A stretch of DNA of 64,000 nt from Melghirimyces profundicolus (GTDB taxonomy: Bacteria > Bacillota > Bacilli > Thermoactinomycetales > DSM-45169): the NCBI RefSeq assembly GCF_003054245.1, contig NZ_QBKR01000007.1, positions 1-64,000 of the forward strand, written 5' to 3'. The notes beneath the pieces are model-generated. The model was not told where the DNA came from. It saw only the letters and a list, made by a program, of their open reading frames with translations, and made no database searches. Both the position numbers and the translations under genes were made by a program. Positions 1 to 64,000 of this stretch are shown here, piece by piece. Every line of letters starts with the position of its first letter. Position 1 is the first letter of the stretch.

Positions 1-186
1 CCCAGGCGAGACTTGTGCTCTGTGAGTGCATAGCGAGACCGGGGAGAGAAGCGACCCAGGCGAGACTTGTGCTCTGTGAGTGCATAGCGAGACCGGAGAG
101 AGAAGCGACCCAGGCGAGACTTGTGCTCTGTGAGTGCAGCCGGAGCGGCTTTGGGTAAATGCTGTCACTCACTTTTTCACATCGGT
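1..186 (+). repeat. 54-bp tandem repeat array A with terminal motif
   Basis: Two full 54-bp units (1-54 and 55-108) and a third that changes at about 139 into a different end sequence containing GGAGCGGCTTTGGGTAAATG. Units carry the core GACTTGTGCTCTGTGAGTGC. The array is cut by the window start, so its left end is unknown. The same units recur at 19560-19742 and, inverted, at 26884-27206; a variant is at 49394-49531. Short ORFs across it are by-products of the 54-bp (18-codon) period. Function unknown. Confidence 0.9.
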
Positions 187-291
187 TCAAGGACTCACTC
201 CTGCCTTTGCCGGCGGATTTGGGCTCCATTACAATGGATGGCGGCAATCGGAGTGCAGCATACACTGTGGTTAAAATGTCATTTCCGGGAC

Positions 292-320
292 TTGATTGAA
301 AAATCAAACTCGAATATAAT
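292..320 (+). promoter_or_regulatory. sigma-A promoter of glpFK
   Basis: TTGATT at 292-297 and TATAAT at 315-320 are separated by 17 bp. Transcription would start near 327 and give a leader of about 160 nt containing the hairpins at 343-431. No convincing cre site was seen beside it. Confidence 0.75.
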
Positions 321-342
321 GACGGAATGAAAGCGCTGCCAA

Positions 343-431
343 ACGACCGGAGAACCGGAGAGGTCGTACCGCACCAGTCTTCGTACACCTTACACGGGCT
401 GTGACGAGGGTGGGCGTGGTACGGCCTTTTT
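343..431 (+). promoter_or_regulatory. glpFK leader: antiterminator/terminator, probable GlpP target
   Basis: Terminator: 362-375 pairs with 413-426 (14 positions, one mismatch) and is followed by TTTTT at 427-431. A competing hairpin pairs ACGACC (343-348) with GGTCGT (362-367), the latter being part of the terminator's left arm. The competing hairpin contains GACCGGAGA (345-353), also present in the glpP leader. In B. subtilis GlpP with glycerol-3-phosphate prevents termination in glp leaders; the same control here is inferred. Confidence 0.7.
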
Positions 432-489
432 ACGCCATTCATCCGGGTGATTGCGGCAAATATGGGCATATAAGGAGGAATGACCGCCC

Positions 490-1329
490 ATGGACAGGAA
501 ATTATGGGGGGAGTGTCTGTCAGAATTTATCGGTACGTTTATTCTGATTTTTGTGGGGTGTGGAACCGTAGCCCAACTGGTGTTGAACCAGGCCCAGTTG
601 AGCCAGTGGGAAGTTTCCTTTGTTTGGGGATTGGCCGTTGCCATGGCCATCTATGTGACCGGTGCCGTTTCGGGGACGCACATCAATCCGGCGGTGACGA
701 TCACGGTGGCGGTTTTCCGTGGTTTCCCGTGGAAAAACGTCATCCCTTACATCCTGTCGCAGGTGGCCGGGGCCTTCGTCGGAGCCGGTTTGGTGTACTT
801 CTTGTACCGCGGGGCTTTTGCAAGGTTTGAACAGACGGAGAATATCGTGAGGGGAACGGAGGAAAGCGTGAAAACCGCCGGCGTTTTTTCCACCTATCCG
901 GCCCCGTTTCTCTCCCATTTTGACGCATTCCTGGTGGAAGTCTGCATTACGGCGATTCTGCTGATCGTGATTCTGGCCGTGGTGGACGACAAGAATCCAC
1001 AGTTGCCTGCCCTGAACCACCTGGGACCGATGGTGATCGGGCTGACGGTGGCCATGATCGGAGGATCCTTCGGGACCCTGACCGGTTTTGCCCTCAACCC
1101 CGCCCGGGATTTCGGGCCCAAGCTTTTCGCCTGGGTGGCCGGGTGGGACTCCGTCGCCTTGCCCGCTCCCGGAGGGTACTTCTGGGTGCCCATCCTGGGA
1201 CCGATCATCGGGGGATTGCTGGGGGCCCTGATCTATGACAGAATGGTTCGTCGCCACCTCCATTCAAAAGAAGAGATTCCGGCCGGGCAGGCCAGAGCCG
1301 ACAGCGAAAAAAGCCCGATCCATACCTGA
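490..1329 (+). CDS. glpF: Glycerol uptake facilitator (aquaglyceroporin)
   Basis: Membrane channel of the MIP family that lets glycerol diffuse into the cell. Both pore NPA motifs are visible, INPAV near residue 66 and NPARD near residue 203; the Asp after the second NPA is typical of glycerol-conducting members. Hydrophobic helices span the 279 residues, the usual family length. The ATG at 490 follows AAGGAGG at a good distance. It lies behind a leader terminator and about 100 bp upstream of glpK, so uptake and phosphorylation are probably co-expressed. The hydrophilic C-terminal tail has no assigned role. Confidence 0.95.
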   Translation: MDRKLWGECLSEFIGTFILIFVGCGTVAQLVLNQAQLSQWEVSFVWGLAVAMAIYVTGAVSGTHINPAVTITVAVFRGFPWKNVIPYILSQVAGAFVGAGLVYFLYRGAFARFEQTENIVRGTEESVKTAGVFSTYPAPFLSHFDAFLVEVCITAILLIVILAVVDDKNPQLPALNHLGPMVIGLTVAMIGGSFGTLTGFALNPARDFGPKLFAWVAGWDSVALPAPGGYFWVPILGPIIGGLLGALIYDRMVRRHLHSKEEIPAGQARADSEKSPIHT

Positions 1330-1343
1330 GCCGCCGGTTTTGA

Positions 1344-2942
<1,599 letters not shown>

Positions 2943-3214
2943 CAGGGTTGTATCCAGTGATTGGAATAAGCGAACCAGCGGGACTTGTGCCCCCCTGACC
3001 TTTGTCATCCTGTCCGGCGGGAAGTCTTTCGGGGGGGAGGCGTTCAGGGGCAACAACCTTCTTGTGTAGCTTCCAAGGGCGATGCCCCTGCCCTCGCCGG
3101 TTGTATTCGGAGCGCTTCCTTGCCGGATAACCAACGGTCGCGTGGCAAAAAATATATGGTTAATCCACACACCTGAAAATTTAGCGGTAACGGTTTCCTT
3201 CCAAGAGAATCGGG
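2943..3214. other. Intergenic region after glpK, no gene seen
   Basis: No credible coding frame with a ribosome binding site and no clear terminator for glpFK was found. A short stretch near 2977-2996 resembles the repeat core (GACTTGTGC) but is too short to call a remnant. Confidence 0.4.
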
Positions 3215-3323
3215 TATAAAATAGAAGGGAGCAACATCAACTGAACATCTGAGAGTCGGGACCGGAGATAATAAGAGAGTCCCTCACCCGGAGCAACGTT
3301 TGCCGTCGGTGGGGACTCTTTTT
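3215..3323 (+). promoter_or_regulatory. glpP-glpD promoter and GlpP-type leader
   Basis: A -10 candidate TATAAA lies at 3215-3220; no good -35 was seen. The leader terminator pairs AGAGTCCC...CACC (3276-3288) with GGTGGGGACTCT (3308-3319), followed by a T run. An alternative hairpin pairs GGGAC (3258-3262) with GTCCC (3279-3283), which belongs to the terminator's left arm, and contains GACCGGAGA (3260-3268), identical to the glpFK leader. This suggests the glpP-glpD operon is autoregulated by antitermination. Confidence 0.65.
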
Positions 3324-3352
3324 GCATTTTTTCAGAAAGGAAGTCGTGACCG

Positions 3353-3931
3353 ATGGATTTTCAACAGGGGATCCGGCAGCATCCGGTGATTGCTGCTGTC
3401 CGGAACGAAGAGGAACTGAACCGGTTAAAAGGGACGAAGCCGAAAGTGTGTTTCCTCCTGTTCGGGGAGATCAACACCCTTGCCCGGACAGTGGAACGCG
3501 TCCGCAGGACGGGAAAACAGGTTTACCTTCATGTGGACTTGGCTCAGGGGTTTGGAAATGACCGGGCGGCACTCAAATACATCAAGCGGGAAATCGCTCC
3601 CGACGGGGTGCTGACCACCCGGACCCACTTGGTTCGCTTCGCCAGGGAGGAGGGTTTGTTCGTGATCCAGCGGTTGTTTATCCCGGATACCATGTCTGTG
3701 GAAACGGGGAAACAGCTTTTGAAGCAATCCAGGGCGGACGCGGTGGAAGTGATGCCGGGGGTGGTGCCCGCCTGGGTCTACGACGAACTGAAGCGGAAAC
3801 GGGAGATTCCCATCGTGGCCGGTGGGTTGCTTCGCCGGGCGGCCGACGTGAAAAACGCCATCGAAAACGGAGCCAGTGCCGTGTCGGTCAGCAGCGTGGA
3901 ATTGTGGGACATGGACACTCCGGGCCGGTGA
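3353..3931 (+). CDS. glpP: Glycerol-3-phosphate responsive antiterminator
   Basis: RNA-binding antiterminator of the GlpP family (192 residues, typical). With glycerol-3-phosphate it binds leader mRNA of glp operons and allows read-through. The protein is full length, with the GlpP-type ending AVSVSSVELWDMD. ATG follows AAAGGAAG. It lies directly behind a leader that itself looks like a GlpP target and about 100 bp upstream of glpD, so it probably controls its own expression together with glpD as well as glpFK. No DNA-binding motif is expected in this family. Confidence 0.92.
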   Translation: MDFQQGIRQHPVIAAVRNEEELNRLKGTKPKVCFLLFGEINTLARTVERVRRTGKQVYLHVDLAQGFGNDRAALKYIKREIAPDGVLTTRTHLVRFAREEGLFVIQRLFIPDTMSVETGKQLLKQSRADAVEVMPGVVPAWVYDELKRKREIPIVAGGLLRRAADVKNAIENGASAVSVSSVELWDMDTPGR

Positions 3932-4035
3932 GCGAAGGTGCCCGACCATGAACCACGGGGGAATCGGTCCCTGTCCCCGCCGGAGGAAACCTTCAAATTT
4001 CCGAAATCCATACCAAAAGGGGGGAGGTCAGCAGC

Positions 4036-5679
4036 ATGCGATTTTCTGCAAAGGATCGAAAACGCCTGCTGGATGAAATGGAAGGGGAACAGCTGGATCT
4101 GCTGGTGATCGGAGGAGGGATCACGGGGGCGGGGATCGCCTGGGATGCCGCCTCCCGCGGTCTTTCCGTCGGGTTGGTGGAAAAGCAGGATTTTGCCGCC
4201 GGAACCAGCAGTCGGTCGACGAAATTGATTCACGGAGGCCTCCGCTACCTCAAACAGATGGAAATCAAGTTGGTGAGGGAAGTGGGCCGGGAACGGGCTC
4301 TTCTCCACGAGCGGGCTCCCCACATCGTGTTGCCGAAGCCGATGATGCTGCCGATCTACGAGGGCGGCACCTACGGAAAACTGGCCTCTTCCATCGGACT
4401 CTATCTCTATGATCGGCTGGCCGGGGTCAAAAAAGAAGAACGACGGAGAATACTGTCCCGGGAGGAAACGCTGAAAAAAGAACCCCTTCTGACGGAAAGG
4501 GGATTAAAAGGTTCGGGACTGTACGTGGAATACCGAACCGACGATGCCCGCCTGACGCTGGAAGTGATGAGGACCGCTTCCTCCCTTGGCGCTAAAACCG
4601 TCAACTATGCCGAGGCCGTCTCCTTTCTCTATGAGGGGGACCGGATGGTGGGGGCCAAGGTGCGTGACCGGGTAAGCGGGGAATCCTACCGGATCCGGGC
4701 GAGGGAAGTGGTCAATGCGGCGGGCCCCTGGGTGGATGAACTTCGAAAACGGGACGGATCCCTCTCGGGAAAACGTCTCCATCTGACCAAAGGCGTCCAT
4801 CTGGTTGTTCCCTATGAGCGGTTGCCCCTCCAACAGCCCATCTACTTTGACATCCCCGACGGCCGCATGGTTTTTGCCATTCCCCGGGGGCGGACAACGT
4901 ATATCGGCACAACGGACACCGATTACGACGGTCCCATCGACTCGCCGGAAATGACGGTGGAGGACCGGGATTATCTCCTGGAAGGAGTGAACCACGTATT
5001 TCCGAAAGCCGGTCTGAAACCGGAAGATGTGGAATCCGGCTGGGCCGGGCTCCGTCCCCTCATTCACGAGGAAGGCAAAAGCCCGTCGGAACTCTCCCGA
5101 AAAGACGAGATTTTTGAATCCCCCACCGGATTGATCACCATTGCCGGCGGAAAACTGACCGGATTCCGCAAAATGGCGGAACGGGTGGTGGACCGGGTCA
5201 ACCGCCGGCTGGAGAAGGCGGGGATTCATTCCTTTGTACCGTGCCGGACGGATCGGCTGTCGATCAGCGGCGGGGCGGACCTGGGAAGAGACGGCTTTGT
5301 CCATTTCCGCAACGAGTGGGTTTGCAGGCTGAAAGAAGGGGGACTCTCCCAAAAACGGGCGGAGGAACTGATCCATCTTTACGGGGTCCACGTGGAAAAG
5401 GTCTGGGAGCGGGCGGGCCATTCCGAAGACCGGCTGCTGAAAGCCCAAGTGGAACATGCAGTCGAGGAGGAGATGGCCGTTGCCGCCGCCGATTTCCTCA
5501 TCCGACGGACGGGGGATGTTTACTTTCACCGGTACCGGGCGGCGGGCAGCGCACCTCTGGTGCTGTCCACCATGGGTGAAGCCCTCGGTTGGGACTCATT
5601 CAAAGCAGAAGAAGAACGGGCCCGGTTGGAAAGAGAAATGCTCCGGACGCATCCCCAACCCGGTCCGGTCGGAAGCTGA
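4036..5679 (+). CDS. glpD: Aerobic glycerol-3-phosphate dehydrogenase
   Basis: FAD enzyme oxidising glycerol-3-phosphate to dihydroxyacetone phosphate and passing electrons to the membrane quinone pool. The N-terminal FAD-binding motif VIGGGITGAGIAWDAASRG and the family segment STKLIHGGLRYLKQ are present; a C-terminal helical domain completes 547 residues, close to the usual size. ATG is preceded by GGGGGGAGG. It follows glpP without a terminator of its own, and a terminator follows at 5702-5728, so glpP-glpD is probably one operon. Confidence 0.96.
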   Translation: MRFSAKDRKRLLDEMEGEQLDLLVIGGGITGAGIAWDAASRGLSVGLVEKQDFAAGTSSRSTKLIHGGLRYLKQMEIKLVREVGRERALLHERAPHIVLPKPMMLPIYEGGTYGKLASSIGLYLYDRLAGVKKEERRRILSREETLKKEPLLTERGLKGSGLYVEYRTDDARLTLEVMRTASSLGAKTVNYAEAVSFLYEGDRMVGAKVRDRVSGESYRIRAREVVNAAGPWVDELRKRDGSLSGKRLHLTKGVHLVVPYERLPLQQPIYFDIPDGRMVFAIPRGRTTYIGTTDTDYDGPIDSPEMTVEDRDYLLEGVNHVFPKAGLKPEDVESGWAGLRPLIHEEGKSPSELSRKDEIFESPTGLITIAGGKLTGFRKMAERVVDRVNRRLEKAGIHSFVPCRTDRLSISGGADLGRDGFVHFRNEWVCRLKEGGLSQKRAEELIHLYGVHVEKVWERAGHSEDRLLKAQVEHAVEEEMAVAAADFLIRRTGDVYFHRYRAAGSAPLVLSTMGEALGWDSFKAEEERARLEREMLRTHPQPGPVGS

Positions 5680-5701
5680 ACCGCATCCCGATCGGCAATT
5701 G

Positions 5702-5728
5702 CCGCCGACGGGAGGCGGTTTTATTTTT
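5702..5728 (+). terminator. Rho-independent terminator after glpD
   Basis: CCGCC (5702-5706) and GGCGG (5714-5718) form a short GC stem followed by TTTTATTTTT. Confidence 0.7.
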
Positions 5729-5770
5729 CCGGTGTACGGGTCACGCTTTTGTCTTCCGCGTTTCCCCGAC

Positions 5771-5799
5771 TTGAGGGGGCGTCGGAAATCCATTAGAAT
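5771..5799 (+). promoter_or_regulatory. Promoter of the yicC-family gene
   Basis: TTGAGG (5771-5776) and TAGAAT (5794-5799) with a 17-bp spacer. The predicted start of transcription, near 5806, coincides with the first ATG of the gene, suggesting a leaderless or nearly leaderless message. Confidence 0.6.
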
Positions 5800-5805
5800 G
5801 GGGGC

Positions 5806-6699
5806 ATGATGGATCAATATCACATCCGGAGTATGACGGGATACGGACGGGGAGTTGCCTCCTCGGGCGATCTTCGCTTTACAGTTGAGATCCGGTCGGT
5901 CAATCATCGGTTTCTTGAACTGACGGTCCGATTGCCTGCGGGTTGGGGCTCTTTGGAAAATGACATAAAAAACGAGGTCCGGAAGACGGTCCGGCGCGGG
6001 CGCGTCGATGTGACCGTCACCGTGGAGGGAAAAAAGAATTCCCAGCGGAAACTGGCCGTGGATTGGAATGCGGTCGAGGAGCTCCGGGAAGCCGCCCGAG
6101 TGTTGCGGGAAAAGTGGGGAGTGGAGGGGACGCTCACTCTGTCGGATCTTCTTCAACACCCCGAAGTGCTGAGGGTGGAAGAACCTGTCGCCGATCCGGA
6201 GGAGTGGGGCGGGACGTTGCTCGATGCGGTGAAACGGGCTGTCGGATCTCTCTCGGAAATGCGGAAACGGGAGGGAGACGTGCTGGCGCAAGACCTGGCT
6301 CGCCGAATCAACACCCTTCGTGTCTGTGTGAAGGAGATCCGGAAGCGGGCGCCGGAAGTGGTGGCGGAATACCGCAGAAAACTGGAGGAGCGGATCCGTG
6401 AACTCCTGGACGGGACCGATCCCGACCCCGAACGGCTTCTGACGGAAACGGCCATCTTCGCCGACAAGGCGGACATTCAGGAGGAACTGACCCGGCTTTC
6501 CAGCCATTTCGACCTTTTTTCGGATACGCTGAAACAAGAGGAACCGACCGGCCGGCGGCTGGATTTTCTCCTTCAGGAAATGAACCGCGAAATCAATACG
6601 ATCGGCTCCAAGGCCAACGACGCCGCCATTACCGAGAGAGTGGTCGATTGTAAGAGCGAGCTTGAAAAAATGAGAGAACAAGTGCAAAATATCGAGTAA
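5806..6699 (+). CDS. YicC/YloC family endoribonuclease
   Basis: Conserved family whose E. coli member YicC is described as an endoribonuclease acting in RNA turnover; B. subtilis calls it yloC. Diagnostic N-terminal segment IRSMTGYGRG and C-terminal DFLLQEMNREINTIGSKAND are present in 297 residues. Adjacent ATGs at 5806 and 5809 could both serve; a later ATG at 5833 would remove the conserved IRS. No good Shine-Dalgarno lies before 5806, and the promoter's predicted start falls on this ATG. It heads the cluster leading to remA, gmk and rpoZ as in B. subtilis. Confidence 0.9.
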   Translation: MMDQYHIRSMTGYGRGVASSGDLRFTVEIRSVNHRFLELTVRLPAGWGSLENDIKNEVRKTVRRGRVDVTVTVEGKKNSQRKLAVDWNAVEELREAARVLREKWGVEGTLTLSDLLQHPEVLRVEEPVADPEEWGGTLLDAVKRAVGSLSEMRKREGDVLAQDLARRINTLRVCVKEIRKRAPEVVAEYRRKLEERIRELLDGTDPDPERLLTETAIFADKADIQEELTRLSSHFDLFSDTLKQEEPTGRRLDFLLQEMNREINTIGSKANDAAITERVVDCKSELEKMREQVQNIE

Positions 6700-6711
6700 A
6701 CAGGTTATAAT
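6683..6711 (+). promoter_or_regulatory. Candidate promoter of remA-gmk-rpoZ
   Basis: A perfect -10 TATAAT lies at 6706-6711 just after the yicC stop codon; the -35 position, TGCAAA at 6683-6688 (17-bp spacer), is weak. Transcription from it would start near 6718. Confidence 0.5.
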
Positions 6712-6763
6712 GAGATGAATGCGGATGAGAACAGACCTTTTTGCTTCGAGGGGGCACTCCAGG

Positions 6764-7030
6764 TTGAGTATCAAACTGATCAATATCGGCTTCGGCAATA
6801 TTGTTTCCGCCAACCGGATCATCTCGATTGTCAGTCCGGATTCGGCGCCGATCAAACGGATCATAACGGAAGCACGGGACCGCGGCGTTCTGATTGACGC
6901 CACTTACGGGCGCCGGACCCGGGCGGTCATCATCACGGACAGCGATCATGTCATTCTGTCCGCGGTTCAACCGGAGACGGTGGCGCACCGTCTGGCAATC
7001 AAGGATTCTTCGGAGGATATGGAAGACTAG
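6764..7030 (+). CDS. remA: RemA family extracellular matrix regulator
   Basis: Small DNA-binding protein of the DUF370 family that in B. subtilis activates biofilm matrix operons. Highly conserved segments [12 protein letters not shown] and [12 protein letters not shown] are intact. I chose TTG at 6764, giving [11 protein letters not shown] at the N-terminus as in known RemA (88 residues), with GAGGGG nine bases upstream. An in-frame ATG at 6719 would add 15 residues but lies almost at the predicted transcription start. It precedes gmk by 12 bp and is probably in the same operon. Confidence 0.92.
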
Positions 7031-7042
7031 AAAGGGAGCGTT

Positions 7043-7666
7043 ATGGGTATTCAAACCTACAGTAAGGGACTTCTTATCGTTTTGTCCGGCCCTTCGGGCG
7101 CGGGGAAGGGAACGGTCTGCTCCGCACTCCGGCAGCAGGCTCCCGAGCTGGTCTACTCGGTATCGGCGACCACCCGCCAACCCCGGGAAGGGGAAGTGGA
7201 GGGAATCAACTATTTTTTCAAATCGAAAGAGGAGTTCAGGCGGATGATCGACGAAGGGGAGCTGCTGGAATGGGCCCAATACGTCGATAACTATTACGGA
7301 ACTCCCCGGCGGTTTGTCGAGGACCGCCTGGAGGAAGGGAAAAACGTCCTCCTGGAGATCGAAGTGCAGGGCGCCCGGCAGGTGAAGGAGCGCTTTCCGG
7401 AAGGAGTTTTCATTTTTCTTCTCCCCCCTTCGATGAAAGAGCTCCGCGCCCGGATTCAAGGACGGGGGACGGAAACGGAAGATGCGGTTCAAAACCGGAT
7501 GATGGCGGCTTCGGATGAGCTGGAACAAGTCCATCAGTACGATTATGTCGTGGTGAACGACGAAGTGGCAAAAGCCTGTCATCAGATCCGTTCCATCATG
7601 GTGGCGGAACGTTGCCGGAGGGAACGGTTGTTCAAAGAAAACCCCGATTGGTTGGAGGGATTTTAA
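7043..7666 (+). CDS. gmk: Guanylate kinase
   Basis: Transfers phosphate from ATP to GMP, giving GDP for nucleotide and (p)ppGpp metabolism. The P-loop [12 protein letters not shown] lies at about residues 14-25, followed by the guanylate-kinase segment [19 protein letters not shown]; 207 residues matches the family. ATG follows AAAGGGAG. It lies between remA and rpoZ exactly as in B. subtilis, with 2 bp to rpoZ, indicating one operon. Confidence 0.97.
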
Positions 7667-7668
7667 AT

Positions 7669-7884
7669 ATGCTGTATCCGTCGATTGACCGATTGATGTC
7701 CAAAGCGGACAGCAAATACACGCTGGTGATCCTGGCGGCGAAGCGGGCCCGTCAGTTACTGGAAGGAGCCACTCCCCACCTGGAGTCCCGTTCCAACAAA
7801 TACGTGGGCATTGCCCTGGAAGAGATTGCAGAAGGACATCTGGTGCCGCCTGCCAGCGCCTTTGACGGCGGGGATAAAAAATAA
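7669..7884 (+). CDS. rpoZ: RNA polymerase omega subunit
   Basis: Small subunit that stabilises the beta-prime subunit during RNA polymerase assembly. I chose ATG at 7669 because it gives the conserved start [11 protein letters not shown], follows GGAGGG, and yields a 71-residue protein. The conserved [11 protein letters not shown] is present. The stop codon lies inside the left arm of the downstream terminator, closing the remA-gmk-rpoZ unit. Confidence 0.95.
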
Positions 7885-7909
7885 CAACCTGACCGGGTTG
7901 TTATTTTTT
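7880..7909 (+). terminator. Rho-independent terminator after rpoZ
   Basis: AATAACAACC pairs with GGTTGTTATT around a six-base loop, followed by TTTT. It begins inside the rpoZ stop codon. Confidence 0.85.
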
Positions 7910-7929
7910 GTCGGAGAGGAGGGACCATC

Positions 7930-9129
7930 TTGCATGGAAAGCGAATTGTCGTGGGTGTGGCAGGGGGGATCGCGGCCTACAAAGCGGCGGGGTTGGTAAG
8001 CCAACTGACCCAGCGGGGTGCGGATGTGCGGGTGATCATGACGGAATCCGCCACGCGCTTTGTCACCCCGCTGACGTTCCAGGCTTTGTCCAGAAATCAT
8101 GTGGCCGTGGACACCTTTGAAGAGAAAGATCCCTCGGTGGTCACCCACATCGATCTGGCCGATCACGCCGATCTGATCGTGATCGCTCCCGCCACGGCCA
8201 ACCTCATCGGGAAAATGGCCAACGGCTTGGGAGATGATATGTTGAGCACCACGCTCCTTGCCACCCGAGCTCCGGTGTTGATCGCTCCGGCGATGAACGT
8301 ACATATGTATGAGCATCCAGTCGTTCAAGAAAACCTCCAAAAACTGCTTCGACTGGGATACCGTTTCGTGGATCCCGCCTCCGGACAGTTGGCCTGCGGA
8401 TACGTGGGCAAGGGGCGGATGGAAGAACCTTCCGCCATATTGGCTGCCGTGGAGGAATTGCTGCAGGAGACCCCGACGATCCTTCAGGGAAAACGGGTGC
8501 TGGTAACGGCAGGTCCGACCCGGGAGCCGGTGGACCCGGTCCGTTACCTTACCAACCGCTCCTCCGGAAAAATGGGTTATGCCCTTGCCGAGGCCGCGGC
8601 CCGGGCGGGGGCCGAGACCGTGTTGGTCAGCGGTCCCGCCGACCTCACGGCTCCTCCGGAGGTGAGAAAGGTGGAGGTCACCACCGCAGCCGAAATGTAT
8701 GAGGCGGTGATGCGGGAAATGAAGTCCTCCGATGTGATCATCAAAGCCGCGGCCGTGGCCGATTACACGCCGGTGCAGACAGCGGAACGGAAGATCAAGA
8801 AAAAAGGGGACCGGATCTCCCTCGAACTGAGGAAAACGAGGGATATCGCCGAGGAGTTGGGAAAGCGGAAAGAAGGGCGGTTTTTGGTCGGTTTTGCCGC
8901 GGAAACCGATCGGGTGGGCGAAAACGCGGCAGAAAAACTCAGACGAAAAAACCTGGACCTGATCGTGGCCAATGATGTGACCCGGGCCGGAGCCGGGTTT
9001 GACGAAGATACCAATATCGTGACGGTCTATGACCAAAAAGGGGAAGTCATGAGTCTTCCGCGGATGAGCAAAACGGAAGTGGCCAGGCGTCTGATCGGCT
9101 TGATCGGGGAACGGCTAAATGAGCGGTGA
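7930..9129 (+). CDS. coaBC: Bifunctional phosphopantothenoylcysteine decarboxylase / phosphopantothenate-cysteine ligase
   Basis: Two consecutive coenzyme A steps: joining 4'-phosphopantothenate to cysteine and FMN-dependent decarboxylation of the product. The N-terminal CoaC half carries PAMNVHM and the substrate-clamp sequence SGQLACGYVGKGRM; the CoaB half begins near residue 190 with VLVTAGPTREPVDPVRYLTN. It starts at TTG after GAGGAGGGA; an overlapping ATG three bases on is in another frame. It overlaps priA by 11 bp, so translation is probably coupled. 399 residues is normal for the fused enzyme. Confidence 0.96.
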   Translation: MHGKRIVVGVAGGIAAYKAAGLVSQLTQRGADVRVIMTESATRFVTPLTFQALSRNHVAVDTFEEKDPSVVTHIDLADHADLIVIAPATANLIGKMANGLGDDMLSTTLLATRAPVLIAPAMNVHMYEHPVVQENLQKLLRLGYRFVDPASGQLACGYVGKGRMEEPSAILAAVEELLQETPTILQGKRVLVTAGPTREPVDPVRYLTNRSSGKMGYALAEAAARAGAETVLVSGPADLTAPPEVRKVEVTTAAEMYEAVMREMKSSDVIIKAAAVADYTPVQTAERKIKKKGDRISLELRKTRDIAEELGKRKEGRFLVGFAAETDRVGENAAEKLRRKNLDLIVANDVTRAGAGFDEDTNIVTVYDQKGEVMSLPRMSKTEVARRLIGLIGERLNER

Positions 9130-11575
9130 ACGCGTCGCTTCCGTCGTGGTGGATGTGGCTGCAGAGGCAACGGACAAGCCTTTTGACTATCTCGTGCCTC
9201 CGGAGTTGGAAGAGGAAGTGGCGATCGGGAGCCGGGTAAAAGTCCCCTTCGGTCCCAGGAAATTGGTGGGGTATGTCGTCGGCTTTCCGGCAGAAAGGGA
9301 CTTGAGGCACCTCAAACCGATTCTGGACGTGATGGATCTCACCCCGCCTCTCACCCCGGAACTGGTGAAGCTGGCCCGTTGGATGGCCCGGGTCTACCTT
9401 TGTCCCTGGATCACGGCCCTTCAGGCCATGGTCCCCGCCGTGCTGAAGGGAAAGTACCGGAGAGTCCTGCGCCTCGGTCCCGGTTTCGTTTCGGAAGGGT
9501 TCATCGCGGGAGCGGAGGAGACATTGGTCCGGGCGTTACAAAAAAAGGGGGAACTTTCCCTGAAGGAGGCCCTCGAGCTCGAGGGGGTGAGCCGGTCGCT
9601 GGTTCGTCGGATGGCGGAGAAAGGACATCTGGTTGTGGAAGAACGGGTGGGGGATCGGACCACCCGGAAGAGACAGACTTGGATTTCTCCGGCGCAACCG
9701 GCGGCGGTACTCCGGGAAGCCGCGGGGAAACTTCCCAAAAACGCCCTTCGCCAAAGGGAGATGCTGCACTTTTTCATCGAACACCGGGAAGACATTCTTC
9801 AGCCGGCGTTGCTTTCCCGTCTGGGCGCAACGAAGTCCACAGTGGACCGGCTGGTGGACAAGGGGCTTCTTCACCGGGAAGAAAGGGAAACCTACCGGGA
9901 CCCCTTTGCGGGCCGCTCCTTTGAAAAAACCGAACCGCTGTCATTGACCCCCGCACAGGAGAGCGTCTTTCAAAAGATTGTCGCTCCCCTACGGGAAGGC
10001 CGGCACCGGACAGTCCTGCTCCACGGGGTGACGGGGAGCGGAAAGACGGAAATCTATCTTCAGGCGATTACGGAAACACTGAACCAAGGACGACAGGCGA
10101 TCGTCCTCGTACCCGAGATTTCCCTGACGCCCCAGATGGTGAAACGGTTCAAAGGCCGTTTCGGCGGCCGAGTGGCTGTTTTGCACAGCGGCCTCTCCCA
10201 CGGGGAGCGGTACGATGAATGGAGAAAGATCCGGACGGGAGAAGTCCAAGTGGCGATCGGTGCCCGTTCGGCGGTTTTTGCCCCTTTTCCCGACCTGGGG
10301 CTCCTTGTGATCGACGAAGAGCATGAAAACTCCTACAAACAGGAGGAGCAGCCCCGCTACCATGCGCGTGAGGTAGCCCGCCGCCGGTGCGCTGAACACG
10401 GGGCCGTGCTGGTGATGGGAACCGCCACCCCTTCCGTGGAAAGCTACTACCGGGCCAGGGTGGGCGGCTACGATTGGGCGCAGTTGACCGAACGGGTCCA
10501 CAACCGGCCCTTTCCACCGGTGGAAGTCGTCGATCTCAGAGAGGAGCTCCGCTCGGGAAACCGGTCCATCTTCAGCCGGTCGCTCAAGGAGCAGTTGCAA
10601 GCCTGTGTGGATCGGGGGGATCAGGCGGTCCTTTTTCTCAACCGACGCGGATTTTCCACCTTTGTATTGTGCCGGGAATGCGGGGAATCCGTGGAATGTC
10701 CCCACTGCGACATCTCCCTTACCTATCACAGGACCAACCAGACACTGAGATGCCATTATTGCGGTTACACCCGTCAGGTCCCGCGGGAGTGCCCATCCTG
10801 CGGGAGTTCGCATATCCGGTATTTCGGCACCGGAACCCAAAGGGTGGAGGAAGAATTGGCCCGGACGATGCCGGGGTTGCGGGTGATCCGCATGGATGTG
10901 GACACCACCCGACGCAAAGGAGCCCACGAACGCCTCCTTACCGCCTTCGGAAAGGGGAAAGCCGATGTATTGCTGGGCACTCAAATGATTGCCAAAGGGC
11001 TGGACTTTCCGGGCGTCACCTTGGTGGGCGTGATCGCGGCCGACACCATGCTTCATCTTCCCGACTTCCGGGCTGCAGAGCGGACGTTTCAGTTGTTGAC
11101 CCAGGTCAGCGGACGGGCCGGCCGCCACGACAAACCGGGGCGCGTGGTCATCCAGACCTACTCTCCGGAACATTACAGTATCCGCATGGCGGCGGAACAG
11201 AAGGCGGAGTCCTTTTACCGCGAGGAGTGCCGTTTGCGGAAACGGCTTCGTTATCCGCCTTTTTGCCGGTTGTTCACCCTCCTTTTCAGCCATCCCGATC
11301 GGGTGAAACTGATGCAGGCCGGGTCCCGTGCCGCCCGTTTCCTCGCTCCCCGGCTGCCTGAAGGCGGGGAGCTTTTGGGTCCGGTTTCCGCGCCCATCCC
11401 CCGGATCAAAGATCGGTACCGCATTCAGATCATCATCAAATATAATAACCTTACAGATGAACCCACCGGCTTCGTCGAAACCCTCCGCGGGCTGAAGGCG
11501 GGCTTGAAAGACCCGGAACTCCGGCTTGGCATCGACCGGGACGGGGTTTCCTTGTCCGCCGGAGGGGACGGATGA
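9119..11575 (+). CDS. priA: Primosomal replication protein N' (helicase PriA)
   Basis: Superfamily 2 helicase that reloads the replisome at stalled forks. An N-terminal DNA-binding region is followed by Walker A GVTGSGKTE near residue 302, the DEEH box near 397, and two zinc-binding cysteine clusters at about 517-560 (CRECG, CPHC, CHYCG, CPSCG). 818 residues is full length. ATG 9119 overlaps the end of coaBC. Def follows within 20 bp, so coaBC-priA-def-fmt-rsmB probably forms one operon, as in B. subtilis. Confidence 0.97.
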   Translation: MSGERVASVVVDVAAEATDKPFDYLVPPELEEEVAIGSRVKVPFGPRKLVGYVVGFPAERDLRHLKPILDVMDLTPPLTPELVKLARWMARVYLCPWITALQAMVPAVLKGKYRRVLRLGPGFVSEGFIAGAEETLVRALQKKGELSLKEALELEGVSRSLVRRMAEKGHLVVEERVGDRTTRKRQTWISPAQPAAVLREAAGKLPKNALRQREMLHFFIEHREDILQPALLSRLGATKSTVDRLVDKGLLHREERETYRDPFAGRSFEKTEPLSLTPAQESVFQKIVAPLREGRHRTVLLHGVTGSGKTEIYLQAITETLNQGRQAIVLVPEISLTPQMVKRFKGRFGGRVAVLHSGLSHGERYDEWRKIRTGEVQVAIGARSAVFAPFPDLGLLVIDEEHENSYKQEEQPRYHAREVARRRCAEHGAVLVMGTATPSVESYYRARVGGYDWAQLTERVHNRPFPPVEVVDLREELRSGNRSIFSRSLKEQLQACVDRGDQAVLFLNRRGFSTFVLCRECGESVECPHCDISLTYHRTNQTLRCHYCGYTRQVPRECPSCGSSHIRYFGTGTQRVEEELARTMPGLRVIRMDVDTTRRKGAHERLLTAFGKGKADVLLGTQMIAKGLDFPGVTLVGVIAADTMLHLPDFRAAERTFQLLTQVSGRAGRHDKPGRVVIQTYSPEHYSIRMAAEQKAESFYREECRLRKRLRYPPFCRLFTLLFSHPDRVKLMQAGSRAARFLAPRLPEGGELLGPVSAPIPRIKDRYRIQIIIKYNNLTDEPTGFVETLRGLKAGLKDPELRLGIDRDGVSLSAGGDG

Positions 11576-11594
11576 GAACAGGAGGTTGAATGTT

Positions 11595-12080
11595 TTGGGC
11601 ATACGAAAAATCGTTCTGGTGCCGGATCCCATCCTGAAGGAAAAAGCAAAACCGGTCACCAAATTCAACGCACGGCTCCACAAACTTCTCGATGACATGG
11701 CGGACACCATGTATGACGCCCCCGGTGTCGGACTGGCCGCTCCCCAGATCGGGATTTCCAAACGGGTGATCGTCGCCGATGATGGAAACGGCCTGATTGA
11801 AGCGGTGAACCCCGAACTGTTTGACAAGAAGGGAGAGCAGATTTCGCCGCCGGAAGGGTGTCTCAGCATCCCGGGACTCCTGGGGGATGTCCGGCGGGCG
11901 GAAAAGGTGACGATGAAGGCGCAAGACCGGAACGGATCGTTTTTTGAACTGGAAGCGGAAGGATACCTGGCACGGATTCTGCAGCACGAAGTGGACCACC
12001 TGAACGGCATTCTTTTCACTGACATCGCGGAGCGGGTCTTTGAACCTCCAAAAGAAGAAGAAGAGGAAGGATCGGGATGA
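11595..12080 (+). CDS. def: Peptide deformylase
   Basis: Metalloenzyme removing the N-formyl group from new proteins. All three family motifs are present: [18 protein letters not shown] (metal-binding Cys) and QHEVDHLNG (HEXXH). I chose TTG at 11595, giving [13 protein letters not shown] and 161 residues, because AGGAGG ends ten bases upstream; an ATG at 11590 is out of frame. It overlaps fmt by 4 bp; deformylase and formyltransferase are usually paired. Confidence 0.95.
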
Positions 12081-13021
12081 CAAAAACGCGGATCGTTTTC
12101 ATGGGGACGCCCGATTTTGCGGTGCCTTCCTTAAAAGCGCTGGTGAACGGGGGATACCGGGTGGTTTCCGTCATCACCCAACCGGACCGTCCCCGGGGAA
12201 GAAAGCGGCTGCCGACCCCGCCCCCGGTGAAAGTGGCGGCACAGGAGCTGGGAATTCCGGTGTTTCAGCCGGAACGGCTGAGGGACCCGGAAAGTGTTCG
12301 GACCGTGTTGGCGATGAAGCCGGATTTGGTCGTCACGGCAGCATACGGGCAGATCCTCCCCCGTGAAATTCTGGAAGCCCCCAAATGGGGCTGCATCAAC
12401 GTGCATGCCTCCCTGCTTCCCAAATATCGGGGCGGGGCCCCGATCCACCATGCGCTGATCCGGGGGGAGAAGGAGACGGGCGTGACGATCATGTATATGG
12501 TGGAGGCGTTGGATGCCGGGGATATGCTGAGTCAGCGGACCGTTCCCATCACACGGGAGGATAATGTCGGGACCCTTCACGATAAGTTGGCCCGTGCGGG
12601 GGCCGAGCTGTTGTTGGAGACGGTGCCGGCTCTTCTGAAAGGGGAGGTGGAAGCGTCGCCCCAGGACCCGGAACAGGCGACGTTCGCGCCCAACATTCGA
12701 CGGGAGGATGAACGGATCGACTGGACCCGGTCTTCGGAAGAACTATTCAACCAGGTCCGGGGCCTCTCCCCTTGGCCGGGGGCCTATACCACCTGGAGAG
12801 GGAAACCCCTTAAGATCTGGCGGGCCGAACCCGTCGCCCTTTCCGAGCCGGCGCCGCCCGGAACCGTCCTCCAGGTGGAAGACGACGGAGTGCTGGTCGC
12901 CGCCGGGGATGGGGCCCTTCGCGTTCTGGAACTGCAGCCGTCGGGTAAAAAACGGATGACGGCGGAACAATTCGTACGGGGGCGGAACATGGAGCCCGGC
13001 GAGGTATTGGGGGAATCGTGA
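12077..13021 (+). CDS. fmt: Methionyl-tRNA formyltransferase
   Basis: Formylates initiator Met-tRNA using 10-formyltetrahydrofolate. The N-terminal [14 protein letters not shown] and catalytic-domain segment [19 protein letters not shown] (with the conserved Asn-His-Asp catalytic region around it) are present, followed by the C-terminal OB-like domain; 314 residues is standard. ATG overlaps the def stop codon, and the gene overlaps the start of rsmB. Confidence 0.97.
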
Positions 13022-14382
13022 TGGCGCGCCGCAAAACAGCGCGGGATGTGGCACTGGATGTTCTGATGGCCGTGGAGGAAAGAGGGGCGTACAGCAATCT
13101 CCTTCTGAACGACGCTCTTACAAAGAGCGGACTTTCTTCACGGGACCGGGGACTGGCCACGGAGCTGGTCTACGGGACCATTCAAAGGCGGAACACGTTG
13201 GACTGGATCCTGAACGGACTCGTAAAGAAAGGCGTGACATCCCTGGAACCCTGGGTGCGCCACCTCCTCCGCATGGGAATCTACCAACTTCGTTATCTGG
13301 ACCGGATTCCGGGGCGGGCCGCGGTCCACGAGACGGTCCGGATGGCCAAGGAGAGGGGACACCGGGGGGTCTCGGGGTTGGTCAACGGCGTACTTCGATC
13401 CTATCAGCGCCGGCGCCGGGAGTGGACGCTCCCCGAAGATCCGGAAACTCCGGAAAAGTTGGCCCTCGCCACCTCTCACCCGGAATGGATGGTCCGGCGA
13501 TTAATGGAAGTCTACGGAAAGGAGACGGCCCGGGCGGTGCTGGAGGCCGGCAACCGACCGCCCCGGACGGCTGTTCGGGTCAATCCTTTGAAAAGCGACC
13601 GGGAGACGGTCGCCCGACTGCTCTCGGAACAGAACCCCGGGATGGAGGTCGAGGCCTCTCCCCTCTCTTCCCAAGGGCTCATCCTTAAGGGAGGAGGAAA
13701 TCCCGCCCGCGGACTCCTGTTCCGGGAAGGGTGGGTTACGATTCAGGACGAGAGTTCCATGCTGGTCTCCGAAGTGGTGGATCCCCGGCCGGGGGAACGG
13801 GTGTTGGACGGATGTGCGGCACCCGGCGGAAAGACCGGTCACCTGGGAGAACGAATGAAGAACGAAGGTGTCCTCTTCTCCTGTGATCTCCATCCCCACA
13901 AAATCCGGCTGATCGAGGACCAGGTCCGAAGGCTGGGTTTGACCATCGTGGAAGCCCGTCGGGCGGATCTCAGGGAATTGCCTGGCAATGTGGAGCCTTT
14001 CGACCGGGTCTTGCTGGACGCGCCCTGTTCCGGACTGGGGGTGATCCGCCGGAAACCCGATATCAAATGGTCCAAAGAGCCCCGGGAAGTTGCGTCCTTG
14101 ACCTCCCTCCAGGCGCAATTGTTGGATGCCGCCGCTGAACTCGTGGTCCCCGGGGGAACCTTGGTGTACAGCACGTGCACCTTGGAACCGAAGGAGAACG
14201 CAGAGCAGGTGAGTGCCTTCCTTGAAAGACATCCGGAATTCCGCCCGGACGGCTCCTTGGAGGACCGTTTGCCTGAAGCCGTACGGGAAAAAGCCCTCCG
14301 GGGGGAAGGCTGGGTGCAGATTTTGCCCCATCACTTTGACAGTGACGGTTTTTTTATCGCGCGGATGATCAAAGCCAAGTGA
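13021..14382 (+). CDS. rsmB: 16S rRNA (cytosine-967-C5)-methyltransferase
   Basis: SAM-dependent enzyme of the NusB/RsmB family. An N-terminal NusB-like RNA-binding region (about 1-135) is followed by the methyltransferase domain with SAM loop CAAPGGKTGHL and the two catalytic-cysteine motifs DAPCSGLG and STCTLEPKENAE. ATG 13021 is used (453 residues); GTG at 13018 is equally possible and would overlap the fmt stop. It ends the coaBC-to-rsmB run; the region behind it differs from B. subtilis, where rlmN follows. Confidence 0.95.
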   Translation: MARRKTARDVALDVLMAVEERGAYSNLLLNDALTKSGLSSRDRGLATELVYGTIQRRNTLDWILNGLVKKGVTSLEPWVRHLLRMGIYQLRYLDRIPGRAAVHETVRMAKERGHRGVSGLVNGVLRSYQRRRREWTLPEDPETPEKLALATSHPEWMVRRLMEVYGKETARAVLEAGNRPPRTAVRVNPLKSDRETVARLLSEQNPGMEVEASPLSSQGLILKGGGNPARGLLFREGWVTIQDESSMLVSEVVDPRPGERVLDGCAAPGGKTGHLGERMKNEGVLFSCDLHPHKIRLIEDQVRRLGLTIVEARRADLRELPGNVEPFDRVLLDAPCSGLGVIRRKPDIKWSKEPREVASLTSLQAQLLDAAAELVVPGGTLVYSTCTLEPKENAEQVSAFLERHPEFRPDGSLEDRLPEAVREKALRGEGWVQILPHHFDSDGFFIARMIKAK

Positions 14383-14450
14383 AAAATAGAAACAGGATCT
14401 TGTGGCAACACCATTGTTTATCCAGTGTTGAAAGGGAGTCGTGTATGGCC

Positions 14451-14520
14451 GCAGCGAGACCGGGAGCGATGCGGCCCCAGGCGGGGTGCCCTGCAGGTAC
14501 CACCGGAGCGGGGCAAAGCA
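14451..14520 (+). repeat. Degenerate copy of the 54-bp repeat family
   Basis: The stretch from 14452 to 14482 (with GCGAGACCGGGAGCGATGCG and CCCCAGGCG) matches the repeat half-unit GCGAGACCGGGAGCGAAGCGA nearly base for base, and the copy ends in CCGGAGCGG at 14503-14511, the terminal motif of arrays A and B. The middle is diverged. It occupies part of the 259-bp gap between rsmB and the GAF gene. Confidence 0.6.
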
Positions 14521-14641
14521 CCATTTCCCACCCCAATCGATGGCTCATAACAAACCTGGATCCATGGGTCAAGTGTGGGCAAAGCGGGAAGCGTGAAGGG
14601 GTCAAACATGAAATCCCACTGAAGATGGTGATGTTAAGCTC

Positions 14642-15400
14642 ATGGATGAATTTTTCTTTCAGATCATCATCAAGAACCCTTGGTTTGCGTATGGTTTGGT
14701 CGCCTTCGGGACGATCCTGGCCGGCATCATTCTCTGGAGAGCCAAAAACGGGGATGAAGTTTCGTTGTTTGGCCTCAACCTCCACTCCAATGGCAAACTG
14801 GTGGAATTGGAGAAGCAGAACAAAGAGATTCTTGAGAACAGCAAACAGAAGAGTTACGTCCTTCACTCCGTCAGCACCCTGGCGGGGGAAGTTTCCCGCA
14901 TCCTTTCCCAACCTTGTGAAGATTTTGAGGATCAACGGCGTTATGTCTACAATTATTTCCTTTCTTCGCTGTTGGCGTCCATGTCCGGCAAAAAGGCGAA
15001 CAATCCCAAGGTTTGCATTTTCATCGACGCCGGGGACGGCACCCTGAAAGTCCATGAGGCGGCGGCCCACAGCCCCGACGGCATGCGAAAGCTCCGTCTG
15101 CCGATCACCGATTCCGCTGCCGGTCACACCTTCCGGACGGGTGAAATCTTTTTCTCGGGGGAAATCCATACCCCGGGAAGCCGGTTTAAAACCCATCCCA
15201 AGGCCCAGTCCACCTACCATTCCCTCATCTGCGTTCCCATCCGGGCGGGAGACCGCGTCCTGGGTGTCCTGAGTGTGACAGGGGACGAAGAAAAGTCTTA
15301 CAATGATGATGAGAAAGCTTATTTGACCGCTTTCGCCAATGTGTTGGCCCCGCTTCTGCACCTTGAATTGCAACAGGAAACGACCGCGATGAAGCACTGA
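14642..15400 (+). CDS. Membrane-anchored GAF domain protein
   Basis: A single hydrophobic helix at about residues 12-29 is followed by a charged, probably coiled region (residues 40-70) and a GAF-type sensory domain from about 85 to 245, with the typical ending SLICVPIRAGDRVLGVLSV and a final helix. No kinase, GGDEF or other output domain is fused, so it may sense a ligand or redox state for a partner. 252 residues; only a weak ribosome binding site precedes ATG 14642. It stands alone between rsmB and the gerA operon and is closed by a terminator. Exact function not recognised. Confidence 0.75.
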   Translation: MDEFFFQIIIKNPWFAYGLVAFGTILAGIILWRAKNGDEVSLFGLNLHSNGKLVELEKQNKEILENSKQKSYVLHSVSTLAGEVSRILSQPCEDFEDQRRYVYNYFLSSLLASMSGKKANNPKVCIFIDAGDGTLKVHEAAAHSPDGMRKLRLPITDSAAGHTFRTGEIFFSGEIHTPGSRFKTHPKAQSTYHSLICVPIRAGDRVLGVLSVTGDEEKSYNDDEKAYLTAFANVLAPLLHLELQQETTAMKH

Positions 15401-15424
15401 ACATCCGAAGTCGGATACTGAACC

Positions 15425-15464
15425 GCCCTTTCCATCCCTTTGGGTTGGAGGGGCTTTTTGTTTT
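15425..15464 (+). terminator. Terminator after the GAF protein gene
   Basis: GCCCTTTCCATCCC pairs imperfectly with GGGTTGGAGGGGC, followed by TTTTTGTTTT. Confidence 0.75.
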
Positions 15465-15519
15465 CCTTATTCATCCAATCAAGGGTATGATTCCCTCGTG
15501 AGCGGGAGAGGTTAAGGGT

Positions 15520-17121
15520 GTGGTGATGAAAATGAAGAGGAAACGTGCGGCTGGACGGGGGCGCAGGAAGAAAGAGATCTTGGAGAAAAACGGACGGGAA
15601 AAAACGGAAAAGAAAACATTGGACATCAAGGTACAACCGGAACTGGAGACAAACACGGAGTTTATCGGAAAGCTCTTGGGAGACAGCACCGACGTGGTGA
15701 CCCGTCATTTCACCATCCAGTATGCACCGGACCGCAAAGCGGCGGTCATCTATCTGGACGGGATGTCCGATTCCAAAGCCATCGACCTTTACGTGTTGAA
15801 ACCTCTGATGCTGGATGCGGAAAAAATCCGAACCAAAACCGATCTTTGGCACATGGTGGATCAAAGTCTGGTTCAGGTGGGGGAAACCAAGGTCACCGAA
15901 AAGATGCGGGATATGGTGGACTCTCTCTTGTCGGGGGATGCCCTTTTGTTCGTGGACGGATACGCCGAGGGAATGGTGATCAACGCCAGGGGATGGAAGC
16001 AGCGTGGCATTGATACGCCCCGATCGGAAAACACGGTCCGGGGGTCCCGGGAAGGGTTCACTGAGACACTGCGGGTAAACACGGCGCTGATTCGCCGGCG
16101 GCTGAAGGACCCCGATCTCCGGCTGAAGGATCTGAAAGTGGGGGAACGGACCAAGACCAACGTGGCGATTCTGTTCATCGAAGGGGTGGCGGACGAGAAG
16201 CTGGTCAAGGAGATGCAGAACCGCATTGAAAAAATCAAGCTGGACGGGGTCCTGGAAAGCGGGTATATCGAAGAGATGATCCAGGATAACACCTGGTCCC
16301 CCTTTCCCACCCTCCAGAACACGGAACGGCCCGACTCCGCCGTGGCCCACCTGTTGGAGGGGAAAGTGGTGGTGGTGGTGGACGGCACCCCCCACGTCCT
16401 CGTCGCACCGGCGATTTTCGCCCAGTTTTACTTCAGTCCGGAGGATTACTTTGAACGGTATCTGATTGCCACCTTTCTCCGGGTGCTGCGGCTGTTGGCC
16501 TTTTTTATCGCCCTCAGCCTGCCGGCGCTCTATATCGCTTTCATCGGGTTCCACCCTGAGATGATCCCCAGCGACTTGGCCATTGCCATGGCGGCGGGGC
16601 GGTCGACGGTTCCTTTTCCCTCGATTGTGGAAGCCCTGGTGATGGAAACCAGTGTGGAGATCCTGCGGGAAGCCAGCATCCGGCTGCCGGGTCCGATCGG
16701 TCCCACCATCGGGATTGTCGGGGCGTTGGTGATCGGGGAGGCGGCGGTATCCGCCGGTCTCGTCTCCCCGTTGATGGTGATTGTCGTGGGGCTGACCACG
16801 ATCAGTTCCTATGGGAATCCCAGTTACAACGCGGCCATTTCGGTCCGGATGCTCCGATTCCCCCTGATGATCGCCGCATCCATTCTCGGATTGTACGGCA
16901 TCATGCTGTTTCTCATGCTGCTGCTCCTTCATCTCATCAAACTCGAATCCTTCGGGGTTCCCTATCTGGCGCCCTTCTCTCCCCTCCGTCTGTCAGATGT
17001 GAAGGACAGCCTGATCCGGATTCCTTGGCCTTGGATGAAGAAGCGTCCCGTCATCTTCCGGCCTGAAGATGAAAAACGGGAAGAAGTGGAGGGAAAGGTC
17101 GTTGCAGAAGGAAACCAGTAG
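15520..17121 (+). CDS. Spore germination protein, GerA (A-subunit) family
   Basis: Inner-membrane subunit of a nutrient germinant receptor of spores. A basic N-terminus is followed by the soluble GerA domain with the family motif VRGSREGFTETLRVN and several membrane segments from about residue 320, including the signature GPIGPTIGIVGALVIGEAAV. 533 residues, typical. GTG 15520 fits GGAGAGG upstream; GTG 15523 and ATG 15526 are alternatives. It is the first gene of a gerA-gerB-gerC operon with overlapping genes. The germinant cannot be read from sequence. A forespore sigma-G promoter is expected but was not found. Confidence 0.93.
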   Translation: MVMKMKRKRAAGRGRRKKEILEKNGREKTEKKTLDIKVQPELETNTEFIGKLLGDSTDVVTRHFTIQYAPDRKAAVIYLDGMSDSKAIDLYVLKPLMLDAEKIRTKTDLWHMVDQSLVQVGETKVTEKMRDMVDSLLSGDALLFVDGYAEGMVINARGWKQRGIDTPRSENTVRGSREGFTETLRVNTALIRRRLKDPDLRLKDLKVGERTKTNVAILFIEGVADEKLVKEMQNRIEKIKLDGVLESGYIEEMIQDNTWSPFPTLQNTERPDSAVAHLLEGKVVVVVDGTPHVLVAPAIFAQFYFSPEDYFERYLIATFLRVLRLLAFFIALSLPALYIAFIGFHPEMIPSDLAIAMAAGRSTVPFPSIVEALVMETSVEILREASIRLPGPIGPTIGIVGALVIGEAAVSAGLVSPLMVIVVGLTTISSYGNPSYNAAISVRMLRFPLMIAASILGLYGIMLFLMLLLLHLIKLESFGVPYLAPFSPLRLSDVKDSLIRIPWPWMKKRPVIFRPEDEKREEVEGKVVAEGNQ

Positions 17122-18265
17122 AAGTCCCGATCTGGATAAGATCTCTCCTTACCAGAGCTTTGCCATCCTCTTCTCCACCATGCTGGGGGTGGGCGTGCTG
17201 AGCTTTCAACGGGAAATCGCCAAGGAAGTGGGGCCCGACGGCATCTGGACGATTCTGGTGGGGGGGGTGTTGATCCTGGCGGAAGTATGGTTGCTTACCC
17301 GGGTGATGGAAAAATACCCTCACAAGAACTTGGCCCAGTTCGGCGAAGTTTTTTTCAAAAATCGGCCACGTCCTTGGCTGGGAAAGCTTGTCTTCCTGCC
17401 CTTCGCTTTGCTGGTCGCCCTGTTTTTTTTCGCCGCCTCCGCCGTCGTCACCCGCACCTTCGGGGAAGTTCTGATCAGCACCGTTCTGTTTCGGACCCCC
17501 CTGGAAGTGTTGATGCTGGGATTGTTGGGCGTGGGTGCCGCCGTAGCGGGAAACCGGCCCCAAGTGATCGCCCGGTTCAACGAATTCGTGTTTCCCATCC
17601 TCTTGCTGCCCCTTCCCCTGTATCTCGTCAGTTTTCTACAGGAAGGCAACCTGGATAACCTCTTTCCCCTGTTCCATTTGAATTGGGTCAAGTTATTGAA
17701 AGGAGTGGCCGCCTCCACCTTCGCCTATGCCGGCTTCAGTGTGATCGTGGTCTACATGGGCTACTACCAGCAACCGAAAAAAGCGGTCAAACCTCACCTG
17801 TGGGCCATTGGAAGTGTCACTTTCCTCTATTGGATCCAAATGGTGGTGGCGGTCGGGGTGTTCGGGAGGGCGGAGCTGGTCCAACTGTTGTGGCCCACCC
17901 TGGATCTGCTCAAGGTGGCGGCTGTTCCCGGGATGATCCTGGAACGGTTGGAGTCGGGGTTCTTGGCCATCTGGATGGTGGCTGTGTTCACCACCATCAT
18001 CAACCTCTTCGGGGCACTGGTGGACATGGTGGTCACTTTTTTCGGGATGCGGGAGCAGCACCGGAAATGGGTGGCTCTGGGATTGCTCCCCGTTCTCTAC
18101 TACGTCTCATACTGGCCGGCCAACCTGAACACGCTGTTCTGGTGGAATAAATGGATCGGGCGGTCTGAACCCCTCATGGGACTGGTATTGATCCTTACTT
18201 TCTTATTGTTCGCGATGACAAAAAGGGGGAAGAAGGGAGGGAAGCAGGATGTCCCTTCCGCTTAA
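17102..18265 (+). CDS. Spore germination permease, GerB family
   Basis: Integral membrane protein of the spore permease family (amino acid permease fold), the B subunit of a germinant receptor, probably forming the ligand-binding channel. About ten hydrophobic segments are visible after YQSFAILFSTMLGVGVLSF. TTG at 17102 is chosen because GGAGGGAAAGG lies just upstream (387 residues); an in-frame ATG at 17069 lacks a ribosome binding site and would overlap gerA by 53 bp. It overlaps gerC by 17 bp. Confidence 0.92.
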   Translation: MQKETSRSPDLDKISPYQSFAILFSTMLGVGVLSFQREIAKEVGPDGIWTILVGGVLILAEVWLLTRVMEKYPHKNLAQFGEVFFKNRPRPWLGKLVFLPFALLVALFFFAASAVVTRTFGEVLISTVLFRTPLEVLMLGLLGVGAAVAGNRPQVIARFNEFVFPILLLPLPLYLVSFLQEGNLDNLFPLFHLNWVKLLKGVAASTFAYAGFSVIVVYMGYYQQPKKAVKPHLWAIGSVTFLYWIQMVVAVGVFGRAELVQLLWPTLDLLKVAAVPGMILERLESGFLAIWMVAVFTTIINLFGALVDMVVTFFGMREQHRKWVALGLLPVLYYVSYWPANLNTLFWWNKWIGRSEPLMGLVLILTFLLFAMTKRGKKGGKQDVPSA

Positions 18266-19391
18266 ACGCCTGTTGAACCTGTGCGTGATCACGGGATGTT
18301 TGGTGCTGATGGGCGGATGCTGGGATGCCCGGGAGATCGAAGAACGAACCTCGGTGGCGGCCATGGCGCTGGATAAAACGGGAGAGGGTTACGAGGTCAC
18401 GGTCCAGATCCCGAACCCCCTTAAGATCGTCGGTTCCGGCGGATCCGGCGGGGGGGGCGGGGAAGGGGGACAGGCGGCGGTCCAGCTTCTCTCGGGGAAA
18501 GGAGAGACTTTCTCCGATGCCCTAGATGAAATCCAATTCCAAAGCAATCAGGATTTGTATCTCGGGGGCAGTCGTCTGATTTTGATCAGCGAAAAGCTGG
18601 CCAAGTACGGGCTGCATGACATCCTGGACGGCCTCCGGAGGAGACCTGAGATCCGCAGGCGACAATGGCCGATCGTGGTGAAAGGAAAGGCCCAAAACGC
18701 ACTGCAGGCAAATCCCAAGCTGGAACAGATTCCGATGGAATACATTTTGAACATGCTGGAAACGGGAATACGGGATGGGCGGTTCGTCAGGGAAGGGCTG
18801 AATGATCTCTATGTGAATCTGGCCAATCCGGCCCGGCAGCCGGCCCTGAATTTGATTGAGGTACAAAAAGAGCAGATCACCTGGATCGGCACTGCCATTT
18901 TCAACAAAGAGCGAATGGTTGGGTCGCTCAACCGTAAGGAGAGCGGTCCCCTTCTCCGGATCCGGAAAGGGAGAAGTGGGGAAACGATGGATGTGTCCTG
19001 CGGAAAGGCACCGGGAAAGGTGACGTTCAGACCAAAGGAACTGGAAAAAAAGATTCGCATCAGAGAGGCGGAGGGGCGGATCAAAATCAGGGTCGATATC
19101 GACGTTCGGGGCTCCATCGTGGAGAAAACCTGCGACTTGGATCTGAGTGACGAAAAGGCATTAAATCAGGTAAAGCGGACCATCAAGAAAATGTCCGATC
19201 AGAGGGCGGACTTGCTGGTTGAAAAAGCGCAGAAAGAACTCAAAACGGACATTTTCAACTTCGGGGACAAAATCCGGGCCTATCACCCCGACCTTTGGGG
19301 ACGGATCGACTGGAAGAAAGAATTTCCCCGGGCGGATATCGATGTGCACTTTAACGCCATAATCCGGCGGACCGGCATACTGGCCCAATGA
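18249..19391 (+). CDS. Spore germination lipoprotein, Ger(x)C family
   Basis: C subunit of the germinant receptor, a lipoprotein on the outer face of the spore inner membrane. The signal peptide ends at Cys24 in LMGGCWDAREIEE, the usual GCWDxxEIE start of mature GerC proteins. 380 residues, with the C-terminal GerC domain. A run of glycines (about residues 64-74, GSGGSGGGGGEGG) interrupts the first domain, probably as a flexible loop. ATG 18249 lies inside the end of gerB. No terminator follows directly; repeat array B lies downstream. Confidence 0.92.
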   Translation: MSLPLKRLLNLCVITGCLVLMGGCWDAREIEERTSVAAMALDKTGEGYEVTVQIPNPLKIVGSGGSGGGGGEGGQAAVQLLSGKGETFSDALDEIQFQSNQDLYLGGSRLILISEKLAKYGLHDILDGLRRRPEIRRRQWPIVVKGKAQNALQANPKLEQIPMEYILNMLETGIRDGRFVREGLNDLYVNLANPARQPALNLIEVQKEQITWIGTAIFNKERMVGSLNRKESGPLLRIRKGRSGETMDVSCGKAPGKVTFRPKELEKKIRIREAEGRIKIRVDIDVRGSIVEKTCDLDLSDEKALNQVKRTIKKMSDQRADLLVEKAQKELKTDIFNFGDKIRAYHPDLWGRIDWKKEFPRADIDVHFNAIIRRTGILAQ

Positions 19392-19559
19392 AAGCGGGAA
19401 AGTTTAACCGTCATCCAGGGTGAATAAGGGATGAGCCCGGTTCTGGGGAGCAAGATTTTCAAATGCCAGGTTGATGTCTGCGGAAAATGGTTCATCCTGA
19501 CGGGATTTTTCAGGCCGATCCCGTCTTTCCCCTGCTCTTCATCATTCACCGCCCGGCGA

Positions 19560-19742
19560 CCCAGGGCGCGACTTGTGCTCTGTGAGTGCATAGCGCGACC
19601 GGGAGTGAAGCGACCCCAGGCGCGACTTGTGCTCTGTGAGTGCATAGCGAGACCGGGGAGCGCAAGCGACCCAGGTGAGACTTGTGCTCTGTGAGTGCAG
19701 CCGGAGCGGCTTTGGGTATATGTTGCCGCTCACTTTTTCACA
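19560..19742 (+). repeat. 54-bp tandem repeat array B with terminal motif
   Basis: Two full units (19560-19613 and 19614-19669) and a third, changing at about 19700 into the terminal sequence CCGGAGCGGCTTTGGGTATA and continuing to CTCACTTTTTCACA, nearly identical to the end of array A. It fills part of the 585-bp gap between gerC and rlmN; 19392-19559 shows nothing recognisable. Confidence 0.9.
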
Positions 19743-19846
19743 ACGCTTTTAGGGTGCGAAGGAAGAAGATGGTCGGTTTAATGAAAAATTCATTTTTTCG
19801 TCTTCTTTCCACATATACAATAGAGGGGGGTGTCCAAAGGCCCTGC

Positions 19847-19960
19847 AAACCGCTTCAACACGTCAAAGCGGGGGTTTTCCGGGGCCGCCCAACCTTTTCT
19901 TTCCCGCCTGCTACTGATATAATAAGGAAAGTTTTGAGGAATGATTTGACTCTAATCATT
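19847..19960 (+). promoter_or_regulatory. Upstream region of rlmN: hairpin, promoter, inverted repeat
   Basis: CCGCTT (19850-19855) pairs with AAGCGG (19866-19871) before a GGGTTTT tail, a possible weak terminator. An extended -10, TGATATAAT, lies at 19915-19923; its -35 is poor. AATGATT (19940-19946) and AATCATT (19954-19960) form a perfect 7-bp inverted repeat in the leader just upstream of the ribosome binding site, a possible operator or leader hairpin. Confidence 0.5.
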
Positions 19961-19976
19961 GGTGGGAGTTCTTTTT

Positions 19977-21032
19977 ATGATGCCTTCGATGTACGACCGG
20001 ACCCATTCCGAATGGAAAGCGTGGATGAAAGAGGAGGGGGAGCCCGCCTTCCGTGCCGATCAGGTGATGGATTGGCTGTATGGAAAGCGGGTGACTTCCT
20101 TTGAGGACATGACCAACCTGCCCAAATCCTTAAGGGAACGGTTGGCCGCTTCTTTCCGGCTCGATCCTCTGAAGGTGATCACTGCGCAACAGTCGTCGGA
20201 CGGGACGGTCAAATTTTTGTTCCAGCTCCATGACGGACATGCGATCGAGACGGTGATCATGCGGCACAACTACGGGAACAGTGTCTGTGTCACCACCCAG
20301 GTGGGGTGCCGGGTTGGTTGTACCTTTTGCGCATCCACCCTGGGAGGATTGAAGCGCAACTTGGATGCCGGGGAAGTGGTGGCCCAGGTGGTGGCCGCCC
20401 AGCGATATCTGGACAGCACCGGGGAACGTGTCCACTCCGTCGTGATCATGGGGATCGGAGAGCCCTTCGAAAATTACGAGGCTTCCCTCCAGTTTATGCG
20501 TGTGATCAACGATCCGAAGGGCTTAAGAATCGGGCAGCGCCACATTACGGTCTCCACCAGCGGGATCGTTCCTTCGATTTACCGATTCGCGGACGAAGGA
20601 TTGCAGGTCAACCTGGCCATCTCCATTCATGCGCCCAACCAGGATCTCAGAAAGCGGCTGATGCCGGTAAGCTATCGTTATCCTCTGGAGGAGTTGCTCG
20701 AAGCCTGCCGGTATTACATGGAAAAGACCGGTCGGAGGATCACGTATGAATACGCTCTGATCGGGGGGAAAAACGACGCTCCCGAACATGCTCACGAACT
20801 GGGACAGCTTTTGGCCGGGAGCGGTTCACTTATCAACTTGATCCCGGTTAACCATGTGCCCGAGCGGAATTACACCCGAACCCCCCGGAACCGCATTTTC
20901 AAGTTTCAACGGATTCTCCAATCGTATAACCTGACCGCCACGATTCGGCGGGAACACGGAAGCGACATCGACGCGGCCTGTGGCCAACTGCGGGCCAAAC
21001 ACATGGGGGACGGGGAGAAAAAAACCTCCTGA
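19977..21032 (+). CDS. rlmN: Dual-specificity 23S rRNA A2503 / tRNA A37 methyltransferase
   Basis: Radical SAM enzyme making 2-methyladenosine. The CxxxCxxC cluster is in GCRVGCTFCASTLGG, the SAM-binding GIGEPFENY follows, and the second catalytic Cys is near the C-terminus in DAACGQLR. ATG 19977 follows GGTGGGAG; ATG 19980 is adjacent, and a TTG at 19959 would lie inside the inverted repeat. 351 residues is normal. It precedes prpC-prkC as in B. subtilis. Confidence 0.96.
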   Translation: MMPSMYDRTHSEWKAWMKEEGEPAFRADQVMDWLYGKRVTSFEDMTNLPKSLRERLAASFRLDPLKVITAQQSSDGTVKFLFQLHDGHAIETVIMRHNYGNSVCVTTQVGCRVGCTFCASTLGGLKRNLDAGEVVAQVVAAQRYLDSTGERVHSVVIMGIGEPFENYEASLQFMRVINDPKGLRIGQRHITVSTSGIVPSIYRFADEGLQVNLAISIHAPNQDLRKRLMPVSYRYPLEELLEACRYYMEKTGRRITYEYALIGGKNDAPEHAHELGQLLAGSGSLINLIPVNHVPERNYTRTPRNRIFKFQRILQSYNLTATIRREHGSDIDAACGQLRAKHMGDGEKKTS

Positions 21033-21112
21033 AAGCCCCGCAAAATAGGTCCGAGCTGTTTCCTTCCCGCGTTGTGTCAAGACAAACACCCAAAGGGAAA
21101 GGAGTCACCGGA

Positions 21113-21865
21113 ATGGAAAAGGCATGGCTTACCCATAAAGGACGGGTGCGTGATTATAACGAGGACAGTGTCGGCCTTTTTCAGTCGGACCACGGGGTAC
21201 CTGTGGCCGTGGTGGCGGACGGCATGGGCGGGCACCAGGCCGGTGATGTGGCCAGCCAGACGGTAGTGCGGGTGATCCAGCAGAAGCTCCATGCCCTCAC
21301 ACCTGAAATGGGAACCGACGAACGGCGGGACGGCATTCTCGATGCCGTGGAGGCCGCCAACCGGGAAGTTTACAAGATGGCGAGCCAAAACAAAGGTTAT
21401 AAAGGGATGGGGACGACCGTCATCGCTTCCATTCTGGGAAAAGAGGAAGTGGTATTGGCCCATATCGGGGACAGCCGGGCCTATCTCCTCCACGATGATG
21501 GACTCTACCAGCTGACCGAGGACCATTCCCTGGTCAACATCCTGAAAAAGCACGGGGAGATTACAGAAGAGGAGGCACGTGTCCATCCCCAACGGAACGT
21601 GATTGTCCGGGCCGTGGGGACCAACGACGAGGTGGAGGCGGATCTCATCGTCACTCCTTGGTACAAGGGGGACACCCTTCTGATCTGCTCCGACGGTTTG
21701 TACAACATGGTTTCCGTTGACGAGATCGGAACCGTGTTGACCTCCCGGCTCTCCATCCGTGAAAAAGCGGATCTCCTGGTGGAGAAAGCCCTGGAAGCAG
21801 GGGGAACCGATAACATTTCCGTTGTGTTGGTCCGAAACGACGGAGTCATGAAAGTCAAGAAATAA
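21113..21865 (+). CDS. prpC: PP2C-type protein phosphatase
   Basis: Metal-dependent Ser/Thr phosphatase reversing phosphorylation by the neighbouring kinase PrkC. Family motifs RDYNEDS (near residue 15), VADGMGGHQAGDVAS, GDSRAYLL and GGTDNISVVLV supply the metal-binding aspartates. ATG 21113 follows GGAAAGGAG; an upstream in-frame start at 21074 lacks a ribosome binding site. 250 residues. The kinase gene starts 25 bp downstream. Confidence 0.95.
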   Translation: MEKAWLTHKGRVRDYNEDSVGLFQSDHGVPVAVVADGMGGHQAGDVASQTVVRVIQQKLHALTPEMGTDERRDGILDAVEAANREVYKMASQNKGYKGMGTTVIASILGKEEVVLAHIGDSRAYLLHDDGLYQLTEDHSLVNILKKHGEITEEEARVHPQRNVIVRAVGTNDEVEADLIVTPWYKGDTLLICSDGLYNMVSVDEIGTVLTSRLSIREKADLLVEKALEAGGTDNISVVLVRNDGVMKVKK

Positions 21866-21890
21866 ATCTTTGACGGGAGAGCGAGGTGAG

Positions 21891-23573
21891 ATGCCAGTGG
21901 AAGGCAGGAAATTGGGCGGCCGTTACGAAGTGATCAGCCGGGTCGGAGGGGGCGGCATGGCGGTGGTGTACAAAGCACGGGACGTGCTGTTGAACCGCTA
22001 TGTGGCGATCAAGGTGCTCAACGAATCGTTGAGCAACGATTCGGAATTTGTGCGCCGGTTCAGCCGGGAAGCGCAGGCGGCCGCCAGTTTGTCTCATCCC
22101 AACGTGGTCAGTGTCTATGATGTGGGACAGGAAAACCATACGCATTATATCGTGATGGAGTATATCGAAGGTCCCACGCTGAAGGAATATATCCAGCAGT
22201 ACAGCCCGCTGACAGCCGAAGAGATTGTTTCCATTGCATCTCAGATTTGTGACGCCTTGGCCCACGCCCACGAGAACCAGATCGTCCACCGGGATGTGAA
22301 GCCTCACAATATTCTTTTGGGTTACAACGGCCGGGCCAAAGTAACGGACTTCGGAATTGCCCGGGCCACCACTTCCTCCACGATCACCCAGGCGGGGTCC
22401 GTGATGGGTTCCGTCCATTATTTCTCCCCGGAACAGGCCCGCGGCGGCCTGATCGGCGAGAAGTCGGACATCTACTCCCTCGGGGTGGTCCTTTACGAAA
22501 TGGTGACGGGGGAACTTCCCTTCGACGGGGATTCCGCCATCTCCATCGCCATGAAACACCTGCAGGATCCCGTCCGGGATCCCGCCGAACTGAACGCCGA
22601 CATTCCGCGGAGCATCCATAACATCATCCTGAAGGCGCTGGAAAAAGATCCCGAGCAGCGATACCCCACGATCCGGGCAATGAAGGAGGACCTGGACTCG
22701 GTTTTCCGTTACGACCGGATGGAAGAGCCTTCGTTGCGCACCGACCGCCAAGACAAGGCGGAAACGAAGCCCTTTGCCGCCGTGGGTGCAACCGGTGCGG
22801 CAGCGTCCGATCCCGAGGACGAAGAACGGCCCTACCAGGCCACTTCCTCCGGACGGGTCGGCGATCAAACGATGGCCAACCTGGAACGCCTGCGTCGTGT
22901 TCCCGCGGACAAGAACAAAACCATGCTGGAACGGACCGTGGTCTGGCTGGAAAACGTGCAGGCCAACATGCCTTGGTGGCAGAAGGTCTTGTTCGGCCTC
23001 TTCACCCTGATCGTCATCTTTTCCTTGGCGTTGTTCACCTTCGACACCGTGATGGGCTGGATGTCCCGGGACGAAGGAGCCAGCGGGCAGCCGCGGGAGG
23101 AGCAGCGGCAGGGCGCCACGGTCCGTTTGGAGCAAGTGATCGGAATGGATGCATCAGCGGCAAAGTCCATGCTTGAAGAAAAGGGATTTAAAAATGTTAT
23201 AATCGAAACAGGTGACACCGCCCATTTCGGTGCGGAGTATGGAACGGGGAAAGTGTACAAAACTTCCCCCGAGCCGGGGGAAGAAGTTTCGAAAGACACG
23301 AAAGTCATCCTGCACAAAAACCCTGAAATGTTTCGGGTGCCGGATGTCAGCGGTGTCTATCAACAGCCTCATCTGGAAAATACATGGCCGGCAAAATACG
23401 GTTATAAACCTGAAGTGATATACCACGAAGAAGCGGGATATTCAAGGGGACAGGGAATCACCTCACGTCCTGCGGCGGGGCAATACCTTCCCAAGGGTGG
23501 AACATTGAAGATCTGGGTCTTTACCTCCGGGGAAAACAACCCGCCTCCTGAACCCCAAAAGGTGTATCCTTGA
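21891..23573 (+). CDS. prkC: Serine/threonine protein kinase with PASTA domains
   Basis: Membrane kinase that senses peptidoglycan fragments and, in B. subtilis, also triggers spore germination. Kinase domain (about 1-275) with G-loop VGGGGMAVVYKA, catalytic HRDVKPHN and DFGIA; a membrane segment near 363-385; then two PASTA repeats at about 410-476 and 481-548. B. subtilis PrkC has three PASTA domains plus an Ig-like region, so the sensor here is shorter. ATG 21891 is preferred over TTG 21870. 560 residues. Confidence 0.95.
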   Translation: MPVEGRKLGGRYEVISRVGGGGMAVVYKARDVLLNRYVAIKVLNESLSNDSEFVRRFSREAQAAASLSHPNVVSVYDVGQENHTHYIVMEYIEGPTLKEYIQQYSPLTAEEIVSIASQICDALAHAHENQIVHRDVKPHNILLGYNGRAKVTDFGIARATTSSTITQAGSVMGSVHYFSPEQARGGLIGEKSDIYSLGVVLYEMVTGELPFDGDSAISIAMKHLQDPVRDPAELNADIPRSIHNIILKALEKDPEQRYPTIRAMKEDLDSVFRYDRMEEPSLRTDRQDKAETKPFAAVGATGAAASDPEDEERPYQATSSGRVGDQTMANLERLRRVPADKNKTMLERTVVWLENVQANMPWWQKVLFGLFTLIVIFSLALFTFDTVMGWMSRDEGASGQPREEQRQGATVRLEQVIGMDASAAKSMLEEKGFKNVIIETGDTAHFGAEYGTGKVYKTSPEPGEEVSKDTKVILHKNPEMFRVPDVSGVYQQPHLENTWPAKYGYKPEVIYHEEAGYSRGQGITSRPAAGQYLPKGGTLKIWVFTSGENNPPPEPQKVYP

Positions 23574-23658
23574 TGTGTCGTGACGGGAAGTATGGATCAA
23601 TTGATTATAAGGTCCGATGGTTGCAGTTGATCACAACCCATCGATTGGACCATAATGA

Positions 23659-23687
23659 GAACGAGGCGGCGGCCTCGTTCCCTTTAC
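23659..23687 (+). terminator. Possible terminator or leader hairpin before rsgA
   Basis: GAACGAGGC (23659-23667) pairs perfectly with GCCTCGTTC (23672-23680), followed by a pyrimidine-rich CCTTTACTTTT. It may end the prkC transcript; a poor promoter (TTGATC, CATAAT, 18-bp spacer) lies just upstream. Confidence 0.5.
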
Positions 23688-23714
23688 TTTTCGGAAGCTT
23701 TGAGGAGGGAAGTT

Positions 23715-24590
23715 ATGCCGGAGGGGCAAATCGTGCGGGCGGTGAGCGGTTTTTTTTATGTGAGGACGCCGGAAGGGGATGTCCGGTGCCGGGCCCGGGG
23801 CGTGTTCAAAAAGAAAAAGTGGTCCCCCTTGGTGGGGGATCGGGTCACCTTTGAGGAGACGGAGCCCGGAGAAGGGTGGGTGACCGATCTTCACCCGCGG
23901 ACCACGGAGCTGGTCCGTCCTCCCGTGGCCAACGTGGACCAGGCCGTGGTGGTCGCTTCCTTAAGGGAACCCGCGCTTCAGCCGGAGCTGTTGGACCGGT
24001 TTCTGGTTCACGCGGAACGGGAAAAACTGGATGTGGTGATCTGTCTGACCAAGATGGATCTTCTGGAGGATGAGTCGGAACTGGATTCGGTGCTGGACAT
24101 CTACACCAAGGTCGATTACCCGGTTCTTACCACCAGTGTTTACACCGGCGAAGGGATCGAGGCCCTGAAGGCGGCTTTGAAGGATCGTCTCTCCGTTTTC
24201 GCCGGACAGTCGGGAGTGGGGAAATCCTCTCTGTTGAATGCCGTCCTGCCCTCGCTCGGGCTGAAGACCGGCGAGGTGAGTAAAAAGCTCGGCCGGGGCC
24301 GCCACACCACCCGCCAGGTGGAAATCCTGGACTTGCCCGACGGGGGGCAGGTGGCGGATACTCCCGGTTTCAGCCAGCTTTCCTTCGGAAACATGGAGGA
24401 GACCGAAATGGGTGAATGCTTCCCCGAAATCGCGTACTTTTCCCCCGGATGCAAATTCCGGGGGTGCCTTCACAAAAACGAGCCCCGTTGTGCGGTGAAA
24501 GCAGCCGTGGAACAGGGGGAGATCAGCGAATCCCGGTATCGCCATTACCTTTCCTTTCTGGAGGAAATCAGCGACCAGCGGAGGTATTGA
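23715..24590 (+). CDS. rsgA: Ribosome small subunit-dependent GTPase A
   Basis: Circularly permuted GTPase checking 30S subunit maturation. An N-terminal OB-fold (to about residue 65) precedes G4 (LTKMDLL), which comes before G1 (AGQSGVGKSSLLN) and G3 (DTPGF). The C-terminal zinc knuckle uses the Cys/His set in CKFRGCLHKNEPRC. ATG 23715 follows GAGGAGGGA; 291 residues. rpe follows 4 bp later, as in B. subtilis. Confidence 0.96.
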   Translation: MPEGQIVRAVSGFFYVRTPEGDVRCRARGVFKKKKWSPLVGDRVTFEETEPGEGWVTDLHPRTTELVRPPVANVDQAVVVASLREPALQPELLDRFLVHAEREKLDVVICLTKMDLLEDESELDSVLDIYTKVDYPVLTTSVYTGEGIEALKAALKDRLSVFAGQSGVGKSSLLNAVLPSLGLKTGEVSKKLGRGRHTTRQVEILDLPDGGQVADTPGFSQLSFGNMEETEMGECFPEIAYFSPGCKFRGCLHKNEPRCAVKAAVEQGEISESRYRHYLSFLEEISDQRRY

Positions 24591-24594
24591 ACCA

Positions 24595-25263
24595 ATGGTA
24601 AAAATCGCACCTTCCATTCTGTCCGCCGATTTCGGACGACTGTCGGAGGAAATCAGTGAAGTGGAGCAGGCGGGGGCCGACTGGGTTCATGTCGATGTGA
24701 TGGATGGTCGGTTCGTCCCCAACATTACGATCGGCCCCCTGGTCGTCGAAGCGATTCGCCCCCATACCCGTTTGCCCCTGGATGTCCATCTGATGATCGA
24801 GGAACCGGACCGGTACATCTCTGCCTTCGCCGAAGCGGGAGCCGACTGGATCTCCGTTCATCAGGAAGCCTGCCCCCATCTTCACCGGACGGTCCACCTG
24901 ATCAAGGAACACGGAGTCCGGGCCGGAGTGGTGCTCAACCCGGCGACGCCGGCGGAAACATTGAAGCCGATTCTTCCGGACCTGGACCTGATTTTGCTGA
25001 TGACCGTCAATCCCGGCTTCGGGGGACAGGCATTCATCCCCGGTGTGTTGGACAAAATCCGGCAGGTACGCGAGATGCTGGATGCTGCGGGACTCTCCGG
25101 GGTGGAACTGGAAGTGGACGGGGGAATCAACCCGGAGACGGCGAAAGAGACGGTGGAGGCCGGAGCCACAGTGCTGGTGGCCGGTTCCGCCGTTTTCGGC
25201 AAAACGGATCGGGCCGGTGCGCTCCAATCCCTGCGGACAGGGGCGGGCAATGACCCCGCCTGA
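24595..25263 (+). CDS. rpe: Ribulose-phosphate 3-epimerase
   Basis: Interconverts D-ribulose 5-phosphate and D-xylulose 5-phosphate in the pentose phosphate pathway. TIM barrel with APSILSADFG at the N-terminus, metal-binding HVDVMDGRFVPN and DVHLMI, and VEVDGGIN near the C-terminus. 222 residues. It starts 4 bp after rsgA and is probably coupled to it; thiT and thiN follow closely. Confidence 0.97.
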   Translation: MVKIAPSILSADFGRLSEEISEVEQAGADWVHVDVMDGRFVPNITIGPLVVEAIRPHTRLPLDVHLMIEEPDRYISAFAEAGADWISVHQEACPHLHRTVHLIKEHGVRAGVVLNPATPAETLKPILPDLDLILLMTVNPGFGGQAFIPGVLDKIRQVREMLDAAGLSGVELEVDGGINPETAKETVEAGATVLVAGSAVFGKTDRAGALQSLRTGAGNDPA

Positions 25264-25287
25264 GGTTCCGAATGGAGGAGGTACCCG

Positions 25288-25836
25288 ATGGAACGACGAC
25301 GTTTGATCACCATGTTGGAAGTGGCCGTGATGGCGGGGGCAGGAGGCCTGTTCAGCGTGCTCCTGGCCTTGAAGTTGTGGCCCCAGGGGGGATCGGTCAG
25401 CTTGGCGATGGTTCCGGTCGTCTTGGTGGCCTTTCGACGGGGGTGGGTTGCGGGTCTTTTATGCGGCCTTTTGGTCGGGCTGATCAATCTGATAATGAAC
25501 CCTTTTATCGTCCATCCCGTTCAGGTGGTGTTGGATTATCCCTTGGCATACAGTGTCTTGGGCTTGGCGGGGTGTTTCCGTCTGAACCGGGACATTCCCG
25601 CAACCTCCTTAACGGGACGGGTTGCTCTCGGTGTCACCGTGGCAGGTCTGGCGCGGCTTCTCTCCCACTTTATCTCCGGGGTGATTTGGTTCGGTGCCTT
25701 TGCTCCCGAAGGGTTTTCTCCCGCTCTTTACTCCTTACTGTACAACGCTTCCTACATTGTTCCCGAGATCCTGATCTCCATCGCCGTCACGCTTCTCCTC
25801 GCCCTTAAAGCCCCCGAACTGGTGCGAAGAAAATGA
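25288..25836 (+). CDS. thiT: Energy-coupled thiamine transporter S component
   Basis: Substrate-binding membrane subunit of an ECF-type thiamine importer; it would share the EcfAA'T module encoded elsewhere. Six hydrophobic helices in 182 residues and ThiT-like motifs: GGSVSLAMVPVVLVAFRRG, VVLDYPLAYSVLG and RLLSHFISGVIWFGAF, which carries thiamine-contacting aromatics in characterised members. ATG 25288 follows GGAGG. It overlaps thiN by 4 bp, pairing thiamine uptake with its pyrophosphorylation. No TPP riboswitch was seen upstream. Confidence 0.85.
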   Translation: MERRRLITMLEVAVMAGAGGLFSVLLALKLWPQGGSVSLAMVPVVLVAFRRGWVAGLLCGLLVGLINLIMNPFIVHPVQVVLDYPLAYSVLGLAGCFRLNRDIPATSLTGRVALGVTVAGLARLLSHFISGVIWFGAFAPEGFSPALYSLLYNASYIVPEILISIAVTLLLALKAPELVRRK

Positions 25837-26477
25837 AGCGTTGGGTGATTGTGGCGGGAGGGGACCTCGAACCTGCCGATCTGAAAGAGCTTCGGCGGGA
25901 GGATCGCGTTATCGCTGTCGACGGCGGGGTGCTCCCGTTGCTGAAGGCGGAGCTTCCCTTTGACCGGGCTGTCGGGGATTTTGACACTCTGAGCGGAGAG
26001 GGGGTTTTGGCTCTGAAAAAAAGGGGAATCCGGGTGGAGGAGCTTCCGGCGGAGAAAGATGTTACCGATACCCAGTACGCGGTGGAACAGGCTCTGGCGG
26101 AAGGCGCCGGGGAAATCCTGATCTTGGGTGCTCTGGGTGGCTCCCGTTTCGACCATTCTCTGGCCAATGTTTTCCTCCTCGAGAAGGTGGAGTCGGCGGG
26201 GGTCCGGGGCGAAATCCGGAATTCGCATAACCGGCTGCGTCTCTACACCGGAAACGGGCGGGAGATGATCGTGGAGCGGGGACCGTTCCAGTATGTCTCT
26301 CTCCTGCCCCTGAGCGAACGGGTGGAGGATCTCCACCTGAAGGGTTTTCGGTATCCGTTGGCCGGCGCCACCCTGCTCCGGAGCGACCCGATGGGGATCA
26401 GCAATAAAGTGATTGCCCCCCGGGCAACGATTCGTGCATCATCCGGAAGGCTTTTGGTCGTGGAAAGCAGCGACTGA
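25833..26477 (+). CDS. thiN: Thiamine diphosphokinase
   Basis: Converts thiamine to thiamine pyrophosphate with ATP. Conserved AVDGG, VGDFDTLS, the Asp pair in EKDVTDTQYAVEQAL and LGGSRFDHSLANV are all present; the C-terminal beta-barrel ends with GISNKVIAPRATIR. 214 residues is normal. ATG overlaps the thiT stop codon. In B. subtilis thiN sits between rpe and spoVM; the same holds here with thiT inserted. Confidence 0.95.
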   Translation: MKRWVIVAGGDLEPADLKELRREDRVIAVDGGVLPLLKAELPFDRAVGDFDTLSGEGVLALKKRGIRVEELPAEKDVTDTQYAVEQALAEGAGEILILGALGGSRFDHSLANVFLLEKVESAGVRGEIRNSHNRLRLYTGNGREMIVERGPFQYVSLLPLSERVEDLHLKGFRYPLAGATLLRSDPMGISNKVIAPRATIRASSGRLLVVESSD

Positions 26478-26587
26478 CATGGGCGCCCCCGATTCAGGTT
26501 CTAGGCACAACTGCCCTTCTATAGAATATATATAAGTGACAGGGTGAAGCGTTGCCTTGCAACCAACAGGGTGAAGGAGGGATCGGG

Positions 26588-26671
26588 GTGAAATTTTACA
26601 CCATTAAACTTCCCAAGCTCCTCGGCGGGATGGTTAAAGCCCTATTGGGTGTTTTCCAGGGGAAGAAATGA
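26588..26671 (+). CDS. spoVM: Stage V sporulation protein M
   Basis: 27-residue amphipathic peptide beginning KFYTIKLPKLLGG and ending in GKK. In B. subtilis the 26-residue SpoVM recognises the convex forespore membrane and anchors the SpoIVA coat base. Starts at GTG with AAGGAGGG at good spacing. Its place after thiN and before rpmB matches B. subtilis. Early mother-cell (sigma-E) expression is expected; an AT-rich ATAGAATATATATAAG lies about 60 bp upstream but cannot be assigned confidently as its -10. Confidence 0.95.
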   Translation: MKFYTIKLPKLLGGMVKALLGVFQGKK

Positions 26672-26699
26672 GTGAAGCCATGGCCGGGCCCGGGTGTTC

Positions 26700-26736
26700 G
26701 GATCAATGGAATGGAAATTTGGACTGATCCTTTTCT
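26700..26736 (+). terminator. Probable terminator after spoVM
   Basis: GGATCA (26700-26705) pairs with TGATCC (26725-26730), with a 19-base loop and TTTT following. Confidence 0.5.
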
Positions 26737-26826
26737 AACCGGATCGATGGCCCGGGTTTCCGGGTGAGACCGGCTTGATGGAATCGGCGGCGTGGTCCGT
26801 GTCACATCAGGATAGATCGGGAAGAG

Positions 26827-26856
26827 AAGACCGGCCGCGAGTCGGCCGTCTTTTCA
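26827..26856 (+). terminator. Second terminator between spoVM and repeat array C
   Basis: AAGACCGGCCG pairs with CGGCCGTCTT (one bulge) around a five-base loop, with TTTTC following. No gene is seen between this and the previous terminator. Confidence 0.7.
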
Positions 26857-26883
26857 TGTGTAAAAAAACCTATTGGAATATTG

Positions 26884-27206
26884 CGGAAAGTAAGGGGCCG
26901 CATTTACCCGAAACCGCTCCCCGGTCTCGCTATGCACTCCCAGAGCACAAGTCTCGCCGGGGTCGCTTCACTCCCGGTCTCGCTATGCACTCCCAGAGCA
27001 CAAGTCTCGCCTGGGGGTCGCTTCACTCCCGGTCTCGCTATGCACTCCCAGAGCACAAGTCTCGCCTGGGGGTCGCTTCACTCCCGGTCTCGCTATGCAC
27101 TCCCAGAGCACAAGTCTCGCCTGGGGGTCGCTTCACTCCCGGTCTCGCTATGCACTCCCAGAGCACAAGTCTCGCCTGGGGTCGCTTCACTCCCGGTCTC
27201 GCTATG
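26884..27206 (-). repeat. 54-bp tandem repeat array C (inverted)
   Basis: Five full units of 53, 55, 55, 55 and 54 bp (starts 26920, 26973, 27028, 27083, 27138) and a partial sixth ending at 27206, in reverse orientation to arrays A and B. On the minus strand the array ends in GGAGCGGTTTCGGGTAAATG (26900-26919), the same terminal motif. It lies between spoVM and rpmB; 27207-27267 shows nothing further. Confidence 0.93.
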
Positions 27207-27267
27207 CTGTCCTGCAGAGATGGATGCACGGCCCGCTCCGAATCTTCCTGCGGCGGGCAGGGGCCCA

Positions 27268-27303
27268 AAAAGCCCTCTCCTGCTTTTTCAGGAGAGGGCT
27301 TTG
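27268..27303 (-). terminator. Terminator of rpmB
   Basis: Perfect 12-bp stem AGCCCTCTCCTG/CAGGAGAGGGCT with a six-base loop. Read on the minus strand it is followed by TTTTTGGG, fitting termination of rpmB. Confidence 0.9.
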
Positions 27304-27375
27304 GCATGAAAAGCCGGGATTTGATGATATAACTGAATTTCCCGAAACCTTTTTCGCATGAAAAACCCGCAGTCT

Positions 27376-27564
27376 TCAGACGCGGGTCACTTTTCCGGAT
27401 TTCAGTGCTTTGGTGCTCACGTAGACGCGCTTCGGTTTGCCGTCGACCAGAATCCGGACTTTCTGGACGTTGGCTCCCCATTTACGACGGGTTTTCCGGT
27501 TGGAGTGGCTGACCTTGTTACCGGTGCGGCCCTCTTTCCCGGTGATGTAGCAACGACGTGCCAT
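27376..27564 (-). CDS. rpmB: Ribosomal protein bL28
   Basis: Large-subunit protein of 62 residues beginning [19 protein letters not shown] and ending [16 protein letters not shown], close to B. subtilis L28. It has a single Cys, so this is the zinc-free form. The minus-strand start is preceded by GGAGGTGGCC. It is monocistronic, facing away from yloU as in B. subtilis, with its own promoter (27683-27711) and terminator. Confidence 0.97.
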
Positions 27565-27682
27565 GTTGGCCACCTCCTGCATTCGGTATGGGAAAAATGT
27601 TTCTTCCTTCCGTCGGTCCGACAAAAATCCGACCTCTTTTTCGCTGTCCGGACCCGAGTGTCCGGCAACAAAATACTACACC

Positions 27683-27711
27683 ATTTTAGCACACCGGATA
27701 TTTCCTTGCAA
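27683..27711 (-). promoter_or_regulatory. Promoter of rpmB
   Basis: On the minus strand TTGCAA, a 17-bp spacer and TAAAAT, with TG one base before the -10 (extended -10). It leaves a leader of about 110 nt before rpmB. Confidence 0.8.
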
Positions 27712-27769
27712 GAAGAGGGGGGCTTGAGTATGATTAGTGTGTCCGCTTTTTTTCCGTTGGGCGTTATTG

Positions 27770-27775
27770 TACAAT
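27770..27775 (+). promoter_or_regulatory. Possible -10 of the yloU-fakA promoter
   Basis: TACAAT sits within the palindrome ATTGTACAAT; only a T-rich stretch occupies the -35 position. It is the best candidate for plus-strand transcription of yloU. Confidence 0.35.
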
Positions 27776-27818
27776 AAGCCTGAACCTGCAAGTATACCTC
27801 TTTCGGGGAGGAATGGGA

Positions 27819-28187
27819 ATGACTCTCGACGTTTCCACCCATTACGGACAAATCGAAGTATCCAACGAAGTCATCGCCACTGTGGCCGGTGTGGCCGCCA
27901 TGGATTGTTACGGTCTGGTGGGAATGGCTTCCCGGAGTCAGTTGAAAGACGGAATTGCTGAACTCTTGGGCCGGGACAACTGGAGCAAAGGCATAGAGGT
28001 CCGAAACAACGACAAAGACGAAATGGAGATCGATATGCACATCATTGTGGGATACGGAACCAAGATCTCCGAAGTGGCCCACAATGTGCAAACCAAAGTG
28101 AAGTACACCCTGGATCAGATGGTGGGGCTGAAGGTGAGCCGTGTAAACATTTTTGTCCAAGGTGTACGTTTGGTGAGCGAAGAGTAG
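27819..28187 (+). CDS. Asp23/Gls24 family envelope stress protein (YloU)
   Basis: Small protein of the Asp23 family, which in staphylococci coats the membrane; B. subtilis YloU sits beside fakA as here. The family core VIATVAGVAAMDCYGLVGMAS is present. I chose ATG 27819, giving TLDVSTHYGQIEVSNE and 122 residues, because GGAGG ends seven bases upstream; the ATG at 27813 is too close. fakA starts 13 bp later. Confidence 0.92.
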   Translation: MTLDVSTHYGQIEVSNEVIATVAGVAAMDCYGLVGMASRSQLKDGIAELLGRDNWSKGIEVRNNDKDEMEIDMHIIVGYGTKISEVAHNVQTKVKYTLDQMVGLKVSRVNIFVQGVRLVSEE

Positions 28188-28200
28188 AGGGGGACCACTG

Positions 28201-29904
28201 TTGGTACGAGAGATCGACGCACAGACATTTTTGAACATGGTCCGGGCAGGAGCGCAGCGGTTGGACCGCAATGTGGAACGAGTGAACGCGCTGAACGTTT
28301 TTCCCGTTCCGGACGGTGACACCGGAACCAACATGAACCTGACCCTGACTTCCGGACTCAAGGAGATGGAAGATAAAGCGCGTTCCAGCAATCATGCAGG
28401 TGAACTGGCGGAAGCGCTTTCCAAAGGACTTCTGATGGGGGCGCGGGGGAACTCGGGAGTGATTCTGTCCCAGCTTTTTCGTGGCTTCGGAAAAGGAGTG
28501 TCCGATAAAGCTGAACTCACCGCACGGGAGTTTGCCCATGGGTTGAAACGGGGAACGGAAACGGCTTACAAAGCGGTGATCAAACCCGTGGAAGGGACGG
28601 TTCTGACCGTCGCCCGCGAGGCTGCGGAAAAAGGAGTGAAAATGTCCCGGCGGACTGATGACCTGGCCGAATTGATGGAAACAGTTCTGACGGAAGCCCG
28701 GGCGGCGTTGGAACGCACTCCTGAACAGCTCCCCGTATTGGCTCAGGCCAATGTGGTGGACGCAGGTGGACAAGGTCTCGTGACGATCTATGAAGGCTTT
28801 CTTGCCGCCCTTACCGGCGAGGATATACCCGAATCGGCGGAATCGTCGGGGAAGTCTTCACCCGATCTGGACCTCCTCGGGGAGATTGCCCATGAGCGGA
28901 ATGCCCAGGCCCATTTTGAAACGGGAGACATTGAACACGGTTACTGCACGGAATTCATTGTGAGGCTGGATCCGGATAAATTGGATAAAAACCCCTTTTC
29001 AGAAGAAAGCTTCCGCGAGGATATGGGTCAATACGGTGACTCGCTCCTGGTCGTGTCCGACGAAGACCTGGTGAAAGTGCACATTCATGCGGAGCACCCC
29101 GGCGACACCCTGACCTATGCCCAGCGCTACGGGGATCTCACCCGGATCAAAATCGACAACATGCGTGAACAACATACCTCCATTGTGGAAAGGGAGAAGC
29201 GCACTTCCCCGGAGGCACCTGCTGCAGTGGAGAAACCGGCGGAGACCCAACCTTACGGCATTGTGGCGGTCGCTGTCGGCGACGGGGTTTCCGAGATATT
29301 TAAGAGCTTGGGGGTCGATGTGGTCATTCAGGGCGGCCAAACGATGAACCCCAGCACCGAAGAGCTCGTCAAAGCTGTGAAACAAATCCCGGCAGAGCAT
29401 GTTTTTGTGTTGCCCAACAACAAAAACATCATCCTGACCGCCGAACAGGTGAAAGCATTGGTCGATGTGCCGGTGACGGTGCTGCCCACGCGGACCATCC
29501 CCCAGGGACTGGCGGCGCTGCTCTCCTTCAACGCCGAAGAAGAGGCGGCCGTCAACCGGGAGCGGATGATGGAGAGTGTCCGGGGGGTGATCTCCGGCGA
29601 GGTCACCTATGCGATCCGGGATTCCCAGTATGATGGAAAAACCATCGACCAAGGGGATTTCCTGGGGATCCGGGAAGGGAAGATCATCAAGACCGGGAAG
29701 GATCTGATGAAGACATCACGGGAGCTTCTGGCGGATATGCTGGAGGAAGATGCCGATGTGGTGACCGTGCTCTACGGTGAAGATGTGACCGAGGAACAGG
29801 TCAAAGCGTTGCGTGATTTTCTGGACAAGGAATACCCCGGGGTGGAGTGTGAAATCCATTACGGGGGCCAGCCTCTTTACTACTTCTTTTTCTCCGTGGA
29901 GTGA
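28201..29904 (+). CDS. fakA: Fatty acid kinase catalytic subunit FakA
   Basis: Phosphorylates exogenous fatty acids held by FakB, feeding acyl-phosphate to PlsY/PlsX. N-terminal DhaL-type kinase domain with FPVPDGDTGTNMN (residues about 38-50) and MGARGNSGVILSQLFRG, a middle domain and a C-terminal DegV-like domain; 567 residues is standard for YloV. Starts at TTG after AGAGGGGGA. A DegV/FakB gene follows after 181 bp, and plsX lies 13 kb downstream. Confidence 0.94.
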   Translation: MVREIDAQTFLNMVRAGAQRLDRNVERVNALNVFPVPDGDTGTNMNLTLTSGLKEMEDKARSSNHAGELAEALSKGLLMGARGNSGVILSQLFRGFGKGVSDKAELTAREFAHGLKRGTETAYKAVIKPVEGTVLTVAREAAEKGVKMSRRTDDLAELMETVLTEARAALERTPEQLPVLAQANVVDAGGQGLVTIYEGFLAALTGEDIPESAESSGKSSPDLDLLGEIAHERNAQAHFETGDIEHGYCTEFIVRLDPDKLDKNPFSEESFREDMGQYGDSLLVVSDEDLVKVHIHAEHPGDTLTYAQRYGDLTRIKIDNMREQHTSIVEREKRTSPEAPAAVEKPAETQPYGIVAVAVGDGVSEIFKSLGVDVVIQGGQTMNPSTEELVKAVKQIPAEHVFVLPNNKNIILTAEQVKALVDVPVTVLPTRTIPQGLAALLSFNAEEEAAVNRERMMESVRGVISGEVTYAIRDSQYDGKTIDQGDFLGIREGKIIKTGKDLMKTSRELLADMLEEDADVVTVLYGEDVTEEQVKALRDFLDKEYPGVECEIHYGGQPLYYFFFSVE

Positions 29905-30085
29905 TCGTTTCCCAAGAGTTCGACCGGTCGGGATGGGCTGTTATCCAGGTCAGCACCTGCCTGATTCTTCTTCGGAACCACCTCTTCTTTCCTTCCTGGG
30001 GCCGATCCGTATTTAACCGGCGTAAACGGATGAGCGGGGGCTTTTCCCCGTCTCGCTTACATAAACAGACAACGGGGGTGCACCG

Positions 30086-30943
30086 ATGGCAAAAGTTCAG
30101 GTGATCACGGACAGCACAGCGGACATTTCCAAGGATCTCATCGAAGAACTGGGAATCTCCATCGTTCCGTTGAAAGTGCATCTGGGCGGTGAGTCTTATC
30201 TCGACGGCATCACCATCAGTCCGTCCGAGTTCTACAGCCGCCTGAAGGAAACAGATGAGTTGGCGACCACATCGCAACCGTCTCCCGTCGATTTTGTCGA
30301 GGCTTACCGTGAGGCGGCAAAGGACGGGGACACGGACATCCTTTCCATTCACCTTTCTTCCGCTCTCAGCGGGACCTACCAATCCGCTCTTCTGGCACAG
30401 TCCATGGTGGAAGATGAGTTTAAAGTTACGGTGATCGATTCCAAAAAAGCATCTTATGCGATCGGGATGATCGTGGTGGAAGTGGCGAAGGCAGCCAAAG
30501 AAGGAAAAAGTCTGGATGAGTGTGTGGAGATCACCCACCGGATCATTGACCAGGAGCAGATCTACTTCCTGGTCGACACTCTGGAGTACCTCCAAAAAGG
30601 GGGGCGGATCGGAAAAGCTTCCGCCATGGTCGGTTCGCTGCTGAACATCAAACCGATCCTCACCCTCAACGCCGAAGGGGAGGTCAGCCCCGTCGAGAAG
30701 GTTCGGGGAAAAAGCAAAGCGACGGACCGGATCTTTGAACTGTTAAAGGAAAAGATGAAGAACGGGGTGGACAAAGCAGCGGTCGTCTATACAGACAACC
30801 GGAAAGAAGCGGAATCCTGGGCGAAGCGGCTCAAAGAGATGTTTGACATGGAAGACGTGGAACTGACGGAATTCGGGCCGGTAATCGGAGCCCATACCGG
30901 TCCGGGAACCCTGGCTGTCGTGGCCCTGCCGAAGCAGTGGTGA
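30086..30943 (+). CDS. DegV family fatty acid-binding protein (FakB type)
   Basis: Binds a fatty acid and presents it to FakA. DegV fold with N-terminal ITDSTADISKDLIEE, TSQPSP near residue 61, LSSALSGTYQSA, the loop LQKGGRIG and final GPVIGAHTGPGTLAV, all typical of FakB proteins. 285 residues; ATG after GGGGGTG. Its position behind fakA supports the FakB role; which fatty acid it prefers is unknown. Confidence 0.92.
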   Translation: MAKVQVITDSTADISKDLIEELGISIVPLKVHLGGESYLDGITISPSEFYSRLKETDELATTSQPSPVDFVEAYREAAKDGDTDILSIHLSSALSGTYQSALLAQSMVEDEFKVTVIDSKKASYAIGMIVVEVAKAAKEGKSLDECVEITHRIIDQEQIYFLVDTLEYLQKGGRIGKASAMVGSLLNIKPILTLNAEGEVSPVEKVRGKSKATDRIFELLKEKMKNGVDKAAVVYTDNRKEAESWAKRLKEMFDMEDVELTEFGPVIGAHTGPGTLAVVALPKQW

Positions 30944-30992
30944 GTGCTGGCTTGGACCGGGGGCGGCCAATAGCGGAAAAGGAGGGAGCCCT

Positions 30993-31649
30993 GTGAAGTA
31001 TCGATCTGTTTTTGATATTATCGGTCCTGTTATGATCGGGCCCTCCAGCTCGCATACTGCAGGTGCGGCAAGGATCGGACGGGCGGCCCGCTCTCTCTTC
31101 GGGCGTAAACCCCGGCGCGTCACTGTCACGTTATACGGCTCTTTCGCCAAGACATACCGGGGCCACGGAACCGATATTGCCATCGTCGGCGGCATACTGA
31201 ACTTCGACACGGATGACGAAAGGATCGTCCACTCCCTGGAGATCGCCCGGGAAGAAGGAGTGGAAGTGACTTTTGTTGAATCGGAGGAAGTGCCGGAACA
31301 CCCCAACACGGCCCGTCTTCATCTGGAGGATGAAGAGGGGGAAATCGAGGTGGTGGGAATCTCCGTCGGTGGAGGAAAGATGGAACTCGTGGAATTGAAC
31401 GGGTTTGAACTGAGACTTTCCGGAAACGCCCCCGCTCTCCTCGTGACCCACGTGGATCGATACGGCGCAGTGGCCAAAGTGGCCGGCGTTTTGGCCAACC
31501 ACCGGATCAATATCGGGTATATGCAGGTTTCCCGGAAGGAAAGAGGTTCGGAAGCCCTGATGATTATCGAAACGGATCAGGCCGTGAGTGATTCTCTTCG
31601 AAAAGAGCTGTCCGAGCTTACGGACATCACGGGAGTCACGATCCTCTGA
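30993..31649 (+). CDS. sdaAB: L-serine dehydratase, beta subunit
   Basis: Beta subunit of the iron-sulfur enzyme turning L-serine into pyruvate and ammonia. The N-terminal domain begins DIIGPVMIGPSSSHTAGAAR, the diagnostic serine-binding segment; an ACT regulatory domain follows from about residue 148 (VTHVDRYGAVAKVAGVLANH). GTG start after AAAAGGAGGGAG; 218 residues. A strong terminator separates it from sdaAA, which has its own promoter candidate. Confidence 0.95.
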   Translation: MKYRSVFDIIGPVMIGPSSSHTAGAARIGRAARSLFGRKPRRVTVTLYGSFAKTYRGHGTDIAIVGGILNFDTDDERIVHSLEIAREEGVEVTFVESEEVPEHPNTARLHLEDEEGEIEVVGISVGGGKMELVELNGFELRLSGNAPALLVTHVDRYGAVAKVAGVLANHRINIGYMQVSRKERGSEALMIIETDQAVSDSLRKELSELTDITGVTIL

Positions 31650-31676
31650 TCCCGCCGTTTGCGTGAAGAAGGTCAC

Positions 31677-31722
31677 AGCCGCCGCTTCAAGGGGGATTTC
31701 TCCCGGAAGCCGCGGCTTTTTC
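31677..31722 (+). terminator. Terminator between sdaAB and sdaAA
   Basis: AGCCGCCGCTTC pairs with GAAGCCGCGGCT (one mismatch) around a 17-base loop, followed by TTTTT. Confidence 0.85.
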
Positions 31723-31740
31723 CTTCGTTGACGGATCTTA

Positions 31741-31749
31741 TGTTAGAAT
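31741..31749 (+). promoter_or_regulatory. Extended -10 promoter of sdaAA
   Basis: TGTTAGAAT forms an extended -10; no good -35 is found at standard spacing. Confidence 0.45.
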
Positions 31750-31849
31750 GGGCTTGAGGGAGAGTGCGAGCGTTTTCTTTCCTTCCATTGAAGCATTGTC
31801 GAAATGGTATATCCATGATTGGATAAAGGTGGAAAAGGAGCCGGTGGTT

Positions 31850-32737
31850 ATGGAATTTCGAACCGTGGCAGAACTGGTGGAACTGGCCGAAACGGAGGGG
31901 CTTTCCATCTCGGAAGTGATGATCCGAAAAGAGATGGAGACATCTCAGAAGTCCCGGGAAGAAATATTCGGTCTGATGGAAGAGAATCTTTCCACCATGG
32001 AGAAAGCGATTGAAAAAGGCTTGAACGAAGAGATCCGATCCCAAAGCGGCCTTTCCGGAGGAGATGCGCGAAAGATCCGGCAGCACATGAAGAAAGCGAA
32101 GGTGCTCTTGTCCGGAGCCGAAGTGTTGGAGGCCGTTTCCCGCTCGATGTCCGTCTCGGAAGTGAATGCTTCCATGGGGACGATCGTGGCCACCCCGACC
32201 GCAGGTGCATGCGGGATCCTGCCCGGATGTGTTTTTACCGCGGCCGAACGGCTGAATTCCGATCGGGAGACCATGGTCCGGGCCCTCTTCGTGAGCGGGG
32301 CCATTGGCTACTGCATTGCGAACAACGCCTTTATCTCGGGAGCTGCGGGCGGTTGTCAGGCGGAGGTGGGGTCTGCGACGGCCATGAGTGCAGCGGCGGT
32401 TGTGGAAATGGCCGGCGGCCCCCCTTCTCAATCGGCAGAAGCCGTGGCGATCGCCCTGAAGAACATGCTCGGTCTGGTGTGTGATCCGGTCGCGGGGCTG
32501 GTGGAAGCTCCGTGTGTCAAACGGAACGCCATGGGCGGAGCGATCGCGATGGTGGCCGCGGACATGGCGATGGCGGGAGTGAAAAGCGTGATCCCCACCG
32601 ATGAAGTGATTGAGGCCATGTTCCGGATCGGACGTGACATGCCGCCCCGTTTGAAGGAAACTGCGTTGGGAGGGTTGGCCGCCACTCCCACCGGCCGGTC
32701 CCTTGAGAGGAAAATCTTCGGGAATTTGGAAGAGTGA
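31850..32737 (+). CDS. sdaAA: L-serine dehydratase, alpha subunit
   Basis: Catalytic iron-sulfur subunit. Cysteines that can hold the cluster are in GACGILPGCVF, ISGAAGGCQAEVG and VEAPCVKRN. ATG 31850 gives EFRTVAELVELAE like known SdaAA proteins and follows AAAAGGAG; upstream in-frame codons lack a ribosome binding site. 295 residues. It ends 6 bp before recG, so recG is probably cotranscribed, as in B. subtilis. Confidence 0.95.
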   Translation: MEFRTVAELVELAETEGLSISEVMIRKEMETSQKSREEIFGLMEENLSTMEKAIEKGLNEEIRSQSGLSGGDARKIRQHMKKAKVLLSGAEVLEAVSRSMSVSEVNASMGTIVATPTAGACGILPGCVFTAAERLNSDRETMVRALFVSGAIGYCIANNAFISGAAGGCQAEVGSATAMSAAAVVEMAGGPPSQSAEAVAIALKNMLGLVCDPVAGLVEAPCVKRNAMGGAIAMVAADMAMAGVKSVIPTDEVIEAMFRIGRDMPPRLKETALGGLAATPTGRSLERKIFGNLEE

Positions 32738-32743
32738 CTGATC

Positions 32744-34789
32744 ATGGAGTTGGAATACACCCCCGTCACGGCGGTACCGGGAGTGGGGGAGAAGCGGGCG
32801 GAGGATCTGGACAAGCTGGGCATCCGGACCGTCGCCGATCTTCTCGGGTACTTTCCGTACCGCTATGAAGATTTCCGCGTGGTCGATGTGTCCGAGGCGG
32901 TCCACGATGAAAAGGTGACACTGAAAGGAACCCTTTACGGCTCCCCCAGCGTCCGTTGGTACGGCAAAAAGAAATCGAGGCTCGCCGCACGCATGGAGAC
33001 AGGGGGTGTCCATGTCAACGTGGTTTGGTTCAACCAGGCCTTTCTCAAGAAGAGGTTGAAGTCCGGGGAAACGATTCTCGTCTCCGGCAGATGGGATGCC
33101 CACCGCCTTCAGCTGACGGCCGATCGGACCTGGATCGGCTCCGGGGTGAACAAGCACGTCGGGCGTCTGGAGCCGGTCTATTCCGTGACGGGGTCCATCC
33201 AGGTTTCCTGGCTTCGGAAGACGATTCATCGGGCTTTTGTCGAATTCGGCCGGGAGATCCGGGAAGTGTTGCCTGCGGAACTTCTTTCTGCTTACAAGCT
33301 CCCGGACCGGGCAAAGGCAATGTTCTTCCTCCATTTTCCCAAAGGAAGGGAAGAGGGGAAACGGGCCCGCCGGCGGATGGCCTATGAGGAGTTGTTTCTT
33401 TACGAACTGAAACTCCTTTGGCATCGGAGGCAAGCAAAAAAAGCAGACCGGGGCATGGCCCGTCGGTTTGACCGGGAGAAACTGGAGGCGTTTATCCGGA
33501 AACTTCCCTTTCCCCTGACGGATGCCCAGCGCCGGGTGACAGAGGAGATCCTGGCTGATCTGGAGGATGAAAGCCGAATGAACCGGTTACTCCAGGGGGA
33601 TGTGGGATCCGGCAAAACCGTGGTGGCGGCCATCGTGCTTTACGCCAACCGGCTGAGCGGCCATCAGGGCGCCCTGATGGTGCCGACGGAAATCCTGGCC
33701 GAGCAACACCTTCGCTCCCTGAGGGACCTCCTGGCCCCCGTGGATATGAATATGGTCCTTTTGACCGGTGGCATGACGGCAAAAGAAAAAAGAGAGGTTC
33801 TCTCCCAGATCCAGATGGGGCTGGCCGATGTGGTGGTGGGCACCCACGCCTTGTTTCAGGAGGATGTGGTCTACCGGAAGCTGGGACTGGTCGTCACCGA
33901 TGAACAACACCGTTTTGGTGTCCGGCAGCGAAGTACACTCCGGGAAAAAGGGGAGAAGGCCGATGTACTCCACATGACGGCCACTCCCATTCCGCGAACC
34001 CTGGCCATCACCGCCTACGGGGACATGGATGTTTCCGTGATTGATGAGATGCCGGCCGGGCGGCAACCGGTGGAAACCCATTGGGTGAAAAGAGAGGTCT
34101 GGCCACGGGTGGTGGAGTTCATCGGCAAAGCTTGCCGGAACGGAAGGCAAGCTTATGTGATTTGTCCCCTGATCGAGGAGTCGGAGAAGTCGGATCTTCA
34201 GAACGCCGAGTCCGTATTTGCAGAAATCGCGGAAACACTGGCTCCCATTCGCGTCGGTCTCTTGCACGGCCGGATGACTTCGGCCGAAAAAGATGGAGTG
34301 ATGCGGAGTTACACCGAGGGTGAAATCCAGGTGTTGGTCTCGACGACCGTGGTCGAAGTGGGGGTCAATGTCCCTAACGCGACGGTCATGGTGATTTACG
34401 ACGCCGACCGCTTCGGTCTGGCCCAATTGCACCAATTGCGGGGCCGGGTGGGCCGGGGAGGCGGGCAATCCACTTGCATCTTGGTGGCTGACCCCCGTTC
34501 AGAAACAGGAATCGAGCGGATGCGGGTGATGACCGAAACCACCGACGGTTTTGAGATCGCCCGGCGGGACTTGGAATTGAGGGGACCCGGGGACTTTTTT
34601 GGGGTCAAACAGAGTGGAATCCCGGAATTCAAAGTGGCTGATCTGATCGAAGACTTCAAAATCCTTGAAGTGGCCCGGGCCGATGCGGCCCGGATTCTGG
34701 GAGATCCGGAATGGGAAACCAACCCTGAATACGAAGGTTTGCGTGCCTATCTGGATTCATTTGAAAAAGACCGGCCCAGATTCGATTAA
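32744..34789 (+). CDS. recG: ATP-dependent DNA helicase RecG
   Basis: Fork-reversing helicase for recombination and replication restart. N-terminal wedge/OB domain (TAVPGVGEKRAEDL at residue 8; OB-fold near 60-150), Walker A QGDVGSGKTVVA near residue 283, DEQHRFGVRQR near 385 and the C-terminal RecG segment LRGPGDFFGVKQSGIPEFK. 681 residues, full length. ATG follows six bases after sdaAA. In B. subtilis fapR comes next; here 7 kb of other genes intervene. Confidence 0.97.
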   Translation: MELEYTPVTAVPGVGEKRAEDLDKLGIRTVADLLGYFPYRYEDFRVVDVSEAVHDEKVTLKGTLYGSPSVRWYGKKKSRLAARMETGGVHVNVVWFNQAFLKKRLKSGETILVSGRWDAHRLQLTADRTWIGSGVNKHVGRLEPVYSVTGSIQVSWLRKTIHRAFVEFGREIREVLPAELLSAYKLPDRAKAMFFLHFPKGREEGKRARRRMAYEELFLYELKLLWHRRQAKKADRGMARRFDREKLEAFIRKLPFPLTDAQRRVTEEILADLEDESRMNRLLQGDVGSGKTVVAAIVLYANRLSGHQGALMVPTEILAEQHLRSLRDLLAPVDMNMVLLTGGMTAKEKREVLSQIQMGLADVVVGTHALFQEDVVYRKLGLVVTDEQHRFGVRQRSTLREKGEKADVLHMTATPIPRTLAITAYGDMDVSVIDEMPAGRQPVETHWVKREVWPRVVEFIGKACRNGRQAYVICPLIEESEKSDLQNAESVFAEIAETLAPIRVGLLHGRMTSAEKDGVMRSYTEGEIQVLVSTTVVEVGVNVPNATVMVIYDADRFGLAQLHQLRGRVGRGGGQSTCILVADPRSETGIERMRVMTETTDGFEIARRDLELRGPGDFFGVKQSGIPEFKVADLIEDFKILEVARADAARILGDPEWETNPEYEGLRAYLDSFEKDRPRFD

Positions 34790-34837
34790 ACAAGTTTTAA
34801 AATGGTCTTCACCACATATATTGAAATTGTGACCTTG

Positions 34838-34868
34838 AAAAACCCGGTGAAATGGGGTTCACCGGGTT
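34838..34868 (-). terminator. Terminator of the minus-strand 40-residue gene
   Basis: AACCCGGTGAA (34841-34851) pairs perfectly with TTCACCGGGTT (34858-34868). On the minus strand it ends in TTTTT; on the plus strand it is followed by GGGG, so it mainly serves minus-strand transcription and only poorly ends recG. Confidence 0.8.
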
Positions 34869-34893
34869 GGGGAAGATTGCTTGGAAGCCCTGT

Positions 34894-35016
34894 CTAAAAG
34901 TAGGGGCTTTTTTTTCTGTCTTTACGCTTGTACCTGTGTCCGTAGCGCTGAGAGAGTTGCATCAGGGATTCGAACATTCTTACGACCGCAGAGAACAAAA
35001 GGATCCATCTCTCCAC
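34894..35016 (-). CDS. Small basic protein, 40 residues, unknown
   Basis: GTG start at 35016 (minus strand) preceded by AAAGGAGGGAGCGAAC, one of the best ribosome binding sites in the window. The peptide begins ERWILLFSAVVRMFESLMQL, a hydrophobic-amphipathic helix, and ends in a strongly basic tail (HRYKRKDRKKSPYF), suggesting membrane or nucleic acid association. Two minus-strand promoter candidates lie upstream and a terminator directly downstream, so it looks like a complete monocistronic unit between recG and the 103-residue gene. Not recognised. Confidence 0.6.
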   Translation of the reverse strand: MERWILLFSAVVRMFESLMQLSQRYGHRYKRKDRKKSPYF

Positions 35017-35149
35017 GTTCGCTCCCTCCTTTCCAACCAAAGCTCCGACGGGAGAGGTCCACATGAAGGCCGGAGAATGAACAGGTCGGTCCGCAAATCG
35101 GGAGGCGATGCTTGAATATGTTTCTTTGCAGGTCGTAAGTGTGCTTGAA

Positions 35150-35178
35150 ATTATAATCGACCGAAAAAAGGATGTCCT
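35150..35178 (-). promoter_or_regulatory. Candidate promoter 1 of the 40-residue gene
   Basis: Minus strand AGGACA, 17-bp spacer, TATAAT. The -10 is perfect, the -35 partial. Confidence 0.5.
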
Positions 35179-35206
35179 GTAAAAAATGGGTAGTTGGCCT
35201 AAATCT

Positions 35207-35235
35207 AATATACCAAAAAAGGGCAATGTTGTAAA
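35207..35235 (-). promoter_or_regulatory. Candidate promoter 2 of the 40-residue gene
   Basis: Minus strand TTTACA, 17-bp spacer, TATATT, about 57 bp further upstream than promoter 1. Confidence 0.5.
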
Positions 35236-35367
35236 TGTATAGAAAAATTTATTTCGGTCGTTTTTTTGTCGGTTTTTGCATGAATTTCTGTCGGCAGGGA
35301 TTCCGGTTTCATTTTCCGGATGATTGCATAGGTATAGGAGGAAGATCAAACCGGAAGGTGATCCGTT

Positions 35368-35679
35368 TTGAAAGAGAAAGCCTTTTATCGGGAGTTGGCA
35401 AAAAACGTCAACCAGATTCTTGGACGGAAAGCCGTCACGTCGGATCGGATTGTGCGCGCGGTCGGGCAGGCGAAGTACATACGCCAAACCCGGGGGAAGA
35501 TGGCGCTGATCCATTATTTGCACACATTGAAGGAGCGCCTTTTTTCGGAATCCGAGCTGGAACGACTGAAACAGTCTCCGCGGCAAAGGGAGTTCTCCTA
35601 CGGCATGTTGGATATTTTGGTTTATGAAAAGGTGATTACGCCGGCGGAGTCCCGGATGTTGAAACGAATGGTCCCTTGA
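35368..35679 (+). CDS. Hypothetical protein, 103 residues
   Basis: Starts at TTG behind GAAGGTGATC, which complements the extended 16S rRNA 3' end well. The protein is basic and mostly helical, with KAVTSDRIVRAVGQAKYIRQ in the N-terminal half and a C-terminal helix ending MLKRMVP. No membrane segment, signal or known motif was recognised. It lies between the minus-strand small gene and a probable spore protein; no terminator separates it from the latter. Confidence 0.6.
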   Translation: MKEKAFYRELAKNVNQILGRKAVTSDRIVRAVGQAKYIRQTRGKMALIHYLHTLKERLFSESELERLKQSPRQREFSYGMLDILVYEKVITPAESRMLKRMVP

Positions 35680-35715
35680 CCGAAGAATTAGGCGGGTGGG
35701 TGGGCGTTTGCCGGG

Positions 35716-35743
35716 GACAGGCAAAAGTGAATCACATATGGTA
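35716..35743 (+). promoter_or_regulatory. Possible sigma-K-type promoter
   Basis: CATATGGTA (35735-35743) matches the B. subtilis sigma-K -10 pattern CATANNNTA, with GACA at 35716-35719 where the short -35 (AC) is expected. It would express the next gene in the late mother cell. Confidence 0.4.
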
Positions 35744-35796
35744 TCAGTGTACGGTATCCCAGGCTACGCCAGCCTCTGAAAGGAGGAAACCATTCC

Positions 35797-36420
35797 ATGA
35801 ACAACAGACGATCCAACCGCGCTTCCCGTGCCAAAACCCAAGATGCCAAGCGCTGGGCATGGCTGAAAAACAAAATGGAGCAATTGGCGGATCGATTGCC
35901 GAAACAGCCGCCGTTCCCCCCCGAGCCTGAACAATTCCGGGATCCGGAACCGATGCGACCACGGGAGGGGACCCGCGGACGTCAAAATCCAGAATGGCGG
36001 GACGAATTTGAAGCTCCCGATTGGGACGCCCCCTTCGGCCCGCCTCCCCAGATGGATGAGCGGTCTCCGAGAGGACCGGAGGAGAAAGGAACCCGCGAAG
36101 AACGCGGCGCCCGTCCGGAAGATTGGTGGGACGGTCCGCCGATGATGGACTGGGGAGGTCCACCGGAAGAAGAAATTCCTCCGTGGGCCCGTTCACCCCG
36201 AAACCGGGAGAATACCAAAAACGATCATGATCGTTCGTTTCGTCGCAACACCGAGGAAGCCCCCTGGGAAAATCGGAGTGAAAGGGAAGGCCGTTCGGAC
36301 AGACAGGAGGTTCAACAACGGGAATGGGAAGAGCTTCCCTCCATGTTCGATGAGACGGACACCGTAAAAAGTTCCGGTTTCTCCCGGCGGAAGCGCTCGG
36401 GAAGAAGGAAAAGGCGGTAA
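35797..36420 (+). CDS. Low-complexity Pro/Arg/Glu-rich protein, possible spore coat protein
   Basis: 207 residues dominated by Pro, Arg, Glu, Asp, Asn and Trp, with runs such as PPFPPEPEQFRDPEPMRP and a C-terminal SRRKRSGRRKRR. No hydrophobic segment or signal peptide; it should be disordered. ATG follows GAAAGGAGG. The composition and the sigma-K-like promoter suggest a spore coat or cortex-associated protein, but no family is recognised. A strong terminator follows. Confidence 0.65.
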   Translation: MNNRRSNRASRAKTQDAKRWAWLKNKMEQLADRLPKQPPFPPEPEQFRDPEPMRPREGTRGRQNPEWRDEFEAPDWDAPFGPPPQMDERSPRGPEEKGTREERGARPEDWWDGPPMMDWGGPPEEEIPPWARSPRNRENTKNDHDRSFRRNTEEAPWENRSEREGRSDRQEVQQREWEELPSMFDETDTVKSSGFSRRKRSGRRKRR

Positions 36421-36444
36421 AAAAACCAAATTTTAGAAAATGGA

Positions 36445-36477
36445 TCCTGCGGATTGATTCCCGCAGGTTTTATTTTT
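36445..36477 (+). terminator. Terminator after the Pro/Arg-rich protein gene
   Basis: CCTGCGG pairs with CCGCAGG around an eight-base loop, followed by TTTTATTTTTT. Confidence 0.85.
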
Positions 36478-36484
36478 TAAACCT

Positions 36485-36645
36485 AAAAAAGACCCGTGGA
36501 AGGATCCACGGGTCCATGGGATCCGCCAAGAGCGGATCCTGAATGGGAGAGGAGAAACCGGAGGAAGAGCTTATGGGGAAACGTAAGTCTTCTCCGCGGT
36601 TTGACAGCATCTCCCGACGCCGTCATTCCTATCTTTGCCGTTTCA
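36485..36645 (-). ncRNA. Candidate small RNA opposite the rsmD upstream region
   Basis: A minus-strand unit of about 160 nt has a promoter candidate (-10 at 36652-36657), internal stems (GCGGATCC/GGATCCGC and GGAGAAGACTTA with its partner near 36570-36600), C-rich stretches such as TCTCCTCTCCC, and a perfect terminator: GACCCGTGGA/TCCACGGGTC (36491-36514) followed by TTTTTT. No protein of plausible length is encoded. The position upstream of rsmD (ylbH) recalls the ylbH leader RNA of Bacillus, which would run on the plus strand; the strand choice here is from the terminator and is inference. Confidence 0.45.
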
Positions 36646-36651
36646 GGGGAG

Positions 36652-36681
36652 ATTATACATCCCGGCGGATTTTTTTTGGAA
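36652..36681 (-). promoter_or_regulatory. Promoter candidate of the minus-strand RNA
   Basis: Minus strand TTCCAA, 18-bp spacer, TATAAT. Confidence 0.45.
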
Positions 36682-36710
36682 CGCTTTCATTTCCATGTGT
36701 CTTCTCTTTG

Positions 36711-36720
36711 TGGTAGGATA
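36711..36720 (+). promoter_or_regulatory. Extended -10 promoter candidate of rsmD-coaD
   Basis: TGGTAGGAT shortly upstream of rsmD, divergent from the minus-strand promoter; the -35 is poor. Confidence 0.4.
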
Positions 36721-36754
36721 AAAAATGTTTAGCAACCGAACGGCAGGTGTCGAT

Positions 36755-37812
<1,058 letters not shown>

Positions 37813-37814
37813 TC

Positions 37815-37842
37815 AAAACCCGATGGTTTCATCGGGTTTTTC
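37815..37842. terminator. Bidirectional terminator between coaD and ylbJ
   Basis: AAAACCCGATG pairs with CATCGGGTTTT; T runs follow on the plus strand, and the A run on the left gives T's on the minus strand. Confidence 0.85.
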
Positions 37843-37907
37843 AGATGGCCGGAGTATGGGAAGGAACGGAATGGGAATAGAATCAATACTACAGGTTCCT
37901 CGCCGTT

Positions 37908-39161
37908 TCAGCGGGATTCCTCCTTTCGGAAACGGTGGAAAAAACGGACGGACAACGCGAGGACCATCATCACACCGAGCAGGATGACGACCCGCCATCC
38001 GAGAAAGGAAATCTGTTCCGCCATTCCCTGCCAACCGGTTTCCGGGAGTTGGCGAAGAAAAACGGGAATGGAGGAGTGGGAATATCGAACGTAATCTCCG
38101 AGAGGATCCCACAGAAGAAGGGTGAACCAACCAGCCAGAGTGCCGTGGACCAGCCGGGCAAAACAGTAAGGACCGTAACGGATGTCCGTCTTGCTGAGAA
38201 TACTGGCCACCTGGGCGTGCACGGAGAAACCGCTCCATGCCGTAACGGCACCGACGATGGCGATTTTATAAGCCATGTGGACGGTCTGGGGCAATTCACT
38301 GGCCTCCTGCGCTCCCAAGGTGATTTCAAAGGCACCTGAAATCACGGAAGGCGCCAGGTCTGCCGGGATCTTCAATAATGACAGCAACCCGCCGATGAGT
38401 GAGGCGAAAAAGCGCATCACACCCGACTGATTCAGCAATTCGATGATAACGGAGAACATAATGATAAACCCGCCGATCAACATGAGTGTGTTGACGGAGG
38501 AAGTGATCGCGTCTCCCATTAACTGTCCGAAGCTGCGTCCGTCCTTGAGCCGGGCCTTGTGCATTTCCCGGAACCCCCGGAAGAGGACGAACGTGGAGTC
38601 CGGCTCAGGAGGGGGAGTGGACGGACCGTGGGGTTCATGAAAACGCATGATCAACCCCACCAGCAGACTGGCTGCATAATGGGCGACGGCGATGATGATC
38701 CCCAATGCGACGTCGTGGAAAAAGCCCACGGCCACCGCTCCGAACATAAACAGGGGGTCCGCCGTATTGGTAAAGGAAACCAAGCGCTCCCCTTCTGTGC
38801 GTGTGATCAGTTTCTGCTCACGGAGGCGGGCGGTCAGTTTGGCACCGATCGGATAGCCTGAGGCCAGTCCCATGGACATCACGAAAGCTCCCGCTCCCGG
38901 CACGCGAAAGAGCGGGCGCATCAAGGGTTCCAACAACACACCGAGAAAGTGGACGACGCCGAACCCCATCAGGATTTCCGAGGCGATAAAAAAGGGAAGA
39001 AGAGCGGGGAATACGACATCCCACCATATTTTTAACCCCTTCATGGAAGAGTTGAAAGCCTGCTCCGGATAAAGGATCAGGGAAACCACGAGGAAAAAGG
39101 CGACGGCTCCCAGGGCGAGGGAGCGGAAGCGGCTGTGGAGGAGAGGGTTCATGGGCTCCAT
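37908..39161 (-). CDS. ylbJ: Sporulation integral membrane protein YlbJ
   Basis: Multi-pass membrane protein (417 residues) of the YlbJ family, needed for normal spore heat resistance in B. subtilis and made in the mother cell. About eight hydrophobic helices; conserved ALLPFFIASEILMGFG near residue 50, GLASGYPIGAKLTA, FTNTADPLFMFGAVAVGFF and GAVTAWSGFSVHAQV, resembling nucleoside-recognition gate domains. Start on the minus strand preceded by GGGAGG. It is divergent from ylbK and convergent with coaD. No clear sigma-E promoter was found. Confidence 0.92.
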   Translation of the reverse strand: MEPMNPLLHSRFRSLALGAVAFFLVVSLILYPEQAFNSSMKGLKIWWDVVFPALLPFFIASEILMGFGVVHFLGVLLEPLMRPLFRVPGAGAFVMSMGLASGYPIGAKLTARLREQKLITRTEGERLVSFTNTADPLFMFGAVAVGFFHDVALGIIIAVAHYAASLLVGLIMRFHEPHGPSTPPPEPDSTFVLFRGFREMHKARLKDGRSFGQLMGDAITSSVNTLMLIGGFIIMFSVIIELLNQSGVMRFFASLIGGLLSLLKIPADLAPSVISGAFEITLGAQEASELPQTVHMAYKIAIVGAVTAWSGFSVHAQVASILSKTDIRYGPYCFARLVHGTLAGWFTLLLWDPLGDYVRYSHSSIPVFLRQLPETGWQGMAEQISFLGWRVVILLGVMMVLALSVRFFHRFRKEESR

Positions 39162-39287
39162 TCAAATCCTCCCGTTCATCTGCTGGCTTTGATAACATGT
39201 CTACGCGGAGACAAATGGAAATAGACCGGCCTGTCTGATGGATGCATTCGCCGTTGGGGGGGAAAGTGGGAGGGAGGAGGATGTTTT

Positions 39288-40088
39288 TTGGCAAGACCCA
39301 AGGTAGGGTTGGCATTGGGATCCGGCGGCGCCAGGGGAATGGCCCACATCGGCGTGCTGAAAGTGTTGGAAAAAGAAGGGATCCCGGTCGATTGCATCGC
39401 CGGGAGCAGCATCGGCAGCCTGGTGGGGACGATTTACGCCCACGGTCACGATCTGGAAATGATCGAAAGCCTGGCCATCAACCTGAAGAGAAATACATGG
39501 CTCGATCTGACCGTTCCCAGACGGGGGTTTGTTACAGGAGAGAAAGTGAGGGAATTGGTCCGGCTTCTCACTCTGGGTAAAAATCTGGAGGACCTTCACA
39601 TTCCCACGGCGGTGGTGGCCACCGACCTCCTGAAAGGAGAGCGTGTGATTTTCCGGTCCGGGCCCATCGATCTCGCGGTCCGGGCGAGTATTTCCATACC
39701 GGGCATTTTCGAGCCCGTACACTGGAAAGGACGAACCTTGGTCGACGGAGGGGTGATCGATCGGATCCCCATTACCGTGGTGGAAGAGATGGGAGCGGAT
39801 ATCATCATCGCTGTGGATGTGGTCCCGCGGACCACCTCGGCCCGGGTGGAAACCATATTTGATGTGATTGCACAGACTTTGAGTATCATGGAACGGGAAA
39901 TACTGAACCAGAGGTTGTTGGCGGCAGATATTTTGATCCATCCGAACCTGACGGATATCAGTCCCACGGCATTCACCCGTTTGGACGAATGTGTTCGGAG
40001 GGGAGAGGAAGCCGCGCGCATCCAGGTGGACCGGATCAAAAAACTGATCGGAGAGCGGGGAGGCACGGATCCAGATGAAAAACCCTAA
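39288..40088 (+). CDS. Patatin-like phospholipase (YlbK/RssA family)
   Basis: Predicted Ser-Asp hydrolase: oxyanion loop GSGGARG (residues about 11-17), nucleophile GSSIG near residue 42 and the catalytic Asp in DGGVIDRIP. 266 residues. TTG 39288 follows GGGAGGGAGGAGG; an ATG at 39281 is in another frame. It overlaps ylbL by 14 bp, the same pairing as in B. subtilis. Substrate unknown. Confidence 0.92.
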   Translation: MARPKVGLALGSGGARGMAHIGVLKVLEKEGIPVDCIAGSSIGSLVGTIYAHGHDLEMIESLAINLKRNTWLDLTVPRRGFVTGEKVRELVRLLTLGKNLEDLHIPTAVVATDLLKGERVIFRSGPIDLAVRASISIPGIFEPVHWKGRTLVDGGVIDRIPITVVEEMGADIIIAVDVVPRTTSARVETIFDVIAQTLSIMEREILNQRLLAADILIHPNLTDISPTAFTRLDECVRRGEEAARIQVDRIKKLIGERGGTDPDEKP

Positions 40089-41133
40089 ACCATGGTACCG
40101 AAGAACCTGGGTCGTCACAGGCTTGGCGGTGGCCGTTTTATTCGCCATTCTATTTATGGTGCCGGTCCCTTACTATATCGTGCAGCCGGGTTCGGCATTG
40201 GAAGTTCGCCCGATGATCCGGGTGGAAGGAACGGAAACCCGGGAAAAGGGGGGATTTTTCATGACGACGGTGTCGATGCGCGAAGGGAATGTGCTCGGGA
40301 TATTGGCTTCCCGTTTGGATCCCCGGTTTGAGCTGGTACCCAAAGACAAGGTCCTGATGGAAGGCGAAGATCCCGAGGATTATCAGAGAAGGCAAGTGGA
40401 AATCATGGACCGGTCCCAGCAAAATGCCGTCCTTGCCGCTTTCCGCGAGACCGGGAAAAAAGTGAAGGAAAAACTTCTGGGGGTCCGGGTTTTCCGGGTG
40501 CTGAAAGAGATGCCCGCCGAGAAGGTGTTGAAAGAAGGGGATCTCATTACCAAAGTGGACGGGAAGAAAGTGAGAAGTTCGGAGGAACTGATCGCTTACC
40601 TGAAGGGGAAAAGCGTGGGAGACAAGGTTCAGCTTCAGGTGAAACGAAAAGGGGACATTCTGGTCGAAGAAGTGAAGCTGGGGAATCTCGGAAAGACCGG
40701 GACCAAAGAACGTCCCGGGATCGGGATCGAACCCGTCACGGAGCGAAAGATCCAAACCGACCCGAAGGTGACCGTTCAAGCGGATGATATTGGTGGACCT
40801 TCCGCCGGACTCATGTTCACGCTCGAGATCATCAATCAGTTGACAAACGGGAATTTGACACACGGATACCGGGTGGCCGGGACGGGAACGATCACCCCGG
40901 AAGGAAAGGTGGGACAAATCGGCGGTATTCAGCATAAAATCATTGCCGCGGAGGAGGAGAATGTGGATATTTTCTTTGTCCCCGCGGACACCCATCCGGG
41001 CGATTCCAACGAGAAGAGGGCAAAGGAGACCGCCCGTAAAATCGGCGCGGATCTGAAGCTGGTGCCGGTGGAAAACCTGGAAGATGCGCTGACCTTTCTG
41101 GAGAAGCAAGAGAGGAAAAACCAAGCTTCGTAA
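40075..41133 (+). CDS. Membrane-anchored PDZ and Lon-type protease (YlbL/SepM family)
   Basis: Cell-surface serine protease with a transmembrane segment at about residues 12-32, a PDZ domain (about 125-205) and a C-terminal Lon S16 protease domain. Catalytic Ser is in DDIGGPSAGLMF (about residue 243) and the Lys in GGIQHKI (about 287). Streptococcal SepM processes a competence peptide; B. subtilis YlbL has been linked to checkpoint release after DNA damage. 352 residues, overlapping ylbK. Confidence 0.93.
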   Translation: MKNPKPWYRRTWVVTGLAVAVLFAILFMVPVPYYIVQPGSALEVRPMIRVEGTETREKGGFFMTTVSMREGNVLGILASRLDPRFELVPKDKVLMEGEDPEDYQRRQVEIMDRSQQNAVLAAFRETGKKVKEKLLGVRVFRVLKEMPAEKVLKEGDLITKVDGKKVRSSEELIAYLKGKSVGDKVQLQVKRKGDILVEEVKLGNLGKTGTKERPGIGIEPVTERKIQTDPKVTVQADDIGGPSAGLMFTLEIINQLTNGNLTHGYRVAGTGTITPEGKVGQIGGIQHKIIAAEEENVDIFFVPADTHPGDSNEKRAKETARKIGADLKLVPVENLEDALTFLEKQERKNQAS

Positions 41134-41174
41134 CGGGGCCGGGATTGACAGGGTCCCGTTATTTGGCATATAAT
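41132..41174 (+). promoter_or_regulatory. Overlapping terminator and promoter before yceD-rpmF
   Basis: AACGGGGCC (41132-41140) pairs with GGGTCCCGTT (41151-41160), with ATTT after it, probably ending ylbL transcripts. The hairpin loop carries a consensus -35 TTGACA (41145-41150), with TATAAT at 41169-41174 after 18 bp. Confidence 0.8.
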
Positions 41175-41205
41175 TACCCTGTTTTGAAAAGGGAGTCGAG
41201 AATCG

Positions 41206-41724
41206 ATGTTATTCAGATTTCGGGAAATGAAGGAACAGGCCGGTCCAATCCAACAGGAAGACACAGTGGAATTGGAAGGTCTGGAAAAGGAACACCCCGA
41301 TCTGGTTCAGTTGGGACCCGTGGAAGTGACCGTGACGGCTTGGGAGGACCAGGGTTTATATCACCTCCAGGGAAAACAGTCGGCAAGGGCGACCTTACGA
41401 TGTTCCCGGTGTCTCACCACCCATGAAGAGACGCTTTCCGCCGATTGGCACGAAGTGTTCACCGATGACAAGGATCGGTTGGAAGCGAGCGATGAGGAGG
41501 ACGAGATTCATCCGGTGTCCCTGGATCAGCCGACGGATCTGACTCCCTACATCCGGGAAGCCCTGGTGTTGAGCCTCCCTTTCGCCCCCGTATGCCGGGA
41601 GGATTGCAAAGGGTTGTGCCCCACCTGCGGCATCAACTGGAACCAAGAGTCATGTCAGTGTGACAATCGGCGGGTCGATCCCCGTTTGGCCAAGCTGGAA
41701 GAACTCTTGAAGCGGGATGATTAA
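41206..41724 (+). CDS. DUF177 (YceD) family protein
   Basis: Protein of the YceD family, almost always encoded directly upstream of rpmF; in other bacteria YceD-like proteins are linked to 23S rRNA accumulation. Cysteine pairs occur in CSRC and in CREDCKGLCPTCG near the C-terminus, suggesting metal binding. 172 residues. ATG lies 43 bp before rpmF's neighbourhood begins, behind a strong promoter. No enzymatic motif is visible. Confidence 0.9.
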   Translation: MLFRFREMKEQAGPIQQEDTVELEGLEKEHPDLVQLGPVEVTVTAWEDQGLYHLQGKQSARATLRCSRCLTTHEETLSADWHEVFTDDKDRLEASDEEDEIHPVSLDQPTDLTPYIREALVLSLPFAPVCREDCKGLCPTCGINWNQESCQCDNRRVDPRLAKLEELLKRDD

Positions 41725-41767
41725 TTCCCTATGATGGTAATGGTTATGGAAAAGGGGGGTGAGAGCG

Positions 41768-41941
41768 ATGGCAGTACCTTTTCGGCGGACTTCCAAAACC
41801 CGTAAGCGCAAACGCCGCACCCACTTCAAGCTGGCCGTGCCGGGAATGGTGAAGTGCCCGCAGTGCGGTGAAATGAAGTTGTCCCACCGTGTCTGCAAGG
41901 AATGCGGGTACTACAAAGGAAAAGAAGTGGTGAACGACTAA
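41768..41941 (+). CDS. rpmF: Ribosomal protein bL32
   Basis: 57-residue large-subunit protein beginning [18 protein letters not shown] with two CxxC zinc ligands (CPQCG and CKECG). ATG 41768 follows GGGGGGTGAG. Co-transcribed with yceD and followed by a strong terminator. Confidence 0.97.
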
Positions 41942-41950
41942 ATTCGCCGC

Positions 41951-41975
41951 AAGGACCCAAAAGGGGTCCTTTTTT
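41951..41975 (+). terminator. Terminator after rpmF
   Basis: AAGGACCC pairs with GGGTCCTT around a short AAAAG loop, followed by TTTTT. Confidence 0.9.
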
Positions 41976-42017
41976 GTTTGGGTGGATTGTCAAGGATTAA
42001 AAAAGTTCAATTCATGG

Positions 42018-42067
42018 TTGTCATCGGCATCCTTTTTCCGCTATACTGATTTAGTACTTGGTACTAA
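42018..42067 (+). promoter_or_regulatory. fap operon promoter with FapR operator
   Basis: TTGTCA (42018-42023), 18-bp spacer, TATACT (42042-42047). The palindrome TTAGTACTTGGTACTAA at 42051-42067 matches the known 17-bp FapR box and covers the transcription start, so FapR should repress here and malonyl-CoA relieve it. Confidence 0.92.
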
Positions 42068-42103
42068 AACGTGGTGCTAATCAAAGGTGGTGAACCCCCC
42101 GCT

Positions 42104-42664
42104 GTGCGCTTGTCAAAACGTGAGCGGCAGAAGAAGCTGAAACTGGCTCTGGAGGCCGAGCCGTTTCTCACCGATGAGGAGATGGCCCGCCGATATGGGG
42201 TCAGCATCCAAACCATCCGGCTGGATCGGATGGAACTGGGAATCCCCGAACTGCGGGGACGGATGAAGCACATGGCGGAACGGAATTTCGACCATGTCCG
42301 CTCCCTCTATCCGGAGGAAGTGATCGGTCAGGTGACCGAGTTGAAGCTGGATCAAAGCGGAGTGTCGAAATTGGAAATCCGGGAAGAGCATGTGTTTGCC
42401 CGAAACCGGATCGCCAGGGGTCATCACTTGTTCGCACAAGCCAACTCGCTGGCAGTCGCCGTGGTGGACGCTGAATTGGTGTTGACCGCCACCGCCAGCA
42501 TCCGGTTCGTCCGGCCCGTAAGGTTGGGGGAAATCTGTGTGGCGAAGGCCCATGTGACCCATGTCACTCCCCGCCGGACGCAGGTGGATGTCCGGACCTT
42601 TGTGGAGGATGAAACGGTTTTTCAAGGGATTTTTGACGTGTACCGTTCAAAGGAGGACCAGTGA
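42104..42664 (+). CDS. fapR: Transcriptional repressor of fatty acid biosynthesis FapR
   Basis: DeoR-like helix-turn-helix (DEEMARRYGVSIQTIRLDRME, about residues 28-47) joined to a hotdog-fold domain that binds malonyl-CoA, with ARGHHLFAQANSLAVAV in the ligand region. I chose GTG 42104, giving RLSKRERQKKL and 186 residues as in B. subtilis (188); AAAGGTGGTGA lies upstream at rather long spacing, and GTG 42071 or 42074 are alternatives. It heads its own operon with plsX and fab genes and autoregulates. Confidence 0.95.
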   Translation: MRLSKRERQKKLKLALEAEPFLTDEEMARRYGVSIQTIRLDRMELGIPELRGRMKHMAERNFDHVRSLYPEEVIGQVTELKLDQSGVSKLEIREEHVFARNRIARGHHLFAQANSLAVAVVDAELVLTATASIRFVRPVRLGEICVAKAHVTHVTPRRTQVDVRTFVEDETVFQGIFDVYRSKEDQ

Positions 42665-43663
42665 ATGCGCATCGCCTTAGACGCCATGGGCGGGGATCAT
42701 GCGCCGGAAGCGATCGTGGAGGGGTGTTTGAGAGCGGCGCGTGAATGGCCGGAGACGGAATTGATCTTGCTTGGCACGGAAGAATCGGTTCAACCTCTCT
42801 TGGGCGGAAACCCGCCGCCCAACCTTCGCCTGCAACCGGTGGAAGAATGGATCGAGGCGGAAGAAGAGCCCGTCCGGGCGATCCGCCGAAAAAAAGGTTC
42901 CTCCATTGTGGTGGGTTGCCGGATGGTGAAAGAAGGTCGGACGGATGCTTTTATCAGTGCCGGCAACACCGGAGCTCTCATGGCCGCCGGCACCATGGTG
43001 ACGGGTCGGCTTCTTGGCATTGACCGCCCCGCCCTGGCTCCGGTGTTCCCCACCTTGGACGGAAAGGGAATGCTCGTGCTGGATGTGGGAGCCAATCCGG
43101 AAGCCCGTCCGGAACACCTGAAGCAATATGCCCTGATGGGAAGCCTTTACGCGGAAAAAGTGCTCGGTTTTGAAGCCCCCCGCGTGGGCCTCCTGAATAT
43201 CGGCACGGAAGCGGGAAAGGGAACCCAGTTGACGAAAGAAGCTTTTGAGCTGATCGGGGCCCTCCCCCTCCGTTTCGTCGGCAACGTGGAAGCCCGCGAC
43301 ATTCTGGACGGGGTTTGTGATGTTTTGGTATGCGACGGTTTTACCGGAAACGTCCTTCTCAAAAACACCGAAGGGGTGGCCAAGGGCATTTTCGGACGGT
43401 TGAAAGAGGAATTGACCCGAAATCTGTTCACCAAGATGGCTGCCGCTGTTCTCAAGCGGGGGTTGAAACGGTTCGCGGCGGAGATGGATTACAAAGAACA
43501 CGGCGGAGCTCCGCTGTTGGGCTTGGTCGGACCGGTGGTGAAAGCCCACGGCTCTTCCGACAGCCGGGCGGTCTATAACGCCGTCCGTCAGACACAGCGG
43601 TTTGTGAAGCGGGATGTCACCCGGAGCATATCCGAGGAATTACAACGCTTGGAGAGGGGATGA
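42665..43663 (+). CDS. plsX: Phosphate acyltransferase PlsX
   Basis: Makes acyl-phosphate from acyl-ACP for phospholipid synthesis. The N-terminal [29 protein letters not shown] and [13 protein letters not shown] segments are diagnostic; 332 residues. ATG directly follows the fapR stop with AAAGGAGG upstream. FakA-derived acyl-phosphates from the gene at 28.2 kb enter the same pool. Confidence 0.97.
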
Positions 43664-44667
43664 GGACCATGGGATCGGTGGGCATTATCGGTACGGGAGC
43701 CTATCTTCCCGAAAAGGTCTTGACGAATGCCGACTTGGAGAAAATGGTGGATACCAATGATGAGTGGATTGTGAGCCGAACAGGGATCCGGGAGCGGCGC
43801 ATCGCCGCCGAAGACCAGGCATCTTCCGACCTGGCGACGGAAGCGGCTCGGCGGGCCCTTGAAGATGCCGGGGTCGACCCGGAAGAACTGGATCTGATCA
43901 TCGTGGCCACCGTCACCCCGGATATGCTTTTTCCCGCCACAGCCTGTCTGGTCCAGGATCGACTGGGAGCCGAAAAGGCGGCCACTTTTGACTTGTCTGC
44001 CGCCTGCACCGGTTTTTTGTACGGTCTGGCATCCGCATCCCAGTTCATCCAAAGTGGGATGTACCGTTACGCCCTTGTGGTGGGGGTGGACTGCCTCTCG
44101 AAGATTACGGACTACACGGATCGCAACACCTGCGTTCTCTTCGGGGACGGGGCGGGTGCCGCCGTACTGGGCCCTGTCGGAGAAGGGGAAGGTTTTTTCT
44201 CCTTCGAACTGGGGGGCGACGGATCCGGTGGGCCCCTGCTGATGCAACCCGCAGGAGGTTCCCGCCGTCCGGCGTCGAAGGAATCGGTGGATGAACGCCT
44301 TCACTTCATCTCGATGAACGGTCGGGAGGTTTTCAAGTTCGCCGTCCGGGTCTTGGGCGCCTCCGCCGAGGAAGCCCTGAAGAAAGCGGGCCTGACGAAA
44401 GAGGATGTCGATTTTCTGATTCCCCACCAAGCCAATCACCGAATCATCGACGCCGCGGTGCAGCGCTTGGGTCTGTCAAGTGACAAAGTGGTGGTGAACC
44501 TGGACCGTTACGGCAACATGTCGTCGGCTTCCATCCCCGTCGCACTGGACGAGGCGGTGAAGATGGGGCGGATCCGCAAGGGGGACATCCTGGTGCTCGT
44601 CGGCTTTGGCGGTGGTATGACTTGGGGAGCTTCCGTCCTGAAATGGTCCATGGACACGGTATCTTGA
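43660..44667 (+). CDS. fabH: 3-oxoacyl-ACP synthase III
   Basis: Starts fatty acid synthesis by condensing an acyl-CoA with malonyl-ACP. Catalytic Cys in [12 protein letters not shown], His in IPHQANHRI and Asn in [13 protein letters not shown] 43660 overlaps the plsX stop (ATGA); ATG 43669, giving [15 protein letters not shown], matches known N-termini and is equally possible. About 335 residues. In B. subtilis fabH lies elsewhere with fabF; here both are in the fap operon. Confidence 0.96.
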
Positions 44668-44688
44668 GGAGTCGAAGGAGGAACGGTT

Positions 44689-45624
44689 TTGGGTAAAACA
44701 GCGTTTCTGTTTCCGGGTCAGGGATCCCAGGCCGTCGGCATGGGAAAAGCGGCCTTCGATGAGGAGGCCCGCGTCCGGGAAGTGTTTGCACAGGCGGATG
44801 AAATTCTCGGGTTTTCCCTGTCCCGCCTTTGCTTTGAAGGACCGGAAGAGGAACTGAGACTGACGGCCAACGCACAGCCGGCCATTTTGACAGTCAGTGT
44901 CGCTCTTTCCCGGTTGGTGGAAGACGAAGGTCTGAAACCGGACTATGTCGCCGGCCACAGCTTGGGTGAATACTCCGCCCTGGCCGCAGTGGGGGCTTTG
45001 ACTTTCGAGGACGCCGTCCGGACGGTGCGACAACGGGGATTGTTCATGGAAGAAGCCGTTCCGGCGGGGAAAGGCTCCATGTCGGCCGTGATCGGTCTCG
45101 ACCGGGAGGCGGTGGACAGGGTTTGTTCCGAGGTGAGTGAACAAGTGGGTGTCGTGGCACCGGCCAATTACAATTGCCCGGGACAACTGGTCATCTCCGG
45201 TGAAAAGGAGGCCGTGGATGCCGCGGGTGAAAAGGCTTTGGAGGCAGGGGCCCGACGGGTGATTCCCCTGTCTGTGAGCGGACCTTTCCATTCCAGCCTG
45301 ATGCAACCGGCCGCGGACCGGATGGAAGAAGTGCTGGCCCGGCTGGAAATCCGCGATGCCCGGGTGCCGGTGGTGGCCAACGTATCGGCCCGCCCCCGGA
45401 CCGGAGCCGATGACATCCGCCGCTCCCTGGTGGAACAGGTCGTCTCTCCCGTTCTGTGGGAGGACAGCGTCCGCCGGATGGCGGAAGAAGGGGTGGACAC
45501 CTTCGTGGAGATCGGACCGGGCAATGTCCTGACCGGGCTGGTAAGGAAGATCCAGCGGGGAGTCACGGCCGTTTCCATTCAGGACGGAGAATCTTTGAGG
45601 AAAGCTTTGGAAAAACTGAGCTGA
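44689..45624 (+). CDS. fabD: Malonyl-CoA:ACP transacylase
   Basis: Loads malonyl groups onto ACP. Family motifs [14 protein letters not shown] near the N-terminus, nucleophile Ser in [13 protein letters not shown] and the His in SGPFHSSLM. 311 residues. TTG start after GAAGGAGG. It lies between fabH and fabG in one operon. Confidence 0.97.
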
Positions 45625-45637
45625 AGGAGGTTCAACC

Positions 45638-46381
45638 ATGCTCACCGGTAAAGTCGCGATGGTGACCGGAGGGTCCCGGGGCATCGGGCGGGCGGTTTCC
45701 GTCGCTCTTGCGGAAGCGGGGGCCGATGTGGCCGTCATTTACGCGGGCAACCGGGAGGCCGCGGAGGAAACGGTGGAAGCAATCCGGAAAACCGGTCGGA
45801 AAGCGTCCGAGATCCGGGCGGACGTTTCCAGCTCCGATGAGGTCCAAGCCGCGGTAAAAGAGGTGCTGGAAACGTTCGGGAACATCGACATCCTTGTGAA
45901 CAACGCCGGCATCACCCGGGACAATCTGATGCTCCGCATGAAAGAGGAAGACTGGGACAAGGTGATCGATACCAACCTGAAAGGGGTCTTTCTCTGCACC
46001 AAAGCGGTCACCCGTCCGATGATGAAACAGCGGTCCGGCCGGATCATCAATATCAGCTCCGTTGTCGGGATCTCGGGGAACCCGGGTCAGGCGAACTACG
46101 TGGCCGCCAAAGCGGGTGTCATCGGTCTGACCAAATCCACCGCGAAAGAATTGGCCAGCCGCGGCATCACGGTCAATGCCGTCGCCCCCGGGTTCATCGA
46201 AACGGATATGACGTCCAAGCTGGGAGAAGACGTGCGGAAGGACCTTTTGGGCCAGATCCCCCTTGCCCGGCTGGGCAAGCCGGAAGACGTCGCCGAAGCA
46301 GTGAAGTTTCTGGCCTCGGATGCCGCCGCGTACATCACCGGACAAACGCTGAATGTGGATGGAGGCATGGTGACCGCTTGA
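45638..46381 (+). CDS. fabG: 3-oxoacyl-ACP reductase
   Basis: NADPH-dependent short-chain dehydrogenase performing the first reduction of each elongation cycle. Cofactor motif [14 protein letters not shown] motif, catalytic Ser in NISSVVG and Tyr-x3-Lys in YVAAKAG; ends with [10 protein letters not shown]. 247 residues. ATG after GAAGGAGG. acpP follows with its own promoter. Confidence 0.97.
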
Positions 46382-46422
46382 TCTTCTTCTAACCTTTGCT
46401 AGTTTTTTTCTTGTTCATTTCG

Positions 46423-46428
46423 TATAAT
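46423..46428 (+). promoter_or_regulatory. Internal promoter of acpP (-10)
   Basis: TATAAT in the 67-bp gap after fabG; the -35 position (46400-46405, TAGTTT) is weak. It would give extra ACP transcript. Confidence 0.5.
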
Positions 46429-46448
46429 ACGAGAGGGAGGTGAAGGAA

Positions 46449-46682
46449 ATGGCAGATACGATGGAGCGTGTGCAGCGCATCATTGTGGACCGTCTGGGGG
46501 TGGATTCCTCCGAAGTGACCAAGGAAGCTTCCATCAAGGATGACCTGGGAGCCGATTCCTTGGACGTGATGGATATGATCCTCGAACTGGAAGACGAGTT
46601 CTCCATGGAGATTTCAGACGAAGAAGCGGAAAAGATCAACACGGTCGGGGATATCGTTAACTATATCGAGTCCCGTTCTTAA
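46449..46682 (+). CDS. acpP: Acyl carrier protein
   Basis: 77-residue carrier of growing acyl chains. The phosphopantetheine attachment Ser37 is in [16 protein letters not shown] 46449 follows GGAGGTGA; a GTG at 46440 would add three residues and remove the ribosome binding site. It has a candidate internal promoter before it and a hairpin after it, consistent with the high demand for ACP. Confidence 0.97.
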
Positions 46683-46690
46683 GGAGTCGG

Positions 46691-46716
46691 AAGTCCCGTT
46701 GTGAACGGGACTTTCT
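46691..46716 (+). terminator. Hairpin after acpP (partial terminator)
   Basis: AAGTCCCGTT pairs perfectly with AACGGGACTT around GTG. The tail TTTCTACCCTTT is not a clean T run, so some read-through to fabF is likely. Confidence 0.65.
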
Positions 46717-46782
46717 ACCCTTTCACCCAACGCATGCATGATTTACCCTCCCACTTTGCAATGATAAAAGGCGGTGATGAGA

Positions 46783-48030
46783 TTGTCGAAACGGGTAGTG
46801 ATCACCGGTTTGGGGGTCCTCTCACCGGTCGGCAACGATCTACCGACATTTTGGAACAACCTGATCAACGGAAAATCCGGGGTCGGCCCCGTTACCCAAT
46901 TTGACGCCAGTGACTATCCCACCCGCATCGCGGCGGAAGTGAAGGATTTCGATCCCCATAAATACTTGGACCGCAGAGAAGCCCGGCGGATGGACCGTTT
47001 CGTCCAGTTTGCCGTGAGCGCTTCCAAAGATGCCCTGAAACATGCCGGTCTCGAGATGGACCGCGAGGACCCGGACCGTGTCGGGGTGTATATCGGTTCC
47101 GGGATCGGGGGGCTTAAGACTTGGGAAGATGAACACAAAAAGCTTCTCGAAAAGGGCCCCCGCAGGGTCAGCCCCTTTTTCATCCCGATGATGATCGCCA
47201 ATATGGCAGCCGGTCAGGTATCCATCACCACCGGAGCGAAAGGACCCAGCAGTGCGGCCATTTCGGCTTGTGCCACGGGAACGCATTCCATCGGGGACGC
47301 GGCTAAAATCATCCAGCGGGGAGACGCCGACGTGATGATCGCCGGCGGAACGGAAGCCACCATCACCCCGATGGCCTTCGCCGGATTTTGTGCCAACCAG
47401 GCGATGTCCCGCCGCAACGACGAACCGGAAAAAGCAAGCCGTCCCTTTGACAGGGAACGTGACGGTTTCGTCATGGGCGAGGGCGCCGGTATCCTGATCC
47501 TGGAGAGTCTGGAGCATGCCCGGGCCCGCGGTGCGGAGATCATAGCGGAAGTGGCGGGCTACGGGATGAGCGGCGACGCCCATCACCTGACGGCCCCCGC
47601 TCCGGAAGGGGAAGGTGCGGCAAGGGCCATGAAACGGGCGCTGAACGATGCCGGCCTGAATTCGGAAGATGTGGGTTATATCAATGCACACGGCACTTCC
47701 ACCGACTTCAACGACAAGTTTGAAACGATGGCGATCAAGACCGTCTTTGGCGATCACGCCTACAAGTTGGCGGTCAGTTCAACCAAATCGATGACCGGTC
47801 ACCTTCTGGGTGCGGCCGGGGGTGTGGAAGCGATTGCCACGGCGCTCGCGCTGAAGGAAGGCATCTTGCCTCCCACGATCAACTACGAACACCCCGATCC
47901 CGACTGTGACTTGGACTATGTGCCCAATGAAGCCCGTCGGGTGAAGGTGTCGGCTGCTCTGTCCAACTCCCTGGGCTTCGGCGGCCACAACGCGACCATC
48001 GCTCTGAAGGCTTTTGACGGAACGGAATAA
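46783..48030 (+). CDS. fabF: 3-oxoacyl-ACP synthase II
   Basis: Elongating condensing enzyme. Catalytic Cys in [15 protein letters not shown], His in [11 protein letters not shown] and His in [14 protein letters not shown] chose TTG 46783, giving [16 protein letters not shown] as in known FabF; it lies behind AAGGCGGTGAT, a good match to the anti-Shine-Dalgarno, whereas the in-frame GTG and ATG at 46774-46777 fall inside that site. 415 residues. rnc follows 17 bp later. Confidence 0.96.
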
Positions 48031-48047
48031 GCAGGTGGTGATCGGAG

Positions 48048-48734
48048 ATGAACCTGGCCGAACTGGGACAGACGATCGGCCTGTCTCTCCAAGACGAAAA
48101 ACTGTTTTTACAGGCCTTCACTCATACGTCATTCGCACACGAGCGAAAAGGGGAGCGAAACCAGCCCGACAATGAACGGCTGGAGTTCCTCGGCGACGCG
48201 GTGCTGGAACTGACGGTTTCGGAGTACCTCTACCAACGGTATCCTCATCTGAAAGAAGGAGATTTGACCCGGATGAGGGCCCGGATCGTCTGCGAACCTT
48301 CCCTGGCGTTTTTTGCACGGGAGCTGAACTTCGGCAAATTTGTTCGCCTGGGGAAAGGGGAGGAGATGACGGGGGGCCGGAACCGTCCCGCTCTCCTGGC
48401 GGACGTGTTCGAGGCTTTCATCGGGGCCCTTTACCTGGAGAAGGGATTGGACGGAGTGAGGCGGTTCATGAAATCGATGATCTTTCCCCGGATCGATGAC
48501 GAATGGCTCGCCCAGGCCACGGATGCCAAAAGCCAACTCCAGGAAGCGGTTCAACAGGAGCACCTTGGTTCTTTGGAGTATCAGATTGTGGATGTCAAGG
48601 GCCCGGCCCACGACCGGCAGTTCGTGGCGGAGGTGTGGTTGGCAGGCGAAAAGCTGGGAACCGGCACCGGACGCTCCAAAAAGGAAGCGGAACAACGGGC
48701 CGCTGCCGAGGGACTCCAACGTTTCAGGAAATAA
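48048..48734 (+). CDS. rnc: Ribonuclease III
   Basis: Double-strand RNA endonuclease for rRNA processing. Signature [20 protein letters not shown] in the nuclease domain, [15 protein letters not shown], and a C-terminal dsRBD (about 158-226) ending [19 protein letters not shown]. 228 residues. ATG after GGTGATCGGAG. A strong terminator follows, whereas in B. subtilis smc follows directly. Confidence 0.97.
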
Positions 48735-48748
48735 AACCGATTGGATCA

Positions 48749-48786
48749 ATCACCGGTTCCCCTTTGGAAGGCCGGTGATTTTTTTG
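48749..48786 (+). terminator. Terminator after rnc
   Basis: ATCACCGGTTCC pairs with GGAAGGCCGGTGAT (two extra bases) and is followed by seven T's. Confidence 0.88.
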
Positions 48787-48873
48787 TAAACTGCAAGGGG
48801 ACACCTGCTTTGATATGGAATTAGACCAAGGAATGATCTTGGGAGACGGGTCTCCCTGGAAAGAGAGGATGGA

Positions 48874-49125
48874 ATGATGCAGATGATGGTGCAACTTTTG
48901 CCCGTGGCCCTGATGGTGACCGTGTACGTCGGGGTGGTGATCTTCATCCTGGTTCTCGCTTGGCGCGGGGTTCGGGCGCATGAACGGATCGCCGATTCCC
49001 TTGAACGGATCGCCGCGGGGAGGACGCAACACGACGGACCGGCCGCCGACCGCGCCGGCAAGGACCTCACGGAGACGGATCAAAGGTTGGAAGCGGACCG
49101 CGGGACTTCCGAAAAGAAGGAGTGA
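48874..49125 (+). CDS. Small membrane protein, first of a tandem pair
   Basis: 83 residues: one membrane helix (about 6-30, VALMVTVYVGVVIFILVLAW) followed by RGVRAHERIADSLERIAAG and a hydrophilic acidic tail. Starts at ATG 48874 or 48877 after AGAGGAT. The next gene has the same plan and a clearly similar segment after the helix, so the two are paralogues. No known family was recognised. They sit between rnc and csaA, where B. subtilis has no genes. Confidence 0.65.
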   Translation: MMQMMVQLLPVALMVTVYVGVVIFILVLAWRGVRAHERIADSLERIAAGRTQHDGPAADRAGKDLTETDQRLEADRGTSEKKE

Positions 49126-49131
49126 CCGGCC

Positions 49132-49347
49132 TTGCACCAGGTGGGCATCGGCTTTGTTCATTTGCTTCAGTTCCTCCTGTTCCTCTTCCCCGTCGCCGTC
49201 GGCGTGTTTCTCCTGATCATCAGCTGGCGGTGGGTGAAGGCCCACGAATCCATCGCCCGCGCCCTCGAAACCTTTGCGGCGGAAAAGGGAAGCGGCTATG
49301 ACGGGGAAACAACAGGACCGCGGGATCGGAAGAATGAGGGAGGTTGA
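49132..49347 (+). CDS. Small membrane protein, second of a tandem pair
   Basis: 71 residues: a membrane helix (about 10-32) then SWRWVKAHESIARALETFAAE, aligning with AWRGVRAHERIADSLERIAAG of the preceding protein. TTG 49132 follows AAGGAG; the genes are 6 bp apart and surely cotranscribed. The shared Arg/Lys-Ala-His-Glu segment at the cytoplasmic face may mediate partner binding; function unknown. Confidence 0.6.
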   Translation: MHQVGIGFVHLLQFLLFLFPVAVGVFLLIISWRWVKAHESIARALETFAAEKGSGYDGETTGPRDRKNEGG

Positions 49348-49393
49348 CCAGGACGATTCGTAGCCGCGGATTGGGAAAGATCGTGTTTTTTGT

Positions 49394-49531
49394 CATAGCG
49401 TGACCCGGAGCGAAAGCGACGTTGGCACGACTTGTGCTCCGTGAGTGCATAGCGTGACCCGGAGCGAAAGCGACGTTGGCACGACTTGTGCTCCGTGAGT
49501 GCATAGCGTGACCCGGAGCGAAAGCGACGTT
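49394..49531 (+). repeat. 54-bp repeat array D (variant subtype)
   Basis: About two and a half units of exactly 54 bp (CATAGCG at 49394, 49448 and 49502). Units share GACTTGTGCTC-GTGAGTGCATAGCG with the other arrays but read GCGTGACCCGGAGCGAAAGCGACGTTGGCAC elsewhere. The terminal motif of arrays A-C is missing. The array stops nine bases before the csaA ribosome binding site. Confidence 0.9.
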
Positions 49532-49552
49532 AACAAACTGGGAGGTGAACCC

Positions 49553-49891
49553 ATGTCACAGATTACATATGACGATTTTAAAAAAGTGGAGATTCGGACC
49601 GGCAAGGTGATCCGGGCGGAAGCATTCCCCAAAGCACGAAAACCCGCCTACAAACTCTGGATTGATTTCGGGGAAGAGGTGGGAGTCAAAAAAAGCAGTG
49701 CCCAGATCACCAAGCTCTATGACCGGGAGCAGCTCATCGGAATGCGGGTGCTGGCGGTCACCAATTTCCCCCCGCTTCAGGTGGCCGACTTCCGTTCGGA
49801 AGTGCTCGTTCTGGGGGTGGAGATGGAAGGCGGGGAGGTGGCTCTGATCCAGGCCGACCGGGAAGTTCCCTTGGGCCTGCGGGTCACCTGA
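49553..49891 (+). CDS. csaA: CsaA, tRNA-binding-domain chaperone
   Basis: Small dimeric protein with an EMAP/Trbp111-type OB-fold; B. subtilis CsaA has export-chaperone activity. Conserved VEIRTGKVIRAEAFPKARKP, KKSSAQITKLY, VTNFPPLQVADFRSEVLVLG. ATG 49553 follows GGGAGGTGA; 112 residues. The frame stays open upstream through array D, but the ribosome binding site fixes the start. A hairpin follows before smc. Confidence 0.93.
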   Translation: MSQITYDDFKKVEIRTGKVIRAEAFPKARKPAYKLWIDFGEEVGVKKSSAQITKLYDREQLIGMRVLAVTNFPPLQVADFRSEVLVLGVEMEGGEVALIQADREVPLGLRVT

Positions 49892-49909
49892 CCCTGAGGG
49901 CAAATCCGC

Positions 49910-49945
49910 GGCACCGGAACCGTCGATGTCCGGTGCCGGTTGTTT
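49910..49945 (+). terminator. Hairpin after csaA
   Basis: GGCACCGG (49910-49917) pairs with CCGGTGCC (49930-49937), followed by GGTTGTTTG. The T tract is weak. Confidence 0.55.
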
Positions 49946-49970
49946 GTAAAACGGAAGGAGGGGAGCGTAC

Positions 49971-52900
49971 GTGCACCTGAAACGGGTGGATATGGTGGGG
50001 TTCAAATCTTTCGCTGACCGAACCGAGCTGGAATTCCCCCCCGGAGTGACGGCGGTGGTGGGGCCCAATGGAAGCGGGAAGAGCAACGTCACCGACGGGA
50101 TCCGCTGGGTGCTGGGGGAACAGAGCGCCAAATCGCTCCGGGGCTCCAGCATGCAGGACGTCATTTTCTCCGGGAGCGACGACCGCAAGCCCGTCGGATA
50201 TTGCGAAGTTTCCATCACCTTCGACAACACGGACCACCAGCTTCATCTGGATTACGGGGAAGTGACGGTGACCCGCCGGGTCTACCGCTCGGGCGAAAGC
50301 GAATACTACATCAACAAACAACCCTGCCGCTTGAAAGATATCAACGAGTTGTTCATGGATACCGGAATCGGGAAAGACGCCTATTCGATGATCGGCCAGG
50401 GACGGATCGACGAGATTCTGTCGACCAAGTCGGAAGATCGGAGGGCGATCTTCGAAGAAGCAGCGGGGATTGTGAAATACAAATCCCGCAAACGGGAAGC
50501 GGAGCGGAAACTGGAATCCACGGAACAGAACCTGTCCCGGATCCGGGATCTGGTGAGTGAACTGGAAGATCAGGTGACCCCTCTGGAAAAACAAGCGGAA
50601 AAGGCGAAAAAATACAAAGAGTGGAGGGCGGAACTGACCGAGAAGGAAATCGGATTGTATGTACATAAAATCGAAACCTTGCACCAAAGTTGGCAGGAAG
50701 CCAATCGCTCCCTTCAGGAACAGACGGAGGATCAGGCCCGGCAATCAGCTGAAGTCTCCCGCCGGGAAGCGGCGTTGGAGGAGTTACGCTGGAAAATCGA
50801 GCGGAAGGAAGAAGAGGTGGAAAGCCTCCAGGGAGAGCTTCTGCGGGTCAGTGAAGAGCTGGAAAAAACCGAAGGGCAACGGGAAGTTCTCCAGGAGCGG
50901 ATGAAAAACCGGCTTGAGGCCATGGAACGGATCCGGGAACGAATCCGGGGACTGACCGAAGAGATCCACCGCCTGGAGGAAGAGCGTTCCCGTCAGCAGG
51001 AACGCCTTCAAACCAAGGAACAAGAGCTCGCCCAGGCGGAAGAAGGGCTGAAGAAAGCCGAGGCGCGCCTTTCCCTGGACGGAGAAGAAACGGTGGCCGA
51101 CCTGGACCGCCTGCGGGAAAACCTGCAAAGCCTGGTGAACGAAGGCACCCGGCTCCAAAGTGAAAGGAGCTATCTGGAGGAGGAAAAGCAGAAGGCGGCC
51201 GAACAGATGGAAAATCTGACCGCCCGGGAGGAGCAGGAGCGACGGGCAGCCCAGGAGCTGGCCGACCGAAAAGCCGGGCTGGAACGGGAACTCCGGGAAG
51301 TGGAAGAGGCACTGAACCGGTTTGCGGAAGAGTATCGTGTGGGCGCCGGTGAACGGGAGCGGCTGGAACGCGAGATCGCCGGGACCGCCCATACGCTGCG
51401 ACAGGCGGAACAGCGGTTGGACGGTTTCCGATCCCGGCGGGAGATCGTCAAGGAGATGGAGGCGGAACACGCCGGTTTTTTTCAGGGGGTAAAGGAAGTC
51501 CTCAAGGCCCGTGACCGGGGAGATCGGGAGTTGACAGGGGTGCACGGGGCCGTCGCCCAGCTGATCCGGGTCCCCGAGAGAGTGGAGGCGGCCATTGAAA
51601 CCGCCCTGGGCGGGGCGATGCAACATCTGGTAGTGGATAATGAAGAGACCGGACGGAACGGGATCCGTTTCTTGAAGGTGCGGAAAGCCGGCCGGGCGAC
51701 CTTCCTGCCACTGGATGTGATTCGGGAGCGGTCTCTCCCTTCCCGTGAACGGGAGATCCTGGACGGTCTCCCCGGAGTGGTGGGCATCGCCGCCGACCTG
51801 GTGGAGGTCGATTCCGTTTACCGCAAGCTGGTGAAAAACCTGTTGGGACAGGTGATCGTGGCCCGAACGCTGGAAGACGCCAATGTCGTGGCCCGGCAGA
51901 CGGGATACCGTTTCCGGGTGGTGAGCCTGGAGGGGGATGTGGTCAACCCCGGAGGGTCGATGTCCGGGGGGAGCCGGCAAACATCCCGGGGGAATCTCCT
52001 GGGACGTTCCCGTCAGGTGGAAGAGCTGGACCGGAAAATCGAAGAAGCACGGAATGAAGCCGAGCGGGCGGAAGCCGCCCACCGAAAAGCCCGCTCCCGG
52101 CTGGAGGAGTTGGATGACCGGCTGGAAGAGGTTCGGAGAAAAGGGGAGGAACACCGGCTCCGGGAGCAGGAGTTGAATGGCACGCGACGGGAACTGGCAG
52201 CGGAGGTCCGCAATCTGGAATCCCGCCGGAAAGAGACGGAATCCCTGCGGCAACGGATTGAAAAAGAGGTGCAACGAATCCAAGAAGAGCTTGACCGGCT
52301 GGAGGAGCGGATCGAGGTCGTGGGGAAAGAGGAAGCCGAACTCCGGCGGAGGATCCATCGATCCCAGGAGCGGGTGGAGCGGGAGGCCTCGGAAAAGGAT
52401 GAGGCCAACCGGGAAGTGACGGACTGGAAGATCAAAGCGGCCCGTCTGAACCAGGAAAAGGAGTATTTGGAAGCCGACTGCCGGCGCCTGGAGCAGGAAC
52501 GGAACCGCGTCAGGCAGCACCTGGATGAGGCCCGGGAGCAACTCACCGACCTGGAATCCGGGGATACGGATCACCGGGAGGAACAGAGGGTGCTCAACAA
52601 CCGGGCAGAAGAGCTGAGGGAACGGAAAACTTCAGCTCAGGAGCGACTGGCCGCAACCAAAAAAGAGCGGGACGGCCTCCACAGCGACCGGGGAGAGCGG
52701 GAACAGGAGCTTCGCACCTTCCGCGGAGAGCTTAAGAAAAAAGAAGAAGCGCTTCACCAGCAGGAAGTGAAGGTCAACCGGATGGATGTGGAACTGAACC
52801 ATCTGTTGGAGAAACTGGCGGAGGAATACGAAATCAGCTATGAACTGGCCCGGGACCGGTACGGCAAACCGGAAGATCCGTCCCGGGCGGAACGGGAAGT

Positions 52901-53558
52901 CCGCTCCCTGAGGGGGAAAATCGCTTCTCTCGGAGAAGTCAACCTGGGGGCGATCGAAGAACACAACCGACTCAGCACCCGCCTGGAGTTCCTTCGTTCG
53001 CAGCAGGACGACCTCATGGAGGCCCGGGAGTCCCTGGAAGAAGTGATCCGCAACATCGAGTCGGAAATGTCCAACCGCTTTCAAGCGACCTTCCAGGCCA
53101 TCCGCGAGGAATTTCACGATGTTTTTGCTAAAATGTTCGGTGGAGGACGGGCTGACCTGCAGTTGACGGAGCCGGACAACCTTTTGGAGACGGGAATTGA
53201 GATTACCGCCCAGCCTCCCGGGAAAAAACCGCAAAGCCTGGGTCTGCTCTCGGGGGGAGAACGGGCGTTGGCGGCCATTGCCCTCCTGTTCGCCGTCCTG
53301 AGGTACAAGCCGGTTCCTTTCTGCGTCCTGGACGAGGTGGATGCGGCATTGGACGAAGCGAATCTCTCCCGTTTCACCCGCTACCTGCGGGAATTTTCCC
53401 GGAAGACCCAGTTCATCATCATCACCCACCGGAAACGGACGATGGAAGGGGCCGATGTGATGTACGGGGTGACCATGGAACAGGCAGGGGTTTCCAAGAT
53501 CGTCTCCGTCCGCCTGGAAGAGTTCAGCGAAGAGGAAGCAGCAGCGGCCAAGGGATAA
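49971..53558 (+). CDS. smc: Chromosome segregation ATPase SMC
   Basis: Condensin core acting with ScpA and ScpB in chromosome compaction. Walker A GPNGSGKSN at about residues 31-39, long coiled coils (about 165-505 and 675-1010) around a hinge near 515-665, then the ABC signature LLSGGERALAAIALLFAV near 1092 and Walker B VLDEVDAALDEAN near 1117. 1195 residues. GTG start after GGAAGGAGGGG. ftsY follows 12 bp later. Confidence 0.97.
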   Translation: MHLKRVDMVGFKSFADRTELEFPPGVTAVVGPNGSGKSNVTDGIRWVLGEQSAKSLRGSSMQDVIFSGSDDRKPVGYCEVSITFDNTDHQLHLDYGEVTVTRRVYRSGESEYYINKQPCRLKDINELFMDTGIGKDAYSMIGQGRIDEILSTKSEDRRAIFEEAAGIVKYKSRKREAERKLESTEQNLSRIRDLVSELEDQVTPLEKQAEKAKKYKEWRAELTEKEIGLYVHKIETLHQSWQEANRSLQEQTEDQARQSAEVSRREAALEELRWKIERKEEEVESLQGELLRVSEELEKTEGQREVLQERMKNRLEAMERIRERIRGLTEEIHRLEEERSRQQERLQTKEQELAQAEEGLKKAEARLSLDGEETVADLDRLRENLQSLVNEGTRLQSERSYLEEEKQKAAEQMENLTAREEQERRAAQELADRKAGLERELREVEEALNRFAEEYRVGAGERERLEREIAGTAHTLRQAEQRLDGFRSRREIVKEMEAEHAGFFQGVKEVLKARDRGDRELTGVHGAVAQLIRVPERVEAAIETALGGAMQHLVVDNEETGRNGIRFLKVRKAGRATFLPLDVIRERSLPSREREILDGLPGVVGIAADLVEVDSVYRKLVKNLLGQVIVARTLEDANVVARQTGYRFRVVSLEGDVVNPGGSMSGGSRQTSRGNLLGRSRQVEELDRKIEEARNEAERAEAAHRKARSRLEELDDRLEEVRRKGEEHRLREQELNGTRRELAAEVRNLESRRKETESLRQRIEKEVQRIQEELDRLEERIEVVGKEEAELRRRIHRSQERVEREASEKDEANREVTDWKIKAARLNQEKEYLEADCRRLEQERNRVRQHLDEAREQLTDLESGDTDHREEQRVLNNRAEELRERKTSAQERLAATKKERDGLHSDRGEREQELRTFRGELKKKEEALHQQEVKVNRMDVELNHLLEKLAEEYEISYELARDRYGKPEDPSRAEREVRSLRGKIASLGEVNLGAIEEHNRLSTRLEFLRSQQDDLMEARESLEEVIRNIESEMSNRFQATFQAIREEFHDVFAKMFGGGRADLQLTEPDNLLETGIEITAQPPGKKPQSLGLLSGGERALAAIALLFAVLRYKPVPFCVLDEVDAALDEANLSRFTRYLREFSRKTQFIIITHRKRTMEGADVMYGVTMEQAGVSKIVSVRLEEFSEEEAAAAKG

Positions 53559-53570
53559 GGAGGAAACGTC

Positions 53571-54554
53571 ATGAGCTTTTTCAAACGGTTGAAAGAAAGC
53601 GTCTCCCGGACCAAGGAGTCGGTGACGCAGAAATTTAAAAGCGGGCTGGAGAAGACCAGCGCGTCCCTGGTGGGTGCGATGGATTCGGTCTTCAGCCGGA
53701 GCAAGATTGACGAGGATCTTTATGAAGAGCTGGAGGATATCCTGATCGGTGCCGATGTGGGGGTCAACACCACCATGGAAATCGTCGACCGCTTGAGGGC
53801 GGAAGTGAAGGAGCGGAAATTGAAAAACCCGGAGGAATTGAAGCCCCTCCTCTCGGAGATCCTGGTGGAAATTCTGAAAGATGGCGGTTCCGGGATGAAC
53901 CTGAATCCCGACGGACTCACCGTCATTCTGATTGTCGGGGTGAACGGAGTCGGCAAGACCACCACGATCGGGAAATTGGCCCACCACTACCGGGAGGAAG
54001 GGAAAAAAGTGCTCCTGGCCGCCGGCGACACTTTCCGGGCCGGGGCGATCGAACAACTCGAAATTTGGGGGGACCGCGTCGGAGTCGATGTGGTTCGCCA
54101 TCAGGCGGGCTCTGACCCGGCGGCGGTGATCTTTGACGGGATTCAGGCCGCCCGTGCCCGGGGAGTGGACATCCTGCTCTGTGACACGGCCGGACGGCTC
54201 CAGAACAAAGTGAACCTGATGGAAGAACTGAAAAAGGTGCACCGGGTGATCGGCCGGGAGGTTCCGGATGCACCCCACGAAACGCTGTTGGTCCTGGATG
54301 CCACCACCGGTCAAAACGCCATGCAACAAGCCAAGATCTTCGACGAAGCCACCAACCTGTCGGGGATCGTGCTCACCAAGATGGACGGAACCGCCAAAGG
54401 CGGCATCGCTCTGGCGATCCGACGGGAACTGAAGGTTCCCGTGAAATGGATCGGCCTCGGGGAGAAAACGGACGACCTGCAACCCTTTGACGCCGAACAG
54501 TTCGTCCATGCCCTTTTTGTGGAGGACATTGAAAAAGAGTCGAAAGAGGAATGA
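53571..54554 (+). CDS. ftsY: Signal recognition particle receptor FtsY
   Basis: SRP receptor GTPase guiding ribosomes to the membrane translocon. NG domain with GVNGVGKTTTIGKLA, DTFRAGAIEQLE, DTAGRLQNK and TKMDGTAKGG; only a short basic N-terminal region precedes it (KRLKESVSRTKESVTQKFK), typical of Firmicutes. 327 residues. ATG after AAGGAGG. Probably cotranscribed with smc. Confidence 0.97.
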   Translation: MSFFKRLKESVSRTKESVTQKFKSGLEKTSASLVGAMDSVFSRSKIDEDLYEELEDILIGADVGVNTTMEIVDRLRAEVKERKLKNPEELKPLLSEILVEILKDGGSGMNLNPDGLTVILIVGVNGVGKTTTIGKLAHHYREEGKKVLLAAGDTFRAGAIEQLEIWGDRVGVDVVRHQAGSDPAAVIFDGIQAARARGVDILLCDTAGRLQNKVNLMEELKKVHRVIGREVPDAPHETLLVLDATTGQNAMQQAKIFDEATNLSGIVLTKMDGTAKGGIALAIRRELKVPVKWIGLGEKTDDLQPFDAEQFVHALFVEDIEKESKEE

Positions 54555-54762
54555 CAGGGTGGATGGACCTGTTTGAAAGGGTAAAAGGGTGGAAACCGCG
54601 AGTGGGAGGAGGGAGACGAGCAAAAAAGAGGCGATCCTTCGCCGGGGAAGGCGTGCATCCGCACCCATAAAGACGATGGGGCCTTTCAGGGACTCCACCG
54701 GGAATTGCGTTGAACGAAACTTTCCGTATCCCTCCGAAAGACGGGTGAAGGAGATGGAGTGC
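54555..54762. other. Intergenic region after ftsY, no gene seen
   Basis: No convincing coding frame or known RNA was found; the SRP RNA signature is absent. A T-box-like string at 54585-54600 is judged coincidental. Confidence 0.4.
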
Positions 54763-54785
54763 GGTCCTGGAAGGGACCATTTTTT
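54763..54785 (+). terminator. Terminator of the smc-ftsY unit
   Basis: GGTCC and GGACC form a short stem followed by ATTTTTTC. Confidence 0.65.
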
Positions 54786-54812
54786 CATATATGAAGTGTA
54801 AACACAATTACC

Positions 54813-54841
54813 TTGACACGGAATTCCGCAACTGATATGAT
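54813..54841 (+). promoter_or_regulatory. Promoter of the ylxM-ffh-rpsP operon
   Basis: Consensus TTGACA, 17-bp spacer, TATGAT, with TGA before the -10 (extended). It is the strongest housekeeping promoter in the window. Confidence 0.85.
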
Positions 54842-54893
54842 ATTCATCGTGTAAAGGGGATCGCCTTGACGCGGATGTGAGGGGGTTTCGATA

Positions 54894-55223
54894 TTGCTGG
54901 ACGAAACGACCCGGATGAACCTTCTCTATGATTTTTACGGGCCGTTGTTGACCGGGCGGCAGCGGAACGTCATGGAGCTGTATTTCCACGAGGATTGGTC
55001 CTTCGGGGAAATCGCGGACCACCTCGGCATTTCCCGTCAGGGGGTGTTTGAGGCGGTCAAGCGATCCCGGACGGTCTTGGAAGACCTTGAAAAGGAACTG
55101 GGACTCTTGTCCAAGCACATCCGCAGAAAGGAGATCGCGGAGGCGATCCTGGATCAACTGGAAGGCCTGCCGGAAAAAGAGGCTGTCCGGCGTCTGTTGG
55201 ACGAGCTGCTGGAGCTGGATTGA
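54894..55223 (+). CDS. ylxM: YlxM family helix-turn-helix protein
   Basis: Small sigma-70 region-4-like protein always encoded before ffh; the streptococcal homologue modulates SRP. Helix-turn-helix in SFGEIADHLGISRQGVFEAV (about residues 36-55). 109 residues. TTG start after GTGAGGGGG. First gene of the operon; ffh begins 33 bp downstream. Confidence 0.93.
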   Translation: MLDETTRMNLLYDFYGPLLTGRQRNVMELYFHEDWSFGEIADHLGISRQGVFEAVKRSRTVLEDLEKELGLLSKHIRRKEIAEAILDQLEGLPEKEAVRRLLDELLELD

Positions 55224-55255
55224 CGACCGGATCACGAAACGGGGGAGGCGGCAAC

Positions 55256-56605
55256 ATGGCATTTGAAGGGTTGTCCGAACGGCTGCAATCGGCCCTTGCG
55301 AAGTTGCGGGGCAAAGGGAAAGTGAGCGAGGCGGACGTCAAAGCCGCGATGCGGGAAGTCCGGCTGGCCCTTCTGGAAGCCGATGTCAACTACAAAGTGG
55401 TGAAGGACTTTGTGTCCAAGGTGCGGGAACGCGCCGTCGGCCAGGAAGTGCTGAAGAGCCTGACACCCGGACAACAAGTGATCAAGGTGGTCAATGAGGA
55501 ACTGACCCGCCTCATGGGTGGAACCCAGAGCAAGCTGGAGCTTTCCTCCAAACCGGCGGTCATCATGATGGTGGGGCTTCAGGGGGCGGGGAAAACGACC
55601 ACCACCGGGAAGCTGGGCCGCTATCTCAAGAAGCAGAACAAGCGGCCGCTCCTGGTGGCGGGAGACGTCTACCGGCCCGCGGCCATTCGGCAACTGGAAG
55701 TTTTGGGGGAACAGGTGGATCTGCCCGTCTTCTCCCTCGGGGACAAGGAAAGCCCGGTCCGGATCGCCGAAGAAGGAGTGGCCAAAGCGAAAGAGGAAGG
55801 CCATGACACGGTGCTGGTCGATACCGCCGGCCGCCTCCACATCGACGGGAAGATGATGGAGGAACTGAAGGCGATCAAGGATACGGTTCGCCCCGACGAA
55901 ATCCTGCTGGTGGTGGACGCCATGACCGGTCAGGATGCCGTTAACGTGGCGGAGAGCTTTAACCGGGAACTGGGGTTGACCGGCGTGGTCCTGACCAAAC
56001 TGGACGGCGATACCCGGGGCGGAGCGGCCCTCTCCGTCAAATCCGTCACCGACTGTCCGGTGAAATTTGTCGGGATGGGGGAAAAAGTGGATGCCCTGGA
56101 GCCCTTCCATCCCGAGAGGATGGCTTCCCGGATCCTGGGGATGGGAGACGTCCTCACCCTGATCGAAAAAGCCCAGGCCTCCGTCGATCAGGAAAAAGCG
56201 AAGGATCTGGAACGGAAAATGCGCACCCAGCAGTTCACCTTTGATGATTTTCTGGATCAACTGGACCAGGTGCGCAACATGGGACCTTTGGACGAAATTC
56301 TCGGCATGATGCCGGGAATGGGACAGATGAAGGGGATGAAGAACCTCCAGGTGGATGAGAAACAGCTGACCAAGGTGGAGGCCATCATCCGCTCCATGAC
56401 TCCGAAAGAGAAGCAGGAGCCACACATCATCAACGCCAGCCGCCGTAAGAGAATAGCAGCAGGCAGCGGGACGACGGTCCAGGATGTGAACCGGCTGATC
56501 AAGCAGTTCATGGATATGAAGAAGATGATGAAACAGTTTTCCTCCATGTCCAAAGGAAAGAAGAAGAAAGGGTTCGGGAAATTCAAGTTTCCGTTTATGT
56601 CCTGA
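55256..56605 (+). CDS. ffh: Signal recognition particle protein Ffh
   Basis: SRP54 GTPase binding signal sequences and SRP RNA. G-domain motifs [36 protein letters not shown] and [14 protein letters not shown]; methionine-rich M domain from about residue 300 with [17 protein letters not shown] 55256 follows GGGGGAGG; 449 residues. The SRP RNA gene is not in this window. Confidence 0.97.
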
Positions 56606-56639
56606 ACCGGATGTTGATCCTACAGAGGAGGTGAGCGAA

Positions 56640-56912
56640 ATGGCAGTGAAAATCCGTCTGAAACGGATGGGGGCGAAGAAATCCCCGTTCTACCGTTTGG
56701 TCGTGGCTGATTCCCGTGCGCCCCGCGACGGCCGTTTCATCGAAGAGATCGGGTATTACAACCCCCTGGCCCAACCGGCTCAGGTGAAGATCGACGAAGA
56801 AAAAGCCGTGAAATGGCTGAACACGGGTGCCCAACCTTCCGACACGGTGAAAAACCTGCTCCGGAAAGAAGGCATCCTGAAAAAGATCCACGAATCCAAA
56901 AACCAAAAGTAA
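56640..56912 (+). CDS. rpsP: Ribosomal protein bS16
   Basis: 90-residue small-subunit protein beginning [20 protein letters not shown] with [20 protein letters not shown] 56640 after GAGGAGGTGAG. It lies between ffh and khpA in the conserved ffh-rpsP-ylqC-rimM-trmD-rplS order. Confidence 0.98.
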
Positions 56913-56951
56913 GTTCCCTGCCTGAGCGTTCAGGCCCGAGGGGGAATTCGA

Positions 56952-57179
56952 ATGAAGGAACTGGTTGAAGTGATCGCCAAGGCGTTGGTGGACCACCCCG
57001 AAGCGGTCCGTGTCCAGGAACGGGAGGAGGGGAGCCGGCTGGTGCTCCGCCTTTCCGTCGACCCTGACGACATGGGCAAAGTGATCGGAAAGCAGGGACG
57101 GATCGCCAAAGCGCTTCGCACCGTTGTCGGGGCCGCCGCAGTGAGGGATAAGAAACGGGTGACGGTGGAGATTGTCTGA
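56952..57179 (+). CDS. khpA: KH domain RNA-binding protein KhpA (YlqC)
   Basis: 75-residue single KH domain with the RNA-binding loop GKVIGKQGRIAKALR. Homologues pair with KhpB and influence cell division and elongation in streptococci. ATG behind AGGGGG. Position between rpsP and rimM is diagnostic. Confidence 0.94.
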   Translation: MKELVEVIAKALVDHPEAVRVQEREEGSRLVLRLSVDPDDMGKVIGKQGRIAKALRTVVGAAAVRDKKRVTVEIV

Positions 57180-57215
57180 CCGGGCCGCCCGGCCCTTTGG
57201 AAAGGAGGCCGGTCC

Positions 57216-57731
57216 ATGCGTGAACCGAATTGGTTGACCGTCGGCCACATCGCCGGCACTCATGGCATCCGCGGCGAAGTCCGGATTCTGTCCCGGACGG
57301 ATTATCCGGAGGTGCGCTTTGCTCCCGGTGCGGAACTCTTTCTTTCTCATCCCAAACTGGATGCCCCTCTCCGGCTCACGGTGAAGGGAGCCCGGCCTCA
57401 TAAACGGTTCTGGCTGATCCGTTTTGAAGAGTGGACGGACATCAACGAGGCCGAGCCCTTCAAAGGGGGCACTTTGATGGTCCCCCGGGAGGATGCGGTG
57501 GAAGCGGAAGGCTACTATCTTCACGAGATCATCGGATGTGAAGTCGTCACCACCGAAGGGGAAAAAGTCGGAACGGTCACCGAGATCCTGCAGCCCGGCG
57601 CCAACGATGTCTGGGTGGTCAAAAAGGCGGAGGGCGGCGAGCTCCTCCTCCCCTTCATCGATGACGTCGTCAAGGATGTGGATCCCGACGCCGGACGGGT
57701 GACCATCCGGTGGATGGAAGGGTTGGAGTGA
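57216..57731 (+). CDS. rimM: Ribosome maturation factor RimM
   Basis: 30S maturation factor that binds uS19. The N-terminal domain contains VGHIAGTHGIRGEVRILSRTD; the C-terminal PRC-barrel holds GYYLHEIIGCEVVT and LLLPFIDDVVKDVD. 171 residues. ATG after AAAGGAGG. trmD starts 16 bp later. Confidence 0.96.
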   Translation: MREPNWLTVGHIAGTHGIRGEVRILSRTDYPEVRFAPGAELFLSHPKLDAPLRLTVKGARPHKRFWLIRFEEWTDINEAEPFKGGTLMVPREDAVEAEGYYLHEIIGCEVVTTEGEKVGTVTEILQPGANDVWVVKKAEGGELLLPFIDDVVKDVDPDAGRVTIRWMEGLE

Positions 57732-57747
57732 TTGAGGTGACGAAACC

Positions 57748-58497
57748 GTGCACTTCGATGTGTTGACGTTGTTTCCCGAAATGTTCGAGGGCTTTTTGGG
57801 CTCCAGCATCATGAAACGGGCGATCGACCAGGGACTCGTCACAACATCCGTCGTCAACTTCCGGGAATACAGCACCAACAAACACCGCACCGTCGACGAT
57901 ACCCCGTACGGCGGGGGCGGGGGAATGGTGCTGAAGCCGGAGCCGCTGTTCCGGGCTGTGGAGGATTTGACCAAAGACGAACCGGTCCGGCCGCCGGTTC
58001 TGATGATGAGTCCCCAGGGGACGCCCTACACCCAGAAGAAAGCGGAGGAGTTGGCCCGGCACGACCGGCTGATCCTTCTCTGCGGTCATTATGAAGGGTT
58101 TGACGAACGGATCCGGGAGCATTTGGTGGACGAGGAGATTTCCATCGGGGATTTTGTGTTGACGGGGGGAGAACTCCCTGCCATGGTCCTGATGGACAGC
58201 GTGATCCGGCTGATTCCCGGTGTTCTGGGCAACGAATCCTCGGCGGAAACCGATTCCTTTACCACGGGTCTCTTGGAGTATCCTCAATATACCCGGCCCG
58301 CCGAGTTTCGGGGTTGGAGGGTCCCGGATGTCCTGTTGTCGGGGCATCATGCGGAAATCGACCGTTGGCGGCGACGCCAGGCCCTCAAACGAACCCTCGA
58401 GCGCCGGCCGGATCTTTTGGAAAGCGCGGAATTGACGGAGGAAGACCGCGCGTGGATCCGGGAGATGACGCAAGGGAACGGGGGGCGGAAAGATTGA
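57748..58497 (+). CDS. trmD: tRNA (guanine-37-N1)-methyltransferase
   Basis: SPOUT-class enzyme preventing frameshifts by methylating G37. [11 protein letters not shown] at the start, [26 protein letters not shown] and the trefoil-knot [15 protein letters not shown] are present. 249 residues. GTG start after GAGGTGA. rplS follows behind its own promoter. Confidence 0.97.
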
Positions 58498-58512
58498 GCC
58501 CTTTTGGGTTCA

Positions 58513-58541
58513 TTGTTTTCGGCCAACCCATATGATAAAAT
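58513..58541 (+). promoter_or_regulatory. Promoter of rplS
   Basis: TTGTTT, 17-bp spacer, TAAAAT with TGA before the -10. It leaves a leader of about 60 nt, where an L19 leader control element is known in other Firmicutes. Confidence 0.65.
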
Positions 58542-58609
58542 GGATCTTGTGCTCGATGGATTTTAGATTCGGCTGAGATAAAACAAGCGAGGGGAAGGAG
58601 GGAATACCC

Positions 58610-58954
58610 GTGAACCAACTCGTACGCGAAATCGGTGAAGAACAACTGCGCAAAGATATCCCTCAGTTCCGTGCCGGCGACACCGTCCGGGTTCATGTGA
58701 AGGTCGTCGAAGGCCAACGGGAACGGATTCAGGTATTTGAAGGGGTTGTGATCCAGCGCCGCGGCGGGGGGATCTCCGAAACCTTCACGGTTCGGAAAGT
58801 ATCCTACGGCGTGGGCGTGGAACGGACCTTTCCACTTCACTCCCCGCGGATCGACAAAATCGAAGTGATCCGCCGCGGGAAAGTCCGCCGTGCCAAGCTG
58901 TTCTACCTGCGGAAACTGCGTGGCAAAGCGGCCCGGATCAAAGAAATTCACTAA
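58610..58954 (+). CDS. rplS: Ribosomal protein bL19
   Basis: 114-residue large-subunit protein at the subunit interface, with [20 protein letters not shown] and the C-terminal [23 protein letters not shown] start after GGAAGGAGGGAA. A terminator follows, isolating it from the broken lepB. Confidence 0.97.
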
Positions 58955-58962
58955 TCAGTTGG

Positions 58963-58990
58963 AAGGGCTTGGGGGTCTCAAGCCCTTTTT
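58963..58990 (+). terminator. Terminator after rplS
   Basis: AAGGGCTTG pairs with CAAGCCCTT around a seven-base loop, followed by TTT. Confidence 0.88.
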
Positions 58991-59057
58991 GTCACTTTTT
59001 TCTATCTGAAATCTCCGTTTTCTTGATGTTGTGTTCTCGAGAGTCAGGAGGAGCTTC

Positions 59058-59627
59058 ATGAGCGAGTTCACCCCCCGTTCCGCCAGGCACGGACGACGCA
59101 GGAGGCGGGGAAACGATGAAGCGTGGGAGTGGGTACAGGCACTCGCCATCGCGATCGTCCTGGCCTTGATTATCCGCTATTTTATCTTTTCCCCGTTCAG
59201 CGTTTCCGGACCCTCGATGTTGTCCACCCTGCACAATGGTGATCTGGTGATCGTAAACAAGGTGGTATACCTGTTCCGCGATCCGAAACCCGGAGAAGTG
59301 GTCGTTTTTCATGCGACGGAAGACAAGGACTATATCAAACGGGTCATCGCAGGGCCGGGTTAGACGGTCTCCGCCCACAACAACGTGGTGCGGGTCGATG
59401 GCAAGAGTATAGAGGAACCATACATAGACGAGGGGAACCGGACGGCGGATTTCGGACCCGTCAAGGTGCCCAAAGGGCACATCTTCGTGATGGGTGATAA
59501 TCGGATGAACAGCAGTGACAGCCGCAGCCCGGATGTGGGACCGGTTCCCATTGACGAGGTCGTGGGCAGAGCGGATCTGGTTTTCTGGCCTCTGAGCGAC
59601 TTCAAGGTTTTGGTGGCGAAAAGGTGA
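59058..59627 (+). pseudogene. lepB: Signal peptidase I with an in-frame TAG
   Basis: Type I signal peptidase: basic N-terminus, membrane helix at about 32-50, catalytic Ser53 in SGPSML, Lys94 in DYIKRVIAGPG and the C-terminal box HIFVMGDNRMNSSDSR. ATG 59058 follows AGGAGG. Codon 102 (59361-59363) is TAG, exactly where GPG(D/E)TV is expected; the frame resumes without shift to 59627 (189 codons). One base change from GAG would explain it. Either a pseudogene, a sequencing error, or stop read-through. The order rplS-sip-rbgA-rnhB is as in relatives. Confidence 0.85.
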
Positions 59628-59637
59628 TTTTTTCAAA

Positions 59638-60528
59638 ATGGTGATTCAATGGTATCCCGGCCATATGGCCAAAGCCCGCCGGCAGGTGGAGGAAAAACTG
59701 AATCAGGTGGATCTGGTCCTGGAGCTTCTGGACGCACGGCTGCCCCTGTCCAGCCGGAATCCGATGATCGACGACTTGATCAAGGGAAAGCCCCGGATCG
59801 TTCTCCTCACCAAGAGTGACCTGGCCGATCCGGATGCCACGCGGTGCTGGACGGAATTTTTCCGCGGGGAAAAGACCCAGGCCCTTCCCGTGGATATCCT
59901 GTCGGGAAAAGGAGTGAAGGCCATCTTTTCCATCAGCCGGGAGCTGATGAAGGAAAAGATTGAAAATCAGGCCCAAAAAGGGATCCGACGTCACCGCATC
60001 CGGGCGATGGTCCTGGGGGTTCCCAATGTGGGGAAATCCGCTCTGATCAATCGGTTGTCGGGGCGGAGTACGGCCAAGACCGGAGACCGGCCGGGAGTGA
60101 CCAAAGCCCAACAGTGGATCAAGCTGGGAAACGGGATGGAACTCCTTGACACTCCAGGCATCCTGTGGCCCAAGTTTGAGGACCGGGAAGTGGGGCTTCG
60201 GCTGGCCTCCAGCGGGGCGATCAAGGAAGAGATCCTCCCGGTGGACGAGATCGGGCTCTACCTTCTCGAGTATCTCTCCCAACGGTACCCCGAACAACTG
60301 AAAGATCGCTACAAGCTCTCTGATATCCGGGACTTGCAAGGGCCGGCCCTCCTGGAAGAAGTGGGGAAACGGCGCGGTTGCATGAGAAAAGGCGGGGAGG
60401 TCGACCTGGAGAAAGCGGCGGAGATGGTCCTGCGGGATCTGCGGTCGGGACGTTTGGGCAGGATCTCCCTGGAATTTCCTTCGGATTGGGAGGAGAAACC
60501 GAATGAAAGTGAAGGGGACGGTCCGTGA
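59638..60528 (+). CDS. rbgA: Ribosome biogenesis GTPase RbgA
   Basis: Circularly permuted GTPase for 50S assembly (B. subtilis ylqF). N-terminal IQWYPGHMAKARR, then G4 LLTKSDLAD before G1 GVPNVGKSALINRLSGRS and G3 DTPGILWPKF. 296 residues. ATG behind AAAAGGTGAT, just after the broken lepB. It overlaps rnhB by 26 bp. Confidence 0.96.
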   Translation: MVIQWYPGHMAKARRQVEEKLNQVDLVLELLDARLPLSSRNPMIDDLIKGKPRIVLLTKSDLADPDATRCWTEFFRGEKTQALPVDILSGKGVKAIFSISRELMKEKIENQAQKGIRRHRIRAMVLGVPNVGKSALINRLSGRSTAKTGDRPGVTKAQQWIKLGNGMELLDTPGILWPKFEDREVGLRLASSGAIKEEILPVDEIGLYLLEYLSQRYPEQLKDRYKLSDIRDLQGPALLEEVGKRRGCMRKGGEVDLEKAAEMVLRDLRSGRLGRISLEFPSDWEEKPNESEGDGP

Positions 60529-61294
60529 GATTGCCGACCGATTGCGTCGGGAGGAAGATCTCACGGAATCTTACTTGGAATCGCTCCTTCGGGACCCCCG
60601 GGCCGGCGTTCAGAAGCTGGCCCGTTCTTATTTGCGGAAACGGGATGCCGAACGGCGCGAGAAGAAACGGTTGGAACAGATGTGGCAGTTTGAACGTACA
60701 TACCGCGATCAGGGGTACCGGTACATCGCCGGTGTCGACGAGGCGGGGAGGGGTCCCTTGGCGGGGCCGGTGGTCGCCGCGGCGGTGATCCTGCCGGAAG
60801 GTTTCGATGTCACCGGTCTGAACGACTCCAAAAAATTGACTCCGGAAGAACGAAGCTCCCTCCGGGCCCGCATCGAACGGGGGGCGGTTGCCTGGGGGAT
60901 CGGCGTAGTGGACAACGCCTATATCGATGAACATAACATCCTGCAGGCGACTTTTGAAGCGATGCGCCGGGCTGTGGCGGAGCTGGAGCCGGCGGCGGAT
61001 TTCCTTCTGACAGACGCGGCCAAGGTACCGGGGTTGTCTCTTCCCCAGGAGCCCATCGTGAAGGGAGATGCTCTCAGTCATTCCATCGCCGCCGCTTCCG
61101 TCATTGCCAAAACGGTCCGGGATGAGTGGATGATCCATGCCGGGAAGGAATATCCCCAATATGGATTCGACACCAACATGGGTTATGGCACGCCCGAGCA
61201 TCTGGCTGCGCTGGATCGCTGGGGGGCTTGCCCCCTTCACCGGAGGAGTTTCGCACCGGTGGGGGAACGCTGCCGAAAAGAAAGACTTTGTTGA
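60503..61294 (+). CDS. rnhB: Ribonuclease HII
   Basis: Removes ribonucleotides from DNA. An N-terminal helical extension of about 70 residues, usual in Firmicutes, precedes the catalytic domain: AGVDEAGRGPLAGPVVAAAV holds the first Asp-Glu pair, FLLTDAA the next Asp and the fourth follows in IAKTVRDEWM. 263 residues. ATG after GGAGGAG inside the end of rbgA. A strong terminator follows. Confidence 0.96.
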   Translation: MKVKGTVREIADRLRREEDLTESYLESLLRDPRAGVQKLARSYLRKRDAERREKKRLEQMWQFERTYRDQGYRYIAGVDEAGRGPLAGPVVAAAVILPEGFDVTGLNDSKKLTPEERSSLRARIERGAVAWGIGVVDNAYIDEHNILQATFEAMRRAVAELEPAADFLLTDAAKVPGLSLPQEPIVKGDALSHSIAAASVIAKTVRDEWMIHAGKEYPQYGFDTNMGYGTPEHLAALDRWGACPLHRRSFAPVGERCRKERLC

Positions 61295-61376
61295 TCCGGA
61301 TTTGCCATAACTGAAGTTTGAAGAAGGACACACTTGAAAGATCGAGCGCCCCGGGATCGAATGCAAATCAATTTTC

Positions 61377-61409
61377 ATCCACTTTCCATAACGGGAAGTG
61401 GATTTTTTT
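61377..61409 (+). terminator. Terminator after rnhB
   Basis: ATCCACTT pairs with AAGTGGAT around an 11-base loop, followed by six or seven T's. Confidence 0.88.
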
Positions 61410-61447
61410 GGTGAGTAATACTTATCATTTAAACGGATAAATATATA

Positions 61448-61505
61448 TTGTTCATTTTTGTTGTTGATTTTATAATAAACCGAACGATATAACATTAAAT
61501 TGTTC
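61448..61505 (+). promoter_or_regulatory. ABC operon promoter with inverted-repeat operator
   Basis: TTGTTC (61448-61453), 17-bp spacer, TATAAT (61471-61476). GAACGATAT (61482-61490) and AAATTGTTC (61497-61505) form an imperfect inverted repeat (7 of 9) over the start of transcription, a plausible operator for the TetR-type regulator encoded downstream. The region is strikingly AT-rich. Confidence 0.65.
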
Positions 61506-61542
61506 ACATAAAGGGTTCCCAATGAATACGGAGGTGTGACCC

Positions 61543-62454
61543 ATGGTTGGAAAGGAAAACGTCATTTGCATGAATGATCTGACAAAATACTACGGCCAGC
61601 ATCAGGCTCTTGACAGGCTGAATCTTGAAGTGGAAAAAGGGACGGTTTACGGTTTCATCGGACCGAACGGTGCAGGAAAATCGACCACCATCCGTATTTT
61701 GCTCGGCTTGCTCAAACCGACGTCAGGAAGTGCTTTTATACTGGGGAAGGATGTCATAAAAAAAGGAGCTGTCATCCGACGTCATGTCGGTTACCTCCCT
61801 TCAGAGGTACATTATTATGAAAGGATGAAGGTCCGGGACGTCTTGAATTACGCATTGAGTTTTTATCCCGATGCCGATCGTTCCAGACTGGAATATTATC
61901 TTGATTTGTTTGAGGTGGATCCGAAGAAGAGAGTCAAAAACCTTTCCCTCGGTAACAAAAAGAAAGTGGCCATCATCCAGTCTCTCCTGCATGATCCGGA
62001 TTTATTGATTCTGGATGAACCGACCAGCGGATTGGATCCTCTCATGCAGGGTGTCTTTTTCAATGTATTAAAAGAAGAGAAGGAAAAAGGGAAAACCATT
62101 TTCTTTTCCACGCACATCTTGAGTGAAGTGGAGAAAATATGCGACCGGTTTGCCATCATCCGTCAGGGGCAAATCGTGGCGACAAAAGATGTGGAAAGCA
62201 TCCGGAAGCAGGTCATGCGCATTTTGAAAGTGGAATATCCGGCTCAGGATCGGATTCCGCATATTGAACATGAACAAATTGTCAAACGGGAAGTGCATGA
62301 TCATATCGTCAGGTATTATGTACAGGGAAAAATCAACGAGGTGTTGCGCCAAATTGTCCATGATGAACTGAACGACATCCGTGTCGAAGAACCGTCCATC
62401 GAAGAAATATTCATGGATTATTACCAACCGAAAGAACCGGAGGGAGGGAAATGA
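61543..62454 (+). CDS. ABC transporter ATP-binding protein
   Basis: ATPase subunit of an exporter of the type seen with two-gene antibiotic or lipid transport systems. Walker A GPNGAGKSTTIRILLG near residue 44, signature in LSLGNKKKV (Gly-Asn instead of Gly-Gly-Gln), Walker B LLILDEPTSGLDP and H-loop STHILSEVE; an extra C-terminal domain of about 90 residues. 303 residues. ATG after ACGGAGGTG. Base composition is AT-richer than the housekeeping genes. Overlaps the permease gene by 4 bp. Confidence 0.93.
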   Translation: MVGKENVICMNDLTKYYGQHQALDRLNLEVEKGTVYGFIGPNGAGKSTTIRILLGLLKPTSGSAFILGKDVIKKGAVIRRHVGYLPSEVHYYERMKVRDVLNYALSFYPDADRSRLEYYLDLFEVDPKKRVKNLSLGNKKKVAIIQSLLHDPDLLILDEPTSGLDPLMQGVFFNVLKEEKEKGKTIFFSTHILSEVEKICDRFAIIRQGQIVATKDVESIRKQVMRILKVEYPAQDRIPHIEHEQIVKREVHDHIVRYYVQGKINEVLRQIVHDELNDIRVEEPSIEEIFMDYYQPKEPEGGK

Positions 62455-63251
62455 GGATGTCCATTTTCAAACAAGAATTAAAATTCCATCGTAACAGTTT
62501 TATCATTTGGGCGGTGGTCATGGTTCTTTTTGTCTTCGTCTACCTGGGTTCATATGAAGCGATCGCAATGGACGAACAAATGATGAAAGTGTACGAAAAA
62601 TTGCCGGAAGCCATGAAGAAAGCATATTATATGGATCAGGTCAATATGGCGGATATCCACGGTTATTTTGTGAGTACATTTATGTATCTCATCATCCTGA
62701 TGGGGATTTATACGGCCATTTCGACCGCCACGGTTTTTGCCAAAGAAGAAGATCGGCGGACAGCCGAATTTTTGTACACCCGACCGGTGACGCGCACGAA
62801 CATTTTTGCACAAAAAATTTTGAGCAACTTGACCGGTTTGATCCTGATGCATCTGATGGTTCTGGGTGCCATCTTTTTGACCCTGACCGGCATCATTACG
62901 GCAGACTATGAGCCGGCTGTCTTTGTTTATGTTGTCATGTCAACGTTTTTTGTCAGTGCAGCGATCGGTGCCGTGGGGTGGTTGATATCGACATTCCTGA
63001 CCGGCGAAAGACTGGCTTCGTCCTTCGGCATCGGACTGGTGCTGGGATCCTATATGTGTCATATCCTTTCCGGACTGGCCGAAGAGCTGGAACCTTTTCA
63101 ATACTTCAGTCTGATGTATTATACCGATCTGCCTTTCATTGTTCAGAACTCCGCTTTACCTTGGGAAAAAACGGCGATCATGCTTCTGATTTTTGTCGTT
63201 TCCGGTGGTTTGGCCCATTTCCGGTTCCAAAGCAAGGATATTCATGTGTAG
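62451..63251 (+). CDS. ABC transporter permease subunit
   Basis: Membrane partner of the preceding ATPase: six hydrophobic helices in 266 residues, with a large external loop after helix 1 (about 40-68) and a cytoplasmic EEDRRTAEFLYTRPVTR typical of ABC-2 type permeases. ATG 62451 overlaps the ATPase stop; ATG 62457 is possible. Substrate unknown; a drug, lipid or peptide efflux role is inferred from the TetR neighbour. Confidence 0.9.
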   Translation: MRMSIFKQELKFHRNSFIIWAVVMVLFVFVYLGSYEAIAMDEQMMKVYEKLPEAMKKAYYMDQVNMADIHGYFVSTFMYLIILMGIYTAISTATVFAKEEDRRTAEFLYTRPVTRTNIFAQKILSNLTGLILMHLMVLGAIFLTLTGIITADYEPAVFVYVVMSTFFVSAAIGAVGWLISTFLTGERLASSFGIGLVLGSYMCHILSGLAEELEPFQYFSLMYYTDLPFIVQNSALPWEKTAIMLLIFVVSGGLAHFRFQSKDIHV

Positions 63252-63325
63252 TCAGAGCTGGTTTCATCGGTCCATGATTGACATAATAGGAAGGGTGAGA
63301 CTGGAATGAGTTGAGGAGGATCACT

Positions 63326-64000
63326 GTGGCCGAAAATCGTTCCCGAAGAACATCAAAAAAGAAGCAAAAGATTCTGCTGACCGCTGAACGGTTGTTTTTA
63401 AAAAAAGGGATTCGCGCCGTAACTGTGGAAAACATCGTGGATGAGGCGCAAGTGAGCAAGGCTACTTTTTATAAATATTTTCGCAACAAAGAAGATATCT
63501 TGGAGCGGGTTTTTATCCACATGACGGACGAAATTGCCGCTCATTACCGGGATATAGTCGAACAAGCAAAGCGGGACGGCCTGACGAAGGAGATGTTTTT
63601 AAAACTGTTCAATGTGAACGAATATGATCGGTATTACCAGTCCGATTATGCTCTGGAACTGTTTCGGGATTATCCTGAACTTACAAATAAAATACAGTCG
63701 CACGGGTTGGAGAAGGTGATGCCCTTTTACCAGGAATTAATTCGTCTGGCCAAAGCGGAAGGGATCATCCGCACGGATGTGGATACCGACGTATTAATGG
63801 TATACACGCTGCAGATCCGAAGAATGTTCATTGAGCATCCCCAGCTGCCCGGACACATGAATGTGAAAGAGGCCACTACCCGGTTCTTGGATCTGTATTT
63901 GTACGGTGTGATGGAAAGGGATTCATCCATTAAAACCCGAAGGGAGAGATTCCCGCCGACTGTGCCAAAAAAAGATCTGCACAGTCTCGTGGACCGTCTG
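63326..64000 (+). CDS. TetR family transcriptional regulator, 3' end cut by window
   Basis: GTG start after TTGAGGAGG; 225 codons are seen without a stop. N-terminal TetR DNA-binding domain with ILLTAERLFLKKGIRAVTV and the recognition helix QVSKATFYKYFRNKEDIL (about residues 42-59); the remainder is a helical ligand-binding domain. It follows the ABC genes by 74 bp and probably represses them through the inverted repeat at 61482-61505. Ligand unknown. Confidence 0.9.
   Translation, partial: MAENRSRRTSKKKQKILLTAERLFLKKGIRAVTVENIVDEAQVSKATFYKYFRNKEDILERVFIHMTDEIAAHYRDIVEQAKRDGLTKEMFLKLFNVNEYDRYYQSDYALELFRDYPELTNKIQSHGLEKVMPFYQELIRLAKAEGIIRTDVDTDVLMVYTLQIRRMFIEHPQLPGHMNVKEATTRFLDLYLYGVMERDSSIKTRRERFPPTVPKKDLHSLVDRL

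Follow-up and report, generated by a model that had tools for sequence, protein, structure and literature searches.

The window, that is, the whole 64,000-nucleotide stretch of DNA analysed here, contains two neighbouring open reading frames (ORFs) that we take to be rsmD (ylbH) and coaD, and, upstream of and divergent from the former, a minus-strand element that is almost certainly csfG, encoding an orthologue of the sporulation small RNA (sRNA) CsfG (Table 1). The gene on the other side of csfG, an ORF of 207 amino acids at 35797-36420, has no Pfam match. The same neighbourhood recurs in relatives, and csfG, identified by the Rfam family RF00516 ('ylbH leader'), is found in 53 of 61 genomes of a sample of kin, the genome of the window included. 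An earlier note, written from the sequence, had proposed an sRNA on this strand at the site of the ylbH leader of Bacillus. The site is correct, since RF00516 matches the plus strand with 85.7 bits (E 1.5e-16; gathering score 50), and so is the strand: an sRNA opposite the 'ylbH leader' is the published CsfG, detected on the reverse strand by northern blot in Bacillus subtilis (PMC3574147). The proposal is a correct rediscovery; the family is known, and CsfG of the window is a known RNA newly assigned in another genome. The reading given here corrects plain Rfam annotation, which would put a 'ylbH leader' on the opposite, incorrect strand.

Table 1. Features at and around csfG, in window coordinates.
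Feature	Position	Strand	Basis
RF00516 'ylbH leader' match	36483..36599	+	same DNA as CsfG, on the strand as filed by Rfam
CsfG sRNA, about 139 nt	36485..36623	-	RF00516 read in reverse, promoter, terminator, published B. subtilis northern
-35 element GTATA of sigma-F/sigma-G type promoter	36654..36658	-	conserved in orthologues, shuffle controls
-10 element GGCAAAGATA, after a spacer of 14 nt	36630..36639	-	conserved in orthologues, shuffle controls
5' hairpin with 8 pairs and a GGGA loop, not covered by the Rfam model	36604..36623	-	fold; stem counts in orthologues
Second hairpin, CCCC in loop region, 3' arm also C-rich	36555..36602	-	fold and RF00516 pairing
Deeply conserved core (CCCCAUAAGCUCUUCCUCCGGUUUCUCCUCUCCCA at 36578-36544)	36542..36581	-	model R1 (52.5 bits), alignment A2, phylum search
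Unpaired C-rich linker UCUCCUCUCCCAUUC	36540..36554	-	fold
Third hairpin	36519..36539	-	fold
Intrinsic terminator, stem 36515-36490 (11 pairs, 7 G-C), then T run	36485..36515	-	terminator search
Terminator-like site following the upstream gene and lying back to back with that of CsfG	36446..36476	+	
rsmD (ylbH) ORF, divergent neighbour of csfG	36725..37336	+	tblastn query for synteny
coaD ORF, next after rsmD	37333-37812		

Two sets of loci served for comparison. The first consists of 53 orthologues, that is, 56 RF00516 loci less three weak ones that lack the core (L002, L055 and L056). The second comes from an exact scan of the genome collection with 23 nt of the core, which returned at least 117 loci, 86 in records named as Bacilli and 31 in records with other titles; core identity among these loci is given by construction. 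By its sequence the csfG promoter is of the sigma-F/sigma-G (forespore) type, GTATA-N14-GGCAAAGATA, and its GG fits sigma-F. The -35 reads GTATA in 48 orthologues, GAATA in four and GTATG in one, with a spacer of 14 nt in 34, 15 nt in 18 and 16 nt in one. On a score with a maximum of 11, built on what we take to be the detailed B. subtilis consensus, all 53 orthologues reach at least 10, compared with 0.156 of dinucleotide shuffles, and 50 reach the full 11, compared with 0.008. Among the loci listed from the core scan, a score of at least 10 is found in 83 of 83 named Bacilli (shuffles 0.14) and in 28 of 30 records with other titles (shuffles 0.10), and the full score in 72 of 83 and 17 of 30, respectively (shuffles 0.008 or less); loci with too little sequence before the end of their contig or locus were left unscored—three of the 86 named Bacilli for the promoter and one for the terminator, and one of the 31 others for each.

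The minus-strand promoter of the earlier note stands as a conserved forespore-type element; a housekeeping promoter is not supported, and a consensus scan of 36000-37200 for sigma-70-type promoters on both strands found none (shuffle mean 0.3). That note names no boxes, and the TATAAT at 36652-36657 is the likely basis of its promoter; it is exact in only three of the 53 orthologues, the TTGACA matches 16-18 nt upstream of it reach at most four of six positions, and it is better read as the forespore-type -35. Placing the 5' end about 7 nt past the conserved -10 (near 36623, within 3 nt), and the 3' end at the T run of the terminator, gives a transcript of about 139 nt in place of the roughly 160 nt claimed. 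Further upstream, on the minus strand at 36677-36689, lies TGAAAGCGTTCCA, present also in a genome of the same genus and resembling a catabolite control (cre) site. CsfG is reported to increase after glucose exhaustion (PMC8216469).

The minus-strand RNA (36623-36485) has a predicted folding energy of -62.5 kcal/mol, with z = -5.31 against dinucleotide shuffles, and forms four hairpins; the stable stems, the C-rich single-stranded stretches (here UCUCCUCUCCCAUUC) and the terminator described in the earlier note are all borne out by this fold and by the terminator search. The plus strand of the same region folds slightly better (-67.0, z = -5.89), as does the plus strand of the whole transcript in 38 of the 53 orthologues; folding stability thus says nothing on strand, and as a strand test it was set aside as indecisive. 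When as many as three stems are added up, the preference for G-U over A-C pairs is also weak (143 vs. 107). In the 5' hairpin, a stem of at least six pairs occurs in 44 of the 53 orthologues, compared with 0.22 of mononucleotide shuffles, and on the minus strand the stem is longer with G-U than with A-C pairs in 36, shorter in eight and equal in nine (sign test 2.5e-5, an optimistic p-value given that the sequences are related). A minus-strand terminator follows the core in 46 of the 53 orthologues (0.019 of shuffles) and, among the loci listed, in 65 of 85 named Bacilli and 21 of 30 others (shuffles 0.016-0.030). Terminator-like sites on the plus strand, counted anywhere in a 263-nt stretch, occur in 20 of 53 orthologues and may belong to the upstream gene.

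The Rfam filing proposes instead a plus-strand 5' leader (an orphan riboswitch) of ylbH/rsmD; its fit to the window, the slightly better plus-strand fold and the listing of the ylbH motif among cis-regulatory elements in Bacillus methanolicus RNA-seq (PMC4342826) would all agree with a leader, although by our reading that listing follows the Rfam filing. We regard this leader as very improbable. The B. subtilis northern gave a strong signal for the reverse strand and none for the plus strand, and its authors equate the RNA with CsfG (PMC3574147); in Bacillus amyloliquefaciens dRNA-seq the leader went undetected, for which the authors suggest low expression (PMC4634765). Promoter and terminator are conserved on the minus strand, the 5' hairpin prefers G-U pairs there, and the 31 loci in records with titles other than Bacilli lack the Rfam 5' arm, yet mostly retain promoter, core and minus-strand terminator. 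An RNA-Seq table for Bacillus licheniformis places CsfG at ylbG/ylbH with its start greater than its end (PMC3871023), which we read as the reverse strand. Given the northern together with the promoter, terminator and 5' hairpin on the minus strand, we take the strand as settled. That the RNA might act as a cis-antisense to rsmD is suggested by its divergent position beside this gene in most loci; this is quite improbable, as the RNA falls short of the rsmD ORF and two copies lie elsewhere (L218, with promoter and terminator, and L228, a weak one). A small protein encoded on the plus strand (ATGGGAGAGGAGAAACCGGAG...) would have an ATG at the right place in the window and in 78 of 170 copies, with TTG or GTG in 22 more; however, 70 of the 170 have none of these starts (58 AAG, 10 CTG, two other) and L060 has a one-base length difference just downstream, which makes a protein vanishingly improbable.

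CsfG presence follows sporulation in the class. In 299 class genomes, RF00516 (E <= 0.001) was found in 183 and the sporulation protein family SpoIVA (TIGR02836) in 209, with weak SpoIVA matches in two genomes (G043 and G304) counted as absent; 182 genomes have both, 27 SpoIVA only, one the RNA only and 89 neither (Fisher p 2.5e-50). The RNA is thus present in 182 of 209 spoIVA-positive genomes, compared with one of 90 spoIVA-negative ones, and in that one (G245) the core model R1, built from 43 sequences over 42 positions, finds no core. When 150 candidates per genome were scored with R1 in the 27 SpoIVA-only genomes, two had the core and 25 did not; 18 of these 25 form a single family, f8 (e.g., G066, G112 and G231), which has SpoIVA and neither an RF00516 nor an R1 match, possibly through a lineage-wide loss of csfG. 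CsfG is reported to be under sigma-F and sigma-G control and expressed in the forespore, a dependence known for B. subtilis only (PMC8216469). CsfG is also possibly induced by oxidative stress (PMC4409812), and YlbG, encoded next to it, has been suggested to take part in its activity (PMC3814617).

The 31 loci from records with titles other than Bacilli extend this distribution. By record title, ten belong to Clostridia-type groups, 19 are given only as Bacillota or Firmicutes, and two are named Acetobacteraceae and Desulfovibrio, both probably mis-binned in view of the rsmD, coaD and ylbJ relatives on their contigs. Among the 31 are Fuchsiella alkaliacetigena (Halanaerobiales), Dethiobacter, Syntrophomonadaceae, Peptococcaceae and Thermoanaerobacterales. 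With recG, rsmD, coaD and ylbJ of the window as tblastn queries, 26 of the loci show a relative of one or more of the four, and the other five (L073, L117, L124, L131 and L153) show none; two of the five, L124 and L153, end near the core. The 5' arm of the Rfam hairpin, CCGCGGAGAAGACUUAC, is found with up to two mismatches in 51 of the 53 relatives and in 74 of 85 named Bacilli among the loci listed; in the 31 others it is found in none at up to five mismatches (best six of 17). When 32 genomes or records, including two virus contigs, were searched with RF00516, none exceeded its cut-off, the best score being 38.9 bits.

For a phylum search with R1, which recovers diverged cores as well, 249 genomes were sampled evenly across the phylum to which G342 belongs; 118 of them have the core, and the sample overlaps in part with the Bacilli of the earlier one. 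Alignment A2, used for the core, is A1 without the misplaced L054 and 12 further similar rows. SpoIVA is present in 211 of the 249 (E <= 0.001; 206 over the family cut-off), and 116 genomes have both, 95 SpoIVA only, two the core only and 36 neither (Fisher p 1.8e-9); in the 95, CsfG is either absent or too diverged for R1. Of 50 phylum loci examined (the best 30 and 20 others, mostly lower-scoring, a few of them shared with the 31), all except L218, L227 and L228 have recG, rsmD or coaD nearby. L218 (1150-1400; G447:C147), a second csfG-like copy, is not beside rsmD; it has a GTATA-type promoter of its own and is provided with a terminator-like stem.

We consider CsfG a probable ancestral endospore RNA of the Bacillota. 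In this reading, a compact form, with forespore promoter, C-rich core and terminator and without the Rfam 5' arm, lies at recG/rsmD/coaD in Clostridia-type groups and Halanaerobiales and scores under the Rfam cut-off, its core kept for about as long as sporulation itself and pointing to an equally old partner, and some phages appear to integrate at csfG. Both the core and its position next to rsmD appear to predate the divergence between Bacilli and several Clostridia-type lineages, so that an old partner, either mRNAs or an RNA-binding protein, is to be expected. The compact copies suggest a minimal CsfG of promoter, core of about 35 nt and terminator, whose RNA would measure roughly 80-135 nt by our estimate, and conservation in distant spore formers makes the partner testable by cross-species comparison. 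To our knowledge, few trans-acting sRNAs keep both sequence and gene neighbourhood across a phylum. Compact relatives go unmentioned in the extracts of the CsfG literature that we found, and this deep branch may be new. The CsfG study of Marchais et al. in 2011 reportedly has 'endospore formers' in its title, which may cover part of the branch, and we leave priority unclaimed.

Compared with CsfG (S547) of B. subtilis, the RNA of the window shares the ylbH/rsmD locus, the strand, the C-rich regions and the forespore-type promoter; nothing essential differs, although the stem sequences do, and the length of about 139 nt compares with a B. subtilis peak of 136 nt (PMC3574147). C-rich regions, described for CsfG in two reports (PMC8216469, PMC4409812), lie in unpaired parts of RoxS/RsaE and FsrA as well, and shared action modes and overlapping targets have been proposed for the three (PMC8216469, PMC4409812); RoxS/RsaE and FsrA, however, are under other regulators (ResDE and Fur; PMC8216469). 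The RsaE likeness that the earlier note wished to see checked in Rfam did not hold at the level of family: RsaE/RoxS is not among the 13 Rfam matches at E <= 10 in 36400-36760, which leaves a likeness of style, in the C-rich regions. Matches on the minus strand to anti-hemB (28.0 bits), Betaproteobacteria toxic sRNA (22.8), ar14 (21.8) and sX13 (20.8) fall under the gathering scores (49.5, 50, 58.8 and 50, respectively); these proteobacterial families share with CsfG a CUUCUCCUC-like motif and a terminator, a likeness that is compositional and probably convergent.

The C-rich core resembles an anti-Shine-Dalgarno sequence and would pair with purine-rich ribosome binding sites of mRNAs, lowering the translation or stability of the mRNAs bound, the same mode that has been proposed for the C-rich sRNAs RoxS and FsrA. 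Trans-action by pairing with Shine-Dalgarno sequences, as the earlier note proposed, is likely, and we lean, with some reserve, towards the fuller reading in which pairing at ribosome binding sites lowers translation or stability. One report counts CsfG among mRNA-regulating factors, in an introduction citing earlier work (PMC12456014); according to two others, its mRNA targets have yet to be identified (PMC8216469, PMC9147052). In 12 genomes, a search for 15 nt complementary to the core, with two mismatches allowed, gave 295 hits, csfG itself included, compared with 228 for the reversed control, a small excess. In 20 places examined among the hits listed, where the same 15-mer recurred or carried a single mismatch, no ribosome binding site was common to different species; a candidate just before an ATG (L272) was dropped, since its counterpart in another genome (L273) is not so placed.

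This lack of a target in the complementarity search would also suit a different role for the same RNA, in which it titrates an RNA-binding protein (Hfq or another) without pairing to mRNA. Hfq co-immunoprecipitates CsfG in B. subtilis, and the CsfG level falls modestly without hfq (PMC3574147); furthermore, the core is conserved over more than 20 nt, beyond what ordinary seed pairing would need, which makes a protein partner a serious alternative. Against it stand the complementarity of the core to Shine-Dalgarno-like purine stretches and the fact that the similar sRNA RoxS pairs through its C-rich regions (PMC4409812), and we hold titration to be unlikely, if worth keeping in view, with pairing to ribosome binding sites as the preferred reading.

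A 30-bit RF00516 match considered as a second csfG (L002:1501-1617; G000:C19:8625-8741) is without the core, R1 finding one place in G000, and is probably due to chance; the ORF downstream of it is presumably an M6-type protease. The core is absent from the RF00516 matches at L055 and L056 as well. A single match came from 72,556 plasmid records (Bacillus velezensis, 806,695 bases), and none from 50,697 phage records. Two IMG/VR virus contigs (L175:112-1489 and L174:5939-6479) carry a csfG-like core and terminator-like stem about 100 nt downstream of an integrase gene (PF00589) on the same strand, with a DUF7192 gene beside the core in both. The arrangement resembles an attachment site of a phage, with the 3' half of csfG contained in it; phages use tRNA genes as attachment sites in a like manner.
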